The position numbers and the translations under genes are program-made. The notes under the pieces were generated by a model, which had not been told where the DNA came from, searched no databases, and saw nothing but the letters and a program-made list of their open reading frames with translations. From Thermoplasmata archaeon (GTDB lineage: Archaea > Thermoplasmatota > Thermoplasmata > Lutacidiplasmatales > UBA184): a DNA stretch of 64,000 bases. The stretch covers positions 1 through 64,000 of the forward strand of contig JAKIWI010000008.1 in the NCBI GenBank assembly GCA_022750115.1, given 5' to 3'. Each line of letters opens with the position of its first letter. Within the stretch, counting starts at the first letter, position 1. Shown piece by piece: positions 1 to 64,000 of the stretch.

Positions 1-884
1 CGTCGATTCGGGGGGACGGAGGCGACGACCGACCGGATCTCGAGCGAGAACGTCAGGAACCGGACGAGTTCCTTCGCGCCCGAGTGCGAGATCTGGCTCT
101 CGACGGATCGATATTCTGGAATCGCTCGTGTTGCGCGGTCGCCGACGGTTCGGAGCGTTTCATCCAAACCCCCGGGAGTGATCGCGGTCATCGCACGCGC
201 GTGGCGACGGTACCCGGTCAAGATCGTACCGTCGAACTGGAGCAGGGCATCGGCCTGCACGGCGGGAACGAAGAGGCCGAGTTCGGGGGAGGCCGTCGCC
301 CGGGTGAGTGTTTCCAACGACGGCAGGAGGAGGTCCCGGCGGACCGAGATCGAACTCGCGTTGAGCAGCCCTCCGTATCGTAGTATTCTTCGGGCTGCCC
401 GAACCGGGAGCGTGCTTGGGCGATAACGGTCGGCGAAGTGGGTCCCCGAGGGCCCGACCGATCCGAGTTCGGGCGGCGTCGGGGCGGCGGGGTCGCTCGC
501 GTGCCAAACCACGAAGTCGTTGTGGTAGAAGCCGAGGTTCGGATGCTGGTGGAACGCCTCGGCAACTCGCGCGAGCTTCGTCGGGGCCCAGACGTCGTCG
601 TCTTCGAGGACGGCGACGGCGCGTCCGCGGCACTCGGCGATCCCCAACGCGAGCTTTTCGCCGATGGTTCGCTTCTCGGTTGGAATCAACCGGATTCGGA
701 GGTCCGGTCGAGGCGAGTCAAGCGGGAATGACGCCCCGGTGTGGACGATGACCAGCTCCATCTCCTCGCTGGGGAGTGTCTGATTCAGGACCGATCGAAC
801 GGCGACCGGCAGGAAGTCGCGCCGGTCGTGGGCGAGGACAAGCGCCGAAATCGCGGGAAGTGGAGGAGCGTCAGCCGGACCCAT
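1..884 (-). CDS. Glycosyltransferase family 2, partial (C-terminus beyond window)
   Basis: Not in the ORF track because no stop falls inside the window. Reading the minus strand from ATG at 884 gives an open frame of 294 codons to the window edge. A GT-A fold N-terminus is clear: 'ISALVLAHDRRDFLPVAVRS' (strand 1 and helix), 'SVLNQT', then 'AVLEDDDVWAP', the DxD-type nucleotide-sugar/metal site at about residues 88-98. An in-frame TAA lies two codons before the ATG, which fixes the start. It probably transfers a sugar to a surface glycan or lipid at the membrane. The acceptor cannot be told. No clear operon partner lies upstream. Confidence 0.8.
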   Translation of the reverse strand, partial: MGPADAPPLPAISALVLAHDRRDFLPVAVRSVLNQTLPSEEMELVIVHTGASFPLDSPRPDLRIRLIPTEKRTIGEKLALGIAECRGRAVAVLEDDDVWAPTKLARVAEAFHQHPNLGFYHNDFVVWHASDPAAPTPPELGSVGPSGTHFADRYRPSTLPVRAARRILRYGGLLNASSISVRRDLLLPSLETLTRATASPELGLFVPAVQADALLQFDGTILTGYRRHARAMTAITPGGLDETLRTVGDRATRAIPEYRSVESQISHSGAKELVRFLTFSLEIRSVVASVPPNR

Positions 885-1032
885 TCGTTACCTTGCTGCG
901 GGGAATTGGCCGATTCCCTCTCTCTGCGATGAGTGGGGACATCGGGGATCGCGCCGGTCGTTGAAGAAGCCGATGCGCCGGGAAGCTCGGGGGACGAGGT
1001 TCCTCGTCGAGCTCGTACCGGGGCGCCAACTC

Positions 1033-1422
1033 CTAGCCAAGATGGGGTGTCGGGACCGGTTCCTTCCAGGTGAGCACTCTCACGGGTCCCGCATCCAGTC
1101 CGAATGCATCGACCGCCCGCATGACGGCCGCAACGTGGCGGTCGCACGTGAATTCCGCGAAGAGGTTCAGCGGCATGATCGGCCGTGCCTTGGCCAGCAC
1201 GGAGCAGGACGACGGGCCGGTGGGCGTGACCTCGATCTCCACAAACTCTCCCCAAGAGACTATGCCGGGTCGATGCCAGTACGCAAGTCGAGGAACTCGC
1301 GCGCTCGCCGACCGTCGAGGATGGAAGCCCAACCCCGGCAGTCGTCGGGCAAGGTCGGAGCGAACTTCGTCGGCCGGCCTCCGGCAGGCGCGCATCGATC
1401 GCGCGGTCCAAGTCGTCCACAC
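1033..1422 (-). CDS. Conserved hypothetical protein, about 120-130 aa
   Basis: Minus-strand frame with plausible protein character: alternating strand segments such as 'FVEIEVTPTGPSSCSVLAKA' and an amphipathic end 'AAVMRAVDAFGLDAG'. The GTG at 1422 is the first start after an in-frame TAG; ATG at 1395 (giving 'MRACRRPADEV') is an equally good choice. It lies between the GT2 gene and the divergent RecA-like/PolB cassette. I do not recognise the family. The overlapping 211-aa frame in the track looks like a shadow. Confidence 0.45.
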   Translation of the reverse strand: MWTTWTARSMRACRRPADEVRSDLARRLPGLGFHPRRSASARVPRLAYWHRPGIVSWGEFVEIEVTPTGPSSCSVLAKARPIMPLNLFAEFTCDRHVAAVMRAVDAFGLDAGPVRVLTWKEPVPTPHLG

Positions 1423-1548
1423 GTTCCGGTACTTCCGAATCGGAAGGTCGTACTAATCCCGGAGGTCGGGATCCCGGCCGCAGCGTTTCACGACCCCTCG
1501 CGGCCGGGCATCACCCTCCGGCCCACCTGACCTCGCTTCCGGACCATC

Positions 1549-2421
1549 ATGGCGGTATCCTCGCATCGACTCATTCCGGACGTCGCGTCCCTCGCCGAGG
1601 AGGGCGAGGTCGCGTCGTTCGTCCCGGAAGATCTGGCCTTCCCCCTCCGGACCGGCGGGTCGCTCTTCCCCGCCCGCTCCCGAGCCTCCGCGAGCGACGG
1701 CCGACTGTTTCCCGAGAGCCCGGCGATCTTCCCGTGGCTCGAGAGGGCGTTCGCTCCCGGCCGGGCGACGGTCCTGCTCGGTCCGGCGCGGCTCGTCGAC
1801 GGCTTCCTGCCGTTCCTCCTCGCCGCCGCCGTCGCGGAGGGCCGGGAGGTCTCGGTCCGCGACGGGGCGAACCGCCTCGCGCCGTACGCCATCGGAGCGA
1901 TGAGCCGGCTCCTCGGCGTGCGGCCGACCGACGCGCTCGCTCGCGTGCGGCTCGCCCGGGCGTTCACCGCCTACCAGCTCGTGACGCTCATGGAGTCGTG
2001 GGCCGAGTCGGTCGGGGTCCGCGACCCTCCGCCCTCGCTCCTCGTCGTCAACGACCCGACCCGGATGTTCTACGTCGACGACGTCCCGCCGGAGGAAGGC
2101 GAGGCGCTCCTCGCCCACGTCTCGGGCTGTCTCGGCCGCCTGGTCCGGAGCTCCCGGGTCCCGCTCCTGCTCACCGCGGTCGATTCGCCGGGCGATATCC
2201 CGGGCTGGGACCGCTCGGGACCCGAGGTCCGCGAACATCTGCGCCTCGTCCCGATGGGGCGCGGCGTCGCCCGCCTGGAAGCACTTCGCCAAGGCCGGTC
2301 GGTGGAGCTGATCTCGCTGCCCAGCCGGCAGCACCGCCTCGAGTCGTTCGACGAACCGGCCGTCGTTGGTGCGGAGGGGAGAGCATGGGACGGACCGTTC
2401 CCACCTATCGGGACGCTCTAG
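1549..2421 (+). CDS. RecA/RadA-superfamily-like protein with degenerate P-loop, linked to PolB
   Basis: 290 aa. The layout resembles a RecA-type core: a strand then 'VLLGPARLVDGFLP' at about 75-88, where a Walker A loop would sit but with no GK[ST]; helix 'LLAAAVAEG'; and a Walker B-like strand 'SLLVVNDP' at about 163-170. The missing lysine predicts no normal ATP hydrolysis. Its stop overlaps the next gene's start, and the polymerase follows at once, so the three are almost surely one transcript. By analogy with bacterial ImuA (an inactive RecA-like partner of a translesion polymerase) it may be a scaffold or recombinase-binding subunit. Family assignment rests on fold-level pattern only. 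Confidence 0.6.
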   Translation: MAVSSHRLIPDVASLAEEGEVASFVPEDLAFPLRTGGSLFPARSRASASDGRLFPESPAIFPWLERAFAPGRATVLLGPARLVDGFLPFLLAAAVAEGREVSVRDGANRLAPYAIGAMSRLLGVRPTDALARVRLARAFTAYQLVTLMESWAESVGVRDPPPSLLVVNDPTRMFYVDDVPPEEGEALLAHVSGCLGRLVRSSRVPLLLTAVDSPGDIPGWDRSGPEVREHLRLVPMGRGVARLEALRQGRSVELISLPSRQHRLESFDEPAVVGAEGRAWDGPFPPIGTL

Positions 2422-2714
2422 AGGGCCACCTCGCCCAGTGGGAGCGGGAGTTCGGCCGCTCGCTCAACGACCCGGCGGACCGCGAGAGCTTCCGGAGGGT
2501 CCAGCAGCGGGCGCGGCGCTACGTCGCGCAGGGGACGATGATGGCGACCGGCGACCTCGTCGAGCGGGTGTTCCTCTCGATCCTCGTCTCCCTCGAGCGC
2601 GAGCTCTACGACCGGGCGAAGAACCCCCGCCTCCCCGTCCCCGAGAGCGAGGACCCGTTCGTCGTCGAGCTGCGCCGCTCCCGGCCGCAGCGGCGCCTCC
2701 CGGCGCTGGAGTAG
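2385..2714 (+). CDS. Small helical protein between RecA-like gene and polymerase
   Basis: 109 aa, predicted nearly all helical ('AQWEREFGRSLNDPADRESF', 'DLVERVFLSILVSLERELYD'), ending in an acidic then Arg-rich tail. The ATG at 2385 is preceded by GGAGGGGAGAGC, one of the strongest Shine-Dalgarno matches in the window, and overlaps the end of the RecA-like gene by 37 nt, suggesting coupled translation. The stop lies 14 nt before the polymerase start. No family recognised. Its place between an inactive RecA-like protein and a polymerase suggests an adaptor subunit of one complex; that is inference. Confidence 0.7.
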   Translation: MGRTVPTYRDALEGHLAQWEREFGRSLNDPADRESFRRVQQRARRYVAQGTMMATGDLVERVFLSILVSLERELYDRAKNPRLPVPESEDPFVVELRRSRPQRRLPALE

Positions 2715-2728
2715 AGGCGGGGAGCCGG

Positions 2729-5035
2729 ATGCCCCGAGGCTGGGTCCTCGATGCGAACTCCTCGCTCGACGGCGAATCCGTCGTCCTCTGGCTGAAGGGC
2801 GAGGACGGCACCGTCGAGCGGCGGGCGTTCCCGTTCTCTCCGCCGTTCTACGTCGGCGGGGAGCGCGACCGGCTCGAGGAGCTCGGCCGGGAACTGAGTG
2901 AGGAGCCCCGCGTCGCCTCCGTCGAGCTCCTCGCGCTCCGCACCGACGTCTTCGAGCCGCTCGGCGCCCGCCGGCCCGTGCTCGCGGTCGTCCCGAAGCA
3001 CCACGGGAACCGCAAGCGGCTCGCGACGCACGTCGACGCCCTCGGCGGGTTCGTCTCGTTCACCCTCTACGACGTCGACCTCACCGCGCCGCAGCTGTTC
3101 TACATCGAGCGCGGGCTCTACCCGTTCGCTCCGGTGGCATGGAGCGGCCACGAGGTCCACGCGACCGAGTCGCCGACGACGCTCGACTACGCCCCGCCGC
3201 CGCTGAAGATCGCCCGCCTAGCGGTCGAGGTCCGGGGGGCGCGGCCCGGCCGCCCGCGGAACCCCGACGACCCGATCGCGCGCATCCACCTCGGCGAGAC
3301 GATCGTCGAGGCTTCGGACGAGCGGACGATGCTCGAGGAGTTCCGCACCGAGCTCGGGCGGCAGGACCCGGACATCCTCCTCACCCGCGGGGGCGACGAC
3401 TTCGACGTCCCCCACCTCTACCGACGGGCGGTCGCGAACGGGTTTTACGAGACGACGTTCGTCCTCGGTCGCGAGCCCGTCCACTTCGGCCTCAACCGCA
3501 AGGGGACGACGTTCGAGAGCTACGGGCGGATCCTCCACCGCGCTCCGACGTACCCGCTCGCCGGGCGCTTCCACCTCGACCTCGGGGAGCGGTTCGTCGA
3601 GGACGTCGGCCTCCTCGGCTTCATCGAGATGGCCCGCCTGTCGCGCCTCGGCCTCCAGGTCGTCTCGCGCCAGTCGCCGGGCACCGCGTTCTCCGCGATG
3701 GAGCTCGCCGTCGCCCTCGAGGACGGCCTCCACATCCCGTGGAAGAAGAACTTCCCCGAGCAGGAGAAGACGGCGGCGCTCCTCGTCGCCGCCGACCGCG
3801 GCGGGTTCATCCTCACCCCAAAGGTCGGCCTCGTCACCGACGTCGAGGAGTTCGACTTCGTCTCGCTGTTCCCCTCGATCATGGTCCAGCACAACCTGTC
3901 GATCGAGACGCTGAACTGTTCGTGCTGCCCCGAGAGCCCTCACACCGCCCCGGGGCTCGGTTACCGGTCGTGCACACGGCGGAAGGGGATCGTCCCGAGG
4001 ACCCTCGAGCCGATCCTGGCGCGCCGCCTCCACTTCAAGCAGCGTCGGAAGACGACGACCGGGACGGAGAAGGCCCGCTACGAGGAGCTCTGCAAGGCGT
4101 GGAAGTGGGTGCTCGTCACCAGTTTCGGCTACCAAGGGTACCGGAACGCCCGGTTCGGCCGCATCGAGGTCCACGAGGCGATCAACGCCTACGCGCGGCA
4201 GACGCTCACCGATCTCCTCAACTTCTCGCAGTCGGAGGGATGGAGCGTCCTCCACGGGATCGTCGATTCCCTCTGGATGACGGCCCCTCCGGGGGCCGAC
4301 GCCGAGGAGTTCGCGCGCCGCGTCACCGACCGGACCGGCCTCACGCTCGGCTACGAGGGGAAGTACCGATGGATCGTCTTCCTGCCGAACCGCGCCCACG
4401 GCTTCGGGGTCCCGCAGCGCTACTACGGCTACTACACGCACGGGGAGTTCAAGGTCCGCGGCATCGAGGTGCGGCGCGGCGACGCCTGCCGGTTCGTCCA
4501 GGGGGTTCAGCACGAGGCGCTCGACGTCCTCGCGAAGGCCGAGGACGCCGACGCGTTCCGGCTGGCGGTGCTGCGGGCGCTCGACCTCGGCCGGGAGCGC
4601 TCGGAGCGGCTGCAGCGCGGGGAGGTGCCGGGGAGCGAGCTCGTCCTCGCCCACCGGGTAACGCAGGAGCTCGGCAACTACCGGGTGTTCTCCGACGGCG
4701 TTGCGGCGATGCACCAGCTCGAGCAGGAGGGGATCGGCAAGGGACCCGGGCAGGAGGTCGGCTACCTGATCGCCGACCGCGCCTCGCGCGACTGGCGCCG
4801 CAAGGTCGTCGCGGAGGAGCTCCTGCGCGGCGATGAGGGGTACGACGCGCGGGCGTACACGGAGCTGCTCGCGCGCAGCTTCGAGACGCTGTTCTTGCCG
4901 TTCGGGTTCACGTTCGAGCGGATCCTCGACCGCTGGGGGTACGGCGCGCCGGTCCGGGGGTACCGGGCGAGCGAGCACCGCTCGACGGAGCACCCGGCGC
5001 AGACGCGGCTGAGCGGCGTGGACGAGCCGGCGTAG
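2729..5035 (+). CDS. Divergent family-B DNA polymerase (PolB2-like)
   Basis: 768 aa from ATG 2729. Polymerase motif A 'FDFVSLFPSI' (about 375-384, catalytic Asp kept), motif B 'KWVLVTSFGYQGY' (about 459) and motif C 'HGIVDSLW' (about 509), where the usual YGDTDS has lost its first Asp but keeps the second. The 3'-5' exonuclease domain is recognisable but altered: the ExoI region reads 'LAVEVRG' instead of D-x-E, and the ExoII-like stretch is 'DDFDVPHL'. Such changes are known in the archaeal PolB2 group. It may be a low-fidelity or translesion enzyme rather than the main replicase. It is co-transcribed with the RecA-like and small genes upstream. The 591-aa minus ORF over it is a shadow. Confidence 0.88.
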   Translation: MPRGWVLDANSSLDGESVVLWLKGEDGTVERRAFPFSPPFYVGGERDRLEELGRELSEEPRVASVELLALRTDVFEPLGARRPVLAVVPKHHGNRKRLATHVDALGGFVSFTLYDVDLTAPQLFYIERGLYPFAPVAWSGHEVHATESPTTLDYAPPPLKIARLAVEVRGARPGRPRNPDDPIARIHLGETIVEASDERTMLEEFRTELGRQDPDILLTRGGDDFDVPHLYRRAVANGFYETTFVLGREPVHFGLNRKGTTFESYGRILHRAPTYPLAGRFHLDLGERFVEDVGLLGFIEMARLSRLGLQVVSRQSPGTAFSAMELAVALEDGLHIPWKKNFPEQEKTAALLVAADRGGFILTPKVGLVTDVEEFDFVSLFPSIMVQHNLSIETLNCSCCPESPHTAPGLGYRSCTRRKGIVPRTLEPILARRLHFKQRRKTTTGTEKARYEELCKAWKWVLVTSFGYQGYRNARFGRIEVHEAINAYARQTLTDLLNFSQSEGWSVLHGIVDSLWMTAPPGADAEEFARRVTDRTGLTLGYEGKYRWIVFLPNRAHGFGVPQRYYGYYTHGEFKVRGIEVRRGDACRFVQGVQHEALDVLAKAEDADAFRLAVLRALDLGRERSERLQRGEVPGSELVLAHRVTQELGNYRVFSDGVAAMHQLEQEGIGKGPGQEVGYLIADRASRDWRRKVVAEELLRGDEGYDARAYTELLARSFETLFLPFGFTFERILDRWGYGAPVRGYRASEHRSTEHPAQTRLSGVDEPA

Positions 5036-5068
5036 GCCGCGAGAGAGGAACGGGGGGGACTCCCCGGA

Positions 5069-5635
5069 CTACTCGGGAGGGAGGCGCGAAAGGAGATCCT
5101 CGACGATGGCGGAGAGACCGCGGGCGGCGTTGATGGGGACCCCGGCATCGACCCGTACGACCTTGGCGAACACCTCGCGCGCCGCCAGGGAGCCGTGGGG
5201 GGACGGGCGATTCAGGTCCCGTTCGATGCAGACGGAGAGCGGCGCGGCGAGCGTGAACACCGCGTGGGGGAACGGAAGACGGGATTCGAGGTCGGAGATC
5301 TGCCGCTTCCAGTAGAAGTTCCCGTCGAAGAGGACGGGCACGCCGAGCTCGAGCGATTCCTTCGCGAGCGTGGCGGCGGCAACGTTGGCCTTCAGGAACA
5401 GTCGCTCCGACCCACCGTCCCACTCCGGGTCGACGATCGCGTCGATCGAGACGACCTTCGCGCCGATCGAATCTGCGAGCGCGCGACAGACGGTGGTCTT
5501 ACCGACGCCGAGCGGCCCCCGGACGATCGCAAAGAACGTCGACGGCGGCGCGGAGGCAGGGGCTGCCGTCGGAGGCCCCGGCGACGGTCGGCTCCTCCGA
5601 TTCGAGGGCGGGCGAGAGGTCTTCGCTCCGGGCAC
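5069..5635 (-). CDS. P-loop kinase-like NTPase (AAA_33 / zeta-toxin-like fold)
   Basis: 188 aa. Walker A 'GPLGVGKTT' at about 41-49, followed by 'DAIVDPEWDGG' and 'VLFDGNFYWKRQISDLE', the pattern of small-molecule kinases and predicted nucleotide or antibiotic kinases. The substrate is unknown. GTG at 5635 is taken as start: a TATA-like CCTATACG block on the complement (about 5653-5662) sits 23 nt upstream, fitting a leaderless mRNA. The first about 30 residues are Pro/Arg-rich and low complexity. It is divergent from pyrF and convergent with polB. Confidence 0.75.
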   Translation of the reverse strand: MPGAKTSRPPSNRRSRPSPGPPTAAPASAPPSTFFAIVRGPLGVGKTTVCRALADSIGAKVVSIDAIVDPEWDGGSERLFLKANVAAATLAKESLELGVPVLFDGNFYWKRQISDLESRLPFPHAVFTLAAPLSVCIERDLNRPSPHGSLAAREVFAKVVRVDAGVPINAARGLSAIVEDLLSRLPPE

Positions 5636-5796
5636 AGGACCGGATTCGTGCCTACCTATACGTCTGCGTCGGTCGAGTCGCCTCGGGCCGGGGTCGACGA
5701 GGTCGCGGCGACATCGTCCGGGCGCGAGAGCCGAACCGAAGCCCCGTGCGGTCGCAATCTATTTCCCGACGGACGCTGACCGTTTCTCTCGTGGTC

Positions 5797-6636
5797 ATGC
5801 GGTTCCAGGCTCGCGTGGACCGGATCCTGAAGGCGCGGAACTCGCTGCTCTGCGTCGGACTCGACCCGGACCCGGCGCTGTTCCCCACCCCGCTCAAGCG
5901 ATTCTCAACGCGGCGCCGCCTGACGTCCTTCCTCGGCGGTATCCTCGCCGCGACGCGACCCCACGCCGCAGCGTACAAGCTCCAGCTCGGAGCCTATCTC
6001 GCGTTCGGGCCGGACGGCATCTACGAGATGGAGCGAACGGTCCGGAAGATCGGGCCGGACCACCTCCGCATCCTCGACCTCAAGGCGAACGACATCCCGA
6101 ACACGATGCGACTCGTCCGGGACGGGGCGTTCAAGAAGTTCGGGTTCGACGCGATCACGGTCACCCCTTGGCTCGGCTGGGAGACGCTCGAGCCGTTCCA
6201 CGCCGACGCCGGAAAGGGCGTGTTCGTCGTCGCCCACTCGTCCAACGAGGGCGCGCCCGACTTCCAGGAGATCCCGACCCCCCGAGGTCCGCTCTGGCTG
6301 GCGGTCGTCGGTGAAGTGGCTCGCCTCTCCGCCCTCCACGGAAACGTGGGGGCCGTGGTGGGCGCGACGTACATCGACGCGATCCGCTCCGCGCGCTCGG
6401 CCCTTGGGCTCGGCGTGCCGATCCTGGTGCCCGGCGTCGGGGCCCAGGGCGGTCAACTTTCCGCGACGGTCCGCGAAGGCGTCGACGGCCACGGGCGAGG
6501 GCTGCTGGTGAGCTCATCGCGAGGGATCCTCTTTGCCTCCTCCGGAAAGGACTGGAAGAAGGCGGCGGGCGCCGAGGCGAAGCGCCTGAAGGACCAGATC
6601 AACCAGCTGCGCTCAGGTCTCGGTACACCTGCGTGA
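5797..6636 (+). CDS. pyrF: Orotidine 5'-phosphate decarboxylase (type 2 family)
   Basis: 279 aa. Decarboxylates OMP to UMP in pyrimidine synthesis. 'LCVGLDPDP' near the N-terminus, the catalytic D-x-K-x-x-D as 'DLKANDIPNT', the barrel strand 'AITVTPWLG', and phosphate-binding 'LVPGVGAQGG' followed by 'SSSRGILFAS' identify the longer PyrF type. ATG 5797 is chosen over the track's upstream start because a TATA-like 'atctattt' at about 5756 predicts transcription from about 5785 and family homology begins at 'MRFQARVDRI'. The 3' end overlaps the convergent glycosyltransferase by 38 nt. Confidence 0.92.
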   Translation: MRFQARVDRILKARNSLLCVGLDPDPALFPTPLKRFSTRRRLTSFLGGILAATRPHAAAYKLQLGAYLAFGPDGIYEMERTVRKIGPDHLRILDLKANDIPNTMRLVRDGAFKKFGFDAITVTPWLGWETLEPFHADAGKGVFVVAHSSNEGAPDFQEIPTPRGPLWLAVVGEVARLSALHGNVGAVVGATYIDAIRSARSALGLGVPILVPGVGAQGGQLSATVREGVDGHGRGLLVSSSRGILFASSGKDWKKAAGAEAKRLKDQINQLRSGLGTPA

Positions 6637-7732
6637 GCTGGTCGACGACGGTACCCAACCCGAACCGCTCTTCCGCGCGCTGACGCGCGGCCTTCGCCAT
6701 TTCGCGGCGCCGCGTGGGGTCATCGAGGAGAGCCCGTAGTTTCTCGACGAGGTCGTGCTGGATCATCGGCTCGACGAGCACACCCTGCACCCCGGGTTCG
6801 ATGACCTCACGGACCCCCGGCATGTCGGCGATCACGACGGGCAACCCGGCGGCGAGCGCCTCCGCGATGACGAGGCCGAACCCTTCCTGCCGGTTCTGGG
6901 ACGGGAAGACGAACAGGTCGGCGGCGCGGAGGTACTGCGGCAGGTCGGCGTCGGACACATCGGGACAGAAGCGGATCCGCTCATCGACCCCGAGGCGCCG
7001 CGCCAGAGAGTGGAGCTCGGGAAGTCGAGGTCCCCGACCGACGACGAGGAGTTTCACATCGGGGGGAAGGTCGGGGAGCGCGCGCACGATCAGGTCGACC
7101 CCCTTGTGCGGGACCAGCCGACCGGTGAACGCGAGGACGCGCGCGTCGGTGAGGCTCAGCCGTTCGCGGACCGCGGTGCCGTCGACATCGGGCCGGAACC
7201 TCTCGAGGTCGACCGCGGAGGGGATGACGGTCAGCGGCCGCCCGCGCAGCGCCCGAGAGGTGAGCCCGTAGCTCCGGGTGTGGACGATGATGCGTTGCGC
7301 GCGGTCCAGCGTCTGCGGAAGCAGCAGTTGCTCGTAGATCCGCGTCAGGAGGAGGCCCGCGGGTCCCGGAAGGTAGAGGTCGCAGTGGTACGTCAGGCAG
7401 GTCGGGATCGGGCGCCGGGCGAGCCGCCGCCCGGCGAAGTACGAGGTCAATGGCGGCGGATAGTGCAGGTGCACCACGTCGGCGTGGAGCTCGGCGATCT
7501 CCCGCCCCACGCCCGTGTCGAGGGGCGTCTGGAACAGGACGGCCTGGGTCCGGGCGCGGACAATGTGGAGGCCGTCGAGCTCCTCGCGGACCGGGAGCGA
7601 CTTGTCGTACCGGGAGGTGAGGACGGTCACGTCGTGACCGCGCCGCGCGAGCTCGCCGGAAATCGCGCGCACGTGCGACTCCACGCCGCCCGCGTGGGGG
7701 GCGAAGTAGGGAGAGACCTGGACGATCCGCAC
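6599..7732 (-). CDS. Glycosyltransferase family 4 (GT-B)
   Basis: 377 aa. Acceptor-side loop 'SPYFAPHAGGVESHVRAISG' at the N-terminus, then 'FTGRLVPHKGVDLIVRAL', 'LFVFPSQNRQEGFGLVIAEA' (the E-x7-E nucleotide-sugar motif) and 'GVLVEP'. Typical of retaining transferases that build polysaccharides, glycolipids or N-glycans on the cytoplasmic face of the membrane. Start GTG 7732 ('VRIVQVSP') is placed 37 nt after the pdxS stop; the track's longer 483-aa frame adds pdxS antisense-like sequence. It is probably co-transcribed with pdxS. Acceptor and sugar unknown. Confidence 0.88.
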   Translation of the reverse strand: MRIVQVSPYFAPHAGGVESHVRAISGELARRGHDVTVLTSRYDKSLPVREELDGLHIVRARTQAVLFQTPLDTGVGREIAELHADVVHLHYPPPLTSYFAGRRLARRPIPTCLTYHCDLYLPGPAGLLLTRIYEQLLLPQTLDRAQRIIVHTRSYGLTSRALRGRPLTVIPSAVDLERFRPDVDGTAVRERLSLTDARVLAFTGRLVPHKGVDLIVRALPDLPPDVKLLVVGRGPRLPELHSLARRLGVDERIRFCPDVSDADLPQYLRAADLFVFPSQNRQEGFGLVIAEALAAGLPVVIADMPGVREVIEPGVQGVLVEPMIQHDLVEKLRALLDDPTRRREMAKAARQRAEERFGLGTVVDQLTQVYRDLSAAG

Positions 7733-7769
7733 CGGGACTACCTGCGCCCGGACCTCGGGCGCCGACGGG

Positions 7770-8705
7770 TCACGCGGTCGACTCCGACCGGCGGGCGGCG
7801 GGGGCCGATTCCCGGTGCTGGAGGAGCTCGTGGCTCGGCATCTGGGCGACGTCGAGCCCGCGCATCGGCTCGCCGAGCCCGGAGCTGACCCGGGCGAGCA
7901 GGGCGGGGTCCTCGGGGTGGGACGACGCCTCGACGATCGCGCGCGCCGTTTTGAGCGGATGCTCCGACTTGAAGATCCCGCTCCCGACGAACAAGCCGTC
8001 GACGCCGAGCCGACGACACAACGCGGCGTCCGCGGGCGTGGCGATGCCACCGGCGGCGAAGTTCACGACGGGGAGGCGGCCGAGACCTTTGACCTCCTTC
8101 ACGAGCGCCTCGGGCACGCGCTCGCGCTTGGCGATCTCGCTGATCTCCGACTTGGAGGCCTTCTTCAGGAAGGCGACCTCGTCGTTGATCTGGCGGATGT
8201 GCCGGACCGCCTCAACGACGTTCCCGGTGCCCGCCTCTCCCTTCGAGCGGATCATCGCACACCCCTCGTCGATGCGCCGGAGCGCCTCTCCGAGCGTGCG
8301 GGCCCCGCAGACGAACGGGACGGTGAAGTCGGCCTTCGCCACGTGATGGAAGGGATCGGCGGGGGTCAGCACCTCGGACTCGTCGATCATGTCGACCCCG
8401 AGGGCCTCGAGGATGCTCGCCTCGGCGAAGTGGCCGATTCGGCACTTGGCCATCACCGGGATCGTCACCCGCTCCATGATCTCACGGATCTTGACCGGGT
8501 CGGCCATCCGGGCGACCCCGCCCGCCGCGCGAATGTCGGCGGGGACCCGCTCGAGGGCCATGACCGCGACCGCGCCGGCTTCCTCGGCGACCGCAGCCTG
8601 GTCGGCGGTCGTGACGTCCATGATGACGCCGCCCTGCTGCATCCGCGCGAACCCGCGCTTGACCAACTCGGTGCCGAAGCGCAACCGCTCCATGCCGTCG
8701 CCCAT
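7770..8705 (-). CDS. pdxS: Pyridoxal 5'-phosphate synthase, PdxS subunit
   Basis: 311 aa. Makes PLP from ribose-5-P, glyceraldehyde-3-P and ammonia together with the glutaminase PdxT. Hallmarks: '[19 protein letters not shown]', '[20 protein letters not shown]', '[12 protein letters not shown]', '[14 protein letters not shown]', '[17 protein letters not shown]', 'GAGTGN'-type '[15 protein letters not shown]' and '[17 protein letters not shown]'. Full family length. No pdxT is visible in the window, so it must lie elsewhere or free ammonia is used. The start at 8705 is 25 nt from a TATA box, so the mRNA is likely leaderless. Confidence 0.97.
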
Positions 8706-8729
8706 GGCGGCCGGTCGAGGAGCAGGAAC

Positions 8730-8737
8730 GGTATAAG
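8730..8737 (-). promoter_or_regulatory. TATA box of pdxS
   Basis: Minus-strand CTTATACC in an otherwise GC-rich stretch, centred about 28 nt before the pdxS ATG. The spacing predicts a transcript starting at or within a few bases of the start codon. Confidence 0.6.
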
Positions 8738-8835
8738 ACGACGGGGCCCGAGCGAGGCCGACTCAAGGGCGCCGGGAACCCTCGGGACGCCAGTGCGCAC
8801 CAGAGTTATCCGGGAGCGCGGCTATCCGCGAGACC

Positions 8836-9411
8836 GTGCCAGGAACTGCGAAGGCCGCTCCCGCCGTCTTCCGGATCCTCATCCCCGCCAAGGACCTGGA
8901 GGCGTCCCGGCAGTTCTACGAGCGGCTGCTGGGAGCGCCCGGTCGGTTGGTCGCTGGAGGACGGGTCTACTTCGACTGCGGTCCGGTGATCTTGGGGATC
9001 CTGAACTACTCCAAGGTTCCGGCCAAGGACTGGTCGGCGCCGACCGAGGCCATCTACTTCTCGACCCGCGACCTCGCCGGGCTGCATGCGCGGGCCCGAG
9101 AGCTGGGCGCGCTCGACACGAGCCTCATCCACGGTGACGTGAAGAATCCCGCCGGCGAGATTGTCGTCCGTCCGTGGGGTGAACTATCGTTCTACGCCAA
9201 CGACCCGTCCGGCAATCCGCTCTGCTTCGTGGACGAAGCGACCCGGTTCACAGGAACGCCGGCGCAGGTTGCGGCCCTGGCCGCCGCCCCCGGGGCCCGG
9301 TCGACCGTCGCCCCGCCTGCTGCCGAGGGCGCCGTGGCCAACGCCTCGCCCACACCGACGCACCGACGACGGGGCATCGGTCGCAGAGCTTTGGATTCGA
9401 AGCAGGAGTGA
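8836..9411 (+). CDS. VOC-family (glyoxalase/dioxygenase-fold) protein
   Basis: 191 aa from GTG 8836. A vicinal-oxygen-chelate beta-alpha-beta-beta-beta unit is visible: 'FRILIPAKDLEASRQFYERL', 'YFDCGPVILGIL', and the C-terminal strand 'ELSFYANDPSGNPLCFVDEA' with the usual metal-side Glu. About 45 residues of Pro/Ala/Thr-rich tail follow the domain. Substrate unknown; families with this fold act on glyoxal adducts, antibiotics or extradiol substrates. The next gene starts 4 nt after its stop, so the two are co-transcribed. Confidence 0.8.
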   Translation: MPGTAKAAPAVFRILIPAKDLEASRQFYERLLGAPGRLVAGGRVYFDCGPVILGILNYSKVPAKDWSAPTEAIYFSTRDLAGLHARARELGALDTSLIHGDVKNPAGEIVVRPWGELSFYANDPSGNPLCFVDEATRFTGTPAQVAALAAAPGARSTVAPPAAEGAVANASPTPTHRRRGIGRRALDSKQE

Positions 9412-9415
9412 ACCG

Positions 9416-9742
9416 ATGGTGGAAGAGACCGGCCTCGAGGGGGAAGGGGCGTTCGTCGCCGGCCCGCCGTGCCCGAGGTGTGGGGTCCCGATGGAACCGG
9501 GCTACCTCGCCACCGAAGTTCGAGCCGAATACACGTTGAGCCGCAGCTTCCTTTGGCGGGATACCGGCGATTCCGAGGACACGCCCGGGGCGAAGGTCGC
9601 CGACCTGTGGACGTCCACGCACGGAGCCGGACCGTGGATGAAGGGCTACCGGTGCCGCGATTGCGAGGTCGTGGAGGTTCGGTACGGGAAAGGCGCACTC
9701 GGTCCGGCGGGATGGCAGATCGGCCCGTCGAGCCGACCCTAG
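9416..9742 (+). CDS. Small zinc-ribbon protein (DUF6487-like)
   Basis: 108 aa. One split zinc ribbon: 'CPRCGVPMEPGYL' at about 20-32 and 'YRCRDCEVVEVRYG' near the end, separated by a Trp-rich insert. The spacing resembles the PF20097/DUF6487 family of short cytosolic proteins of unknown role. ATG 9416 lies 4 nt past the VOC stop; the track's longer frame from 9161 is out-of-frame VOC sequence. A C-rich tract follows the gene before the riboswitch. Confidence 0.72.
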   Translation: MVEETGLEGEGAFVAGPPCPRCGVPMEPGYLATEVRAEYTLSRSFLWRDTGDSEDTPGAKVADLWTSTHGAGPWMKGYRCRDCEVVEVRYGKGALGPAGWQIGPSSRP

Positions 9743-9819
9743 ACCTCCCCTCCCCGGCCTTCGTCCGGGGGCCGACCAGCGACCCTCCGGAACGCTCATA
9801 CACGGCCGGGCCGTCGACC

Positions 9820-9914
9820 GGAGCGCTGGGGGAGCTATGGAACGGCTGAGAGGACGGGTCCCGCCCGTCGACCCCAAGAACCTGATCGGGACAATGCCCG
9901 CGCAGGGAAAGCGA
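9820..9914 (+). promoter_or_regulatory. TPP riboswitch (THI element)
   Basis: Diagnostic conserved blocks in the right order: GCTGAGA at 9845-9851, a GC-rich variable arm (GGACGGG...CCCGTC), then AACCTGATC at 9879-9887, GGGACAATGCCC, and GCGCAGGGAA to 9909. Flanking GCGCT (about 9823-9827) and AGCG (about 9910) can close P1. A TATA-like 'ctcataca' at about 9795 would start transcription just before the aptamer. It lies 40 nt upstream of the ABC transporter ATG, so thiamine pyrophosphate probably shuts off expression of the importer. Archaeal TPP riboswitches are known in Thermoplasmata. Confidence 0.93.
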
Positions 9915-9953
9915 TGGTGGCTTCCATAGCGACTCCGGCGGGAACCGGGGCTG

Positions 9954-11120
9954 ATGGAAACCGCTGAGACGACGGACGCCGCACCGCCAATCCGCCGACA
10001 CCGACCCGGGCAGACCGGGCGTGTCCTCGTCGCCGTGGCCCTCGCCGTCGTCGTCGCCGTCGCGGCCTACGGGATCTACGGCTACGCGACGGGTCACACC
10101 TCGGGCGAGCCGACGCTGGTCATCTACACCTACGCGAGCCTGTTCAACCAGACGAACGACTCGGCCGCCATCGACCAGCAGGTGTTCGGCGCGTTCGAGG
10201 CGGCCCACCACGTCCACATCGAGGTCGTCCATCCCGGCGGCACGCTCCTCGGGACCCTCCGCGATGAGTCCAACGCGCCGTTCGCCGACGTCGTCATCGG
10301 ACTCGACGAAGTCACGGCGCCCGAGGCGGCGGCCCGGGGCCTGTTGATTCCCTACACCTCACCGCAACTTTCGCACGTCCCGGCACCGCTGACCGCCGAG
10401 ATCGCGCCCGACCACTCGGTCACCCCGTACGAATGGGGCTACCTCGCGTTCGACTACAACAACACGTTCTGGAACGCGACCCGGGGCGCCGTCGCGAACG
10501 CCTCGTTCGAGCAGATCGCGAGCAACTCGACGTGGGCGTCGAACCTGCTCATCGAGGACCCGACCGTGGACATCACGGGCGAGGAGTTCCTTCTCTGGCA
10601 GATCGAGTACGCCCAGCACGTCCAACATACGAACTGGACCGGCTTCTGGCAATCCGTCGACAAGTACGTCCGCACGGCGCCGGACTGGGGGACCGCCTTC
10701 ACCGAGTTCTCGACGCCGCCGAACCCGCCCGGCATGCTGGTCAGCTACTCCACCGACCCCGCCTACGAGGCGTACTTCGGCGTGCCGAGCACGTTCGGCT
10801 CGACGGTGGCCCACTCGGGCGGCGTCTCGTACGGCTGGAAGTCGATCTACGGCGTGGGGATCGTGAGCGGCACCCGCCACCTCTCTCTCGACCAGCAGTT
10901 CGTCGACTGGTTTCTTTCGGGGACCGTCCAGTCCGAGATCCCGACCGGCGAGTGGGAATACCCAGCGAACGACACCATCGGATTGCCGAGCGTCTACGAC
11001 CGGGCAATCCCGCCCGGCTCGATCACGGCGTTGAACGACCAGGTGACCCCGGCGCAGATCGCGGCGAACCTCACCACCTGGCTCGACGAGTGGCAGACCG
11101 TGGACAACAACTTCGGATGA
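9954..11120 (+). CDS. Thiamine-type ABC transporter substrate-binding protein
   Basis: 388 aa. Residues about 22-45 form one TM anchor ('VLVAVALAVVVAVAAYGIYG'), then a class-II periplasmic binding domain starting 'LVIYTYASLF' and including 'FADVVIGLDEVTAPEAA' and 'YEWGYLAFDYNNTFW', patterns shared with ThiB/TbpA. Several N-x-S/T sites fit an extracellular, glycosylated archaeal protein. No lipobox Cys is seen. The TPP riboswitch directly upstream makes thiamine, a phosphate ester or its pyrimidine precursor the likely ligand. Its stop overlaps the permease ATG (ATGA). Confidence 0.9.
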   Translation: METAETTDAAPPIRRHRPGQTGRVLVAVALAVVVAVAAYGIYGYATGHTSGEPTLVIYTYASLFNQTNDSAAIDQQVFGAFEAAHHVHIEVVHPGGTLLGTLRDESNAPFADVVIGLDEVTAPEAAARGLLIPYTSPQLSHVPAPLTAEIAPDHSVTPYEWGYLAFDYNNTFWNATRGAVANASFEQIASNSTWASNLLIEDPTVDITGEEFLLWQIEYAQHVQHTNWTGFWQSVDKYVRTAPDWGTAFTEFSTPPNPPGMLVSYSTDPAYEAYFGVPSTFGSTVAHSGGVSYGWKSIYGVGIVSGTRHLSLDQQFVDWFLSGTVQSEIPTGEWEYPANDTIGLPSVYDRAIPPGSITALNDQVTPAQIAANLTTWLDEWQTVDNNFG

Positions 11121-12742
11121 GCGCCCGCGCGACCGGGGCCGTCCCCCTCCTCGTCGTCGTGGCGTTCGTCGCAGCGTTCGCGCTCATCCCCGCCGCGGTG
11201 TTGATCGCCCACGGGGTCGCGACCGGCGGAGGGCTCGGCGGGATCGCCCGCGTCGCGACCGACCCGTTGAACGAGCGAGCGGTCGAGAACTCGCTCTCCC
11301 AGGGCGCGGCGAGCGCCGCCCTCGCCGGCCTGCTCGGGTTTCCCGCCGGCGCCCTGCTCGGCCGCTACTCGTTCCGGGGCCGCCGCGAGCTCCTTGCGGT
11401 CCTGATCGTCCCGTTCCTGCTCCCGTCCCTCGCGGTCGTCCTCGGGGTCGAGACCCTGTTCGGCGCGGACGGAGTCGTGTCCTCCGTCGTCCCGGCCGCG
11501 AGCTCGCTCGGCTCGGGGTTCTGGGGCATCGTCACCGCGAACGTCCTCTACGATGCCCCGGTCGTCGCCCTCCTCACGGCCGTTGGCGCCGAGTCGGCCT
11601 CCCCGGCCCTCGAGGAGACGGTCGCGGTGCTCGGCGGCGGGCCTTGGGCGGCCTTCTGGGCGTCGTGGGGACGGCCGGCGATTCTCGGCGCCGCCGCGGG
11701 AGCGGTCCTGACGTTCCTGTTCTCCGCGCTCTCCTTCGCCCCGCCGCTGCTCCTGTGCGGCGCGCGGTGCTACACCGTGGAAGCTCGGGTCTGGTCGCTC
11801 GACCAGATCTTCCTCGACCCGGGCTCCGCGGCCATCCTGGCGCTCGTTCTCGTCGGGCTGCTGGCGGTTCCGGCGGCGCTCTACCTGACGCTGCTCGCCC
11901 GACTGCGCGCCGCTCGTGGGTCCGTTGAGCGGCGCCCGCGACCGCTCCCCTGGCGATCCCCCGCGGTCTGGCCCCTGCTCGCGGCGACGACCGCCCTCGC
12001 CCTAGCGGTCTTCGCTCTCCTGGGGTCGGTCCTCTGGGCGGCCGCCCGACCGGAGTCGCCGGGCGGCGCTGCGTTCTCGGCGTTCGTGGGATTGTTCGGG
12101 GCCGGCGTCACGACGCGACTCGGAGTCTCGACGTGGTCGGCGACGGCCAACACCGTGCTGTTCGCGACCCTCTCGAGCGCCATGGCGCTCCTGTTCGCCA
12201 TCGCGGCCGGGTTCGGGATCGGTCGGAGGCCGGCGACGGCGCGCACCATGCGCGCGCTGGTATTCGCTCCGCTCGTGGTCTCCCCGGTCGTGCTGTCGTT
12301 CTCGCTCGCGCAGTTCTGGCGGCCGGTATTCGGCGGGGAGTCGACGATCGGGGTGCTGATCCTCCTCGCGCAGGCGACGCTCGCGCTCCCGTTCGCCCTT
12401 CCCGCCGTGGAGGTGGCGCTGCGACGCGTTCCACCCGCGCTCCGAGAGTCCGCGCAGACCCTCGGGGCGCGTCCGTGGTCCGCCTACCTCGATGTGGAGC
12501 TTCCGCTCGTCCGCGCCGGACTCGTGACCGCGGCGCTGTTCGCGTTCGCGCTCAGCTTCGGGGAGTTCACGGCGACGTATTTCCTCGCGACGCCGACGTT
12601 CAACACCCTCCCCGTCGAGCTGTACCGGCTCGAGGGGCTCCGCCTCACCTCCTACGCGGCGGCCGACGCCGGACTCCTCGTCCTCGTGAGCCTGGTGGCG
12701 TTCCTCGTCATCGTCCGCGGAGGTCGCCGTGTCGAGCTCTGA
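11117..12742 (+). CDS. Thiamine-type ABC transporter permease, fused double domain
   Basis: 541 aa from ATG 11117, which overlaps the preceding TGA. About 12 hydrophobic segments in two halves, each with an EAA loop for the ATPase: 'EETVAVLGGGPWAAFWASWG' near residue 174 and 'RESAQTLGARPWSAYLDVEL' near residue 448. This double-length layout is the same as ThiP and the FbpB family. It forms the membrane channel of the importer. The track's 769-aa frame includes antisense-like sequence from the upstream gene. Confidence 0.92.
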   Translation: MSARATGAVPLLVVVAFVAAFALIPAAVLIAHGVATGGGLGGIARVATDPLNERAVENSLSQGAASAALAGLLGFPAGALLGRYSFRGRRELLAVLIVPFLLPSLAVVLGVETLFGADGVVSSVVPAASSLGSGFWGIVTANVLYDAPVVALLTAVGAESASPALEETVAVLGGGPWAAFWASWGRPAILGAAAGAVLTFLFSALSFAPPLLLCGARCYTVEARVWSLDQIFLDPGSAAILALVLVGLLAVPAALYLTLLARLRAARGSVERRPRPLPWRSPAVWPLLAATTALALAVFALLGSVLWAAARPESPGGAAFSAFVGLFGAGVTTRLGVSTWSATANTVLFATLSSAMALLFAIAAGFGIGRRPATARTMRALVFAPLVVSPVVLSFSLAQFWRPVFGGESTIGVLILLAQATLALPFALPAVEVALRRVPPALRESAQTLGARPWSAYLDVELPLVRAGLVTAALFAFALSFGEFTATYFLATPTFNTLPVELYRLEGLRLTSYAAADAGLLVLVSLVAFLVIVRGGRRVEL

Positions 12743-13691
12743 GTGTCTCCGGGTGCGCGGGCTTTCGGCGTCGTGGGGCACGACCCCGGTCCTCTCCGAC
12801 ATCGACCTCGACGTGAACGACGGGGAGTTCGTCGTGCTCCTGGGTCCGAATGGAAGCGGGAAGACGACGCTCCTTCGGACGATTGTCGGGTTGGAATCGC
12901 CGACGTCGGGGAGCGTCGCGCTGCGCGGGCGCTCGCTGGACGGGACGCCGACCTACCGGCGGGGAATCGGGATGCTGTTCCAGGAACCGGCCCTGTTCCC
13001 CCACCGATCCGTCTGGGAGAACGTCGCCTACGGGCTCGAGCTCGCTCGGCGGCCGCGCGAACAGATCGATCGCCGGGTGGACGCGATGCTCGACATGCTG
13101 CGGCTGGCGGCGCTGGCCGACCGTCGGCCCGACACTCTCTCCGGGGGCGAGCGCCAGCGCGTGGCGCTCGCACGGACGCTCGCGCCCGAGCCGCCCATCG
13201 TGCTCCTCGACGAGCCGTTCGCTTCGGTCGACGTTGAGATCCGGACCGCCCTCCGGAGTGAGTTCCGGCGTGCGCTCTCGACGACCGGAACGGCCGCCCT
13301 GCATGTGACTCACGACCGCGAGGAGGGGCTCGCGCTCGCGGATCGCGTGATCCTGCTCTCGGACGGACGGGTCGCCCAATCCGGAGCGCCCGAGGACGTC
13401 TATCGAAAGCCCGTGGACGCGCGGGTCGCACGATTCCTCGGATACAACGTAGTGTCGGAGCGCGGAACGTCGCTCGCGATCGCTCCGGAGGACGTCGAGC
13501 TCGGCCCTCCGGACTCGAGCCCGACGAGAGGGGTCGTCACCCTGAACGGATTCGCGGGCCGGGACCGGGTCGTCGAGGTCACGCTGCCCGATGGAGTCCG
13601 GGTCGAGTGCCGCACATCGCAGGAATCGGGTCTGGCCCCCGTGGGGGCCTCGGTGTCCCTACGATGGAGACGGTCGGTCGCGCTCGCCTAG
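12729..13691 (+). CDS. ABC transporter ATPase subunit (thiamine/iron type)
   Basis: 320 aa from GTG 12729, overlapping the permease by 14 nt. Walker A 'GPNGSGKTT' (39-47), Q-loop 'MLFQEPALFPH', signature 'LSGGERQR' (137-144), Walker B 'IVLLDEPFAS' (157-166) and H-loop 'VTHDREEG'. A short TOBE-like beta domain follows residue 230 ('LAIAPEDVEL...'). It powers the importer encoded upstream. Its stop codon TAG shares the palindrome CTAG with the stop of the convergent zinc-ribbon gene. Confidence 0.93.
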   Translation: MSSSECLRVRGLSASWGTTPVLSDIDLDVNDGEFVVLLGPNGSGKTTLLRTIVGLESPTSGSVALRGRSLDGTPTYRRGIGMLFQEPALFPHRSVWENVAYGLELARRPREQIDRRVDAMLDMLRLAALADRRPDTLSGGERQRVALARTLAPEPPIVLLDEPFASVDVEIRTALRSEFRRALSTTGTAALHVTHDREEGLALADRVILLSDGRVAQSGAPEDVYRKPVDARVARFLGYNVVSERGTSLAIAPEDVELGPPDSSPTRGVVTLNGFAGRDRVVEVTLPDGVRVECRTSQESGLAPVGASVSLRWRRSVALA

Positions 13692-14473
13692 TCTTCGCGT
13701 CGGCGGCGCCGCGGCCGCTCGTCATCGCTCGAATCGGAGCGGTCGCGGCCGTAGGACGGTCGGCGCGGGGGACCCGAACCGAATCGCCCACCACCGCCGC
13801 CGCCGCCCCCGCGCTTCCACGGGGGAGGACCACGGCTTCGCGATCCCGAGAAGGAGCGCCGGTCGTCGCCACCGCCGCCGCCCTCGGTGCGCGGCCGCAG
13901 GCTGAACCGGTTCCCGCACGACTGGCAGGTACCGACCATCCCGCCGTCGTCGCCGTCGGAGAAGACGATCGGACCACCGCACTTCCGGCACGGCCGGGCG
14001 CGGCTCATCGGAGCGCCACCGCCGCCGCCACCGAAGTCGCGGTCACGGCGGGGGGGGAAGTCGCCGCGGCCACCCTCGTCGCGGTTGCGCGAGCGCGGAC
14101 GCGGTCGGTCGTCGGTTTCGAGTTGGATGGACGGGACGGGGGAAGCGACCGCCGCCTCGGCGCCAGCCCGAACCAGGTGGAAGACGGTCTCGCAGTCGTC
14201 GCAGGTGGCGGCGAGGGCGTTCTCGTCGTCGACGGAGAGCGTCAGGGTGCCGCCGCACTCCGCACAGTTCGCGGAGATCTCTTCCTCGTCCTCTCCCTCG
14301 GCGTCGGCCGCCTCGGTCGCCGGGGCGTGGACGACCGTGCTGGTCGTCAGGTCGGCGTTCGGCGGCAAGAGGAGGAACGCGCGGGAACATCCCGGGCACG
14401 TTCCGGACTCGACCTCGATGGCTCGAGGGGTGACTTCGACTTCGGTCCCGCAGGCGGGGCAGTGGGCGGACAT
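13688..14473 (-). CDS. Multi-zinc-ribbon protein with Gly/Arg-rich linkers
   Basis: 261 aa. Three CxxC...CxxC ribbons in order: 'CPACG...CPGCS' (about 5-29), 'CAECG...CDDCE' (about 75-98) and 'CRKCG...CQSCG' (about 162-187). Between and after them are low-complexity Arg/Gly/Asp-rich tracts (runs such as 'GGGGGGGG', 'SRSRG', 'RRRRR') resembling RGG RNA-binding tails, and an acidic patch 'EGEDEEE'. Probably binds nucleic acid in the cytoplasm; no known family fits. It is convergent with the ABC operon and the two stops overlap in CTAG. ATG 14473 starts at the edge of a 500-bp gap. Confidence 0.75.
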   Translation of the reverse strand: MSAHCPACGTEVEVTPRAIEVESGTCPGCSRAFLLLPPNADLTTSTVVHAPATEAADAEGEDEEEISANCAECGGTLTLSVDDENALAATCDDCETVFHLVRAGAEAAVASPVPSIQLETDDRPRPRSRNRDEGGRGDFPPRRDRDFGGGGGGAPMSRARPCRKCGGPIVFSDGDDGGMVGTCQSCGNRFSLRPRTEGGGGGDDRRSFSGSRSRGPPPWKRGGGGGGGGRFGSGPPRRPSYGRDRSDSSDDERPRRRRRED

Positions 14474-14973
14474 TGGTGCAACTCGGAAAAGGCGTACCGG
14501 CCCTCCTTCATTACGTAACGCCCCCCGTGGGTTGGCCCGTCACGGCGCACCGATGGACGGGCGGGATTCGCGGGTTTCTCGTCGGAGAATCTCGAGGTCG
14601 AGCCTCGCGAAATGGGGGCTCGGAGTGCGAGCGGAGGGCTCCGAGGCCGCGCGGGCGCCGGGGAACAAAGCAAAGGATAATGGGACGGGGAAAAGTGGAT
14701 GCGCCGCTTGACCGATGTTCGCACGGCGCTCGGGGCACCGGGGGGAGGTTCCCCGCCGGCCAATCGTCCGGTCGGAACGGCACGAGGTCGCCACCGGGGT
14801 GAGCGGTGGCGCGGAGCACGGAACGGAGCGTGCCGGACGCGCGAGCGGTCGGAGAGTTCCTCCCGGCGAGAGGGAGCCGGGCCGGGTATTCCCCGCGGCG
14901 CCCGATTCCTTCGAATGGTTCTCAGAGGTGAGAATCGTCCGGACGGGAGTGTATCGAGGGGGACCTGCAGACC
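14474..14973. other. Non-coding, hairpin-rich 500-bp gap
   Basis: No convincing gene. An A-rich patch at about 14664-14695 could be a promoter for something transcribed rightwards. It is followed by several perfect hairpins: CGCCACCG/CGGTGGCG (about 14790-14812) and GCACG/CGTGC just after. I looked for RNase P RNA and SRP RNA signatures and did not find them. It could be a structured RNA or simply the leader of the wHTH gene at 14974. Confidence 0.35.
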
Positions 14974-15378
14974 GTGAATGGCGGCGAACCCCCCGCCGCT
15001 CCCCCGGGGGCCCCAGCGGCGCCAGCGAACCGGAAGGAGCGGATCCTCGATGCCCTCGGTGACCCGGCCGCTCGGGAGATCCTCCTGATGCTCAACGATT
15101 CCCCGATGTCGGCCCAGGAGATGCTGGCCGCGAACCGCATCCCGCAGAGCACGCTCTACCGGAAGCTCCACGAGCTGCAGGAGATCGGTCTCGTCGGCGT
15201 CCAGCGCACGGCGATCACGACCGAGGGAAAGCGCGTGGACCTCTACCGGAGCCTGCTGGAGCGGCTCGCCGTCGAGATGTACGGCCGCACGTTGAGAATC
15301 GACGTCAAGTACCGGGACCTCGCCACCGAACGATTGCAGACGATGTGGAAGGACTACCGGCGGGAGGCGGGCCGATGA
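14974..15378 (+). CDS. Winged-helix (ArsR-like) transcriptional regulator
   Basis: 134 aa from GTG 14974. A Pro/Ala-rich lead is followed by a clean wHTH: 'RKERILDALGDPAAREILLM' then 'SAQEMLAANRIPQSTLYRKL' as the recognition helix and 'EIGLVGVQRTAITTEGKRVD' as the wing. The C-terminal helix is charged and may dimerise. Its stop overlaps the ATG of a small membrane protein (ATGA), a pairing I know from haloarchaea, where such HTH genes precede DUF7521 proteins. The signal sensed is unknown. Confidence 0.85.
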   Translation: MNGGEPPAAPPGAPAAPANRKERILDALGDPAAREILLMLNDSPMSAQEMLAANRIPQSTLYRKLHELQEIGLVGVQRTAITTEGKRVDLYRSLLERLAVEMYGRTLRIDVKYRDLATERLQTMWKDYRREAGR

Positions 15379-15674
15379 GCGGCGCCTACGCCTCCGACAC
15401 CGACCTGTGGATGATCACGATCTCCTGGCTGCTCGTCCTCGTGCTGGGACTCGCGGTCACGGTCTACGGCGTGCGGGCGTACCGAAAGTCCGGGAACCGC
15501 AGCATGCTCGCGCTCGCGACCGGCTTCGCGTTCCTCTCCATCGGGACGGCGGGGTCCTGGTTCGGCATCTACGACGACACCGGGAGCCTGTTCTACGCGC
15601 AGTTCGGATGCGTGGGGTTCCTCGCCGCCGGATTCGGGATGGTCCTCTACTCCCTGCACACGAAGTTCGGTTGA
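15375..15674 (+). CDS. DUF7521-like small membrane protein
   Basis: 99 aa, three TM helices: 'MITISWLLVLVLGLAVTVYG' (about 14-33), 'SMLALATGFAFLSIGTAGSW' (about 42-61) and 'FGCVGFLAAGFGMVLYSL' (about 76-93). ATG 15375 overlaps the regulator's TGA, so the two are translationally coupled; the track start at 15345 lies within the regulator. The tight link suggests a membrane signal receiver for the wHTH protein, which is inference from context. Confidence 0.78.
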   Translation: MSGAYASDTDLWMITISWLLVLVLGLAVTVYGVRAYRKSGNRSMLALATGFAFLSIGTAGSWFGIYDDTGSLFYAQFGCVGFLAAGFGMVLYSLHTKFG

Positions 15675-15818
15675 ACTCGATCGCTGGGCAAGGCGGGAGG
15701 GCTCCGCGCCCTGCGCGCGTGCTCGGGCCCGCACCCGCTTCGCGCAGGGTTCAAGAGCCGGGCGACGCGTGAACTGTCCCGGGACCCTGTCGATGGAACC
15801 ACCCAGAGAGATGCGACG

Positions 15819-17237
15819 ATGACACGGGCCCGGGCGCGGCGGCGATTTCCAACGGCCATCGAATCGATTCTCGTCGCGGTGATCGTCCTGCTCACGGCGG
15901 TCGTCGTGGTGACGATCGTTCCGAGGATCGTCGGCCCCAACACGTCTCCGATCGCGGGCACGCTCTCGGTCGGCGGCATCGTGGCGTACCCGCCCGCGTC
16001 GTTCTGGGCCCTCGGTACCCACGCGGTGAAGATCAACGATCACAACCTCTCCAGCGTGATCAACGAGACCCCGGTCGACATGTTCCGGTTCGGCGGTGGG
16101 GGCGACACGACGAACGTCACGACGGGCGTCTCCTACTCGGACGATGGGAGCGCCTCGCCACCGGGCCTGAGCGCCGACGCGGCGTTCACGACGTTCTGCC
16201 ATTGGCGGGCGTGTCACTCGATCATCACCGTGCCGGGCGAGATCGACGACCCCGGGGCGGCGGCCGTCACGGTGCGGTTCGTGGAGCAGACCCTCGGGCT
16301 TCGGCCGGACTACTGGTCGATCGGCAACGAGCCGAATACGTGGGTCCACTACGGGATCCCCTGGACCAGCTGGAAGTTGTCAGATGCCTCTACCCCGACG
16401 CCGCTCGAGTACGCGAAGACGGTTCAGCGCGACATCGCGGCGATGCGGAGCGTCGACCCCAACGCCCAGATCATTGGCATCCAATCGTCGGTCGGGGGGT
16501 CGTACGCGGCGTCGTGGATCACACCCCTCGTGCAGGTCAACGGGCCGAATCTGGCGGCCATCGCGTACCACTCCTATCCCGCGAATCAGGTGGCCGAGGA
16601 CGGTTCGCTGTCCGGCTTCCTCTCCAACGCCTTCCGGTTCGGATTCCCCCACGACTACCGACAAACCCAATCGGAGGTCCGGGCCGCCTGCCCGAGCTGC
16701 TCGATCCCGGTGTTCGTCGACGAGTTCAACGGGGCCGGGCTCGGCGTCGACAACGTCTTCGACCAGTCCTACGCGGACGTCCCGATCGTCGCCGCGGCCG
16801 TCGCCGGGGGTCTTCAGCTGAACGCGACGCAGTTCAGCTTCTTCGACCTCCAGGGCCTCGGGAGCCTCTCGAATTTCGGTCTCCTCGGTCCGGACGGGTC
16901 GCCGCGGCCGTCGTTCGTGCTGTATTCGACGTTCTTCCACAACCTCTCGACGGCGACCATCGAGAACACCTCGGTCGTCGGGGGACCCGGCGGCGTGGCG
17001 GCCGTGGTGGGGACGAATGCGACGACGACCTCGCTCCTCGTGGCGAACACCAACGGGACGGTCGGGCTCGAGCTCACCCTGAACGGAACCGTGTTCGCCG
17101 AGGGCGGCGCCGCCACCATCTACGCCTGGGACCCGACCGAGCTGGCTCCCGAGGTCACGACGGTGCCCGCCGGCGGACTTTCGACGACATGGCTCGTCCC
17201 CCCGGAGGGCGTACTGCTGATCGACCTGAGTTCCTAG
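15819..17237 (+). CDS. Secreted/membrane-anchored glycoside hydrolase-like protein (clan GH-A)
   Basis: 472 aa. One N-terminal TM anchor ('SILVAVIVLLTAVVVVTIVP', about 16-35), then a TIM-barrel pattern: 'PVDMFRFGGGGDTTN', 'YWSIGNEPNTW' (about 168-178; the NEP Glu is the expected acid/base), 'LAAIAYHSYPANQ' and 'IPVFVDEFNGAGLG' (about 297; the expected nucleophile Glu), ending in a small beta domain with many N-x-T sites. GH39/GH79-like relatives cut plant or exopolysaccharide glycosides. Substrate unknown. It is monocistronic as far as visible. Confidence 0.75.
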   Translation: MTRARARRRFPTAIESILVAVIVLLTAVVVVTIVPRIVGPNTSPIAGTLSVGGIVAYPPASFWALGTHAVKINDHNLSSVINETPVDMFRFGGGGDTTNVTTGVSYSDDGSASPPGLSADAAFTTFCHWRACHSIITVPGEIDDPGAAAVTVRFVEQTLGLRPDYWSIGNEPNTWVHYGIPWTSWKLSDASTPTPLEYAKTVQRDIAAMRSVDPNAQIIGIQSSVGGSYAASWITPLVQVNGPNLAAIAYHSYPANQVAEDGSLSGFLSNAFRFGFPHDYRQTQSEVRAACPSCSIPVFVDEFNGAGLGVDNVFDQSYADVPIVAAAVAGGLQLNATQFSFFDLQGLGSLSNFGLLGPDGSPRPSFVLYSTFFHNLSTATIENTSVVGGPGGVAAVVGTNATTTSLLVANTNGTVGLELTLNGTVFAEGGAATIYAWDPTELAPEVTTVPAGGLSTTWLVPPEGVLLIDLSS

Positions 17238-17319
17238 AGTCTCTCCTCGCCCTCCTCGCTCGGGAGATCGCGCCACGGCCGTTATCCCGACGACGAGCCT
17301 CCCGCGGCGGGGGGATGGC

Positions 17320-19086
17320 GTGGGAACCTCGGCGGCCGAGTGGCTCGTCCAAACGCTCGCCGACCTCGGGGTCGAGCGCGTCTACGGAGTCGCCGGCGAC
17401 TCATTGAACGGCATCACCGACGCGATCCGCCGAAGGGGGCAGCCCCGCTGGGTCCACGTCCGCCACGAAGAGGTCGCCGCGTTCGCCGCCGGGGCGGAGT
17501 CGCAGCTCCACGGCGGCCTCGGCGTCTGCGCGGGCAGTTGCGGTCCCGGCAACCTGCACCTCATCAACGGGCTCTACGACGCCCACCGTACGCGGACGCC
17601 GGTCCTCGCGATCGCCGCGCAGATCCCGAGCGCCGAGATCGGATCGGACTACTTTCAGGAGACCCACCCCGAGCGCCTGTTCCGCGAGTGCAGCCGCTTC
17701 GCGGAGTACGTCGGAGCGCCGGACCAACTTCCGCGGATCCTCGAGACCGCCGTGCGGACGGCGCTCGCCGAACGGGATGTGTCGGTCATCGTCCTTCCCG
17801 GCGACATCGCGCTCGGGACGCTCACGGACCCCCGGGCATCGGCTCCCCTAACGAGCGGAGGCGGGTTGGCCGTTCCGAGCGAAGCGGACCTCGCCCGACT
17901 CGTCGCGGTGCTGGACCCCGCCCGCCGGGTGACGATCCTCGCGGGGCGCGGGTGCGCGGGCGCCCACGACGACCTGGTCGCCTTCGCGGACCGGATCCAA
18001 GCACCGGTCGTCCATGCCCTCGGCGGGAAAGAGTGGGTCGAGTTCGACAACCCGTTCGACATCGGGATGACGGGACTCCTCGGATTTTCGGCCGGCTTCA
18101 AGGCGATGCGCGAGTGCGAGGTGCTCGTCATGCTCGGCACCGACTTCCCGTACCGTCAGTTCTACCCGGAGTCGGCGACCGTCGTCCAGCTCGACCGCCG
18201 CGGCGAGCAGATCGGGCGGCGCACGCGCGTCGACCTGGGACTTGTCGGAGACGTCGGCGCGACGCTGCGAGCCCTCCAGCCCCGGCTCGCCCGACATTCC
18301 GACTCCGACCATCTCCACGCTTCGCTCGCCGACTACGCGAGCTCGCGCGCCGGGATCGACGACCTCGCCGTCGGCCCGACGGGGGTCCGACCCCTGCACC
18401 CACAGTTCGTGGCGAAGGTGCTCGACGAGCTGGCGAGCGACGACGCAATCTTCAGTTGCGACGTCGGCACACCGACGATTTGGGCGGCCCGCTACCTCCG
18501 CATGAACGGACGACGGAGGCTGCTCGGCTCGTTCAACCACGGCTCGATGGCCAACGCGCTCCCCCAGGCGATCGGGGCGAAGGCGGCCTACCCGGCCCGG
18601 CAGGTCGTGAGTCTCTCGGGCGATGGCGGGCTCGCGATGCTCCTCGGCGACCTTCTGACGCTGGCGCAGGAGAAGCTCGCGGTGAAGGTCGTCGTGTTCA
18701 ACAACTCCGCGCTGGGGTTCGTCTACATGGAGCAGCTCTCCGACGGGCTCCTCCCGTTCGGGACCGCGCTCGTCAACCCGGATTTCGCCGCCCTCGCGGC
18801 CACCGCCGGGATCCTCGGCCAACGCGTCGAGCTCCCGGAGCAGGTCCGGCCGGCGCTCGAGAAAGCGTTCGCCCACGATGGGCCGGCCCTCATCGAAGTT
18901 ATCGTCAGCCGCCAGGAGCTTGTGGTCCCACCGTCGATCCATGCGGCGCAGGTGAAGGGGATCGGACTGTTCCTCCTGAAAGCGGTGCTCAGCGGGCGTG
19001 GGGACGAGGTGGTCGACCTCGCGAAGACGAACCTATTGCGAACCGGATTCCTGGGTCGGCACTTGGCGCCGGACCGTCCCAGCTGA
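17320..19086 (+). CDS. poxB: ThDP-dependent pyruvate oxidase / pyruvate:quinone dehydrogenase-like
   Basis: 588 aa from GTG 17320. The three ThDP-enzyme domains are present: PYR domain with 'VRHEEVAAFAAGAESQL' (activating Glu about 50), FAD/central domain, and PP domain with the ThDP/Mg motif 'GDGGLAMLLGDL' ending 'VVVFNNSALGF'. PoxB-type features include 'DYFQETHPERLF' and 'GSMANALPQAIGA'. It likely oxidises pyruvate to acetate and CO2 at the membrane; an acetolactate-synthase-like activity cannot be excluded. The cofactor links it to the thiamine importer 4 kb upstream. A strong stem-loop follows its stop. Confidence 0.87.
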   Translation: MGTSAAEWLVQTLADLGVERVYGVAGDSLNGITDAIRRRGQPRWVHVRHEEVAAFAAGAESQLHGGLGVCAGSCGPGNLHLINGLYDAHRTRTPVLAIAAQIPSAEIGSDYFQETHPERLFRECSRFAEYVGAPDQLPRILETAVRTALAERDVSVIVLPGDIALGTLTDPRASAPLTSGGGLAVPSEADLARLVAVLDPARRVTILAGRGCAGAHDDLVAFADRIQAPVVHALGGKEWVEFDNPFDIGMTGLLGFSAGFKAMRECEVLVMLGTDFPYRQFYPESATVVQLDRRGEQIGRRTRVDLGLVGDVGATLRALQPRLARHSDSDHLHASLADYASSRAGIDDLAVGPTGVRPLHPQFVAKVLDELASDDAIFSCDVGTPTIWAARYLRMNGRRRLLGSFNHGSMANALPQAIGAKAAYPARQVVSLSGDGGLAMLLGDLLTLAQEKLAVKVVVFNNSALGFVYMEQLSDGLLPFGTALVNPDFAALAATAGILGQRVELPEQVRPALEKAFAHDGPALIEVIVSRQELVVPPSIHAAQVKGIGLFLLKAVLSGRGDEVVDLAKTNLLRTGFLGRHLAPDRPS

Positions 19087-19088
19087 CG

Positions 19089-19122
19089 CGAATCCCGCGG
19101 CCCTGCCGCCCCGCGGGATTCG
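19089..19122 (+). terminator. Stem-loop downstream of pyruvate oxidase gene
   Basis: Perfect 11-bp arms CGAATCCCGCG and CGCGGGATTCG around a 12-nt loop, starting 3 nt after the poxB stop. There is no clear U-tract after it, so it may act in mRNA processing or stability rather than as a classical terminator. Confidence 0.55.
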
Positions 19123-19199
19123 ACCCTCGATTTGGAGACCCGAGGGGGGCGTTTCGCCACCTCCCGGGCGGCATGAAGGACCTCCCGGCCTCCCCGGAG

Positions 19200-19218
19200 C
19201 TGTCGGATTCTCCGACAG
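19200..19218. promoter_or_regulatory. Perfect 8-bp inverted repeat before VOC gene
   Basis: CTGTCGGA-TTC-TCCGACAG ends 10 nt before the ATG of the VOC gene at 19229. The short 3-nt spacer and the position suit an operator for a dimeric regulator, or a leader hairpin covering the start region. Confidence 0.45.
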
Positions 19219-19228
19219 TGGGACCACC

Positions 19229-19612
19229 ATGACCGAAATGAAGGCCGGAATGATCGTGCACGTCGAACTGACCTCGAGCAACCTCCCCGCGACCCGGAAG
19301 TTCCTCGAGGGAGTCTTTGGCTGGAAGTTCAAGAAGGCCGAGATGGAGATGGATGCGGGGATGGAGTACTGGACCTGGGAAGCCCCCGCCGGCCCCGCGG
19401 GCGGACTCACCAACCCTCAGGAGGGGATGTCGCCGTCCACGCTCAACTACGTCCTCGTCGAATCCGTCGAAGCGGCCGTCAAGAAGATCAAGGCGCACGG
19501 CGGGAAGATCATGATGGACAAGACGGAGATTCCGACCGTCGGATGGTTCGCAATCTACGAGATCCCGGGCGGGGTCCACCAGGCGATCTTCCAAGCGCTG
19601 AAGCCGATGTAA
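19229..19612 (+). CDS. VOC-family protein (glyoxalase-like)
   Basis: 127 aa. 'MIVHVELTSSNLPATRKFLEGVFGW' opens the domain, followed by 'MEYWTWEAPAGPAGGLT', 'TLNYVLVESVEAAVKKI' and 'GWFAIYEIPGGVHQAIFQ'. This is the full length of a two-module VOC protein of the kind often annotated as a predicted enzyme related to lactoylglutathione lyase. ATG 19229 is preceded by a palindrome (19200-19218). The track extends the frame upstream into the poxB 3' end without support. Substrate unknown. Confidence 0.85.
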   Translation: MTEMKAGMIVHVELTSSNLPATRKFLEGVFGWKFKKAEMEMDAGMEYWTWEAPAGPAGGLTNPQEGMSPSTLNYVLVESVEAAVKKIKAHGGKIMMDKTEIPTVGWFAIYEIPGGVHQAIFQALKPM

Positions 19613-19652
19613 GCCGGCCCGTCGGACCCCTCCAGGCGCTGACGGCCGAACG

Positions 19653-20084
19653 CTAACCATTTCGACGGCCCTTGGGCGGTCGCCGGACCGCCCCACCGTC
19701 GTTCGTGCCGCCCGACGACCTCTCCGAGCCCCTGCGAAACATCCGTTGCAAAAGGTCCCAATCGATTCGGTCCGCCGAGGGGAACCGGACACAGCCGACT
19801 CCGACTCGGGCGTTCTCGAGCTCGTTGGCGAACTCCGAAACCAGCTCACCGCCGAACTAGATCGAGACGTGGCGGACCCGGCTCGCGAAGGCCAACCCAT
19901 TGGCATTGTCGCGCCGGTCCCTCGGTATTCCGCACTCCATCCACTCGTCGAAACCAGGCAAGGTTCGACGGGCCAACTCCCGCAAGCGCGCCATCGCCGG
20001 GCGACGGTCCACCGGCACCTGGGCGCGGTAGGCGTCGACGGGCTTCGTGGAGCTCGGGACCACAGAGCGACCCATCCGCGGCAC
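19653..20084 (-). pseudogene. DUF1801-family gene interrupted by an in-frame TAG
   Basis: The track ORF (19857-20084) ends after 75 codons at an amber codon (19857-19859), but the same frame stays open and homologous for another 67 codons to a TAG at 19653. The N-part has 'YRAQVPVDRRPAMARLREL' and 'GFDEWMECGIP'; the part past the TAG has 'FGGELVSEFANELENARVGV' and 'CVRFPSADRIDWDLLQRM', which is the normal DUF1801 C-terminus. The TAG falls where the family has an aromatic-rich strand, so TAT/TAC to TAG is likely. Either a nonsense mutation, a sequence error, or read-through. Confidence 0.75.
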
Positions 20085-20123
20085 CTCGATCGAACGGGTT
20101 GGAACGTGGGGCCTCGGTCGAGG

Positions 20124-20363
20124 CTACCCTCGGGTCGATTCGATCTGTTCGACCCAGTCGCACTTGATGCCGTGGTGCTCGTGGTGGCGTCGTACCGCCG
20201 CCTCGTCCGGGGCGTTGAGCACGCAGAACACCTTGTTCTCGGCCTTGTTGAACAGGATGTCGTGGTGGGTGACCCCGAACTCGTCCTTGGGTGCGCTCTG
20301 GAGCTTGTGGAGGGTCTCGGCGGAGATCGTTCCCATCGGGTGGCTGTCGATGAACTTCGGCAT
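20124..20363 (-). CDS. DUF4242-like (nickel-binding SCO4226 type) small protein
   Basis: 79 aa. 'MPKFIDSHPM', 'HHDILFNKAENKVFCVLNAPD' (shortened here) and 'AVRRHHEHHGIKCDWVEQIE' match the ferredoxin-like DUF4242 fold with a His-rich helix suited to metal binding. Minus-strand ATTTAAGT (about 20386-20393) is a TATA box 26 nt before the ATG, and GGGGAGG sits directly before the ATG, so both leader types are possible. It lies 40 nt upstream of the broken DUF1801 gene in the same direction. Confidence 0.78.
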   Translation of the reverse strand: MPKFIDSHPMGTISAETLHKLQSAPKDEFGVTHHDILFNKAENKVFCVLNAPDEAAVRRHHEHHGIKCDWVEQIESTRG

Positions 20364-20560
20364 GTCCTCCCCATCTCCTGACTCGACTTAAATCGTACGG
20401 AATCGGACGGGCCGGGCGGCCGACGGGCTCGGCACGAGGGCGTTGGAGCCACGACGGTCGACCCCGCTCCGACCGCCCCCGGGGGCAGCACCCCCGCGCC
20501 GACCGCACGGCGGCGCTCCCCCGGAGACGATTACTAGGGGCGGGACTCCTCCCGACGGCG

Positions 20561-20809
20561 ATGACCAGCTACGGGGACCAACGGCGAGCGGCCGCGGCTC
20601 ACAAAGACCTGAGCCGATTGCTGGGCGATCCCGCGGCGGTCGGCCTGGTCCTCATCGACGACGATGGTCGCGAACTGCCCATGGTCAAGGGTCAGGTGAT
20701 CCGCGTCGGCGTGGACACGGTGGTGTTCCGGCACGATGGGATGGACGAGGAGTTCTCGCTGGCGACGATCTCGAAACGCCTTCACGGCGACTCGGCCGTC
20801 ACCTACTGA
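20561..20809 (+). CDS. Conserved small hypothetical protein
   Basis: 82 aa. An N-terminal charged helix ('GDQRRAAAAHKDLSRLLGDP') then beta strands ('VGLVLIDDDGRELPMVKGQV', 'VDTVVFRHDGMDEEFSLATI') resembling a small barrel such as an Sm- or KOW-like fold. No family recognised. It stands alone between oppositely oriented genes. An AT-poor upstream region gives little promoter evidence. Confidence 0.55.
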   Translation: MTSYGDQRRAAAAHKDLSRLLGDPAAVGLVLIDDDGRELPMVKGQVIRVGVDTVVFRHDGMDEEFSLATISKRLHGDSAVTY

Positions 20810-20861
20810 GTTCCGCTCGACCGACGCCCCGAGGGGAGCGCGGCGAGCGAACGGCTCGACG

Positions 20862-21334
20862 TCACCGAGTCGATCGAGCCCGTCGTGAGGCCCGCAGGCC
20901 CCCGCGGGCAAGGACTCGATCCTTCTTCCACGGCCGTCCGAACTCCTCTGGCGTGGGGATCCCGCCACGGGAGGGGGGACATCGAGAAAGGTGGATTCGG
21001 AGCTTCGGCGAGTTCCGACGCGGTTCCACCCGCTTGACCACCTCGCGATTCCAGTCCGATGCCCAAACGATCCGGACCCGCTGGCGCAGGGAATCCCTCA
21101 GCGGGCCGTCGGGCAGTATCCAGCCCACCCGTCCCCGATCGGTCTGCGCCTGGGTGACGATTCCGGCCCTCCCGAGCCGTCGAAGCTCGGTGATCGCCTC
21201 GATGACCTGACCGCCGGTCATCTCCGCGATTCGGTTCGGGTCAAGGGTTGCCTAGCGTTCGCGAGGGCTCCGAAGGTCGAGGCCCTCGACTTGCTCCCGA
21301 ACTGGGCGATGACCCCGGGGTCCACGCTCGCCAT
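20862..21334 (-). pseudogene. Frameshifted winged-helix regulator gene
   Basis: Two minus frames together encode one regulator. From ATG 21334: 'MASVDPGVIAQFGSKSRAST' then 'FGALANARQPLT'; this frame then fails at a TGA. The second frame supplies 'RIAEMTGGQVIEAITELRRL' and 'GRAGIVTQAQ' plus a C-terminal tail to 20862. The joined protein is a standard wHTH of the 'FGSK-R...LANA--PLT---IAE-TG' type. The break is a one-base loss near 21236 (ACCCGAACC). The second frame on its own has no good start before the helix. It may be a real mutation or a base-calling error. Confidence 0.7.
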
Positions 21335-21475
21335 CGTCGGACCGGAACGTGGGCGGGAGGGCAGGACCGTATCCAACTGAGATTCCAATCCGGCAACCCG
21401 CGAATCGGTGGTGGGAGGATCCGACCGATAGGGACCGCACCTCCGCGAAGTGGGTCATCATATCCCGCGCGGGGA

Positions 21476-22198
21476 TTGCGCTCGAGGGGGAGGTTCTCGA
21501 TCGCTCGCGTCCGGGTCCTCGAGTCGACCCGTGTGACCCCGACGGTTCACGACGTCAAGTTCGAGAAGCCCCCCGGGTTCGCGTTCGCGCCCGTCCAGTT
21601 CTGCGGGCTCGAGTTTGGCACCGCGGAGGGCTCGCTCGAGTATCCGATGTCGCTCGCGTGCTCGCCGACCCGGCCGTACCTCGAGTTCGGCGCACGGGTT
21701 TCGGAATCGCCGTGGAAGCAGGCGTTCGCGAAGCTGCGCCCGGGCGACGAAGCCGAGGTCGATGGTGCCTATGGGCACTTCCTCCTGAACGAGACCTCCC
21801 CGGCCGTCCTCGTCGCGGGCGGGATCGGCATCACGCCCCTCAAGGGCATGGCGGAGTTCGCGACCGACCGTCGCCTTCCGATCGACGTGCGCCTCATCTA
21901 CTCGAACCGGAACGAGGAGGAGATCGCGTACCGAGCCGAGCTGGAGGAGTTGGCCCGCCAGAACTCTCGATTCCAAGTCGTCCATACCCTGACCCGGGCC
22001 GGGGAGGATTCGCCTTGGGCGGGTCGCCGCGGGCGAATCGACGCCGAACTCCTCCGGGGGGTGTCGAGCCGGCTCGACCACCCGGTCTTCTACCTGTGCG
22101 GCACGTCGGGGCTCGTTCAGGAGTCGTATCGAACTCTCGAGAGCCTCGGCGTCCCTGCCGATCGGGTCGTGCACGAGGTCTTTCGCGGTTACGGATAG
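21476..22198 (+). CDS. Ferredoxin/flavodoxin-NAD(P) reductase-like oxidoreductase
   Basis: About 240 aa. FAD domain: 'DVKFEKPPGFAFAPVQFCGL' and 'YPMSLACSPTRPYLEFGARV' (the RxYS-type flavin site is degenerate). NAD domain: 'VLVAGGIGITPLKGMAEFA', 'VRLIYSNRNEEEIAY', and C-terminal 'VFYLCGTSGLVQESYRTLES' then 'VHEVFRGYG'. It passes electrons between NAD(P)H and an unknown partner. The start is unsure: no ATG or GTG precedes the domain, and TTG 21476 is the best in-frame choice. Confidence 0.78.
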   Translation: MRSRGRFSIARVRVLESTRVTPTVHDVKFEKPPGFAFAPVQFCGLEFGTAEGSLEYPMSLACSPTRPYLEFGARVSESPWKQAFAKLRPGDEAEVDGAYGHFLLNETSPAVLVAGGIGITPLKGMAEFATDRRLPIDVRLIYSNRNEEEIAYRAELEELARQNSRFQVVHTLTRAGEDSPWAGRRGRIDAELLRGVSSRLDHPVFYLCGTSGLVQESYRTLESLGVPADRVVHEVFRGYG

Positions 22199-22356
22199 GG
22201 AGGCATCCCGCCCCCTCGACCGCCCACTGGAGCCGCGTTGCATTCGGGGTGGTCGGACCAGACCGAAGCCGAACCGCGAGATCCCGCAGAGTCACGTAGG
22301 CTCCGCAGTCCGCCTAGCCTATCGGCCCCAAAGCAATCCCGACTTGGGGGGATTTC

Positions 22357-22668
22357 GTGGCTCGCAGGTTGGTCGTGATTCTGGCAATCCTCGCCGTCGT
22401 ACTCGCGGTCACCGGTTACCTTCTGACGCTCGAGGGGAACGCGCTGGCGCAGAATGTCGACGCGCGATACCAGGCGTGGTCGAAGGGCTGCCCCGCGCCA
22501 AGCTACGGCCCCTGTCCCAACGGGACCTTTCCGGGCGCGGGCCAAGGAGACCAGATCGAACAGTACATGGAACTCGGGGCGATCGCGCTCGTCGGCGCCT
22601 GGGTACTCGGGCTCGCCGCGATCGCCGTTTTGGTCGTCGGCCGCCGGAAGCGCCCACGACAGGTTTAG
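22357..22668 (+). CDS. Small two-TM membrane protein
   Basis: 103 aa from GTG 22357. TM1 'LVVILAILAVVLAVTGYLLT' (about 5-24), an exposed loop with two Cys ('GCPAPSYGPCPNG'), and TM2 'LGAIALVGAWVLGLAAIAVL' (about 72-91), ending in a basic tail. The loop Cys pair could form a disulphide outside the cell. Same design as the following gene (22813), so they may be distant paralogues. Function unknown. Confidence 0.6.
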   Translation: MARRLVVILAILAVVLAVTGYLLTLEGNALAQNVDARYQAWSKGCPAPSYGPCPNGTFPGAGQGDQIEQYMELGAIALVGAWVLGLAAIAVLVVGRRKRPRQV

Positions 22669-22812
22669 GGGCCCTCCCCTGGGCGGCTCGAACCACAGCG
22701 GCTCGGGCGCCTCGGGTGAGACGCCCGTCCCTCGGGCCGGTGACCCTTCGAGCACCCGCCGCCGAGCTTCGGGAAAGCCCTTAGGGAAACCCGGCTTCCC
22801 CAACAGAAAGTG

Positions 22813-23130
22813 ATGCGGTCAGCACGCCATCTTGCGTTGGTCATCACCGCATGGGTCGCGCTCTCCCTGCTCGTGACGGGGGTCGTGCTCGTTCGGGAGT
22901 ATCCTGCTCACGCGTCGGACAACTGCCACTGCGCGCCCGGGCGCGCTTGCAGTTGCCCCGCCGCGCTCGACGTCTCGCTCACGTGGGAGCAACAATTCGG
23001 CCTTGTCCTCCTGCTCGGAGGTTTGGCGCTTCTCCTCTGCGGATTGGGTGTGACGCTCGCGCTGGTGGCCGTCAAAGCGACGCGGCGGCGGGTCGAATCT
23101 GGGTCACCTCGCCGCGAGGGCCCAGATTAG
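22813..23130 (+). CDS. Small two-TM membrane protein with Cys-rich loop
   Basis: 105 aa. TM1 'ALVITAWVALSLLVTGVVLV' (about 8-27), loop 'NCHCAPGRACSC' (about 37-48) with four Cys that could bind metal or form disulphides, TM2 'FGLVLLLGGLALLLCGLGVT' (about 62-81), basic C-terminus. GTG at 22810 directly precedes the ATG and could also be used. No family recognised. Confidence 0.6.
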   Translation: MRSARHLALVITAWVALSLLVTGVVLVREYPAHASDNCHCAPGRACSCPAALDVSLTWEQQFGLVLLLGGLALLLCGLGVTLALVAVKATRRRVESGSPRREGPD

Positions 23131-23365
23131 AACTCCCCCCTTCGGGGATACGCTGGCTTGGGTTGGCACTTCGGATTCGATCGGCCGATTGCCGGAAGAC
23201 TTCGGAAAACGAGTGCCTCATCGCTTTTCCGGGCGGAGAGGCCGTTGGTGGGACTCCGCAAGGTCGTCCACCGGTCTCAGCTGGGTTTGATGCGGCGACC
23301 CGGGCGTCATCGTGTCCACGGGGCTGCACGTCGGGGGGGGGGAGGCCCCGTGATTGAACGATCGG

Positions 23366-23977
23366 CTACTTGCTCTTGGAGGCGGTCGTCTCGCGCACGG
23401 CCTCGTAGTGCAGGACCAACTCACCGTACTTCATGGTGGTCGCGGAGAGCAACTTCAGGTTGGTTTGGGTCTTCATCGGGTCCCAGTACCGGGGCCCGCG
23501 ACCGAAGACCACGGGCATGACGAGGAACCAGTAGTCGTCCGCGAGATTGAGACGGAGGACCTCGTGGATGAGCCGGGGTCCCCCCTCGATGATGATGTTC
23601 CCGCCCTTCTCGCCCTTGAGCTTCGCGACGATCTTCGCGAGGTCGCCCTTCAGGACCCGCGAGTTGGCCCAATCGAGGTTCTTGAGTCGATGCGAGAGGC
23701 AGACCTTGTCCACCCTCTCCAGGAAGCGAGAGTAGTCGAACATGAACTCGGGAGAGCCCGCCTTCCGTGCCTTGAGGGAGTGGACGCGACGATGGCCGGT
23801 GAAGGAGCGGCGGCCCATCACGACCGTCGTGACGTCCGAGAACCGGTCGGTCCACATCTTCTGGAAGAACTCGTCCGGTTCGCCCGGTTTCCCCGAGGGG
23901 AGATCGGACCCCGGGTACGTGGGGAACTCGCCGCGTCCGTCGAGGGTCATGTACACATTGGCCGTGATTTTTCGCAT
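23366..23977 (-). CDS. Dihydrofolate reductase-like (RibD C-terminal family) reductase
   Basis: About 203 aa. 'ITANVYMTLDGRGEFPTYPG' opens the domain, 'TTVVMGRRSFTGHR', 'GGNIIIEGGPRLIHEVL' (NADPH site) and 'YWFLVMPVVFGRGPRYW' complete it. The family reduces pterin or deaminated riboflavin intermediates, or has unknown substrates; this kind is often annotated as a dihydrofolate reductase family protein. I use the ATG at residue 27 of the track ORF because the domain begins there. It lies 49 nt after the SRPBCC gene, co-directional. Confidence 0.8.
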   Translation of the reverse strand: MRKITANVYMTLDGRGEFPTYPGSDLPSGKPGEPDEFFQKMWTDRFSDVTTVVMGRRSFTGHRRVHSLKARKAGSPEFMFDYSRFLERVDKVCLSHRLKNLDWANSRVLKGDLAKIVAKLKGEKGGNIIIEGGPRLIHEVLRLNLADDYWFLVMPVVFGRGPRYWDPMKTQTNLKLLSATTMKYGELVLHYEAVRETTASKSK

Positions 23978-24026
23978 GTTCGTTTCCTCGGGTTCTCGCT
24001 CGAAATCGGGACGCGTCGTTCCAGCC

Positions 24027-24476
24027 TCACCCGTCCCATCGGGACCGCAGGTCATGGCCGGTCTCGAGGACCGACTTGAGATTCATTCCGTAGTACGTCC
24101 AGCCCCACTCGGTGATCCCGTAGAGGTCTGTCCACTTCTTTTCCCGGGGGAAACCCCGGTGGACGAGCCGGAACACCGCACCTCCCTTGTTGGGGCGGAC
24201 GGAAATCGTGAGGACGGTCCCCTCGAGCGGCACGCCGTTCCACGCCCAGGTCAAGGCGATCGACCGACCCTTCTCGAACCGCCGGACGATGCCCTGGTGA
24301 CGCCAGCCTCCGTCGAACTCCAACTCGTACATCGCCCCCGCCTGGGCGGGCAGCTCCGCCCGCACGACCATCCACGAGGCCAGCCCCGAGGGCGTGGAGA
24401 TGGCCTCGAAGACCTTCGGTGGGGAGGCGCGGACGAAGAAGTGCCGGTCGACGGTGACGGTCTTGCTCGAGGACAT
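24027..24476 (-). CDS. SRPBCC (AHSA1-like) domain protein
   Basis: 149 aa. 'TVTVDRHFFVRASPPKVFEAIS' (shortened), 'GLASWMV', 'GAMYELEFDGGWRHQGIV', 'ALTWAWNG' and C-terminal helix 'GWTYYGMNLKSVLETG' give the START-like hydrophobic pocket fold. The ligand is unknown. It is divergent from an ArsR gene with a shared palindromic TATA element between them; a second SRPBCC gene follows that ArsR gene. This fits the ArsR/SRPBCC toxin-stress-like pairs common in prokaryotes. Confidence 0.85.
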   Translation of the reverse strand: MSSSKTVTVDRHFFVRASPPKVFEAISTPSGLASWMVVRAELPAQAGAMYELEFDGGWRHQGIVRRFEKGRSIALTWAWNGVPLEGTVLTISVRPNKGGAVFRLVHRGFPREKKWTDLYGITEWGWTYYGMNLKSVLETGHDLRSRWDG

Positions 24477-24507
24477 CCGAACCCGTGGAGTTCTCGAATT
24501 CCTGCCC

Positions 24508-24519
24508 AGATATATATCT
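24508..24519. promoter_or_regulatory. Palindromic TATA element between divergent SRPBCC and ArsR genes
   Basis: AGATATATATCT is a perfect palindrome in GC-rich DNA, so it can be read on both strands. On the plus strand it is centred about 25 nt before GTG 24539, which decides the ArsR start; on the minus strand it is about 37 nt before ATG 24476. Confidence 0.7.
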
Positions 24520-24538
24520 TGAGAGGCATGTCATTCGC

Positions 24539-24868
24539 GTGCCCGACGTTTTCCAGCTCCTCTCGGAGCCGTCCCGGAGGCACCTGCTCGAGGCGCTGCG
24601 GGACGGGGAGCGGTCGGTGAATGACCTGGTCGACACGACCCGGATGTCCCAGCCCGCGGTCTCAAAGCACCTACGGTTGCTCAAGGATTCGGGGATGGTG
24701 GCGCTGCGGAGGGACGGTCGGCAGCATCTGTACTCGATTCGGGGGGCACCGTTCCGAGAAGCGTCGGAATGGTTGGGTTTCTACGAGCGATTCTGGCGCG
24801 ACGGTCTTGCCCGTATGGACGAGCTCCTCCGATCGAAGGCCCCCCCAAAGAAGCGGGTGAAATCATGA
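24539..24868 (+). CDS. ArsR-family transcriptional regulator
   Basis: 109 aa from GTG 24539. Full wHTH: 'VFQLLSEPSRRHLLEALRDG', 'SVNDLVDTTRMSQPAVSKHL' (recognition helix), 'LLKDSGMVALRRDGRQHLYS' (wing) and a C-terminal dimer helix 'WLGFYERFWRDGLARMDELL'. The track start (24485) lies upstream of the TATA box and is unlikely. No metal-site Cys pair is seen, so it is the AHSA1-partner type of ArsR protein. ATGA overlap couples it to the SRPBCC gene at 24865. Confidence 0.88.
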   Translation: MPDVFQLLSEPSRRHLLEALRDGERSVNDLVDTTRMSQPAVSKHLRLLKDSGMVALRRDGRQHLYSIRGAPFREASEWLGFYERFWRDGLARMDELLRSKAPPKKRVKS

Positions 24869-25344
24869 GCGAGCCGAGCGCACCGCAGGACACCGTACGC
24901 GTCGAGCGAACCATGCACGCCCCGCCCGAGCGGGTGTTCCGCGCGTTCCTCGATCCCGACCTGATCCGACAGTGGGTGACCCCGGGAGACCTCGTGGTCG
25001 ACGGGGTCACCGTGGACCCCAAGGTCGGGGGGCGGATCGTGGTTGACCACTCGCGAAACGGGATCCCCACGGGAAGGTTTGAGGGCGAGTTCGTGAAAAT
25101 CGTGCCGAGCCGAGAGCTGGTCTATCGGTGGGCGTTCGTCGGGACCGAACCGGAAAAGGGAGAATTCTTCGACACGCTCGTGACGGTCACGCTCGCCCCG
25201 GTCGCCGGAGGGATGACCCGCGTGACCGTCGTCCACAACAAGCTCGAGGACCTCAGGCACGGGGCTCCGGAAATCCACGCCCGGGTCACGTGGGGATGGA
25301 ACACCGTGTTGGAGAAAATGGAGAAAGCCCTTCAGGGTCCCTAG
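24865..25344 (+). CDS. SRPBCC (AHSA1-like) domain protein
   Basis: 159 aa. 'TVRVERTMHAPPERVFRAFL', 'DLIRQWVTPGDLVVDGVTVD', 'GRFEGEFVKIVPSRELVYRW', 'TLVTVTLAPVAGGMTRVTVV' and the final helix 'WGWNTVLEKMEKALQG' are the complete fold. ATG 24865 overlaps the regulator's TGA. The pair is a standard operon: the ArsR protein likely controls both itself and this ligand-binding protein. Ligand unknown. Confidence 0.88.
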   Translation: MSEPSAPQDTVRVERTMHAPPERVFRAFLDPDLIRQWVTPGDLVVDGVTVDPKVGGRIVVDHSRNGIPTGRFEGEFVKIVPSRELVYRWAFVGTEPEKGEFFDTLVTVTLAPVAGGMTRVTVVHNKLEDLRHGAPEIHARVTWGWNTVLEKMEKALQGP

Positions 25345-25662
25345 TCAGCCTTCGGCACGAAACCGCCGGGGGGGGGCCGCGACCCCTCGAAGCCCTGCTC
25401 CAACCGAACGCGGGGGTTCGACGATCCGGCAGAGGCGGTGTTGCTCCGTGCGAGGGGCGCACAGTTTGCTCGGCCGGGTTGAAAATCCCTCTCGGTCCCT
25501 GGCCTTCCGACCTGGGGAAGGGCGGTAGTCGGCTACCGGATCGAAGCCCGTGCTGGGATTCGCCTATTTATTTTGGCACGTCGGATTCGTCGACTCGACA
25601 ACCGACACGGACGAAATTCGGATCGCCCGCGTGCTTATCAGGAATCGGCTCATGAGCTAATC
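25345..25662. other. Intergenic region holding the first att-like repeat
   Basis: No gene seen. It contains the left repeat (25546-25591) and AT-rich 'cctatttatttt' just after it. A TATA-like 'gcttatca' at about 25632 lies about 28 nt before the antitoxin ATG. Confidence 0.5.
25546..25591 (-). repeat. att-like repeat 1: tRNA-Arg 3' end plus element arm
   Basis: GCCCGTGCTGGGATTCG equals the complement of the tRNA-Arg 3' acceptor strand, T-stem and half T-loop (36250-36266) exactly. It continues with an AT-rich spacer and GGCACGTCGGATTCGTCG, shared with repeat 2 but not with the tRNA. Confidence 0.75.
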
Positions 25663-25896
25663 ATGAGTACCGCGGATCCGATGTCCAGCATTCCCGCCCA
25701 CCGATCCACGATCCAACTGCTCCAGCAGCTCAAGCCGGCCAACAAGAATTGGGACGACTTCCTGCTCTCGGCGTTCGAGGACTGGCTACCCCCAGAAACC
25801 GTGACGGAACTCGAGCGGCGAGAGCGGGCGGAGTCGAGTCGGACCTTCCGGGAAGTCGAGCGCGCGCACCCGAAGATTCGGCGCCTCCGAGCTTGA
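25663..25896 (+). CDS. Putative antitoxin of a type II toxin-antitoxin pair
   Basis: 77 aa. 'IPAHRSTIQLLQQLKPANKN' followed by 'WDDFLLSAFEDWLPPETVTE' resembles short archaeal antitoxin-type proteins in which a strand plus helix bind DNA and an acidic C-terminal helix (here 'LERRERAESSRTFREVER') wraps the toxin. ATG 25663 is about 28 nt after a TATA-like sequence; the longer track frame is not needed. The next gene starts 3 nt after the stop, a typical antitoxin-toxin order. Confidence 0.65.
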   Translation: MSTADPMSSIPAHRSTIQLLQQLKPANKNWDDFLLSAFEDWLPPETVTELERRERAESSRTFREVERAHPKIRRLRA

Positions 25897-25899
25897 GCT

Positions 25900-26220
25900 G
25901 TGCCATCGAATCCGCTGGACCCCTGGAAGGACCAGTTCACGTTCGTCCGCTCGGCCGAGCGGGAGTTTCTACTGATGCCCACCCCGGTCCAACAGGCCTT
26001 CGTACACGTGTTCCCTGAGTTCGGTCGGCACCCCTGGAGCGCCTCTGCGACGCTGGACGTGCTCCCCCTCCGGGAGATGCCGGGTCGTTGGAGGTTGAAG
26101 GTGGCGGGCGGACACCGCGGGATCTACCGCTCTCACCAAGGGCGTCCCGACTTCGAGATGTTTCAGTCGAGAACCGAGGTCTACAATCAACTCCGCCGCC
26201 TCCTCTCCTCCCGGCCCTGA
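25900..26220 (+). CDS. RelE/ParE-superfamily toxin-like protein
   Basis: 106 aa from GTG 25900. The C-terminal half has the RelE/ParE core: 'PGRWRLKVAGGHRGIYRSHQ' (the R-L-K-V / Y strand pair) and 'FEMFQSRTEVYNQLRRLLSS', where R...VY is the usual end motif. The N-terminal helix 'SAEREFLLMPTPVQQAFVHV' matches the 'F-x3-P...' start of this fold. Predicted to cut ribosome-bound mRNA or poison gyrase; which one cannot be told. The pair sits alone between two att-like repeats. Confidence 0.7.
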   Translation: MPSNPLDPWKDQFTFVRSAEREFLLMPTPVQQAFVHVFPEFGRHPWSASATLDVLPLREMPGRWRLKVAGGHRGIYRSHQGRPDFEMFQSRTEVYNQLRRLLSSRP

Positions 26221-26561
26221 ATCATGGGCGCGAGTCCGGTCCATGGTCGGGAGCGAGCAGGCCCAGGGTGCGGCGCAATCGGCTTCGGGGCAAACGCCCG
26301 CGCTGGGATTCGACTAAATAATTAGGCAGGTCGGATTCGTCGCACCGACGGTGGGCGGGGGCCGGAAACCGGCTAAGCTGTGTCGCTCAGCAAGCGCCGG
26401 CCCCAATCTGGAAAGACAAGTCAGCCCATCCGACGCCTGCGCTCCGGCGATGGTCTGCGCTCTGACGGGCGGCCCCCACCTTTGGCAACGGACACCTCCC
26501 AAGCCCGCTAATACCAGCCTCTACCTCGCCCCAGAGGCGGTTTGTCGAGTCGATAGGTTCT
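26221..26561. other. Intergenic region holding the second att-like repeat
   Basis: No gene seen. Contains repeat 2 (26296-26341) with AT-rich 'actaaataatta' inside it. The rest is ordinary intergenic sequence leading to the membrane-protein gene at 26562. Confidence 0.45.
26296..26341 (-). repeat. att-like repeat 2: tRNA-Arg 3' end plus element arm
   Basis: GCCCGCGCTGGGATTCG matches the tRNA 3' end with one change (T to C at position 6), then an AT-rich spacer and GGCAGGTCGGATTCGTCG, 17 of 18 identical with repeat 1. Same orientation and 750 bp away, so the two bracket the toxin-antitoxin genes. Confidence 0.72.
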
Positions 26562-26948
26562 ATGGACGGCCAATCGGGAGCCCCCGTGAACTTGCCGGAG
26601 GGGGCGCTTGAGTTTCAGAGTCGGGTGAAGCGCGGGGTCACTTGGCGACTCGGGTTCCTGTTGGTGGACGCGGCGTTACTACTCTGGTTCGGAGCGTCAA
26701 TCAACGCCATGCGACTCTTCACGATCTGGAAGGCTCCCACGTACGTTCCCGGAAGCGTGATCCAGTACTGGTGGGGCTTGGGGGCCGTGATGGGAGCGAC
26801 CCTGGTCCTGGTCGCCGAGTTCGGTGTCTTCAGCTGGCGCGTTCGGGAGACCGCGCTGAGGCGCTTCCCGGGCACATTCCCGCTCGGCCGCGCACGAGTT
26901 CCCGAGGGACCGCCGCCCCCGCCCGCATTCAGCTCCTCGGGCCGTTGA
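26562..26948 (+). CDS. Small membrane protein, two TM segments
   Basis: 128 aa. TM1 'LGFLLVDAALLLWFGASINA' (about 30-49), a short loop 'WKAPTYVPGSVIQYWW', TM2 'LGAVMGATLVLVAEFGVFSW' (about 72-91), then an Arg-rich cytoplasmic stretch and Pro-rich tail. It faces a similar-sized membrane protein on the other strand (26959). No family recognised. Confidence 0.6.
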   Translation: MDGQSGAPVNLPEGALEFQSRVKRGVTWRLGFLLVDAALLLWFGASINAMRLFTIWKAPTYVPGSVIQYWWGLGAVMGATLVLVAEFGVFSWRVRETALRRFPGTFPLGRARVPEGPPPPPAFSSSGR

Positions 26949-26958
26949 GAACGGTCCC

Positions 26959-27261
26959 CTAATTGGGACCCTTCCCCAACAATTCCCCGGATTCGGATGT
27001 GCGGAGTCTACCTTGGTGTCGGCCGATCCGAAGACCAAGGTAGGAACTGAATCCCGCGAGGATCAGGAGCCCCGCAGACCAAGCGGCCAAGACATCGAAG
27101 TACTGAGAGGCCGGTAAGGTTGTGCAGCCGTTTTTTGAGCAGACGTGCAGGGCATGGGGCGACTGAAAGAAGAGCGGAACTACCTCGATGATCAAGATGG
27201 CGATGAGGAAGATCGCCATTGCCATGAACGCGTAGACTGGCCACGGCCGTGAGGAGGTCAT
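26959..27261 (-). CDS. Small membrane protein, two TM segments with Cys-containing loop
   Basis: 100 aa from ATG 27261. TM1 'FMAMAIFLIAILIIEVVPLF' (about 12-31), outer loop 'VCSKNGCTTLPASQ' with two Cys, TM2 'VLAAWSAGLLILAGFSSYLG' (about 54-73), basic tail. The track frame from 27666 is far longer but the upstream part is antisense to the next gene. The two-Cys loop recalls the proteins at 22357 and 22813. Confidence 0.6.
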   Translation of the reverse strand: MTSSRPWPVYAFMAMAIFLIAILIIEVVPLFFQSPHALHVCSKNGCTTLPASQYFDVLAAWSAGLLILAGFSSYLGLRIGRHQGRLRTSESGELLGKGPN

Positions 27262-27469
27262 TGTCGGAACGTGGGTCTCGGGCACCGCCGCATCAACAGC
27301 CCGATAGAAGGACTCTCCTCCGCTGCCCAAAACCCTCCCGTTTGGCAGGAAGTCGGAGCCGTCGACAGTTCCGGAAAGTGTGAAAGCCCCCCAACCGGGG
27401 AGTCCAGCCTTGGGGCCGGCATGGTCGTTATCCGCGCTCAGAACCTTCTGCCACCGTCTGGATGGATTC

Positions 27470-28297
27470 GTGCGGCTGCCATTGACGACCTCACGATCCC
27501 CCCGCCTATTGCTTGGGCTTGTAGTGGTTGGGCTGGTTGTCATCGCTGGCCTTCCGGGCCCCGCCGCGGCCCGCTTACCGCAGTACGGACCGGTTGTGTT
27601 CTCGCAGAAGGCTCCATTCTCGAACGTCACAACCCAGTGGGGGAGCGGGGTGTACTGGGGGACCAATCCCCAGACCTACCCTCCTGGCTGTGCCCCGACG
27701 TTCCGTCAGCCCCACCGAGGGGCATTCAACGCATCGACGGGTGCGGTCCAACTGGAGCTGAAGGCGTCCGTAACGAGCTGTGGATCGCCCGGCTTCTACG
27801 GAATGTTGCACACACGATTCACCATCGGAAACTTCACCTACACTGTCCCGGCGAACGCCTCCCCGAACCTGACTTACACCTTGTGGTACCACTGGAATGG
27901 CACTGGCGTGCTCCGATACAACATCAGCAATGTCTCCCCGCCGAACGGAATCATCGCGATTGTAGCGGGTGTGGATGCGGGAATCTGTGGACCGTCGCGG
28001 ACCGGCCCGATCGCTTGTGAATGGAGTGCAACGGTCGGGGCGTTAGCGAACGGCACCAGGTCTGGATTGGTCCAGTTCAATTTCACCCGCCCCGGCCAAT
28101 TCAATGGCATTTCCTCGACACATGGATGGCACTTCGCTCCCGGGCAGGTCGTTACGCTCCAGACCGTGCTCGCCTCGTGGATATACATCGACGCAGGAAG
28201 CTCGGTTCCCGTCGGGGCGCGAGCGTCTGGGACTCTCGACCTCTACTCGGGATCCCTTGGGTTCACGCTCATTTCGGTCAAGATCACCGAAAAGTGA
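27470..28297 (+). CDS. Secreted beta-rich protein with signal peptide
   Basis: About 275 aa from GTG 27470. Signal peptide 'LLLGLVVVGLVVIAGLPGPA', then an extracellular beta-rich domain with at least seven N-x-S/T sites and paired Cys ('PPGCAPTF', 'VTSCGSPGF', 'AGICGPSRTGPIACEW'). It lacks a C-terminal anchor. Probably a glycosylated exoprotein or surface-associated protein; family unknown. The track start at 27380 would place 30 residues before the signal peptide, which is unlikely. Confidence 0.65.
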   Translation: MRLPLTTSRSPRLLLGLVVVGLVVIAGLPGPAAARLPQYGPVVFSQKAPFSNVTTQWGSGVYWGTNPQTYPPGCAPTFRQPHRGAFNASTGAVQLELKASVTSCGSPGFYGMLHTRFTIGNFTYTVPANASPNLTYTLWYHWNGTGVLRYNISNVSPPNGIIAIVAGVDAGICGPSRTGPIACEWSATVGALANGTRSGLVQFNFTRPGQFNGISSTHGWHFAPGQVVTLQTVLASWIYIDAGSSVPVGARASGTLDLYSGSLGFTLISVKITEK

Positions 28298-28887
28298 CGT
28301 TCGGTCTGGAGCCGCAGGGGCCGCCCTCTGCGATCCCGTTTGGGAAGCAGTCAGGGGGGACCGAGATTCAGCGGGAATGTCGGGGTGCCCCCCCCGCACT
28401 CTGCAAGACTGCGAAGCGCCCCGAGCGGACGACCCCGGCCGGGTTCGCGTCCGAGAGGGCACTCCCAGGTGGTCCCTATCGGAGATTCTGGCACGCTTTG
28501 GGCGAATTCGTGGCAGCGCAGGACATCCGAGGAGTCTCGGACACGCCCCCTTCCGAGTCTGGCAGAAGGGGAAGGCCCCCCTCCGGATTGGGTCGTACCG
28601 GTCCGGGTCGGGAGTGTTACGGGATGGGTGTCCCCGTCGGTCGATTTGGGGACGAATTGCGGGACTACTGAGCCTCGCCGGACTCCGGACGGTGACCGGC
28701 GGTCTCGGATAGGACGCCTCCGAGGGGTCGGGATCGGTCGACTCCAGTGATTTCGTGACGCATGGAGTCGACGGACCGGAGTCCCCCGAACTTCCCTGGA
28801 AGGATACGGAAAGTCTACCGAGTCCGCGGAAGGTCCGCCGATTTCCACGGTGCCCACGAACCCCCGCTGCCCGCCCCGCGGAATGAT
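28298..28887. other. Non-coding region with left copy of the long inverted repeat
   Basis: About 590 bp without a convincing gene. The right half (28547-28833) is copy A of the inverted repeat pair. The left part shows no recognisable element. Confidence 0.5.
28547..28833 (+). repeat. Long inverted repeat, copy A
   Basis: About 287 bp that reappears reversed at 34947-35234 with long identical blocks such as CTTCCGAGTCTGGCAGAAGG, GTGTTACGGGATGGGTGTCC, GAATTGCGGGACT and ATAGGACGCCTC. By eye roughly three quarters of positions agree. The pair encloses 6 kb of small membrane-protein genes. Confidence 0.8.
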
Positions 28888-29178
28888 ATGTTGGAGCGCC
28901 AGTCGGAAGCCATGAAGGCCGTGGCAGCGAACCCGGGCTCGTTCGACAGGGTCCTTCAGGCAGAGGCGGCACGGGAACGCAGATCCTGGAACCGTATCGT
29001 CTTGCCTTTCCTCGGCGCCGGGGGGTACATGCTGGCGCAAGGAGTCTATCTGGCGCTCCCGAACAGCGCTTGGTCGGCCTCAACCGGCCTGGAGTTGGCG
29101 GCCCTGAGTTGATCGGTCGCGGCGCTGTTCCTGATCTTGGTCGCTCGTAACTGGACGTTTGGGCGGCCCGTCGAGTGA
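28888..29178 (+). pseudogene. Membrane-protein gene with in-frame TGA
   Basis: Reading ATG 28888: 'MLERQSEAMKAVAANPGSFD', 'RVLQAEAARERRSWNRIVLP' and TM1 'FLGAGGYMLAQGVYLAL', then a TGA at 29110-29112. The frame continues without it as a second TM ('SVAALFLILVARNW') ending TGA at 29178, 97 codons in all. The part past the TGA completes a two-TM design seen in its neighbours, so the gene looks broken by a nonsense change (or a base error). The track start at 28762 includes repeat-A sequence. Confidence 0.5.
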
Positions 29179-29333
29179 GATCGAGCCCCGGTCGGGTTCA
29201 GCCGCCGGCGTGGGAGGTTCAACATTCCAATTCGGTCAGTCTTGGGTTGACGACCGCCGAGGGCGCGGCGCAACCGTTCGGAGCGCCGTTCGCGGTCGCC
29301 TGAATCAGAGTTTGCACGCTGCTGGAATCCGAT

Positions 29334-29564
29334 CTACCTAAGCCAGAGCCGCCGCGCCGCCGACGCGGCGATGCATCCGAGTCCGGTCAGAAGCACCCCG
29401 ACGTCCGCCCACCACGAGAGGCCGACGGTCGAGCTGCGAGTCAGATAGTAGATCGCGAGGGCGATTAGAAAGACGCCACCCGCCAGCACTGAACCCCGAT
29501 AGAAGCGGAGCCACGCCCGCATCAACCTCGGCTGCTCTGGCTCGGCCGGAGTATCGCCTGTCAT
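29334..29564 (-). CDS. Small membrane protein, two TM segments
   Basis: 76 aa. TM1 'GSVLAGGVFLIALAIYYLTR' (about 24-43), TM2 'WADVGVLLTGLGCIAASAAR' (about 52-71). Short acidic N-terminus 'MTGDTPAEPEQP'. A conserved repeat (29691-29813) lies upstream of it, between it and the 3' end of the gene at 29831. No family recognised. Confidence 0.6.
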   Translation of the reverse strand: MTGDTPAEPEQPRLMRAWLRFYRGSVLAGGVFLIALAIYYLTRSSTVGLSWWADVGVLLTGLGCIAASAARRLWLR

Positions 29565-29690
29565 CGCCTCACCCCGTCGATATCGGACGTGGCAGTGTCG
29601 GTTCCCGATTTAGGGGCCTCGAACCACTTTGGCGGGCGCTGGCGGAACCATTCCGGGGGTAGTTCCGGAACGGTTTGGCTCCAGTTGTAC

Positions 29691-29813
29691 CGCGGTTCGG
29701 GTTCCGACCTGCGACGGCGGCGGTACTACAGTTCCCGGCGCGGTTCGGCAACGGTAGGATCGAACCGCGCTCGAGGTTGGGCTTGGGGCCTTTCGAGAGC
29801 TCGGCAGTTACAC
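29691..29813 (-). repeat. 3'-flanking element, copy 1
   Basis: About 120 bp, copies also at 34605-34717 and 61552-61674. Shared blocks include GCGGTT...GTTCCGACCT, CGCGGTT[TC]GGC-ACGGT, and CTTGGG-C-TTTGGAGA near the end. In each case the element begins within about 20-65 nt after the stop of a small membrane or secreted protein gene, always in the same orientation relative to that gene. Confidence 0.7.
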
Positions 29814-29830
29814 GGAATGAGGACCCCGGC

Positions 29831-30418
29831 TCAACGCAGGCGCCAGTCCTCGAAGCGTTGGACGATTGCCGCACCGACTGGCTGGTCAACGCCAGCTGCT
29901 CGAGTTCGGGCGGGAGGTCCGGCGGTTTGGCGGGTCTCTCGCGAGTTGGGGAGCCCGACTCCTCTCCAGGCCATCCACGATGATCGAACGTACTCTACCA
30001 GGTAGTCCTGCAGGTACCACACGTCTCCAGATTCCGAAGTGATGCGAGCGGGGGTGGAGCCCCCCCGGCCCACGAATCTCGAATCCTCTACTCCCGTCAC
30101 GTCTGAGAAAAGCATGGTCCGGCTCGTGGTGCGTCTGGGAGCAAGCCCAAGAGGCTCGAACGTCCCGACCATTCGATCCTGTCCGAGGGAGATGGTTACC
30201 GGGGTTCGACGGGAGGCCACGAGCACCTGGCTCCACCCCAGCGCCGTGATCAGCGCAAACAACAGCAGGAGCCCGAAATTGAGGATCCCAATCCCCCCGC
30301 GAGCCGAAACCGGAATCGAGACGACCGCCCAGACGATGAGGCCCGCAAGAATGAGCGTGAACACGACCGCGGGTGGGGGGAGTGAACTGTCGACCGAGCG
30401 GTTGTCGAGGTTGGGCAT
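29831..30418 (-). CDS. Two-TM membrane protein with beta-rich (PH-like) tail
   Basis: 195 aa. TM1 'VVFTLILAGLIVWAVVSIPV' (about 18-37), TM2 'LNFGLLLLFALITALGWSQV' (about 46-65), then a cytoplasmic beta-rich domain 'TPVTISLGQDRMVGTFEPLG' and 'MLFSDVTGVED' that recalls bacterial PH (DUF304-like) domains, and a charged C-terminus. The same build appears at 32093, 32655 and 47191. Element copy 1 follows its stop by 18 nt. Role unknown. Confidence 0.6.
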   Translation of the reverse strand: MPNLDNRSVDSSLPPPAVVFTLILAGLIVWAVVSIPVSARGGIGILNFGLLLLFALITALGWSQVLVASRRTPVTISLGQDRMVGTFEPLGLAPRRTTSRTMLFSDVTGVEDSRFVGRGGSTPARITSESGDVWYLQDYLVEYVRSSWMAWRGVGLPNSRETRQTAGPPARTRAAGVDQPVGAAIVQRFEDWRLR

Positions 30419-30690
30419 TCAGTGCGGGTTGACCGACATCGGACTCTTCAAGGCTGTGAACCGAGTCCGCTTCCTGTTCCATGCCAGTCAGCGTTGAGAA
30501 ACCCCGCTGTTGAGAAGGGTCGACCTGCCGGGACTTGGCCCGCCTTTCGCAAGGGACCCATTGCCGGACCTTTGCCGGCTTGCGCGAAGGACCTCGCGCG
30601 GAGTCTGGCAATTGCCGAGGCCGCACGGCTCCACCCGCTTCAGGGGTATTCCAAGAGAACTCCGTCCCCCGCGATGCCCGGCAGTCCCTT

Positions 30691-31214
30691 CTAGGCGCCC
30701 TCAAGCGTCCGCACGCGGCGGAACCCCGCCTTCTGGAACGCATGGATCGACCGATCGTTCTCAGCAGACGGCACGGCCACTATTCGGACCGCCTGGCGCT
30801 CTCCGCAGAGGTAGTCGCGAGTGAGCGCGATGACCCGAGTCCCGAGCCCTTTTCCCCTTAACGTCAGGTCGCCGATGAACAGGTCAAATTCGTAGCTCCG
30901 CTCGTCGCGGGGGTAACCCACCAGTTCGGCGTCCGAGGTCCGCAAGCGGTGGTATTGTACGAAGACTACCGGTCGGACGTCCAGGTCCACGACGCAGCCT
31001 GGTACTCGAGGAACCGACCGGTCGCACGGTCCCGTGGCCGCTTCCGTCCGCGTGAGAGGAACTCCTTCCGCACCTTCTCCTCAGCGACCTTCCCCCGATA
31101 AACGGCGTAGGAATCCATGACCTTCGGATCGGACCTCCATCGCGCGAGGAGGGGGACGTCCTCCACCTCCAGGACGCGTAGTCTGGGGCCCGGGGCCGAG
31201 GCCAACACCTTCAC
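30691..31214 (-). pseudogene. GNAT acetyltransferase gene split by a frameshift
   Basis: Two overlapping minus ORFs make one GNAT protein. N-part (about 30966-31214): 'RLRVLEVEDVPLLARWRSDP' and 'VAEEKVRKEFLSRGRK'. C-part (30691-about 30990): 'VVFVQYHRLR', 'FDLFIGDLTLRGKGLGTRVI' (acetyl-CoA R/Q-x-x-G-x-G/A loop) and 'AFQKAGFRRVRTL'. The order and spacing match aminoglycoside 6'-N-acetyltransferase-like GNATs. The frames switch near 30980-31000. Either decayed or a one-base error. GTG 31214 is a tentative start. Confidence 0.7.
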
Positions 31215-31395
31215 GACCGGTGCGATGCGCCGCGGCCCATGTGCCCTTCGACTACGGGACTCGTTCAGATTGTCCTCACTTGAATCTTGGGGAGGTATAG
31301 GGGGATGGAGCCGGGTTCCGACGTAGGAATCAGCCGCCCGACCTTGGAGCATTCTCGCCCTCGGAGTCCGAGCCTTTTCAAGCCCTCGATCGTCG

Positions 31396-32019
31396 TCAGT
31401 CCAACAGGACTCCCGCGCTTCCGGGCGAACCAAGCACGGTCGCGGAAACCAAGAATCCGTTTGGGGCGACGCCACCAGGGAACGTCATGTTCAGGAGTGC
31501 CCCTGGCTCAACGATCGTCGTGGAGACGCCGGGTTGCCCGGCAGGCAGGGCCCCTGCCACGATACCCCCGTCGGGGTTGGTAATCTTCGCACTGAATCCG
31601 GTCCATATGTATCCACCCGGAAAGGTCGACAGGAACGCGGGATACGCACCCGGGATGAATTCGACCTCAAGATGCCCAACCATTGACCCGTTGGTCAAGA
31701 CTATCGGCTCGCCCGGCGGTGAGGTGACAGTGAACGAGAGGTGGGGTGCTGAGAGGCCCGAGGGCGACGAGAAGTCGAGCAATATGAGGACCCATACCCC
31801 CGAGAGTCCCCCCCCGGCCCACGTGCCTTCTCGCACCTGAGCCAGTGTGGCTCTGAACGGGGGTGGGGCTGGGGTGACACCGGCGAGGACAGCCCATGCG
31901 ACAAGGGCCGCAGCAGCTGCAATCCCGACGAGAGTCGAGGAGAGTTCCCGTCGGCGCAGGAATGCCTTCACTCGCTCCGAGATTCCCGGCGATGACTCAG
32001 GCATATCCTGGAAGTCCAA
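31396..32019 (-). CDS. Membrane-anchored extracellular protein
   Basis: 207 aa. Basic N-terminus, one TM 'STLVGIAAAAALVAWAVLAG' (about 28-47), then an extracellular beta-rich region ('VWVLILLDFSSPSGLSAPHL', 'VEFIPGAYPAFLSTFPGGYI') of about 155 residues. No known domain. ATG at 32004 ('MPESSPG') is an alternative start. It belongs to the group of single-copy surface proteins on the island. Confidence 0.6.
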   Translation of the reverse strand: MDFQDMPESSPGISERVKAFLRRRELSSTLVGIAAAAALVAWAVLAGVTPAPPPFRATLAQVREGTWAGGGLSGVWVLILLDFSSPSGLSAPHLSFTVTSPPGEPIVLTNGSMVGHLEVEFIPGAYPAFLSTFPGGYIWTGFSAKITNPDGGIVAGALPAGQPGVSTTIVEPGALLNMTFPGGVAPNGFLVSATVLGSPGSAGVLLD

Positions 32020-32092
32020 ACGCCTATCGGGGTACGGTTGGAGTCGACGCCGGCCAACATTCCGAACCGGTCCGTTTCGAAGTGCAGAATGA

Positions 32093-32533
32093 TTAGAGGT
32101 ACGCAGGCCGGAGCAACGCTACGCGCTTGGCTTGAACGGGCGTCAAGGAGAACCGCGACGGGACTCCGAAGCGGGACGAAAAGACCTCGAGTCGGCTGCC
32201 TCGGAGAAACGCCCTGTTCCAAGGAAAAAACTCCGAGCGAGCCCCGTAGTCAATAGTGGCTCCTTCGGGGGATAACCCGAGGCTCGAGGCGGGCACCGGT
32301 ACGAGGATTATCCACAAGAGTCCCGACCCTAGGGCGGCGGCGAGCGCAGCGGACTGAACGATGAAGCTCAGCCGGGGCGAAAGCTGATCAACACCGGCCC
32401 ACCCCAGGCCCTGCAGGAGGGCAAAGTCGGCCGCCACCATCGAACTGCAGAACACAAGGAGGAATCCGATAAGCCATGGCCCGCGCGGTTCGCCCGGAAC
32501 CCATTCCACGGGGACAAGAGCGCGTCCGGCCAT
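32093..32533 (-). CDS. Two-TM membrane protein with short beta-rich tail
   Basis: 146 aa. TM1 'WLIGFLLVFCSSMVAADFAL' (about 20-39), TM2 'SFIVQSAALAAALGSGLLWI' (about 56-75), then 'SSLGLSPEGATIDYGARSEF' and 'VPSRFSLTPVQAKRVALL', a beta-rich cytoplasmic end resembling the DUF304/PH-like tails of its neighbours. Co-directional with 31396 and 32655. Role unknown. Confidence 0.55.
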   Translation of the reverse strand: MAGRALVPVEWVPGEPRGPWLIGFLLVFCSSMVAADFALLQGLGWAGVDQLSPRLSFIVQSAALAAALGSGLLWIILVPVPASSLGLSPEGATIDYGARSEFFPWNRAFLRGSRLEVFSSRFGVPSRFSLTPVQAKRVALLRPAYL

Positions 32534-32654
32534 GACGGGGGAAGGTCGTCTGGGTTTTCAGGTCTGTGCCCGAGCGGGGGAGCCTGAACCCAGTCAGCAA
32601 GATGTCGGTTTCTCGAGGTGCGGTGGGCGGTAGTCATCTCGCCTTGATTGGCGC

Positions 32655-33134
32655 TCACGGCGCCCCTTTCGGCTTGACAGTGAGGCGCCAGCGGATTTCG
32701 CGTGGGAGGGGTCCATCGAGTTCAATCCACGCGACTGGCAATCCGAGCTTCCCCGTCCGCACTACGAGGCGAACCCGCTCTTCACTTCCTGCCAAGGCTG
32801 TGCCCCGCACGTTCGACATCGGGATCTTCAACCGCACAAACCGCGGAGTTCGGATGCGAACGTAGTCGTCGCCGACCGAGAGGGTTCCGCGAAGCACGAG
32901 CAGCCCCGAGAGCGCGACCGGACCGACAACAGTTGCGACGAGGAGCAGGGCAGAAACCATCACTCCGCCATACCATGGGAAGCCGCAGAACGGCTCCCCA
33001 CGTTGACAGGGTGAGGAAACAACCGCGCCGGCGTAGATCGAGCCGAAAATCAAACAACCGGCGTAGCCGTACAGGGCACCGAGGTTGAGGGATCGAAAAC
33101 GGACCGTGGCCTCCAGGATGGCGCCCTCCGGCAT
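32655..33134 (-). CDS. Two-TM membrane protein with PH-like tail
   Basis: 159 aa. TM1 'YAGCLIFGSIYAGAVVSSPC' (about 24-43), loop with Cys ('CQRGEPFCG'), TM2 'GVMVSALLLVATVVGPVALS' (about 57-76), then beta-rich 'LSVGDDYVRIRTPRFVRLKI' and 'RVRLVVRTGKLGLPVAWIEL'. The tail strongly resembles a bacterial PH-type beta sandwich. Same gene design as 29831, 32093 and 47191. Confidence 0.6.
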   Translation of the reverse strand: MPEGAILEATVRFRSLNLGALYGYAGCLIFGSIYAGAVVSSPCQRGEPFCGFPWYGGVMVSALLLVATVVGPVALSGLLVLRGTLSVGDDYVRIRTPRFVRLKIPMSNVRGTALAGSEERVRLVVRTGKLGLPVAWIELDGPLPREIRWRLTVKPKGAP

Positions 33135-33227
33135 GCGTTCGAGGAATTGGATGATGTCGTTAAGGCCTCGCTTTCCAGGGACGTAAGAACTAACTCGTGC
33201 GCGAGCACTCGCTACCGGTGAGGTACG

Positions 33228-33899
33228 ATGACGGCTGAGCTTCCTGGGCCTCCCTTCCCGGCGCCACCGCCACCTCCTGGCTGGCCGCTGGCGGTCACGT
33301 CCCTACCGCCGGACCTACCCCGCCCTCCCCCGCACTCAGCCAGGACGGTTTGGGCGCTCGGGGCGGTGCTGGTAATTGTAGGTCTGCTCTTCTTTGGGAG
33401 CTTCGTCTACTTCGATCATCCTATTCCTGGGAGCAACTGCAATGACTGGTACGTGTACTGCCCGCGCGGGCTGCCCGACTTTTCGCCGGTGGGCGTGGAG
33501 AAAGTGTCTGCCGGGTCGATTGGTTGCCGCCCGACCTCGGGAGAAGTTTGCTTTGCCTCAACCTTTCAGTCGGCGCTTCACGGCCTAACTCTCGCCCATC
33601 TCCGGTTTGTGCTGGCGAATGCGAGCGAGACCTCAGATACGAACGGGCCGCTCGGTCCCCCATTGCCCCTACCGGCGAGCGCCCGGGTTACGGCGCTGGC
33701 TTCACCAGGTTCTGCCGCGGGGCTTTGGAACGTATCCGGGAGTCAGTGGGTCAGCGGCGGAGACTGGCCGGTTCCGACTGGGCCTGAGGTGTCCGTCATC
33801 CTCGATACCGGCCTCGCCGCAAACACCACCCTGACCGATGCGATGTTCTATGTCGTCTTGACGAGCCCCTACGAGGGGGCCCTTGGATTTCCGATTTAG
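33228..33899 (+). CDS. Membrane-anchored surface protein with Pro-rich N-terminus
   Basis: 223 aa. About 40 Pro-rich cytoplasmic residues ('PPFPAPPPPPGWP'), one TM 'VWALGAVLVIVGLLFFGSFV' (about 42-61), then an extracellular domain with four Cys ('NCNDWYVYCPRG', 'IGCRPTSGEVCF') and N-glycosylation sites. Divergent from 32655; a TATA-like 'aagaactaactc' block lies in the 93-bp gap. No known domain. Confidence 0.62.
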   Translation: MTAELPGPPFPAPPPPPGWPLAVTSLPPDLPRPPPHSARTVWALGAVLVIVGLLFFGSFVYFDHPIPGSNCNDWYVYCPRGLPDFSPVGVEKVSAGSIGCRPTSGEVCFASTFQSALHGLTLAHLRFVLANASETSDTNGPLGPPLPLPASARVTALASPGSAAGLWNVSGSQWVSGGDWPVPTGPEVSVILDTGLAANTTLTDAMFYVVLTSPYEGALGFPI

Positions 33900-34023
33900 T
33901 GCCCAGCCCGATGATACCCGCTCAGGAGGAGGCTCACTCGGGCAGTTGTTCGCAACGTGTCCATTGTCAACGCCGGGTCCGTGCCACCGGAGGTCGGACC
34001 GTTTTCCAAGATAGAGACTTCCA

Positions 34024-34542
34024 ATGCAGGCTCCCGCATGGGCAGCCGCGGCCGAGATGCGGCTATCTCTCCCAAGGCCCTGGCCTGGGCGAGCCATGCG
34101 GGGGCGAACCTACGCGATCACGGGCGTGGCAGTTGCGGCGGTCGTCTGCACGCTCCTCGTCTTACTCTGGCTGCCGGTTCCCGGAACTTCAGTGCGCCGC
34201 TCGTGCTACTCGTTTCAGCTGCTCAACTCAGCTCCGGCCGTGCTTTCGAGTGGCAATGGCACCCGGCCGTCTCAAAGGTTCTCATTCACCTGGGCGACCC
34301 TGCCTGCACATCCGGTCTTGGTGACGCTCACCCGGGGCGCCACGGAAACTCAGCTTTACACGAGCTATTCTTCCGCAGGCTCGAGCTCGTACGACTCGAG
34401 CGTCGGCTGGATCGTTTTCACTTTCAATACATCGTCACCCCCTCCAAACCTCACCGTCTTCCTGAACGAGTCATGGCTCGCGTCGACCCCGCACTCGATC
34501 CTGGGGAGCTCGGCAGTTCCGCTCTGCCATTACGGATCCTGA
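34024..34542 (+). CDS. Membrane-anchored surface protein
   Basis: 172 aa in the track; ATG at 34096 ('MRGRTYAITG') may be the true start because the TM follows at once: 'AITGVAVAAVVCTLLVLLWL'. The extracellular part is Ser/Thr-rich with N-x-S/T sites ('NGTRPS', 'FNTSSPPPNLT', 'LNESW') and two Cys. Element copy 2 begins 63 nt after its stop. Family unknown. Confidence 0.58.
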   Translation: MQAPAWAAAAEMRLSLPRPWPGRAMRGRTYAITGVAVAAVVCTLLVLLWLPVPGTSVRRSCYSFQLLNSAPAVLSSGNGTRPSQRFSFTWATLPAHPVLVTLTRGATETQLYTSYSSAGSSSYDSSVGWIVFTFNTSSPPPNLTVFLNESWLASTPHSILGSSAVPLCHYGS

Positions 34543-34604
34543 ACTGTCGCGTTGCTCCCAGGGTGCGGACGCGATAGGCCGTCGGGGACCGGGCGCAAAT
34601 CGTA

Positions 34605-34717
34605 GAGATCTCCAAAGGTCCCAAGCCTAACCGCGTCCCGCGGCTCGGCCAACCGTTGCCGAACCGTGCCGGGGGGGGGTTGCGCCCACGTCGGGGAAGG
34701 TCCAAACTCTAACCGCG
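34605..34717 (+). repeat. 3'-flanking element, copy 2
   Basis: Same orientation relative to the preceding gene as copies 1 and 3. Shared blocks in this reading direction: TCTCCAAAGGTCCCAAGCCT then AACCGCG, GCCAACCGTTGCCGAACCG and AGGTCCAAACTCTAACCGCG. A partial tandem remnant follows at about 34740-34790. Confidence 0.72.
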
Positions 34718-34946
34718 CTTGCATCCGCGCGTAACCGGCACGGAACCGGGTCGGGGGCGGTTGTACCGCCGCCTTCGCAGGTCGTCCGCCGTAATGGGAG
34801 TCCCTGGGTCAGTTGAACCTTCCAGACCGGGCGCCGAACCCAACTCCGGGCCCGCTCCAGCGGTGTCCTCCCCGGTTGGATTAGCTCCCCCAGTTCGGGT
34901 AAGAGTACACTCTCCCAGAGTGTTCGGACAGGATGGTATAGATCAG

Positions 34947-35234
34947 AACTTCCACGGACGGGGCGGACTTTCCGGATCACTCCGTGGAAGCTCGGGGGAC
35001 TCCAGTCCGTCGAGTCCATCCGTCAAGGAATCACGCGAATCGACCGGCCCCAACCCCGCCGAGGCGTCCTATCTGGGACCGCCGGTGCGCACACGGAGTC
35101 CGCCGGGGCTCAAAAGTCCCGCAATTCGCCCACAAATCGACCGATAGGGACACCCATCCCGTAACACCCCCGACCCGGACTGCTGGGACCCAGTCCGAAG
35201 GGGGGCCTTCCCCTTCTGCCAGACTCGGAAGGGG
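34947..35234 (-). repeat. Long inverted repeat, copy B
   Basis: Reverse-oriented partner of 28547-28833. Both contain an ATG-led frame starting M-[DE]-STD-x-SPP, but the differences between copies change amino acids at all codon positions, which argues against coding. No target-site duplication could be judged by eye. Confidence 0.8.
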
Positions 35235-35302
35235 TCCGGCTCGGATTCACTCCGATTATCTTGAATTCATCAAATACTCCCGCTCCGAGTTCAGGGTGGG
35301 TC

Positions 35303-35632
35303 ATGTCGCTCCGATGGCGCCGCGCGGTGGCGGCAGTCTCGGTCGTCACCGTGGCCTGCGGCATCGTTCTGATCCTTCACCGAGTCACTCTGTTCCACGA
35401 CGTTCAGAACCAATCCGCTACGTGGAGGACACCTTGCCCTGCCGGGTACGGCCCGTGCCATGTTACCCCGCCCTGGGCTGGAGAGTACGAGCGTTCGCTT
35501 GCCGAGATTCGCATCGGAGTGTTGGTGCTCTCCGCCGGACTCTCGGCCCTGGTCGTGGCGATTGCTTCGACGGTGCGAGACCGATGGCGAGCGTCGAGAA
35601 TCCCGTCGTCGATCCAGGGCCAGCCCGATTGA
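35303..35632 (+). CDS. Small membrane protein, two TM segments
   Basis: 109 aa from ATG 35303. TM1 'AVAAVSVVTVACGIVLILHR' (about 8-27), outer loop with 'PCPAGYGPCHVTPPW', TM2 'IGVLVLSAGLSALVVAIAST' (about 72-91). The loop motif P-C-P-x-G-x-G-P-C also occurs as 'CPAPSYGPCPNG' in the gene at 22357, suggesting the two are related. Inverted repeat B ends 69 nt upstream. Confidence 0.62.
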   Translation: MSLRWRRAVAAVSVVTVACGIVLILHRVTLFHDVQNQSATWRTPCPAGYGPCHVTPPWAGEYERSLAEIRIGVLVLSAGLSALVVAIASTVRDRWRASRIPSSIQGQPD

Positions 35633-35675
35633 AACGGGGACACCTTTCCATGTCGCCGCCGACATGGTTGGAGGC

Positions 35676-36179
35676 TCACCGGGGGAGATTCGGCGGGCCC
35701 GGCACTTCGCGCGCCCAATCTTCAGGACTGATCCTCCGTACCTTGCGGGTGAGGTTCCCCGAAAAGCTGAGGATGAACCGATTGAAATCCTCCCCGTACG
35801 GCCCACCCAGGCGCTGCCGAAGCCCGACCCGCTTCACATCCGAGTACTCCCAAAGGACGAGCAGCTCCCGACCTGTCACCTTCAGTCTCACGACCACTGG
35901 AATGAATGTCCGTGAATTTGCAGTGCGGACCGTGGTAATCCCGCCGCGCGTCTGGGAAGATTCAATCGCGTGACCAATATCACGAATGACTTTCTCCGCG
36001 GTTTGTACCGGGTCCCGGGGTTGCCCGAGGTCAACAGGAGGTAGCTCCAGGGCGCGGGCCACTTGCTTGCTCACTGCGGCTGCCTCAAGCTCAAACCTGC
36101 TGAGCCTGGGCGAAGTGCGAGCTTCCCAAAAGGGGAGCTTTTCCAAAGCTTCGCTGATTCGAATCCCACCCGAGTCCAC
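35676..36179 (-). CDS. Hypothetical protein next to the tRNA end of the island
   Basis: 167 aa, soluble, mixed helix/strand. Segments include 'PRDPVQTAEKVIRDIGHAIE' and 'FIPVVVRLKVTGRELLVLWE'. I checked for a tyrosine-recombinase R-H-x-x-R-Y set and do not see one, although an integrase would be expected at this position. Family unknown. Confidence 0.55.
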   Translation of the reverse strand: MDSGGIRISEALEKLPFWEARTSPRLSRFELEAAAVSKQVARALELPPVDLGQPRDPVQTAEKVIRDIGHAIESSQTRGGITTVRTANSRTFIPVVVRLKVTGRELLVLWEYSDVKRVGLRQRLGGPYGEDFNRFILSFSGNLTRKVRRISPEDWAREVPGPPNLPR

Positions 36180-36209
36180 ACCAACCTCCCATGTTTCACG
36201 GAAGAGGTT

Positions 36210-36230
36210 CCCGCCCTGCGGAAGGGCGGG
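36210..36230. terminator. Stem-loop at the tRNA 3' flank
   Basis: CCCGCCC-TGCGGAA-GGGCGGG, perfect 7-bp stem, 20 nt downstream of the tRNA-Arg 3' end. It may stop tRNA transcription or mark the element's right arm. Confidence 0.5.
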
Positions 36231-36249
36231 GTTCGGCGTCCGGTTTCAC

Positions 36250-36266
36250 GCCCGTGCTGGGATTCG
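36250..36266 (-). repeat. att-like core inside tRNA-Arg 3' end
   Basis: The 17 bp GCCCGTGCTGGGATTCG is the tRNA's 3' acceptor strand, T-stem strand and part of the T-loop. It is the third direct copy of the repeats at 25546 and 26296, so it would be the intact right junction of the island. Confidence 0.72.
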
Positions 36267-36353
36267 AACCCAGGTCTGAGGCTCCGCAGGCCTCTAGGAT
36301 AATCCAGTGTAGCGCGGAGGAAGGATCCTTCCGCGAAGCTACCCCACACGGGC
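36250..36353 (-). tRNA. tRNA-Arg(GCG) with a 30-nt D-loop intron
   Basis: Acceptor GCCCGTG/CACGGGC, T-arm CTGGG-TTCGAAT-CCCAG, anticodon arm GAGGC-CTGCGGA-GCCTC with anticodon GCG, variable loop AGAC. CCA is not encoded. Between GGGTAGCT and TGGATTATCC lies a 30-nt insert (36307-36336) with stem CGCGGA/TCCGCG and palindromic AAGGATCCTT. GTAG pairs with CTAC as a 4-bp helix flanked by CTT and ACT bulges, a bulge-helix-bulge splice site. Removing it gives D-loop AGCTTGGATTA and a normal 74-nt tRNA. It decodes CGC/CGT. TATA box upstream at 36397-36405. Confidence 0.9.
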
Positions 36354-36396
36354 ACCCGCCGGTTGTTTTCTCCTTGGCGGCGGCCGAGCGACCCTC

Positions 36397-36405
36397 CCTA
36401 TAAAA
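36397..36405 (-). promoter_or_regulatory. TATA box of tRNA-Arg
   Basis: Minus-strand TTTTATAGG, about 45 nt before the mature 5' end, predicting a leader of about 20 nt that RNase P would remove. Confidence 0.6.
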
Positions 36406-36439
36406 CCCAGTTCACGCCGCGACTTCGACGCGCGGAGGC

Positions 36440-36448
36440 CTTTATACA
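36440..36448 (+). promoter_or_regulatory. TATA box of gatD operon
   Basis: CTTTATACA at this position predicts transcription from about 36468 and a leader of about 30 nt before the gatD ATG at 36498. Confidence 0.6.
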
Positions 36449-36497
36449 GGTCGGAACTCCCTCCGACGGAGCGGTGGTTCTTCGCCGAGCTCCGTCC

Positions 36498-37814
36498 ATG
36501 TCGGAGAGCGAGCCGGTCGACCCGTGGGAGCGGCTGCGCTCGCTCCCGATGGGGACGACGGTGGCGGTCATCCGATCCGACGGGAGCACATGGACGGGCG
36601 CGGTCGTTCCGCCGCATGAGTTCTCCGGCGCGAGGGTGATTCAGCTCAAACTCGCCAGCGGCTACAACGTCGGATTGCGGATCGATCCGACGGACCGCGT
36701 GACCGTCACGGAACCCACCAAGGCGAACGGGAACGGCCTCCACAACTGGGGGAGTCCACCCGCCACCACCCCCACCGGCCCGTGGGTGGCGCTCCTTACG
36801 ACCGGTGGGACGATCGCGTCTCGGGTGGACTATCGGACCGGCGGCGTCCGCCCGGTTCAGGGCGAACGGGAGATTCTCAGCTTCTACCCCGACCTCGCTC
36901 AGGACGGCCCCGTTCGCGTGGTCCCCGTGTTCGACCGGTTGAGCGAGGAGATCGGCCCGGAGGATTGGGACGAGATGGCCCGCCGAACCGCTGCGGTCTT
37001 CGCCCAGGGAGCGAGCGGCGTTGTCATCGCCCACGGAACCGACACGATGGCGTACACGTCGGCCGCGCTCTCCTTCCTCCTCGAAGACCTGCCCGGTCCC
37101 GTGGTGCTCGTGGGGGCGCAGCGCTCCCCGGACCGACCGTCCTCCGACGGGTTTACGAATCTCACGGCCGCCGTTCGACTCGCCCGCCATCCGGAGCTCG
37201 GGGAGGTCGTGGTCGTCATGCACGACGGTCTCTCCGACGACCGCTTCGCGGTTCACCGGGGCACGCGCGTCCGCAAGATGCACTCAAGCCGGCGGGACGC
37301 GTTCCGGTCCCGCAACGGTCCGCCGCTCGGCTACGTGGAAGGCCCCACCGTGCGCCTCGACCGACCCTTCCGCCCGAAGTCGAAGGGTCCCGCGAAGTTC
37401 ACCGGTCCCCTCGGGACTGGCGCGACTATTCTCTGGTTTCATCCTGGGCTCTCGCCCGAGCGGGCGGCCTCGTTCGCCACCGGGGCGCGCGGGATCGTCA
37501 TCGCCGGCACCGGTCTCGGTCACGTTTCGCTTGCCCATCTCCCGTGGATCCGAGACTCCATCGCGAAGGGGACGGTCATCGCGATGACGACGCAATGCCT
37601 CGAGGGGGAGGCCGACCCGTTCGTCTACGCGACCGGCCGCGAGCTGGCCCGCGCGGGCGTCATCTACCTCGGCGACGCCCTCCCCGAGACGGCGTACACG
37701 AAGCTCCTCTGGGCGCTCGGCCAATCGAACGACCCGCAACGCGTCGGCGAGCTTCTCGCGACCCCCCGGGCCGGCGACCTCGAGGCGCGGCGCGAGGCCG
37801 AGGACCACCCATGA
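36498..37814 (+). CDS. gatD: Glu-tRNA(Gln) amidotransferase subunit D
   Basis: 438 aa. An L-asparaginase-like subunit that releases ammonia from glutamine or asparagine for GatE. After an N-terminal beta barrel ('MGTTVAVIRSDGSTWTGAVV'), the asparaginase domain has 'TTGGTIASRVDY' (101-112, nucleophile Thr), 'HGTDTMAYTSAALSF' (179-193, second Thr-Asp) and 'VGAQRSPDRPSSDG'. ATG 36498 follows a TATA box by about 55 nt. Its stop overlaps the gatE ATG (ATGA). The pair is archaeal-specific and makes Gln-tRNA(Gln). Confidence 0.96.
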   Translation: MSESEPVDPWERLRSLPMGTTVAVIRSDGSTWTGAVVPPHEFSGARVIQLKLASGYNVGLRIDPTDRVTVTEPTKANGNGLHNWGSPPATTPTGPWVALLTTGGTIASRVDYRTGGVRPVQGEREILSFYPDLAQDGPVRVVPVFDRLSEEIGPEDWDEMARRTAAVFAQGASGVVIAHGTDTMAYTSAALSFLLEDLPGPVVLVGAQRSPDRPSSDGFTNLTAAVRLARHPELGEVVVVMHDGLSDDRFAVHRGTRVRKMHSSRRDAFRSRNGPPLGYVEGPTVRLDRPFRPKSKGPAKFTGPLGTGATILWFHPGLSPERAASFATGARGIVIAGTGLGHVSLAHLPWIRDSIAKGTVIAMTTQCLEGEADPFVYATGRELARAGVIYLGDALPETAYTKLLWALGQSNDPQRVGELLATPRAGDLEARREAEDHP

Positions 37815-39673
37815 GGGCCGGGCTCGAGGTCCACCAGCAACTCGCCACGGGCAAGCTGTTCTGCGCCTGTCCGTCGGAGCTCTCCGAGACCGTCACGCGG
37901 ACCGTCGAGCGCCGTCTCCGCGCCACCGGCGGCGAGAACCACGCGATCGACCCTGCGGCCGCCTTTCAGGCGTCCCGCAATCTCACCTACCTCTACGAGG
38001 CGACCCCGACGAGTTGCCTCGTCGAGCTCGATGAGGAGCCGCCCCATCCCCTCAACGGCGAGGCGCTCGACGTCGCGCTCACGATGGCGCTCCTGCTCGG
38101 CGCTCGCCCGCTCGACGAGGTCGAGGTGATGCGGAAGATCGTCGTCGACGGCTCCAACACGTCCGGCTTTCAGCGGACGGCGCTCGTGGCGGTGGACGGG
38201 CGGCTCGAGGTCGGCGGCCGTTCCTACTCGATCCCGACGATCTGCCTCGAGGAGGACGCGTGCCGGCGGGGCGCCGAGTCGAAGCTGGGCGTCCACTTCC
38301 GCCTGGACCGCCTGGGGATCCCGCTCGTCGAGATCGCGACCGGCCCGGAGATCCAGAGCGGCGAAGAGGCGCGGACGGTCGCCGAGGAGATCGGGCTCCT
38401 CCTGCGGGCGACGCGGCGGGTCCGACGTGGGATTGGGTCCATCCGCGAGGATGTCAACGTCTCGGCCGAGGGCGGGGCCCGCGTCGAGCTGAAAGGGGTC
38501 CAGGAGCTACGACTCGTCCCGCAGTACGTCGACGGCGAGGTGGCGCGCCAACGCGCCCTCCTCGAGGTTCGCGACGAACTGAGCCGGCGGCACGCCAGCG
38601 TGCCGAACGACGCGCCGACCGACGTCACCGAGGAGCTCCGCGGTCTGGGGAGCGGTCCGCTCGGCGACACGGTTCGCCGGGGAGGCGCCGTGCTCGGCAT
38701 CGCCCTTCTCGGGTTCTCGGGGCTCCTCGCACCGCCGGGCGGAACCCGCGAACGGCTGGGCCGCGAGCTCGCCGACCACGCCCGCACGACCGGAGTCCGC
38801 GGCCTGTTCCACTCCGACGAGATCCCCTCGCAGGGGATCGAAGGGGGGATCAACCTCGCACTCCGAAATCGACTTCGCGCGACGGGTCCGCAGGATGCAT
38901 TCGTCCTCGTGGCGGCTCCCACGCCCGAGGAGGCGAACCGGGCGCTCGCCGCGATCCGGGCACGCGCGGCCCAGGCGCTCGAAGGCATTCCCGCCGAAAC
39001 GCGCGACCCGCTCCCCGACGGCCGGACGCGGTTTTCGCGCCCGCTCCCCGGTCGCGACCGGATGTATCCGGAGACCGACGTCCCCCCCATCGCGGTCAGC
39101 GCGGAGCGACTTCGGACGCTGCGCGCCCACCTGCCGGAGCGTCCCTCCGAGACCCGCGCGCGCCTGCTCGCGAAGTACTCCCTCTCCGAGGACGTCGCGC
39201 GCGCCCTCCAGAAGGCGGCGGATGTGGACCGGTTCGAGGAACTGGTGGCCCGCGGCCACACGAGCGCCCTGGTGGCGCAACTGCTCGCCAGGGAGATCCC
39301 CGCGACGGGGGACGACGAGCCGTTCGATTTCCCGACCGAGCTGCTGGACGAGCTACTCACCGCAGTCGAGCACGGGACCTTCGCAAAGGAAGGGATCGGC
39401 CCGGTCGTCGCCGCGCTCGCGGCTGGCGCCCCGACAGTCGCCGACGCCATCGCGAAGAGCGGCCTCTCCGGCATGGACCGCACCCAGCTCGAATCGATCG
39501 CATCGGCGATCGTCGCGAAGAACGAGGCGCTGATCGCCTCCCGCGGCGAAGGTGCCTTTTCCCCTCTGATGGGGGATCTCATGCGGGAAGTGCGCGGCCG
39601 GCGTGACGGACAAGAGGTCGCCGAGGTCCTCCGCGTCGCCCTGGCCCGGCGGTCCGCGCCGGGAACCACGTGA
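37811..39673 (+). CDS. gatE: Glu-tRNA(Gln) amidotransferase subunit E
   Basis: 620 aa. Binds Glu-tRNA(Gln), phosphorylates the glutamyl group and transfers ammonia from GatD. 'GLEVHQQLATGKLFCACPSE' (Zn-type site), 'LYEATPTSCLVELDEEPPHP', 'VMRKIVVDGSNTSGFQRT', 'EIATGPEIQSGEEA', 'IREDVNVSAEGGARVELKGV' and an AspRS-like insertion plus YqeY-type C-terminal helices ('EALIASRGEGAFSPLMGDLM'). Full length. Start overlaps gatD stop; its TGA overlaps the next GTG. Confidence 0.96.
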   Translation: MRAGLEVHQQLATGKLFCACPSELSETVTRTVERRLRATGGENHAIDPAAAFQASRNLTYLYEATPTSCLVELDEEPPHPLNGEALDVALTMALLLGARPLDEVEVMRKIVVDGSNTSGFQRTALVAVDGRLEVGGRSYSIPTICLEEDACRRGAESKLGVHFRLDRLGIPLVEIATGPEIQSGEEARTVAEEIGLLLRATRRVRRGIGSIREDVNVSAEGGARVELKGVQELRLVPQYVDGEVARQRALLEVRDELSRRHASVPNDAPTDVTEELRGLGSGPLGDTVRRGGAVLGIALLGFSGLLAPPGGTRERLGRELADHARTTGVRGLFHSDEIPSQGIEGGINLALRNRLRATGPQDAFVLVAAPTPEEANRALAAIRARAAQALEGIPAETRDPLPDGRTRFSRPLPGRDRMYPETDVPPIAVSAERLRTLRAHLPERPSETRARLLAKYSLSEDVARALQKAADVDRFEELVARGHTSALVAQLLAREIPATGDDEPFDFPTELLDELLTAVEHGTFAKEGIGPVVAALAAGAPTVADAIAKSGLSGMDRTQLESIASAIVAKNEALIASRGEGAFSPLMGDLMREVRGRRDGQEVAEVLRVALARRSAPGTT

Positions 39674-40395
39674 CCGGGGCGAAGGGGCGACGCCCCAAGC
39701 TTCGCGCTCTCGTCACGGACATCGACGGCACGCTGACCGATGCGTCGCGCCGCCTGAACCTCGATGCCGTCGGCCTCCTTCGAGTCCTCCAGGACTCGGG
39801 CGTCGTTGTCGTCCTCGCGACGGGGAACGTTCTTCCCGTGGCGCTCGCGATCCACCGCTCCGTTGGGCTCACCGGACCGATCGTCGCCGAGAACGGCGGA
39901 TTGATCTACCGTCGGGTCGACGGCCACGACGAGGTGGAGACGCTCGCGCGGCGCTCCGTCGCACTGGCGGCGTACCGCAAGCTCCTCGCGAAGGGGATTC
40001 CGGTGCAGCGGCTGTTCACCGACCGATGGCGCGAGACCGAAGTGGCGCTCGAACCGTCGGGCGACCTCGCGAAGATCCGCCGCGTCCTCCGCGGGACCTC
40101 GGCGGCCGTCGAGTCGACCGGCTACGCGATCCACCTGATGGAGCGAGGAGCGGGAAAGCGGTCGGCGCTCGACCGCGCCATCGAGCCGCTGGGCCTCTCA
40201 CTCCGCGACTGCGTCGTCGCCGGCGATGGCGACAACGACGTCGGGATGCTGCGCGCGGCGGGGTTCGGGATTTCGTTCCCGAACGGGAGTCCGAGGGCCC
40301 GCGCCGCCGCCGATTACGTCAGCCGGGAGCCGTACGCTCCGGGGTTCGTCGAAGCGCTTATGCGGAGCGGCATCGTCGCCCGCTCTGTCCGATAG
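39670..40395 (+). CDS. Phosphoglycolate phosphatase, archaeal type (HAD superfamily)
   Basis: 241 aa from GTG 39670 (GTGA overlap with gatE stop). HAD motif I 'TDIDGTLTD' (16-24), motif II 'VLATGNV', cap domain, motif III Lys in 'KRSALDRAIEPL' and motif IV 'GDGDNDVGMLRAAGFGISF'. The pattern is that of archaeal phosphoglycolate/sucrose-phosphate phosphatase-like HAD IIB enzymes that clear 2-phosphoglycolate. It shares the gat transcript but not its function. Confidence 0.9.
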   Translation: MTGAKGRRPKLRALVTDIDGTLTDASRRLNLDAVGLLRVLQDSGVVVVLATGNVLPVALAIHRSVGLTGPIVAENGGLIYRRVDGHDEVETLARRSVALAAYRKLLAKGIPVQRLFTDRWRETEVALEPSGDLAKIRRVLRGTSAAVESTGYAIHLMERGAGKRSALDRAIEPLGLSLRDCVVAGDGDNDVGMLRAAGFGISFPNGSPRARAAADYVSREPYAPGFVEALMRSGIVARSVR

Positions 40396-40409
40396 GGAGC
40401 TCGGCACAG

Positions 40410-40613
40410 ATGCTCGTCGGGACCTGCCAGAAGTGCGGCGCGCCGGCGACCCTTCGCTGTGCGTTCTGCGGTCGAACGTTCTGTCGCAACTGCCTCGACT
40501 CCGACGAGCGGCTGTGTTCCGACTGTCTCACGATGCAGAAGGCCGCCAAGGGACCCGCGGGTGCGCGTCTTCCGCCGTCGCGGCGGATGGCACCGTCGGA
40601 CGTTCGTCGGTAA
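40410..40613 (+). CDS. Small B-box-like zinc protein
   Basis: 67 aa. 'CQKCGAPATLRCAFCGRTFC' followed by 'RNCLDSDERLCSDC' holds eight Cys in two interleaved pairs, a B-box/HIT-type zinc fold, then a basic tail. Starts 15 nt after the phosphatase stop, so it is likely the last gene of the gat transcript. It may bind RNA or protein partners; function unknown. Confidence 0.75.
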   Translation: MLVGTCQKCGAPATLRCAFCGRTFCRNCLDSDERLCSDCLTMQKAAKGPAGARLPPSRRMAPSDVRR

Positions 40614-40618
40614 CCGCG

Positions 40619-40936
40619 CTAGTAGGGAAAACCGGGAATCCGGATCGGCCCGGGAGCCGATTCCCGGGCCATCCAGAGGAGCGCGATGCCGAAGAAGCCC
40701 GTGAGCACGCCCATGATCAGGAACGCCCAGGCGTACGGCCCGTACGACGGGTAAATTCTCCAGAGCCCGACGACCCGCCCGCCGGCGTGGGCGGACGCGT
40801 GCAGCAGGACGTTCAGGAATACACCGAGACCCCAACCGAGGAACAGGAACAGCCCGCCCGCGATCTGGAACCCGGCGCGCTCGTCGCCGCCTTCGTCCTC
40901 CGGCTCGACGGCCGGGGTCTCTTGGAGGTCCGTCAC
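40619..40936 (-). CDS. Small membrane protein downstream of L11 operon
   Basis: 105 aa from GTG 40936, 5 nt after the stop of the preceding operon gene. Acidic N-terminus ('EPEDEGGDE'), TM1 'GGLFLFLGWGLGVFLNVLLH' (about 27-46), TM2 'AWAFLIMGVLTGFFGIALLW' (about 71-90), C-terminal 'PGPIRIPGFPY'. The track ATG (41017) lies inside the upstream gene. Tail gene of the ftsZ-rpl11 transcript. Function unknown. Confidence 0.72.
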   Translation of the reverse strand: MTDLQETPAVEPEDEGGDERAGFQIAGGLFLFLGWGLGVFLNVLLHASAHAGGRVVGLWRIYPSYGPYAWAFLIMGVLTGFFGIALLWMARESAPGPIRIPGFPY

Positions 40937-40941
40937 GGCGC

Positions 40942-41238
40942 CTACGCGAAGCCGGGGACCGACTTCGCGTCGCGGGGCGACGGGCGCATCGGGGACTTGC
41001 GGAGCTCCTTCGGGCACTCCACGAGCCGCACCATCGGGGCGGACTGGACGATGTACGCCGGGAGTCCCGTGTTCGGGTCGTTGCCCGCGCGCAGGATGTT
41101 CATGATCTCGAGCTTGACCTCGATGATGGAGCCGTCCTTCAGCTTCAGGCGGATCCGTCCGTCGCCCTCGAGCGGGGAGTAGTCGACGATCTCGGCGTTC
41201 GAGAGATCCGGCTGCTGGCCGGGGACGCCGCCCATCAT
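40942..41238 (-). CDS. Conserved small protein linked to ribosomal protein L11
   Basis: 98 aa. 'IVDYSPLEGDGRIRLKLKDG' and 'IIEVKLEIMNILRAGNDPNT' then 'AYIVQSAPMVRLVECP' form a small beta barrel-like domain. Overlaps the L11 stop (ATGA type), so it is co-translated. I do not recognise a named family; constant linkage to rpl11 would suggest a ribosome or translation role. Confidence 0.78.
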   Translation of the reverse strand: MMGGVPGQQPDLSNAEIVDYSPLEGDGRIRLKLKDGSIIEVKLEIMNILRAGNDPNTGLPAYIVQSAPMVRLVECPKELRKSPMRPSPRDAKSVPGFA

Positions 41239-41702
41239 GTGGCGCTCCGCTTGGCGATGCGCTCCTTGAGCAACGCCCGGGGGTCCTGGCCGTCGACGGT
41301 GAGGCCCATCGAGACGCAGGTGCCGATCACCTGGTTGACCTTCTCCTCGGGGCCCTTGCCGAACAGGTCCTCGCCCTTCGCTTCCGCGATGCGTCGGATG
41401 GCCTCGAGCTTGACGTCCCCGACGGACTCGGTCCCCGACTTGCCGGAGCCCTTCTCCTTCCCCGCTTCCTTGAGGAGGAGCGCGGCAACGGGCGGGCGAC
41501 CGACGACCAGAGTGAAGGCACGAGTCGCGGGGTCGACCTTGATGATGACCGGGACCTTCATCCCGGCGAATCCCTTTGTCTGTTCGTTGATCTGCTGAAC
41601 GACCTGGACGACGTTCACGCCGAGCGGCCCGAGGGCCGGTCCGAGCGGGTTCCCCGGCGTCGCCTTTCCGCCTTCGACGAGGACGCTTACTTCATCCGCC
41701 AC
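41235..41702 (-). CDS. rpl11: Ribosomal protein L11
   Basis: 155 aa. 'VLVEGGKATPGNPLGPALGP', 'GVNVVQVVQQINEQTKGFAG' and the C-terminal rRNA-binding 'GTCVSMGLTVDGQDPRALLK' are typical of archaeal uL11, which sits at the ribosomal stalk base and contacts GTPase factors. A Lys/Gly/Ser-rich linker ('KEKGSGKSGTES') joins the two domains. Overlaps the Spt5 3' end by 11 nt. Confidence 0.97.
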   Translation of the reverse strand: MADEVSVLVEGGKATPGNPLGPALGPLGVNVVQVVQQINEQTKGFAGMKVPVIIKVDPATRAFTLVVGRPPVAALLLKEAGKEKGSGKSGTESVGDVKLEAIRRIAEAKGEDLFGKGPEEKVNQVIGTCVSMGLTVDGQDPRALLKERIAKRSAT

Positions 41703-42699
41703 TCTTCCCGCCTCCCTTCTCCAACATGCGTACGTGGTCGCCGCGGACGGTGACCGGGATCGGAACGACCGCCTCGATCAGCTCCACGGTGATCTCTTCC
41801 TTGGCCTGGTCGATCTTCTTCACGCGGGCCTTCTCGCCCTTGAACGGTCCGGCGATGAGCTCGACGATCGCGCCCTCGACGAATCCTTCGACGGTGATGC
41901 GCGGCAAGAGCAGCGGCTCGACTTCCTTCAGCGTCGTCTCGCCGGCGACGAGGCCGCGGGCCTTTCGGATCCCGTGGAGCATCTCGCGGACGCCCTCGAA
42001 GCTCATCCCCTCGGCGAAGACGTAGCCGCGGAGTCCCGACGGGACCAGGAGAGCGAACACGACGTCGGGCTTCTCCTCGGCGCGCGCGAGGAGGGTGTCG
42101 GCGACCTCCGTCTCGTAACCCCGGGCGCTCTTGATCGCAAGGACCGCCTGACGAGCGGCGCATCCGAGCGTGAGGGTCACGGGCTTGGTGTCGTCGTCCC
42201 ATAGGGCGGAGAGTCGGATCTCGACGCGGTCGCCGTACCGGACGCCGACGGGCGCCGTGATCTGAAACGCCAGCGGGACCGCGGCGGTCGGCGCCATCGG
42301 GACGTTGGTCTTCTCGTGGCGCTTCACGAGCTCCGAGAAGCTCCGCTTGCCCGGCGGGAGCCATTGGACGGGCCACTCGGCACCCTCGCCCGGGTAGGTC
42401 GAAGTGTAGACGACCTCGACGCTCAGGTGGACGGTGCCCGATTCGGTGTGAGCGCTGCTCATCACCGCGGAGAGGGTCGTGATGGTGCCGGCCGTCACCT
42501 CGCGGACGGTGTCGTCGGCCGCCTTCAGGGTCAGGAGTCCGGGGATCTCCTTCTTGACGACGGGCGCCGCCGTCGGCGTGCCCACGACCACCGCGGAGGG
42601 GGTCGACACGGCCGGCGCGGGAGACTTCGGCGCCGACGGGTGGGCGGACTCCTCGCCCGTCAGAAGACCGATGCCCTCGTCGTTGGGGTTGCCGCTCAT
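41692..42699 (-). CDS. spt5: Transcription elongation factor Spt5 (NusG-like) with long N-terminal extension
   Basis: 335 aa from ATG 42699, about twice the usual archaeal length. The C-terminal half is standard Spt5: NGN domain ('AVLAIKSARGYETEVADTLL', 'VFALLVPSGLRGYVFAEGMS') and KOW domain ('EGAIVELIAGPFKGEKARVK'). Residues 1 to about 185 are extra: a Pro/Ala/Ser-rich stretch then a beta-rich domain ('TLKAADDTVREVTAGTITTL', 'GTVHLSVEVVYTSTYPGEGA'). It binds RNA polymerase with Spt4 to aid elongation; the extension's role is unknown. Lies between secE and rpl11. Confidence 0.93.
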   Translation of the reverse strand: MSGNPNDEGIGLLTGEESAHPSAPKSPAPAVSTPSAVVVGTPTAAPVVKKEIPGLLTLKAADDTVREVTAGTITTLSAVMSSAHTESGTVHLSVEVVYTSTYPGEGAEWPVQWLPPGKRSFSELVKRHEKTNVPMAPTAAVPLAFQITAPVGVRYGDRVEIRLSALWDDDTKPVTLTLGCAARQAVLAIKSARGYETEVADTLLARAEEKPDVVFALLVPSGLRGYVFAEGMSFEGVREMLHGIRKARGLVAGETTLKEVEPLLLPRITVEGFVEGAIVELIAGPFKGEKARVKKIDQAKEEITVELIEAVVPIPVTVRGDHVRMLEKGGGKSGG

Positions 42700-42707
42700 C
42701 GGTCGCC

Positions 42708-42959
42708 CTACAGGCCCAGTTGGGAGAGGTAGTTCGCCCACAACCATGGGCCGATCTGCGTGAAGAAAATGTAGATCGTGAACCCGATCGAGCCGATCAG
42801 GACCGCTCCGATCCACGTGACCTCGAGGACGCGGACGTACTCGTCCACCGCGGGCTTGCGCGCCATGCGGAGCACGCGGCCGAACTTCCCGTGGCCCACG
42901 CCGCGCAGCCGGCCGTCAAAGCCGTCCTGCACCCGGCGGGCGCGGTCGAGGAACGCCAT
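42708..42959 (-). CDS. secE: Preprotein translocase subunit SecE (Sec61 gamma)
   Basis: 83 aa. Amphipathic cytoplasmic helix ('RMARKPAVDEYVRVLEVTWI') leading into a single TM 'IGAVLIGSIGFTIYIFFTQI' (about 50-69), the standard archaeal SecE design that clamps SecY. Located 7 nt after ftsZ and 8 nt before spt5 in the conserved archaeal order. Confidence 0.94.
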   Translation of the reverse strand: MAFLDRARRVQDGFDGRLRGVGHGKFGRVLRMARKPAVDEYVRVLEVTWIGAVLIGSIGFTIYIFFTQIGPWLWANYLSQLGL

Positions 42960-42966
42960 GTTTCAC

Positions 42967-44091
42967 CTAGCGGACGACATCGAGCTCGGGCCCGGACTTC
43001 CGGGCGGGCGCTCCGCCGGCCGAGGGGCCCGCGAAAATCTGGGGGGATTTAACTCCGGTGACCACCAGCATGACCCGGATCGTGCTCTGCATTGTCGGGT
43101 CGACGGCGGCACCCCAGATAATCCGCGCTGTCGGGGAGATCGCCTTCTGGACGACCTCGGCCGCCTTCTGGGCCTCGGAGACGGTCATGTCCGGGCCGCC
43201 GGTGACGTTGATGAGGGCCCCGGTCGCCCCGCCGATGTCGACGTGGAGGAGCGGGGAGTTGATCGCCTCGAGGACGGCGTCCTCGGCACGGTTCTCGCTT
43301 TCCGATTCGCCGATGCCGATGAGGGCGACGCCGCCGCCCTTCATGATCGTGCGGAGGTCGTTGAAATCGAGGTTGACGAGCCCTGGCCGCGTGATGATCT
43401 CGGTGATGCCGCGGATCGCCCGGGCCAGCACCGAGTCCGCGACCTTGAACGCCGTTTGGATCGGGAGCCGCGGGACGAGCTCGAGGAGACGGTCGTTGGG
43501 AATCGTGATCACGGTGTCGATCGTCGAGCGGAGCCGCTCGAGTCCCCACATCGCGTTCTCGGCGCGGACGAGCCCTTCGGAGGCGAATGGCAGGGTGCAG
43601 ACCGCGATCGTCAGCGGGTTCCCGCCGTTCGCGTCCTTGGCCGCCTGAGCGACGACCGGCGCCGAACCGGTCCCCGTGCCGCCGCCGAGCCCGAGCGTGA
43701 TGAACACCATGTCCGAGTCCGCGAGCGCCTTCTTGAGATCGTCTTCGGCCTCGCGCGCCGCCTGCTCGCCCACCTGGGGCAGAGCCCCTGCCCCGAGCCC
43801 GCGCGTGAGGCGCCGGCCGAGGAGGATCTTCTTCGGAGCGTGGATGGCGAGTAGGTGCTGCGCGTCGGTGTTGCACGCGATCATGTCGGCGCCCGAGAGT
43901 CCCTCCTCGGCGAGCCGGTTGATCGTGTTGCAGCCGCCGCCGCCGCAGCCGACGACCTTGATGTTGGTCTTCAGCGAGGCGAGGACCGCCTCGAGCTCGG
44001 CGTCGTCGTTCGAGGGAGGGGGCCGACTTTCGGAGGTCCGCTTGGTCTCGCTCGGTAGGTGCGCAAGGATCTCCTGCGCAAGCGGTCGCAT
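42967..44091 (-). CDS. ftsZ: Cell division GTPase FtsZ
   Basis: 374 aa from ATG 44091. GTP site: '[16 protein letters not shown]' (45-60), tubulin signature '[13 protein letters not shown]' (133-145), '[13 protein letters not shown]' and '[13 protein letters not shown]', then the GTPase-activating T7 loop '[12 protein letters not shown]'. Forms the division ring. A TATA element at about 44126-44136 leaves a short leader before ATG 44091, so the track start at 44169 is too far upstream. First gene of ftsZ-secE-spt5-rpl11. Confidence 0.96.
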
Positions 44092-44125
44092 CTGAAGCGT
44101 CCTCGGCGGAGCGAGCGGTGGTCCC

Positions 44126-44136
44126 ATTAAAAGCAT
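44126..44136. promoter_or_regulatory. Shared AT-rich promoter block, ftsZ operon and mptE-like gene
   Basis: CATTAAAAGC between two divergent genes. Read on the minus strand (GCTTTTAATG) it is about 40 nt before ftsZ ATG 44091; on the plus strand about 38 nt before ATG 44169. No other AT-rich box lies in the 77-bp gap. Confidence 0.55.
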
Positions 44137-44168
44137 TGGTGGTGGGTTGGCGGCCGTAAGGGTGACCA

Positions 44169-44912
44169 ATGCAGTACGCGCGATGGGCCCCGCAGTACGC
44201 CCGCATCGCGGAGGCGTTCGGGTTCGACCTCGCGCGGGAAGCGGCCGCCGCCGACCGCTTGCGATCGCTCCTCCCCCCTCCCGCCCTGGAGCGACCGCTC
44301 GAACGGTGCGCCGAGCGGATCATCGGCCGAGAAGCGGTCGTCGTCGGCCTTGCCCCCGAGGCCGGGGCCCCCCCGCTCCACCTCCTCGCTCCGACCCAAC
44401 TACCGCGGGTCGTCCTCGCCGCCGACGGGGCGACGGCCCGATGTCTCGCGGGCGGGATCGTGCCGGACCTGGTCGTGACGGACCTGGACGGACCGGTCGC
44501 CTCCGAGGTGAACGCGAACGTTCGAGGGGCTCTCACCGTCGTCCACGCCCACGCCGACAACGTCGAGGCCATGGAGCGGTGGGTCCCCGAGTTCTCCGGG
44601 GCGCTCGCGGGGTCGTGGGCGGGTCCGCCGACCCCCGCCCTCCTGGACGCGGGCGGGTTCACGGACGGGGAACGCGCCGCCTTCCTCGCGGCCCACGTCG
44701 GGGCGACTCGGGTGCTGCTGTGGGGATTCGACTTCGACCGCCCAGACGGAGAGTCGGTCGAGGAGCGCGAGACGAAGCGTCGAAAGCTCGCCTTCGCACG
44801 ACAGGACCTGCTGCTGCTGGTCTCGGGAGGCGGTCCGCCGATCGACGAGTGGCGGCGGGACGGCAGCCTACGTCCGTTTCAGGCGGAGACGGCCGAAAGG
44901 TCGACCCAGTAG
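44169..44912 (+). CDS. 6-hydroxymethyl-7,8-dihydropterin pyrophosphokinase MptE-like (DUF115)
   Basis: 247 aa. DUF115 hallmarks: '[20 protein letters not shown]', 'LVVTDLDGP' (metal-binding Asp), '[16 protein letters not shown]' and '[13 protein letters not shown]'. Archaeal members activate 6-hydroxymethyldihydropterin for tetrahydrofolate or methanopterin synthesis. Divergent from ftsZ; its end overlaps the convergent membrane protein by 34 nt. Confidence 0.88.
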
Positions 44913-46666
44913 GCCGACGTCCCGCCGTTCTCGTAGACGACGACGAACGGCGGTCCTTCCAACCAGGAGGCGGCGGTCGCGTTCAGCGGCACGGCCGGCT
45001 CGCTCGGGTCGAGAGCGATCCCCGTGGTGCGCATCGTCCCGTCGACGATGACGAGCGAGATCGGGTCGACGAACGGGTCGTGCGGGGCGGGAGAGGACCG
45101 TAACTCGCCGAGGGCGACGCTGAGATTCTTCCCGTCGAAGAGCCCGGGCGTCGATTGCCATGTCGCCGGATTCCCGTCGAAGCCGAACACCATCGAACTG
45201 AGTCGGTGATCGCTCGCGATCGCCGCGGTGTTCGGAACGGCCATCCCCGTCCACATCCAGACCGCGACGTCGCCGTTCGTCAGGCCTTCTTGGAATCCGC
45301 CCAACACCGCCGGCGGTGGGTAGGCGATCGCGGCGTTCGCCCCGAGGAAGATGACGACCGCAAGACCGGCCGCAATCGCCGCCGGACGGCCACGTCGGTC
45401 GCCCACCAATCCGACGAGCCGGCCGAGGCTGATCGCTGCGAGGAGTCCCAGCGGGAGGACGAGGTACTCGGCGTGGCGGGCGGGGGAGATCGTCGAGAAT
45501 CCGGCCGCGAGGGCGACGAGCGCGGAGAGTCCGACGGCGAGCGTCCACAGGAGGGAAAGCGGCCCCAGTCGCGAGAATCCGAGGAGCCGCCGGGAACTGG
45601 TTGTGAAGACGATGGCGATCAGCAGCGGCGAAAAGAACAACAACGCGAGCGGATTCGTCACCTGCGAAGTTCCGGGCAGGGGCCGGAAGATCAGGATCGC
45701 CAGTCCGCCGTAGATCCCGATCAGGAGGATCGCCGCGTCCCGGATCACCGAACGGTCGCTCGGGAATTTCACGTGGAACGTCGGTCGGGGGACGTGACGG
45801 CGTCGGAACGCCACCAAGAGTCCGAGGAAGGCGATCCCTCCGAACGTCCCCGCCACGACGAGGGCGGGCGACAGCGTGTGATGCGGAATGGCGGTGGCGA
45901 CGATCTTCTGGAACGCGTTGCCGTTGTAGTACCAGAAGGCGAACGCCGTCCCGAGGAATCCCGCCAGGAACACGAACTCTCGAACCGGGAAGCGCAGGGA
46001 CCATCGGCGCGGCCAGACGAACTCCGTAAGGACGACGAGGCCGAGCGCGCTGACGACGAAGAAATAGCTGGAGAGGTGGTGCGTGATGACGAGCCCGGCC
46101 GCCGAGACCGTCAGTGGCACGTACCACCGAGCGTCCCGCCGGCTTTCGACGAACATCCACAGCATCCCAACGACCAGGAAGTCGCCGAGCGCGAGCGGAG
46201 CCGGGTGGGCGACCGAGAACATCCTCGGCATGAAGACGCTCGACAACGCGGCGCCGAGGATCGCGATCCGGTCGTTCGGGACCAGCCGCCGGAACAGCAG
46301 GAACAGCGGAAGGATTGCCAGGGCGCCGAGGACCGGGGCGACGACCTGCAGGGCCGTCAGGACGTCGGTGCCCGTGGCCCCGGCCGCCGCCGCCGAGACC
46401 TCGAAGAGACCGGGGAACTGCGGGTAGGCGACCCCCCACCCGGCGTAGCTCATCGTACTCGGCAGGTGGCCGCTCGAGAGCAGCGTCGCCGTGAGCGTGT
46501 AGTATTCTCCGGTGTCACTCCCGAAGATCGGGAACGCGAGCAGCGGTTCGAGCGCGACGAAGACGACGAGCAGGATTGCCGAGCCGAGCCATGCGAGGTC
46601 GGCGCGCTCCATCCAAACCCGAGGGCCGGCGGACCGGCGCCTTCGCTTCGCCGAGCCCCGGACCAC
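44879..46666 (-). CDS. Multi-TM GT39/GT83-like glycosyltransferase or surface protein
   Basis: 595 aa, 10 or more TM helices followed by a soluble extracellular end. The loop after TM1, 'DTGEYYTLTATLLSSGHLP', holds the D-x-x-x-Y pattern of GT-C enzymes that use lipid-linked sugars; the C-terminal 130 residues ('AASWLEGPPFVVVYENGGTS') are outside. Likely acts in N-glycan or lipid-glycan assembly at the outer face. Start ATG 46666 is likely; ATG 46612 ('MERADLAWLG') is an alternative. Confidence 0.75.
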   Translation of the reverse strand: MVRGSAKRRRRSAGPRVWMERADLAWLGSAILLVVFVALEPLLAFPIFGSDTGEYYTLTATLLSSGHLPSTMSYAGWGVAYPQFPGLFEVSAAAAGATGTDVLTALQVVAPVLGALAILPLFLLFRRLVPNDRIAILGAALSSVFMPRMFSVAHPAPLALGDFLVVGMLWMFVESRRDARWYVPLTVSAAGLVITHHLSSYFFVVSALGLVVLTEFVWPRRWSLRFPVREFVFLAGFLGTAFAFWYYNGNAFQKIVATAIPHHTLSPALVVAGTFGGIAFLGLLVAFRRRHVPRPTFHVKFPSDRSVIRDAAILLIGIYGGLAILIFRPLPGTSQVTNPLALLFFSPLLIAIVFTTSSRRLLGFSRLGPLSLLWTLAVGLSALVALAAGFSTISPARHAEYLVLPLGLLAAISLGRLVGLVGDRRGRPAAIAAGLAVVIFLGANAAIAYPPPAVLGGFQEGLTNGDVAVWMWTGMAVPNTAAIASDHRLSSMVFGFDGNPATWQSTPGLFDGKNLSVALGELRSSPAPHDPFVDPISLVIVDGTMRTTGIALDPSEPAVPLNATAASWLEGPPFVVVYENGGTSAYWVDLSAVSA

Positions 46667-46742
46667 GGATTATGGTCGCGTTCCACGTCGAGCCGCCCGG
46701 CCGACGGACGTTCTTTGCCATACCCATAAATAGGGGGGGCTG

Positions 46743-47183
46743 ATGGGGCCGAATTCGAGGCCTCGACCGGTGGCGTCCAAGCGGAAACCGATGCGCAGCT
46801 CCGCCGCCCGGCCGAAGCCGAAGAGTCCGCCTCGCCCAGCCCCCGCGAAACACGCGAAAGCCCCCGCCAAGCCCCCGAAGAAGCCGGCTCCGAAAGCGAC
46901 TCCCAAGGCTCCCGCCAAGCCCGCGGCCAAAGCGCCCGCAAAGCCCCCCGTTAAGCCGTCGGGAAAGAAGCCCGCACCCGCCCCGGTGGAGCCGCCGACG
47001 GCGATTCCATTGCGCGGGGATGGCCGACGCCACCTCCTTTCGCTCTCGTTCCTCCGGGACGGTGACGAGTTCCTCGCGCGGCTCGAGACCGACGCCGGCC
47101 AGATCACCGAGTTGAAGAACCGGTCCCTCGACCAGCTCCTGACGCTCGTCGCGGGCGAGCTCGAAGACCTTCTCGAAAAGTAG
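46743..47183 (+). CDS. Histone H1-like Lys/Ala/Pro-tailed protein
   Basis: 146 aa in the track. Residues about 15-85 are repeats of K-A-P / A-K-P type ('KAPAKPPKKPAPKATPKAPA'), as in eukaryotic H1 and bacterial HU tails. The last about 60 residues form a small domain ('LLSLSFLRDGDEFLARLETD', 'RSLDQLLTLVAGELEDLLEK'). Probably DNA- or RNA-binding through the tail. A TATA block 'cataaata' centred near 46725 is shared with the divergent GT-C gene and fits a start nearer GTG 46770 or ATG 46791. Confidence 0.68.
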   Translation: MGPNSRPRPVASKRKPMRSSAARPKPKSPPRPAPAKHAKAPAKPPKKPAPKATPKAPAKPAAKAPAKPPVKPSGKKPAPAPVEPPTAIPLRGDGRRHLLSLSFLRDGDEFLARLETDAGQITELKNRSLDQLLTLVAGELEDLLEK

Positions 47184-47190
47184 CGCCGGC

Positions 47191-47754
47191 TCAGCCGGTC
47201 GTCTCGAACCGGTCGAAGAACCCGCGGCCGACCAGGTACTGGGCGCTGTGCCCCGCGTTGTCCGAGAGTTCGACGAGCTCGGTCGCCTCGAACCCGAGCA
47301 GACCTCCCGGGTATCGGTGGACGATCCGCGTGGAGAGCGTCGGAGGGGCCGGCCATCGGCGGCGCCGACCGAGCCGGTCGGTGATGACGACGCCCTCCGT
47401 CGAGAAGGTCGCCCCCTTGGGAGCGCGGAGAATCGTGACGAAGGCGCCGACGGCGCCGAGGAACAGCGTGACGATCAAGAGCCAGGCGTAGACGGTCGAA
47501 TTGTGGGCGACTCCCGGCGCCGGGGAGGTCGCCGCGAGCGCCGCGAACAGGATGAAGATGAAGACCAGCGCGGTACCGAACATCACGTAGAGTCGGTACG
47601 CCCGGCCACTCCCGGCGTGGTTGGGCTCGAAGTCGCCGTGGGCACCGATGTCGGCGTCCCAGAACCTTCGACCGGCTTCGTCGGGATCGGTCGCCTTGCG
47701 GGGGAGGCCCTCGGCGGGCTTACGGGCGATCCGGACCGGGCGGGGGCTGGCCAT
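47191..47754 (-). CDS. Two-TM membrane protein with PH-like tail
   Basis: 187 aa. TM1 '[20 protein letters not shown]' (about 56-75), TM2 '[20 protein letters not shown]' (about 88-107), then a cytoplasmic beta-rich domain '[20 protein letters not shown]' and '[17 protein letters not shown]'. Same design as the island proteins at 29831, 32093 and 32655, but located in core DNA. Role unknown. Confidence 0.65.
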
Positions 47755-47819
47755 CCAGTCGAGTTCTAGGGCAGCGGTGGCCCGATAAACTTGACGACGG
47801 AGTCCGCCTTCGGGGCCCC

Positions 47820-48230
47820 GTGACGAGTGCGACCGAGTACCTGTGGTTCGAGACGAAGACCGAGCGAGCGTTCGTGCGGATCACGGACCGGGTCCGCGAG
47901 GTCGTGCGGAAGAGCGGCGTCCGCGAGGGGATGGTGCTCGTCTCCGCGATGCACATCACGGCGGCCGTCTACGTGAACGACAACGAGTCCGGTCTGATCT
48001 CGGACATCGAGGCGTGGGCCGACCGACTCGCCCCGCCCGGCGACTACGCGCACCACCGTACGGGCGAGTCGAACGGTGACGCCCACCTGAAGAATCTCCT
48101 GCTCGGTCACCAGGTCATTCTTCCGATCACGAAGGGCGACCTCGACCTCGGCCCCTGGGAGCAGGTGTTCTACGCGGAATTCGACGGGCGGCGACGGAAG
48201 CGCGTCGTGGTCAAGGTCCTCGGCGAGTGA
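47820..48230 (+). CDS. YjbQ/UPF0047-family protein (secondary thiamine-phosphate synthase-like)
   Basis: 136 aa from GTG 47820. '[20 protein letters not shown]', '[20 protein letters not shown]', and '[20 protein letters not shown]' carry the conserved His, Asn and Glu of this family, some members of which show weak thiamine-phosphate synthase activity. A TATA-like 'gataaact' lies about 33 nt upstream. Given the thiamine importer at 10-13.7 kb, a thiamine link is possible but not proven. Confidence 0.88.
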
Positions 48231-48251
48231 ATCCGAGCCGGCGGGGGCGGT

Positions 48252-50834
48252 CTACCGGGCGAGGCGGCGTCGGTAGACGACGACGGCCACGAGCGCCATC
48301 AGCACGATCGCTCCGGCCGCGAGAAGACCGAGTTCGGTGGCGGTAAGACCCCCTCCCGAGTTCGATGTTGCGGCGGAGGGAGGGCACGAAAGCGTTGGCA
48401 GCTGTACCGATAGCGGTGCCGTGATCGTGGTCCCGTTCGCGTCGACCACGGTCACGATCGGCCCGAACGTCCCCGAGACCGCAGCGTAGGTGTGGTTCGA
48501 CACCGGCCCATGCTGCACGGGCGCGCCGTCTCCGAAGGTCCAGGTCTCGGTATCGGCGCCGACCCCGCCGGAGGCGTTGGCGGTCAGCCGGACTTGCGTG
48601 CTCCGGGGGTGGCACTGTTGCACGCCCACGATCGCGAACGGATGCGCTGCCAGCGGCGGCGGCGGTGGGGTCGGTGCGACCGAGGTGGTGGCGACGACGA
48701 CGGAGGTCGTGACGACGACGCCGAACCCGTCGCTCACGGTCGCGTTCGCGGTGAAGTTCCCCGCGAGCAGGTAGGTGTGATTCACGATCGGCCCGGACGC
48801 GGCCGCCGACGCGTCCCCGAACGACCATTGGACGTTGTACGGGGCGAGCCCCCCGAAGGGGATGGCCGTGAGTTGCGTCGTGAACGGGGCCGGTCCGTAT
48901 CCCGGGGAGGCCATCGCCCCAACCGTGAGGAGAGGGAGGACGTGGATCGAGACGTTGGCGACCGCGTACGCTCCGCCGGATTCGGAGAGATTGAGGACGA
49001 CGGCGAACCATCCCCCGACGGCGAAGGTGTGGAGAATGGCCGCACCCGAGCCGCCGGAATGGTCGCCGAAGTCCCAGGTCCAATTGTAGGGAGCTCCGCT
49101 TCCGTTCACCTGGCTCCCGTTGAAGCGGACCGAGAGCGGCGCCTCGCCGAAGACGGTCGAACTGTGGATGAACGCCCGAAGGACCGGAGGTGGTCTCGTG
49201 GTCAGGACCGTGACATTCAGGTGTCGGACGACTCCGGCGGAGTCGGTGACCGTAAGTCGGCCGCTGTGATTGCCCGGGACCTGGAACGTGTGGAGGACGG
49301 TCGCCGCGGAGGAGGTTCCTCCGTCGTCGAACGACCACGCGAACGTGTACGGGAGCATTCCGCCCGTGGCGTTCCCTCGGAAGAGACCCGTCGCCGGCGC
49401 GGTGGTCGCGTTCGGGATCGAGCCGTTTGCCGCGATGGCGAAGGGGAGGCCGTAGGCGTAGAGGTGACCGCCGCCGGAGTCCCCGACCGGCACGAAGAGC
49501 CGGCCGTTCGCGACGACGGATTCCCCGTCGATGGTGGCCCCCGGGGGCGTGGCGTTCCACAGGGGCTTGCCGCTCGCGGCGTCGAGGGCGTACTCGGTCG
49601 CCCCCGCGCCGACGTAGACCAGCCCGTTCGCGGTCGTGAGCGAGGGGTAGATGATGCCCCCCGCGAGGTTCGTTTGCCACTTCACCGAACCGTTCGAGGG
49701 GAACACGGCGTACACGACCCCATACAGCCCGGCCAAGTAGAGGGTCGTTCCGTCGAACGCCCCTCCGGAGAAACCGCCGCCGGTATTGAGGGACCAGGCC
49801 GGGGACCAGTTGGTCGCGGTGACGTTCGAGCGATTGAACGCGTAGGCGACCCCGTTCTTGTTCGTGGCCACGACCAACGGCGGTCCGGTGGAGGGCGTGA
49901 CGAGCGTCGCCGTGGACCCAAAGTCGGAGTCGGATCCGACCACGTTCGGGACCTGCCAGTACCCCCGGACGCTGAGGTCGGTCGCGTTGAGGGCGACCAT
50001 CGATTCCGAGTACTTCTGGGCCGTACCCGGGTCGTTGCCGGTCGTCACCCACAGCGTGTTGGTCAACGGGTCGGCCGTCGCCGTCGTCCAGATCGAGGTG
50101 CCGACATGACCGGGCGCCACGGCGTGCCACGTATGGTTCGCCGTGTGGTTGCCCGTGAGGTTGACCTGGAGGAGCGACCCTGGGATCAACGGGCTGTCGA
50201 AGCAACTCGCGGTCCCGATGTAGAGCGAGTGGCCGAAGACGAGCGCGCTCGCCCAGTCGTAGTAGCCGTTCACTCCCGCCCCGGCGAGGAACGACCAGTC
50301 GACCGAGCCGTTCGAGGCGTTCAGCGCGACCCAGGTTCCGTTCGGAGCGCCCAGGTACAGACTACCGTTGGAGTACGCGGGCGTGGAGTCGATCCCTCCG
50401 ACCGAGCAACTGGTCGTCGTGTTGAGGTAGCTCGCCCACCGTTGGGTGCCGTTCGACGCCTCCACCGCGTACTCGTACGCCGCCCACGAACCGACGTACA
50501 CGGTCCCGTTCACGACGATCGGGGCGCTGCTGAGGCTCCCGTTCGAGGCGAAGCTCCAGACTTGGGTGAGGTTCGATACGTTGCTCGGAGCGATCGTGCG
50601 CTCCCACGGATTCGACCCGGTATGGGTCGGTCCGCCCATGTATTGGGCCCAGTTGACGGGGCCCGCGGCCACCGATGGGCGGGCAGGTGGAGGGCGGAGC
50701 GCCGTCGAGTGCCCCGGAAGCGCTGTCGGGTGGGGGAGTCCAGCGCGGACGCCGCCAGTCCCGGGAACGAGGGTCGCGAGAAGGACGACGGCGACCAGCG
50801 CCGCCGTGAGCGCGTGCGATGTTGGGCCCCGCAC
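48252..50834 (-). CDS. Secreted PQQ-like beta-propeller plus PKD-domain surface protein
   Basis: 860 aa. Signal peptide 'ALTAALVAVVLLATLVPGTG', then a PQQ-type propeller (about 60-460; blades such as 'VWSFASNGSLSSAPIVVNGT' and 'LYLGAPNGTWVALNASNGSV'), then about four PKD-like domains ('YTFAWSFDDGGTSSAATVLH', 'YNWTWDFGDHSGG', 'YNVQWSFGDASAA', 'TETWTFGDGAPVQHG'), and a C-terminal TM anchor with 'YRRRLAR'. More than 30 N-x-S/T sites. Likely a cell-surface adhesin or receptor. Confidence 0.88.
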   Translation of the reverse strand: MRGPTSHALTAALVAVVLLATLVPGTGGVRAGLPHPTALPGHSTALRPPPARPSVAAGPVNWAQYMGGPTHTGSNPWERTIAPSNVSNLTQVWSFASNGSLSSAPIVVNGTVYVGSWAAYEYAVEASNGTQRWASYLNTTTSCSVGGIDSTPAYSNGSLYLGAPNGTWVALNASNGSVDWSFLAGAGVNGYYDWASALVFGHSLYIGTASCFDSPLIPGSLLQVNLTGNHTANHTWHAVAPGHVGTSIWTTATADPLTNTLWVTTGNDPGTAQKYSESMVALNATDLSVRGYWQVPNVVGSDSDFGSTATLVTPSTGPPLVVATNKNGVAYAFNRSNVTATNWSPAWSLNTGGGFSGGAFDGTTLYLAGLYGVVYAVFPSNGSVKWQTNLAGGIIYPSLTTANGLVYVGAGATEYALDAASGKPLWNATPPGATIDGESVVANGRLFVPVGDSGGGHLYAYGLPFAIAANGSIPNATTAPATGLFRGNATGGMLPYTFAWSFDDGGTSSAATVLHTFQVPGNHSGRLTVTDSAGVVRHLNVTVLTTRPPPVLRAFIHSSTVFGEAPLSVRFNGSQVNGSGAPYNWTWDFGDHSGGSGAAILHTFAVGGWFAVVLNLSESGGAYAVANVSIHVLPLLTVGAMASPGYGPAPFTTQLTAIPFGGLAPYNVQWSFGDASAAASGPIVNHTYLLAGNFTANATVSDGFGVVVTTSVVVATTSVAPTPPPPPLAAHPFAIVGVQQCHPRSTQVRLTANASGGVGADTETWTFGDGAPVQHGPVSNHTYAAVSGTFGPIVTVVDANGTTITAPLSVQLPTLSCPPSAATSNSGGGLTATELGLLAAGAIVLMALVAVVVYRRRLAR

Positions 50835-50894
50835 GGGAGGGGGACACGGAGCCGTGGGATGAAGCAGCCGGGCGCCCCGGTGTCTCGGCCCTGC

Positions 50895-52004
50895 CTACGC
50901 TTCGAGGCTCGGGTCGACGGTGCCGGGGGCGGCGACCGCGGACGGCTTCGGGTGCGGCTTCGAGAGGTCCACGAGCGGGACCTTTCGGGCGATTTCCCGG
51001 GCCATGGCGGAACAGCTCGAGGGAGCGACGGGTCGGTCGGTGTACCCTGGCAGGGCGAGGTCGTAGGTGACGACCTTCTTCTCGGCGACCGTCTCCCAGA
51101 CGGCGCGCCAGACCCGTTCGGCCGCCTCCTCGTTTCCCAGGTGTCGGAGCAGGAGCTCGATGCAGAGGATCTCGGCGACGGGGTTCGCCTTGTCCTGGCC
51201 GGCGTACTTGGGCGCCGAGCCGTGGACCGGCTCGAACAGGGCGATCGAATCGCCGAAGATGGCGCCCGGAGCGATTCCGAGCCCGCCCGCCAGCCCCGCG
51301 CACAGGTCGGAGAGGATGTCCCCGAACAGGTTGGTCGTGACGATGACGTCGTACTCCGACGGCTTCTTCACGAGCTGCATCGCCATGTTGTCGACGAGCC
51401 GCTCGTCGCTCGGGATGTCGGGATAGCGGGCCGCCATCTCGCGGAACGCCGTCTGGAACAGCGCGCCGGTCGTCTTCATGATGTTCGCCTTGTGGACTGC
51501 CGTCACCTTGCGGCGCTTCTGGGCGCGGGCGAGCTCGAACGCGAATCGGACGATCCGGTCCGACGCCTTGCGGGTGATGACGTTCACCGTCTCGGCGGCC
51601 GAGTGGTCGCGGTCGACCCAGTGCTCCACGCCCGAGTAGAGCCCCTCCGTCGCCTCCCGGACGACGATGAGGTCCGTCTCGGGGAACCGGGTCCCCTCGC
51701 CCGCGATCGCGCGGGCCGGTCGAACCGAGGCGTACAGGTCGAGCTGTTGGCGCAGCGCGACGTTCACCGAGCGAAAGCCGGATCCGATCGGAGTGGTGAT
51801 CGGCCCCTTGAGGGCGATCTTGTTGCGCTTGATTGAGTCGAGAACAGCGTCGGGGAGCGGAGTGCCGCTCGCACGGATCGCGCGCTCGCCGGCATCGACG
51901 ACCTCCCACTCGAGGTCGACACCCGTCGCGGCGGCGACGAGCTTGGCCGCGTCCGTGACCTCGGGACCGATCCCGTCGCCGGGGATGAGCGTGACCTTCA
52001 CCAT
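50895..52004 (-). CDS. Isocitrate/isopropylmalate dehydrogenase family; likely isocitrate dehydrogenase
   Basis: 369 aa. '[12 protein letters not shown]', substrate loop '[20 protein letters not shown]' (S-x-N-x-x-L-R, isocitrate type), '[11 protein letters not shown]' (catalytic Lys), '[20 protein letters not shown]' (metal Asp) and '[20 protein letters not shown]' with the co-factor loop. Acts in the TCA cycle; a 3-isopropylmalate or homoisocitrate role is less likely. TATA-like GTTAAAGC about 40 nt upstream. A 30-residue Ala/Pro-rich tail is unusual. Confidence 0.88.
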
Positions 52005-52062
52005 GGTCGTAGGGGTCCCTCGGCGCCGTCCACCCGAGGGCCGCTTTAACGGGTGCGGAGGT

Positions 52063-52992
52063 TCACGCGGCGGCCTTCGGGAGCTTCGCGAGGACGCGCC
52101 GCATTACGGCGTCCCGGACGGGCTCCTCCACGACCTCGTTCGACCACACGACGATCACGCCGTCCCAGGTGGTCGGTCCGACGTCGCTGACCTCGATGTG
52201 CGGTTCCGGGCAGCCAGGGATCGGCGGGTGGGCCTTCGTGTACTCTCCGAGCGCCTCCTCGAGGCGGGCGATCGGCACCTTTTGGTCGAACGTCATCCGG
52301 ATCCGGTAGCTCCGCGGGCTCGGGTGGCTGAGGTTGACGATCAGCGCGCCGAGGAGCACCTGATTCGGGATCTTCGCTGGCCGGCCGTTGTCGAGCCTGA
52401 GGTCGGTGTAGATCAGCCCGATGTTCCGCACCACTCCCGTGTAGGTCGGGTAGAGGAGCTCGTGCGGGTAGGTCGGCGCGAGCGCCCCGTAGTTCTGGGT
52501 GATGACGCCCACCCGGTCGCCCTCCCGGAACGGGGTGGCGACCGCCATGAGGACGCCCGCGAGCACGTTGGCGAGCACCGTCTGGGCCGCGAGTCCGATG
52601 ACGATCCCCGCGAACGCGCTCGAGACCAGCAGGCTCGAGGCCGAGACCCCGAACAGGTTCAACAGCGCGGCCGTCGCGCCCATCGCGATCAGGATGTTGA
52701 CGATCAGCCGGACCGCGCCGATGTGACCGAAGTTCCCGATGTGCTCGAGGTAGCTCCGGATCGCGGTCCCGAACAGGACGGCGACGACGTAGGCGAGGAA
52801 CAGCACCGCGCCCGCGTCGAGCGCCTTCCAGTAGAGCGGGTTGATCTGGCCGAAGACGTAGGAAACGAGGACCAGGAGCGTGTAGAGGGCGAGGCCCACG
52901 ACGAAGACGGCCGCCAGCCGGAAGCCGAGCCTCAGGTTGGGCGCGGACCGGTCGGGCGCCGCCATCGGCGGTCCGGAGTTCTCATCGGCCAT
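52063..52992 (-). CDS. MscS-family mechanosensitive channel
   Basis: 309 aa. Three or more TM segments in residues 20-150, then the MscS core: TM3-like '[20 protein letters not shown]' and '[20 protein letters not shown]' (the G-x-x-V/D-x-V beta domain start), '[20 protein letters not shown]' and '[15 protein letters not shown]'. It opens under membrane tension to release solutes. Divergent from the Orc1-like gene with a shared inverted-repeat promoter (53024-53051). Confidence 0.92.
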
Positions 52993-53023
52993 AGGGTTTG
53001 CCGACGGCGAACGGTGACGGCAT

Positions 53024-53051
53024 AAGATTTCTTATAGTTCTAAGAAATCTT
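53024..53051. promoter_or_regulatory. Perfect 11-bp inverted repeat carrying divergent TATA boxes
   Basis: Arms AAGATTTCTTA and TAAGAAATCTT around TAGTTC, in otherwise GC-rich DNA. Plus-strand TTATAG lies about 24 nt before GTG 53058; minus-strand CTATAAG lies about 42 nt before the mscS ATG 52992. The repeat covers both core promoters, so a bound dimer would block both genes; an AT-rich unwinding or origin-type element is the alternative. Confidence 0.75.
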
Positions 53052-53057
53052 GGAATC

Positions 53058-54227
53058 GTGTACGCCACACCGTTCCCCGCAGTCCTGACCCCCGATTGGC
53101 TCCCGCCCGTTCTCCCCGACCGGACGCAGGAGCTCGCCCAGCTCGCTCGAATGCTCGGCGACCCGTATCCCGCCAGCCCGCCCCCCTGGGTGGCCTCCGT
53201 CGTGGGCCCGAGCGGAGCGGGCACGAGTGCCACGGCCCGCCTCGCCGCCCGGCGGCTTCTCGAGGCGATCCGGAGGGAAGCGGGTGGTACGGCGCCCGCC
53301 ATGATCCGAGTCCGGGTCGCCGCGGCTCCCGGGACCGTCGGCGTCGCCGCTGGACTCCTCCAAGGTCTGGACAGCGGATTCGAGCCGCGAGGGTTTCCGG
53401 CGGCCGAGATCCTCGCCGGATTCCTCCGTCGGCTCTGCCGGGACAACCGCCCTGCGATCGTCGTTCTCGACGACATCGGCCCCGATGCCCCCGACCTCGT
53501 GCCCGTTCTCAGGGCGCTGACGGCGCCCGCGCGATTCCTTCCGGAGGGCGTGGAGCAGGCTCCGCCGATCTGGACGATCCTTGCTGGCCGGGCCGACGTC
53601 ACGGCAGCGTGGTCGCGCCTGAATAGGGCGGGGCTTCCCCGTGGGAACCGGGTAGAGCTCTCCCCCCCCACGCCCTCGGCGATCCGTTCGGCCATCCAGG
53701 ACCGGGCATCCCGCGCACTCGGGCGAGCCCCACCGGCGGACCTCGTTGAGAAGGTCGTCGCCCGAGCGCTTCGGGAAGACCGAGGCCTCGGTCGAGCCCT
53801 CGAGCTCCTCCGGCGCGAACTGCTCGGGACTCCTTCGCCCGGAACCATCCCCGCGGGCCCCGCCGGCGGACTCAGCCGAATTCGGGTGGAGCCACGGGTC
53901 TTCGCCGCCCTCGAACGGGCGACCCGCGGCCAGAGCGCGACGCTCGCCGAGATCCGAGCCTGGGAGGTCCGCCTCGCGGCCCGGGAAGGCGCCCGGCCGC
54001 TTCCCGCGACCACGCTGTGGCGGCGGATGGTGCGGCTCCAAGCGGCGGGAGTCATTCGGAGGGACGTGCGACCCGGAGGCCCCGGAGGCACCCGCTCGAC
54101 CGTGGAGCTCGTCGGTCCGGTGCCGTTCTACGCGCTCACGGACTCGGACCGAACTCGTCCAGGCGCTTCGGACCCGGCCGACGGGCCGGAGCGACGGCCG
54201 CTCGCGGATCGCTGGGTGCCGGCGTAG
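53058..54227 (+). CDS. Orc1/Cdc6-like AAA+ protein with degenerate Walker A
   Basis: 389 aa from GTG 53058, fixed by the TATA 24 nt upstream. AAA+ core: Walker A region 'GPSGAGTSATA' (50-60), where the lysine is replaced by Thr; Walker B 'AIVVLDDIGPDAP' with D-D instead of D-E; sensor-like 'WTILAGRADV'; then a helical lid and a C-terminal winged helix ('LPATTLWRRMVRLQAAGVIR'). This is the Orc1/Cdc6 architecture, but ATP use looks impaired. It may bind DNA as a regulator or inactive initiator paralogue. Ends inside the convergent Hel308 gene (92-nt overlap). Confidence 0.7.
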   Translation: MYATPFPAVLTPDWLPPVLPDRTQELAQLARMLGDPYPASPPPWVASVVGPSGAGTSATARLAARRLLEAIRREAGGTAPAMIRVRVAAAPGTVGVAAGLLQGLDSGFEPRGFPAAEILAGFLRRLCRDNRPAIVVLDDIGPDAPDLVPVLRALTAPARFLPEGVEQAPPIWTILAGRADVTAAWSRLNRAGLPRGNRVELSPPTPSAIRSAIQDRASRALGRAPPADLVEKVVARALREDRGLGRALELLRRELLGTPSPGTIPAGPAGGLSRIRVEPRVFAALERATRGQSATLAEIRAWEVRLAAREGARPLPATTLWRRMVRLQAAGVIRRDVRPGGPGGTRSTVELVGPVPFYALTDSDRTRPGASDPADGPERRPLADRWVPA

Positions 54228-56406
54228 GGGGATCCGGTCCGCGCGCCCCGGCGCGACGGCCGCCGACTTCGGCGAGGACGGCCTTCGCGAGCGGTCGGGA
54301 CTTGAGGATCGACTCGAGGCGTTCGACGCTCGCGCCCTTCAGCGCTTCGCGGTCGGAAAACCCCGCACGGAAGAGCGCGCGACCCCGCATGCGCCCGATC
54401 CCGCGGAGCCGCACCAGGTCGAGTAACTCCTCGTTCACCCCGTAACGGACGCGGAGCGAGAGCTCGTCGATCGATCGGGCGGCGCGTCGCTGGAATCGGA
54501 CGGCGAGCCGGCTCGCCCCGAACAGAAGCCAGTCGGCGTCCTCGACCTTGGCCCGGACATCCCCTGCCCCGATCCCGTACTTCTCCGTGAGCTCGACGAG
54601 CGGCGTCTCCGAGACCCAGGCTTCGAGCACGCTCGCGGTCTTCAGGGTCGCGAGGAACAGGTCGAGGTCGAGTCGCAGCGGGTCCTCCTCGGGCTTGATC
54701 AGGAGTTCCGGCTCGAAATCCGTGAACTTGGCGAGCATGTCCGCCTCCTCGCCCCGGCGAAGGAACATCGGCGGAAGGTCGGGCGTGGCCGCCACCGCGG
54801 CCAGCAGCGAGAACGCCGACGGGTTCACGGGGGCGCGTTCGAGCGCCTGGCGGAGGACCACCGCGCTCATCGGGTCGAGGTAGAGCTCGCTCGTGAGGAG
54901 TCCGAAGGCCGTTGCGCGCAGCTCGGCGACCGGTTCGAGGAACTCGTGGTGCTCGAGGAACCTCCGGACGTTCTCGACGACGACGGAGAGTTCCCGGAGC
55001 TCGACCGTGTGTCCGAAAAAAGTGGCCGCGAAGAACTGCTCGAGCTCCGCCTCGTTCGAGACCTGCCCGCTCGCGACGAGGGCGAGCAGATGCATCCGGA
55101 GCGCGGGCTCCGCGGCGAGCCGGGATTGGACGCGCTCCGGGGGCGCCGAGAGGTAGTCGTCGAGGAACCGCTCGGCCTCCTCGGGGGTTCGGGCGAGAAG
55201 CAGAGCTTCGCCGGCGACATCGAAGCGTGGGCGGCCGGCACGGCCGCACATCTGCTGGATCTCCATCGCCGAGATCGGAGCCTGCATGCCGAGGCGGTCG
55301 TCGTAGCGGGTGGTGTCGCGGACGATGACCCGGCGGGCGGGGAGATTGATGCCGGCGGCCAGCGTCGGGGTCGCGACCAGCGCCTTCAGCACGCGGTCCT
55401 TGAACGCGCGCTCGACCACGCGTCGCTCCGGGTTCGTGAGCGAGGCGTTGTGGAACGCCACGCCGTCGGGGAGGAGGCTCGAAAGCCTCCGTGCCCCCTC
55501 GGTTTCCTCCTCCGAGACGGCGGAGAGGTCGTCCGCGGCAGCTCGAGCCGCGGTTTTCTCGGCCGGGCTCAACGTGGAGCGGACGGTAGAGGCGAGCGCC
55601 TGGGCGGTCTGGTCACTCGCACGGCGGGTGTTGACGAAGACGAGGGCCTGTCCGCCCCCTCGGATGACGTCGCGAACGAGTCGCGGCAGAGCCTCGGCCG
55701 TCCCGGGGACCTCTCGGACGGAGAGGTCGGTGAACATGATCCGACCGTCGTGGTACACTCCGCTCTTCAGCGGAACCGGGCGGAAGTCGCTCGCGATGTG
55801 GGCCGCCTTGAGCCAGTCCGCGATCTCCTGAGAATTCCCGACGGTCGCCGAGAGGGCCACGACCTGGAGGTTGGGACGCATCCGGCGGAGCCGGGTCAGC
55901 GAGACCTCGAGCGTCGGTCCCCGGTCGGGGTCGCGCATCAGATGGACCTCGTCTGCGACGACGGCGCCGAGGCGCTCGAGCCAGGGAGCGCGCTTTCTCA
56001 GGAGGCTGTCGGCCTTCTCGCTCGTCGCGACCAGGATGTCGAGGCCGTCCAACGTTGCGTTGGAGAGGTCGAAGTCCCCGATGGAAAGCCCGACCTTGAA
56101 CCCGAGCGGAGCGAACTCCTGGAGCTCGTCGAACTTCTCCTGAGCGAGCGCCCGCAACGGGACCAGGTAGAGGCCCGTGCCGCCCGCCCGGACGGCTCGC
56201 AAGAGCGCGAGGTAGGCGACGAGCGACTTCCCGCTCGCGGTAGGGCAGGCGAGGACGACGCTCTCGCCCCGGAGCACGGGCCCGAGCGCCTCGGCCTGGG
56301 GCGGATACAGCGACGCGATGCCGTCGGCCTCCAAGACAGCCCGGACGTCGTCCGGGATCGGTACGGAGGTGAGCGGACGCCGCTCGTCCGAGGAAGTTGC
56401 GGGCAT
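54136..56406 (-). CDS. Hel308 (Ski2-like) DNA helicase
   Basis: 756 aa. Q motif 'YPPQAEAL' (34-41), motif I 'CPTASGKSLVAYL' (54-66), Ib 'VATSEKADSLLRK', motif II 'DEVHLMRDPDRG' (151-162), motif III 'VVALSATVGN', motif IV-VI 'ALVFVNTRRASDQTAQA' to 'QMCGRAGRPRFD', then winged helix, ratchet and HhH domains ('GVNEELLDLVRLRGIGRMRG'). Unwinds stalled forks and loads on 3' tails; the archaeal counterpart of HELQ. The C-terminus past about residue 715 is Pro/Arg-rich and overlaps the Orc1-like 3' end. Confidence 0.95.
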   Translation of the reverse strand: MPATSSDERRPLTSVPIPDDVRAVLEADGIASLYPPQAEALGPVLRGESVVLACPTASGKSLVAYLALLRAVRAGGTGLYLVPLRALAQEKFDELQEFAPLGFKVGLSIGDFDLSNATLDGLDILVATSEKADSLLRKRAPWLERLGAVVADEVHLMRDPDRGPTLEVSLTRLRRMRPNLQVVALSATVGNSQEIADWLKAAHIASDFRPVPLKSGVYHDGRIMFTDLSVREVPGTAEALPRLVRDVIRGGGQALVFVNTRRASDQTAQALASTVRSTLSPAEKTAARAAADDLSAVSEEETEGARRLSSLLPDGVAFHNASLTNPERRVVERAFKDRVLKALVATPTLAAGINLPARRVIVRDTTRYDDRLGMQAPISAMEIQQMCGRAGRPRFDVAGEALLLARTPEEAERFLDDYLSAPPERVQSRLAAEPALRMHLLALVASGQVSNEAELEQFFAATFFGHTVELRELSVVVENVRRFLEHHEFLEPVAELRATAFGLLTSELYLDPMSAVVLRQALERAPVNPSAFSLLAAVAATPDLPPMFLRRGEEADMLAKFTDFEPELLIKPEEDPLRLDLDLFLATLKTASVLEAWVSETPLVELTEKYGIGAGDVRAKVEDADWLLFGASRLAVRFQRRAARSIDELSLRVRYGVNEELLDLVRLRGIGRMRGRALFRAGFSDREALKGASVERLESILKSRPLAKAVLAEVGGRRAGARGPDPPTPAPSDPRAAVAPARRPGPKRLDEFGPSP

Positions 56407-56458
56407 GGGGCCGACCGAACCCCGTCGACCTGAAAGCCCTTGACCGAGCCCGGGGCAG

Positions 56459-57577
56459 TCAGCGACCGACGAGCGCGCGCCCGAGGATCAGTTCCTGGAT
56501 CTCGGTCGTGCCTTCCACGATCGGGAAGACGCGCGCATCCCGGAGGATGCGCTCTGCCGGCGCGCCAGCGCGTGCGCCGGCCGGTCCCCAGACGTCGACG
56601 GCGTGGCTCGCGATCGACACCGCGGCCTCGCTGGCAAAGAGCTTCGCGGCCGACGCCACGTCCTCGTAGGGTCCGCCCGAGTCCTTCGCCGCGGCGGCCT
56701 CGGCGACCAGGGCGCTGGCCGCGCGGTACGTCGTGAACGCCCGCGCGACATCCCCCCGTCGAGCATCGGTCGGGGACGCTGCCGCACCCGCTTGCATCGT
56801 CTCCAGTGCCGCTCGAGCTACGCCGAGCGCGCAGGAAGCGATCCCGACGCGCCCCGCGGTGAGCGCTGAGAGGGCGATTCGAAGTCCTTGGCCCTCCGCC
56901 CCCAAGAGATTGTTCGACGGGACCTTTGCGTCCTGGAACACGAGTTCATTCGTCTCGCTCCCCCGAAGCCCGAGTTTGTCGAGCTTCTGGGCGCTCGATG
57001 CACCCGGGGTGCCCTTCTGAATCAAGAAAGCGGAGATTCCGTGGCTCCCGAGGTTCGTGTCGTGGGTCGCGAACCCCAGAACGAGGTCCGCCCGCGCGCC
57101 GTTGGTGATGAACATCTTCGCCCCGTTGAGGACGAACGAGTCGCCGTCGCGGCGGTACCGGGCGCCGATGTGCGCGGCATCGGAGCCCGCCGACGACTCA
57201 GTCAGAGCGAACGCGCCGAGCCAGCGGCCGGCGGCGAGCGGACGCAACAGCCGCTCCTTCTGCTCCGACGTCCCGTGGGCCAGGATCGGATGGGCGCAGA
57301 CCGAAAGGTGCACCGAGAGAAGGACGGCGACCGCGGGGCTCGCCGCCGCGAGCTCCTCAAGAACCCCGGAGATCGCCGCGGTGCTACCGTCCCGACCGTC
57401 CCACTCGGGGGGAATGCCGAGCCCGAAAAAACCCGACGACTTGAGGCGGTCGACGAGGGATTCGGGCAATCGATCGTCGCGGTCGATTGCGGCTGCCGCC
57501 GGCCGAATTACCTCATCTGCGAGTGAGCGCGCCCTCTGACGCCAGCCGAGGGCCTCCGCATCGGGTTCGCGGACCAC
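56459..57577 (-). CDS. Acyl-CoA dehydrogenase
   Basis: 372 aa from GTG 57577. 'AVAVLLSVHLSVCAHPILAH', 'WLGAFALTESSAGSDAAHIG' (FAD-binding), 'FVLNGAKMFITNGARADLVL' (shortened motif), 'LDKLGLRGSETNELVFQDAK' and 'IVEGTTEIQELILGRALVG' with the catalytic Glu. Oxidises acyl-CoA at C2-C3 in fatty or branched acid breakdown. A TATA-like TCTTTAGA near 57600-57607 lies 26 nt before this GTG; GTG 57589 is also possible. The track's 539-aa frame runs antisense to the next gene. Confidence 0.92.
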   Translation of the reverse strand: MVREPDAEALGWRQRARSLADEVIRPAAAAIDRDDRLPESLVDRLKSSGFFGLGIPPEWDGRDGSTAAISGVLEELAAASPAVAVLLSVHLSVCAHPILAHGTSEQKERLLRPLAAGRWLGAFALTESSAGSDAAHIGARYRRDGDSFVLNGAKMFITNGARADLVLGFATHDTNLGSHGISAFLIQKGTPGASSAQKLDKLGLRGSETNELVFQDAKVPSNNLLGAEGQGLRIALSALTAGRVGIASCALGVARAALETMQAGAAASPTDARRGDVARAFTTYRAASALVAEAAAAKDSGGPYEDVASAAKLFASEAAVSIASHAVDVWGPAGARAGAPAERILRDARVFPIVEGTTEIQELILGRALVGR

Positions 57578-57646
57578 GCGCCGCTGCACGTTCGATGACT
57601 CTAAAGACCTGACACCTGCTCGTCGGATGAGAGGAGATTGGCTTCG

Positions 57647-59548
57647 ATGGTCGAGGAACTCCTCGCGGCGAAGGACCGGTTCACCTCGCTCGACACGCTC
57701 GCCGTGGCACGCGAACTCCGGGCCCTCGGAAGGGCGCACGTCGACAAGGCGTTCGACATCGGCCCGGGGCGGTTCGGGATCAGCTTCCGGGCCCCTGGGC
57801 TCGGAAAGCGCATCCTCGTTCTTCGCCCCGGTCAGTACGTCGCCCTGCTCGGGAGCCTCACGGAGAGGGATGAGGAGCTCACGCCGATTAGCCGCGAGCT
57901 TCGGCGCGTTCTCGGCGGTGCCGCCCTCTCGGACGTCTCCGACCCGGGGGGGGAGCGGTACCTCGAGGCCGCCCTGACTCGCGGCGACGCCGAGGGACCC
58001 CTGCTCCTCGGAGTGGAGCTGTTCGCTCCCGGCAATCTGCTCGTCGCAAAGGAGGGGAAGCTCGTGGTTGTCTCGCATCCCAAGACCTGGTCGAAGCGAA
58101 CCGTTCGGGTCGGCGCCCCGTTCACCCGGCCTCCCGGGCGGACCAATCCGTGGGAGCTGGATGCCGCCGGGATCGAGTCGCTGCTTCGGGCGTCGCGGAC
58201 CGATCGCGCGAGCACGCTCGCAGCCCGGCTCGGCCTAGGGGGAACACTGGCCGAGGAGATCCTGGCCCGGGTCGGGTCGCCGGGGGAGACACCCGCCTCC
58301 TCCGGGGTCGAGGAGTTCGCCCCGCTCGTCCATCGGGCGCTCGCGGACCTCCGGGGAGAGGTCGGAGAGCAACCGAAAGGGTACCAGTACTCGGTCGACG
58401 GGGTCGCCGTCGACGTAGTCCCGTTCGAATCCCGAAGGCTGACAGGCCGTCCGTCGGTCGCGGTGGAGGTCTTTGAGTCGTTTTCGGAGGCTGCTCACCG
58501 GTACTTCGATTCCCGCACGGAGCAACCCGCGCCCGCCGACGACGCGGTGAACCAGAAGCTCGAGGAGTGGCGCCGACAGCGGCTACAACAGGAGCGAGCC
58601 GTCGACGAACTACGGACTCAGGCGGCCTCGTTGACCCGTCGTGCGGACCTCCTGCTCGCCCACTTCCCGGAGGTCGAGCGCCAGCTGGCCTCGGCCTCAC
58701 CCTCGACGGATGAGCCGACGCTCGTCACCGTCGAGGATCAGGCGATTCCGGTCCCACGGGGCACATCGATTCGGACCGCGGCGCAGTCCCTCTACACAGA
58801 AGCGAAGCGCGTTCAAGCGAAACTGGCCGGAGCGACGGCCGCGTTGGGGGAGTCGGAACAGCGCCTTGCCCGGTCGGCCGAGGCGCTCCTTCTGGAAGCG
58901 CCGAAACGCGCCGCCCGCGCGGCGTCGCCCCGTCGGACGCCGAAATGGTACGAGCGCTACCGTTGGTTCCGGACGTCTGAGGGCTTGCTCGTGATCGGAG
59001 GCAGGGACGCGGCGACGAACGACCTGATCGTGAAACGCTACCTCCGTCCGGGCGACAAGTACGTTCATGCCGACATCCACGGGGCACCGAGCGTCATCGT
59101 GAAACACGCGGCGCCTGGGGAGCCCGCGGGAGGCGAGGCATCGGTCGAGGAGGCGTGTCAGTGGGGCGTGGCGTTTTCCAAGGCTTGGCGCGCCGGCTTG
59201 CCGAGCGCTTCGGCGTTCGCGGTCGAGGCCGACCAAGTCTCCAAGTCCGCCGGCACGGGCGAGTTCGTCCCTCGAGGAGCTTGGGTCATTCACGGCAGCA
59301 AGACGATTCTCAAGGACCTCCCCCTCGAGCTCGGGCTGGGCACGGTCACGGACGGCGGAGAAACGGTCTGGCTGGCGGCGCCACCGCGCGCGCTGGTTCG
59401 GGGAGGACAGCTCCTTTTTCTGATGACACCGGGGCCCGAGCGAGATCGCGCAACTCGTGAAATCGAGCTTTCGCGCGAATCGGGGGTCCCCCGCGACCGA
59501 CTTCAGTCACTGTTGCCCGCGGGCGGTCTTGTGTTCCGCCGCGCGTAG
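57647..59548 (+). CDS. NEMF/Rqc2-type NFACT protein (ribosome quality control)
   Basis: 633 aa from ATG 57647 after GAGAGGAG. NFACT-N domain opens 'FTSLDTLAVARELRAL'; a coiled-coil region spans about 300-370 ('LEEWRRQRLQQERAVDELRT'); NFACT-R has 'WYERYRWFRTSEGLLVIGGR' (about 433) and 'YVHADIHGAPSVIVKH'. Known homologues bind split 60S/50S subunits with tRNA and add C-terminal tails to stalled chains. Divergent from the acyl-CoA dehydrogenase; 3' end overlaps the HVO_0476-like gene by 46 nt. Confidence 0.95.
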   Translation: MVEELLAAKDRFTSLDTLAVARELRALGRAHVDKAFDIGPGRFGISFRAPGLGKRILVLRPGQYVALLGSLTERDEELTPISRELRRVLGGAALSDVSDPGGERYLEAALTRGDAEGPLLLGVELFAPGNLLVAKEGKLVVVSHPKTWSKRTVRVGAPFTRPPGRTNPWELDAAGIESLLRASRTDRASTLAARLGLGGTLAEEILARVGSPGETPASSGVEEFAPLVHRALADLRGEVGEQPKGYQYSVDGVAVDVVPFESRRLTGRPSVAVEVFESFSEAAHRYFDSRTEQPAPADDAVNQKLEEWRRQRLQQERAVDELRTQAASLTRRADLLLAHFPEVERQLASASPSTDEPTLVTVEDQAIPVPRGTSIRTAAQSLYTEAKRVQAKLAGATAALGESEQRLARSAEALLLEAPKRAARAASPRRTPKWYERYRWFRTSEGLLVIGGRDAATNDLIVKRYLRPGDKYVHADIHGAPSVIVKHAAPGEPAGGEASVEEACQWGVAFSKAWRAGLPSASAFAVEADQVSKSAGTGEFVPRGAWVIHGSKTILKDLPLELGLGTVTDGGETVWLAAPPRALVRGGQLLFLMTPGPERDRATREIELSRESGVPRDRLQSLLPAGGLVFRRA

Positions 59549-60189
59549 ACGCGCTGAACCTGGCTGGCCGGGAAGCTGTCCTCGGGGTGGCGCCAAGTCC
59601 GGCCGTTCGCTCGCATTCCGGAGATGTGCCATTTTCGTCCGTCCACCGTGATCAGGGCTCCGACGACAATCCTTGTCTCCGGGGAGATTGTGATGCGGGC
59701 CGAGCTTGTGCGGCGTCCGTCGACTAGCGAGAACTTCACGACGGCACCCTCGTCGGGGGTGAGCCAGACCGTTCGGACCTCACGGGCCATCGCCGTTCGG
59801 ACCGAACGCCCATCCAGGCGGTCGAGCTTGTGGATCAATGCTGGCGCGGCCCGCTCGGGCATCCGCTCACCCACAGTGAGCTGCTCGTCCGCCGGCAGCG
59901 ATCGAACCTTCCGCTGAGATGTCGCTCCATCCGAGACGATCTCGGCGAGCACATGCTGCCGGCGAGTCGGCGTTTGGAAACGGTGGGTGGTGTGGCACGT
60001 CCTACAGCGCGCGAGGCCCGAAACACCCTTCCCGGTGCCGGGGTCCATTCGGACAATGCGATGCGGAGTTTCCGCCCCGCACACGTCACACAGCAGTGTT
60101 GCGGCGTGAACGCTTGCTCCGGTTGGAGCAGCTGCCGGGGAATCACGAACTCTCTCCGTCACGTTGGCGCCTTCACTTTCCCCCACCAT
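59503..60189 (-). CDS. HVO_0476-family zinc finger protein
   Basis: 228 aa. Split zinc ribbon 'CDVCGAETPHRIV' and 'ARCRTCHTTHRFQTP' (about 34-70), followed by an S1/OB-like region ('REVRTVWLTPDEGAVVKFSL', 'ETRIVVGALITVDGRKWHIS'). This layout is that of HVO_0476-type archaeal proteins of unknown, probably RNA-related, role. ATG 60189 is preceded by an AT-rich stretch on the minus strand. Overlaps the NFACT gene end. Confidence 0.85.
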   Translation of the reverse strand: MVGESEGANVTERVRDSPAAAPTGASVHAATLLCDVCGAETPHRIVRMDPGTGKGVSGLARCRTCHTTHRFQTPTRRQHVLAEIVSDGATSQRKVRSLPADEQLTVGERMPERAAPALIHKLDRLDGRSVRTAMAREVRTVWLTPDEGAVVKFSLVDGRRTSSARITISPETRIVVGALITVDGRKWHISGMRANGRTWRHPEDSFPASQVQRVYARRNTRPPAGNSD

Positions 60190-60382
60190 ACCGCCATCTA
60201 AGTGTAATCAGCTCCACCTCCCCGACAACAAGTGGCAGAGCCGGGGCTTTGGCGCGGGAGCAAGCCGGCGGGCGTTTTCGAACTTGGCCACTGAAATGTG
60301 TCGACCACGGGGCGAAGGCCCGGCACCGTTGAAAACGCTCCCCTTTGCAAGACCGAGAGGTACCCCAGACGGGTCTCCCGCT

Positions 60383-61426
60383 TCAGACACGGGTCCAGAC
60401 GCCGCTGGAGAACGACCATGATTGATCGTGGGTGACCCTGCTGCCAGAGTTCAGTTCAACAATCACGACAGCGCTTGCAACCGGATTATAGGATTCAGCG
60501 ACCGGGCCCGTGGGCGGCGGTGCGCTTGGAGGGAAAACTCGCGTCCAATTTCCGCCCGAGAACTCCCAGGTATCATTCCGCCAAGAGCCGCCATGGAGCC
60601 CTCCGAAGAGGACAACGTATCCGGCTTTGAAGTCGAACACCAGCGCCCCGGGGATGCCCGCGGGGGGAGAGTGCGCGTTCGTGATGTTTCTCCAAGTCCC
60701 GTGCGAGAACGCCCATGTGTCATTCAAGGGCAATGTCGCGCGCCCGTGGCCGCCAAAGAGCACCACATAGCCGTCTTTCGCGTCGTATGTCATGGCTGCA
60801 TACTTGCGGGCCGTCGGAGAATGTGTGAGATTGCCGATCGCAATCCTGCTCCAGTTACCCCCGGAGAACTGCCAGGTGTCGTTCCTTAGCCACCCCGCCC
60901 TGGTTTCGCCCCCGAAGAAAATTACTTTCCCGCTTCCGGAGTCGAATGCCATGGCGGGACCGATTTGCCGCTCCGGCGCGATCGGGGTAATCAGCCGAGT
61001 CCAGTTTCCTGCCACAAACGACCAGCTGTCGTTCAAGCCGCCGTTGACAGACGGGCTGTTACCCCGCCCGCCGAAGAGGAGGACGTAGCCGTCTCTATCA
61101 TCGTACGCCATCGCACCGTAGCCTCGAGCAGGAGGCGAGGTAACCGGGTGCAGCTGAATCCAATGTCCGGCCTGCCGAATCCACGTCTCGTTCGAATAGA
61201 ACGATCCGTTGCCAGTGCCGACGTTCGCTCCCCCGAAGAGCACCAAGTAGCCGTCCCTTGCATCGTACGCCATGCTCGCCGCGTCCACGGGGGGGAGGAC
61301 TGTGACCGAAAGGGGCAGGTTCGCTGCCGCTGAGGGGTGCGATGGTGCTGCAAATGTGGGCACCGTCGTGAGAAGCAGAAAGACAGCTCCGAAAGCGAGA
61401 CTGGAATGGACGAGGCTATTCCGCAT
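60383..61426 (-). CDS. Secreted kelch-repeat protein
   Basis: 347 aa from ATG 61426. Signal peptide 'LAFGAVFLLLTTVPTFAAPS', then five to six kelch blades with the repeated 'DGYVVLFGG' / 'NDTWAFS-G-W' pattern ('MAYDARDGYLVLFGGANVGT', 'MTYDAKDGYVVLFGGHGRAT'). Forms an extracellular beta-propeller; ligand unknown. No membrane anchor is seen at the C-terminus. The track start is 33 codons too early. Repeat copy 3 lies upstream, after the next gene's stop. Confidence 0.88.
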   Translation of the reverse strand: MRNSLVHSSLAFGAVFLLLTTVPTFAAPSHPSAAANLPLSVTVLPPVDAASMAYDARDGYLVLFGGANVGTGNGSFYSNETWIRQAGHWIQLHPVTSPPARGYGAMAYDDRDGYVLLFGGRGNSPSVNGGLNDSWSFVAGNWTRLITPIAPERQIGPAMAFDSGSGKVIFFGGETRAGWLRNDTWQFSGGNWSRIAIGNLTHSPTARKYAAMTYDAKDGYVVLFGGHGRATLPLNDTWAFSHGTWRNITNAHSPPAGIPGALVFDFKAGYVVLFGGLHGGSWRNDTWEFSGGNWTRVFPPSAPPPTGPVAESYNPVASAVVIVELNSGSRVTHDQSWSFSSGVWTRV

Positions 61427-61721
61427 GAGCCGAGGAGCCGGGCGAAGCGCTGACTTTGAGGCATTAAGCCAGGAGGTGCCTGTTCCACACCGGGCTGCCG
61501 AATCAGACTCAGCGGAACGGCCCAAAGGGAATGGTTAGACCCCAGTTCAATCGCGGTTAGAGTTCCGACCTCCCGAGGCGTGGGTACAACCGCCTCCAGC
61601 GCGGTTTGGCTACGGTCAAGCGAACCGCGGCTCGCGGTTAGACTTGGGACTTTTGGAGAACTGTTCGGTTAGGCTAATCGGGACTCTGCCCCGGCTCGGG
61701 AAGTTGACGCCGGCCGCGTTC
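61427..61721. other. Intergenic region with element copy 3
   Basis: No gene; it holds the 3'-flanking element (61552-61674) and the kelch gene promoter region. Confidence 0.5.
61552..61674 (-). repeat. 3'-flanking element, copy 3
   Basis: Lies outside the island, 48 nt after the stop of the gene at 61722, in the same relative orientation as copies 1 and 2. Blocks shared with copy 2: CGCGGTTAGAGTT, GTGGG--CAACC and GCGGTTAG-CTTGGGAC. Confidence 0.72.
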
Positions 61722-62195
61722 TCAGGCCCACCACCACGGCGTTGGGTGCAGGATGAGGGGGGAGGCGAGCACGACGAACGGGCTCGCCGTGGCGGTCGCA
61801 TTCTCCCACACAAGACGGTAGGTTCCAGACCCCGCCGAGTAGTTGAAAGACTGGCTCCTCACGTTGGATTGACCCGCCCAGAGTGGCGTCCCTGAGCATC
61901 GAACGTCGTACGGGCCGGGCGCGTTGTTGCCGACGTTACAACTTGATGCCCGGAAGAGGTATGAGGTGAAGGGATAGGTGCCCGAACCGCCGTTCTCCCA
62001 ACTCCCGCTCAGATGCCCCGGGCGGTCGAGATAGAACTGAACCGAGAAGTTCCGGGCGCCCAAATCTCCGTTCGTGATGAGCTCAGTTGGGATGATCGTA
62101 AGCGCTTCGGTCTCGCTAATCTCCAGCTCGACAACGATGAGTATCGCCGCGACTGCGACGGAGATTGCGACGGCGACGATCGCCCAGCGTCTCAC
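61722..62195 (-). CDS. Small secreted or membrane-anchored protein
   Basis: 157 aa. N-terminal TM/signal 'WAIVAVAISVAVAAILIVVE' (about 4-23), then a beta-rich extracellular domain ('GDLGARNFSVQFYLDRPGHL', 'SCNVGNNAPGPYDVRCSG') with two Cys and N-x-S/T sites, ending 'TPWWWA'. No known family. Followed by element copy 3. Confidence 0.62.
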   Translation of the reverse strand: MRRWAIVAVAISVAVAAILIVVELEISETEALTIIPTELITNGDLGARNFSVQFYLDRPGHLSGSWENGGSGTYPFTSYLFRASSCNVGNNAPGPYDVRCSGTPLWAGQSNVRSQSFNYSAGSGTYRLVWENATATASPFVVLASPLILHPTPWWWA

Positions 62196-62329
62196 GATGC
62201 GCTCCGGTGCACCCCCGAGATAGGTCCCTGGTTCTTCAGCGTTGGCAATCCCCGCCTTTCAGAAGGGTCCGCCGCCCGAGAGCGGAGCGCCTGCGGTGGC
62301 AAGGGACCCGTTTGGGCAAGCGAATCAGT

Positions 62330-62525
62330 CTAAGCGTCCTCGACGGTGAAGGAGATCGTGAGTTCGGGCATTTCGGCGTTCTTCCAAGGGCCCTTCTTGC
62401 ATGGAGGTGGGACATGCCAGGCGAGGGGTGAGCCACCGCCTGGTAGGGCAATCTCGAGAGACCAGAAGGAGTCCTGAACACACGTCGGATAGGGGGCGAG
62501 GAATATTCCCGGGGTATATCCTACT
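62330..62525 (-). pseudogene. Truncated C-terminal remnant of a secreted protein gene
   Basis: A minus frame of about 65 codons without any start codon but with protein-like content: 'GIFLAPYPTCVQDSFWSLEI', 'GGGSPLAWHVPPPCKKGPWK' and 'PELTISFTVEDA' before TAG at 62330. An in-frame TAA sits just upstream, under the start of the surface-protein gene at 62532. It looks like a gene whose 5' part was lost when the neighbouring gene arrived. Too short for the ORF track. Confidence 0.4.
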
Positions 62526-62531
62526 CTGAGT

Positions 62532-64000
62532 TATGTCCCCTCAGGGGCGTACGAGGCTTGTGGGATACCTGAAGCTGGGGCCTGCGGTCTATGCGCTCGG
62601 GGTCCTCACGCTCCTCCTGCTGAGCTCGGGCGGGACCATCGGTGGGCACCCGCTGGCAGCCGCGGGGCGCCCGAACCACGAACCAGGCGCCCCCGTCGCG
62701 TGGCCCGAGATGCCGGGGGTCGCGTCGGGAATGCGCCATGCCGCGGTGACGAGCCTCTACGTCGTGGTCATCACGGAAACGGGACTCCCTTCAGGAACGA
62801 ACTGGACCGTCAACTTGACCTCACTCTCAACGCAGGTGTCAATCTACCACTGGTCCTTGACACCCAACGTCACGTTCTCGGTACCGAACGGGTCCTATCG
62901 ATTCACCCTCCGGCCCGTCATAGGACTCTCTCCCTCTCCGCCGAGCGGAAACCTTACAGTCAGCGGAGCTGGGGTCACCCAGACAGTGTCCTTCGTGGCG
63001 CCTCCCGCGCGCTACGAAGTCACCTTTGTCGCGTCCGGCATCCCGGTTAACTGGGGCTGGGTAGTGATTTTCAACGGCTCCCAAAGTGAAACCTCGAGCC
63101 CGGAGTCGCTCTCCTTCCAGGTTGTCAATGGGACCTACAGCTACGGAATCGGGCAGACCGGCTCCTACACCCCGACGCCGGCGTTCGGCAACCTGACGGT
63201 GAGCGGTCAGAACCTCGTCATCGCGGTCTCGTTCCGGGCGCCGACGACTTATCTCGTGTCTTTCAACGAGACCGGGCTCGCCCCGGGGACCTCCTGGCAG
63301 GTGTGGCTCGGTGGCGCGACGGCAGGGTCGAGCACGCCCTCTGTAGTGTTCAACATGACCAACGGATCGTACGCGTTCGTCCTTACCGCCGGAGCGCAGC
63401 CGACGGGGTACGTATCGGCGAACTCCCCGGGAAACCTGACCGTGAGCGGGTCTGCCATCTTGCTCAACGTCACGTTCGTTCCGGCGCCCTACCTATTGAC
63501 CTTCTCCGAGACCGACCTTCCAAGCAACACGGTATTCAGTGCCTGGGTGACTGGCCTGGGAGGACTTGGGCAGGCCGGGGTCGGCTCGTTTGGGATTAGC
63601 GTCGTCAACGGCACATACGCGTACTGGGTCCCGCCAGTCTGGGGATACCAGCCAACCGTCCCGACGGGCAACGTCACGATCGGTGGGGCAAGCGTCACTG
63701 TGAACGTCACGTTCCTACCGCAGCCGTACACCCTGACGTTCACCGAAACTGGGCTCGCTCTGGCGACGAACTGGACGGTCGTGGTAGCCAACGAAGAGGG
63801 TTCGACCTCGAACGCCAGCACTCTCTCGGTGCCGATTGGGAACGGGACATTCCCCTTCGAGGTTTTCTCCGTCCCCGGCTACACGACGGGCCCCGCGAAC
63901 GGGAGTGTCACCGTCACCGGTGCGAACCAGAGCGTCTCCATCACGTTCAGCTCAACCGCGAACGCGACGCGGTACGCGGTGAAATTCACGGAGGTGGGTC
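62532..64000 (+). CDS. Large surface protein with tandem Ig-like repeats, partial (3' end beyond window)
   Basis: Absent from the track because it has no stop in the window; 489 codons are visible. Signal or anchor segment 'YALGVLTLLLLSSGG' (about 19-33), then repeats of about 75-85 residues, each with 'VxFxETGLPxGTxW', 'NGSY/NGTY' and 'GNLTVSG' hallmarks: full repeats begin near codons 78, 155, 238, 320 and 400, and a sixth starts at the edge. This PEGA/Ig-like module is typical of Thermoplasmata exoproteins. TATA-like GAATATTC about 27 nt upstream of the ATG. Confidence 0.85.

Follow-up and report, generated by a model that had tools for sequence, protein, structure and literature searches.

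A probable PolB2 mutasome operon in a Thermoplasmata archaeon, and a promoter dyad that relatives of the operon share with ribonucleotide reductase

An operon joining the archaeal polymerase PolB2 to an inactivated RadA and a protein of arCOG07300 was described by Makarova et al. in 2014 (PMC4104785). Timinskas et al. in 2025 named the three parts PolB2, iRadA and PPB2 and proposed by modelling that they assemble as a 1:1:3 complex; the gene order iRadA-PPB2-PolB2 is found in archaea and is the sole order in bacteria (PMC11791011). The Sulfolobus PolB2 (Dpo2) is an active and efficient polymerase despite an alteration of motif C of the same kind as the one reported below (PMC8764526), and Feng et al. 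found that it takes the part of an extender in lesion bypass and that mutagenesis induced by damage depends on it (PMC8764526, PMC7390963).

We analysed a stretch of 64,000 nucleotides from an uncultured soil archaeon of the Thermoplasmata (hereafter the window), in which three adjacent, co-directional genes follow the published order iRadA-PPB2-PolB2 (Table 1). The cassette is real: the open reading frames are as an earlier note on this DNA had described them, tightly packed with the first overlapping the second, and the overlap is 37 nt in a different frame. The arrangement is not due to chance, for relatives keep the three genes in this order. Since, in addition, the published sequence signatures in Walker A, the PPB2 N-terminus, the D(K/R) loop, motif C and ExoI are all present, we consider it very probable that the trio is a PolB2 mutasome operon, its mutasome role being assigned by analogy with those relatives. 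The system itself is already in the literature, and the present locus adds a member to it. What is added beyond membership is a PPB2 start inside iRadA with a strong Shine-Dalgarno sequence in the relatives, a PCNA-box-like motif in iRadA and a promoter dyad in common with ribonucleotide reductase.

Table 1. Features of the PolB2 operon, in nucleotide positions of the window
Feature	Position	Strand	Basis
iRadA, RadA/Rad51 fold with dead ATPase site, 290 aa	1549..2421	+	alignment, fold model
PPB2 (partner of PolB2), arCOG07300-like, 109 aa, N-terminus MGRTVPTYR	2385..2714	+	homologue alignment
PolB2, family-B DNA polymerase, 768 aa from ATG 2729	2729..5035	+	sequence, fold
Degenerate Walker A of iRadA, 78-GPARLVDGF-86, Asp84 at the lysine position	1780..1806	+	33-homologue alignment
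PCNA-box-like stretch of iRadA, 261-QHRLESFD-268, close to its C-terminus	2329..2352	+	conservation; short helix in model
Shine-Dalgarno GGAGG of PPB2, within iRadA	2373..2377	+	
PolB2 loop 336-IPWKKN...AADRG-359, D(K/R) motif = D356-R357	3734..3805	+	conservation; role from PMC11791011
PolB2 altered motif C 509-HGIVDSLW-516, Ile in place of the first catalytic Asp	4253..4276	+	alignment
GTTTCA ahead of iRadA, a half-site; either left over from the dyad of relatives or its single-site form	1485..1490	+	

The sequence likeness of iRadA to RecA is weak (Pfam Rad51, E=0.32; best PDB chain, a RadA, E=0.1), and neither iRadA nor PPB2 could be placed above the cut-off in Pfam or NCBIfam. The AF2 model of iRadA, with a mean pLDDT of 80 and residues 51-250 mostly above 90, retrieves exclusively RadA, Rad51 and Dmc1 structures as its top Foldseek matches (best E=3.7e-12, prob 1.00). 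The N-terminal 45-50 residues or so are disordered in this model, and the N-terminal helical domain of RadA is absent. The earlier note had proposed a RecA-like protein without the Walker A lysine, and this holds: the fold is that of RadA by structure, and the better alignment still shows no P-loop, with an aspartate at the lysine position. Alignment and inspection further show that the catalytic glutamate after Walker A has become alanine (DGAN, as opposed to DTEN in RadA). Among the triple-gene loci examined, GK[ST] occurs in a single one (L129), not necessarily at the Walker A position. The C-terminal motif Q-x-x-L/I/M-x-x-F/Y is kept in nearly all relatives of the 33-homologue alignment; the second aromatic residue is missing. 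The same kind of clamp motif has been reported in iRadA, where it is present in only a fraction of systems (PMC11791011), and we suggest that through it the complex may be held on the sliding clamp. An apparent conservation of 'EVIAW' at the iRadA C-terminus was rejected as a protein motif, as it reflects the Shine-Dalgarno sequence and start codon of PPB2 in the other frame. We also observed that the window's iRadA contains no lysine at all in its 290 residues, as is the case for about half of the family homologues; GC bias may explain this, and a lysine-free protein would also evade lysine-targeted modification.

PPB2 was identified by its published signatures, the MGRT arm and the conserved Arg9, together with the place of its gene, as a protein like arCOG07300. 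Within its N-terminus, residues G2, P6, T7 and R9 are invariant across 34 homologues. The gene starts inside iRadA. The two overlap by 49 nt in the larger part of the family, and by 37 nt in the window's subgroup. The 109-residue length given in the earlier note is correct; the strong Shine-Dalgarno sequence that it attributed to this gene is a property of the relatives, which carry the exceptional GGAGGTGATC, but not of the window, where the site is GGAGG only. This 10-mer would pair with the 16S tail over its whole length. A count on both strands of the 43 family loci gives 27 occurrences, every one at PPB2, against 0.6 expected from base composition; the Shine-Dalgarno sites of PolB2 in the family loci mostly match over just 3-5 nt. 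Because PPB2 is predicted to be present in three copies, the strong site of the relatives is plausibly a device of stoichiometry that provides for threefold PPB2, and the embedded ribosome-binding site offers a simple way into how subunit stoichiometry is set. Two loci (L170 on G065:C64 and L171 on G066:C48) encode extra short PPB2-like proteins that keep a GRTVPTW arm and apparently lack the rest of the body; possibly these are decoys or regulators of the complex.

Upstream of iRadA, the promoters of the family contain a dyad, GAAAC-N15-17-GTTTCA, followed by a TATA-like CTTTAGAG. The dyad is exact in 22 of 49 iRadA promoters and present with at most one mismatch in 37 of 49; the corresponding control figures are 0 and 2 of 893 stretches. 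We stress that it was first spotted by eye in these same promoters, so that the independent evidence comes from genome-wide counts and from the promoters of ribonucleotide reductase. The 23 family genomes counted contain 58 exact dyads as against 8 matches to a reversed-pattern control, with only a few exact sites per genome; a further 14 genomes, from elsewhere in the order and class, show no enrichment (88 against 82 controls). It recurs upstream of the class II (B12-dependent) ribonucleotide reductase (NF005122, PF02867, by profile search), exactly in 12 of 17 genomes and with at most one mismatch in 15 of 17, including, with one mismatch, the genome of the window. Reductase and mutasome share a contig in nine genomes, about 17-28 kb apart. 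The window's own iRadA promoter lacks the full dyad and has only the GTTTCA half-site; the promoter profile R1 finds no match there, and we therefore limit the claim to the relatives.

The shared promoter sequence suggests that the operon and ribonucleotide reductase belong to one regulon in the window's family, only partly visible in the window itself. Taken further, we tentatively propose a single small regulon, with a palindromic operator through which a damage regulator would switch mutasome and reductase jointly, and with the relatives' Shine-Dalgarno sequence setting threefold PPB2; we put this full proposal at a little short of an even chance. The dyad might instead be a general element of strong promoters and not an operator for damage or dNTP genes. 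It does lie directly upstream of a TATA-like box, and it is also found ahead of a creatininase-like gene and of a hairpin RNA; against a general element speak the small number of exact sites per genome, well above the control count in the family, and the recurrent targets, which are the mutasome and ribonucleotide reductase. We consider this account of the promoter possible, though on balance doubtful. The dyad is a concrete promoter element and the part of this work worth pursuing: if it is a damage operator, it would give an opening on archaeal damage regulation outside Sulfolobales, a little-known area. The novelty, a modest one, is that in relatives one promoter element stands before both the operon and the reductase gene, whose product makes DNA building blocks. 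We weighed the likeness of the dyad to the A(N)TTTC motif of Sulfolobus and did not accept it as homology.

Two further observations concern promoters. The hairpin RNA is a conserved RNA of about 80 nt that folds into one long hairpin, located behind a GAAAC/GTTTC dyad promoter at about 245490-245600 (-) of G000:C13 (L212), with homologues at L207, L208, L214, L218 and L221; two copies give z = -5.3 and -4.4, and the RNA has no Rfam match. In another genome a second iRadA promoter is present (G006:C106 and C107), for which an assembly chimaera is possible.

The assignment of the polymerase to family B is clear both from sequence (NCBIfam, PRK05761 types, 1e-110) and from structure (Foldseek, 5mdn, E=5.7e-40). 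Its motif C reads 509-HGIVDS-514 (HxxxD) rather than YxDTD, and its ExoI segment, ARLAVEVRG, has no DxE, with only remnants of ExoII and ExoIII; the other PolB of the genome keeps an ExoI DIE and a motif C of YSDTDS. The altered ExoI and motif C noted earlier are thus genuine. Nor does the sequence point to an active high-fidelity replicase, which would have spoken against the earlier note, as the residues of a high-fidelity enzyme are missing; and since the genome also encodes a normal PolB and a Y-family polymerase, PolB2 is not the replicase by default. The D(K/R) loop before motif A reads AADRGG, in which D356, G358 and G359 are invariant. The D(K/R) motif and the stretch preceding it are thought to bind iRadA (PMC11791011); in our monomer model the loop 336-359 is at lower confidence. 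In a related family of the class, a PolB2 (L051:5424-8120, -) carries an apparent intein after the motif B LVT (LVT/CLDS...LTHN/CFGYTGY).

Loss of the first motif C aspartate and of the exonuclease site could be read to mean that PolB2 is a catalytically dead scaffold for the control of replication, at its initiation or at the fork, and does not copy damaged DNA; a regulatory role linked with arORC2 was indeed proposed by Makarova et al. in 2014 (PMC4104785). However, the Sulfolobus enzyme polymerizes efficiently with a like change in motif C (PMC8764526), and it would be a mistake to describe PolB2 as no more than a dead enzyme. In addition, Asp376 of motif A, Asp513 (the second aspartate of motif C) and Lys459 of motif B are invariant, and we saw no orc gene adjoining the operon in the window. 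We therefore judge a dead scaffold to be quite unlikely, and favour a polymerase working within a PolB2 mutasome.

We searched 61 genomes, 60 of them relatives and one that of the window. In the window's family 32 of 37 genomes have PolB2, and elsewhere in the class it turns up in scattered families; the known range of the PolB2 mutasome now takes in a family of Thermoplasmata from soil and acid environments. PPB2 accompanies PolB2 in 37 of 39 genomes and occurs in no genome that lacks PolB2; the two exceptions are a locus truncated at a contig end and a PolB2 fragment. The synteny that the earlier note had proposed to look for in archaeal genomes is conserved, as all three genes occur together in 72 of 80 public GTDB loci, from Thermoplasmata, Methanomassiliicoccales, ANME-1 and Methanoperedens. 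At three loci (L078, L074 and L084) iRadA and PPB2 are not beside PolB2, and two of these three genomes keep both partners elsewhere, for which reason the link among the trio is unlikely to be mere hitch-hiking; in the genome of L074 all that was found is a PPB2-like protein that lacks the MGRT arm. Co-occurrence and the persistence of the partners after the operon has split thus provide independent evolutionary support. That the polymerase came from a mobile element or casposon-like unit, with the small genes incidental, we regard as scarcely credible: PolB2 does occur patchily (families f1, f5, f9, f11 and f16 have it, whereas f2 and f3, which belong to the same order, do not), but the same partners recur across distant euryarchaea in near-perfect co-occurrence, they persist where the operon is split, and the flanking genes checked are metabolic.

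Outside the trio no conserved flanking gene was found, and we therefore rejected a larger operon; downstream in the window lie an AAA-type kinase-like gene, OMP decarboxylase, a glycosyltransferase and pdxS. Several loci depart from the usual arrangement. An MFS gene interrupts the trio in L070, and a VapBC-type toxin-antitoxin pair (PIN + VapB; L109:3305-4090, -) lies between PPB2 and PolB2 in another locus. One genome has two diverged mutasome operons tail to tail (L117/L174, G067:C153), possibly through an assembly chimaera. The PPB2-like protein of the genome with the solitary PolB2 of L074 (L172, G062:C1:43766-43990) is full-length and starts with LRRVGPTYRR instead of MGRT.

We hypothesize that PolB2, being exonuclease-deficient and altered in motif C, would extend primers past or beyond DNA lesions, while iRadA, unable to use ATP, would dock on PolB2 at the loop that mimics the oligomerisation motif of RadA, and may link the complex to the sliding clamp through its C-terminal motif. 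PPB2 would join as a trimer, one of whose MGRT arms would reach in between the other two proteins close to the DNA, and in the family the dyad shared with ribonucleotide reductase could couple damage bypass to dNTP supply. Gene content, gene order, conservation, motifs, co-occurrence and the monomer folds of iRadA and PolB2 were seen here; polymerase activity, lesion extension and damage induction (in Sulfolobus) are taken from published relatives, as is the 1:1:3 assembly, which comes from modelling only. By analogy, the operon of the window would act as in those relatives, and recruitment of the polymerase by iRadA, as well as low fidelity, would presumably hold in the window's organism too. 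The idea of a dead RecA-like protein serving a low-fidelity polymerase, put forward in the earlier note, is right but not new, as published work on PolB2, PPB2 and iRadA proposes the same mechanism (PMC4104785; PMC11791011).

The closest known system is the PolB2-PPB2-iRadA mutasome, as in the Sulfolobus Dpo2 operon (PMC11791011), with which the locus has in common its three genes and their order, the MGRT arm, the D(K/R) loop, the loss of motif C, the inactive exonuclease, an inactive RadA core without the N-terminal domain and, less certainly, the clamp-box-like motif of iRadA. It differs in the 37-nt overlap of iRadA and PPB2 (49 nt in most relatives), in the disordered tail of about 50 residues at the N-terminus of iRadA, in the relatives' dyad promoter common to ribonucleotide reductase, and in that the orc1/cdc6, SRAP and DUF72 genes reported elsewhere are not among the adjacent genes checked in the window. 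The UV-inducible promoters of Sulfolobus, with their A(N)TTTC hexanucleotide (PMC5817253), likewise place an element containing TTTC ahead of the BRE/TATA of damage genes; that element is non-palindromic, however, in contrast to a GAAAC/GTTTC dyad spaced by 15-17 nt. The comparison with bacterial ImuA-ImuB-DnaE2 drawn in the earlier note stands as an analogy, in that a RecA-like accessory protein accompanies a mutagenic polymerase, but not as the closest system: ImuA-ImuB-DnaE2 has a C-family polymerase and a dead Y-family adaptor, whereas the three genes here include neither a C-family DnaE2 nor a Y-family-like ImuB, and the polymerase is of family B. The PolB2 mutasome is usually compared with E. 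coli Pol V (UmuD'2C-RecA). The two systems are not homologous, as Pol V has a Y-family polymerase, a UmuD' unrelated to PPB2 and an active RecA; they are nevertheless alike in their working, each bringing together an error-prone polymerase, a small oligomeric arm protein and a partner of the RecA fold.
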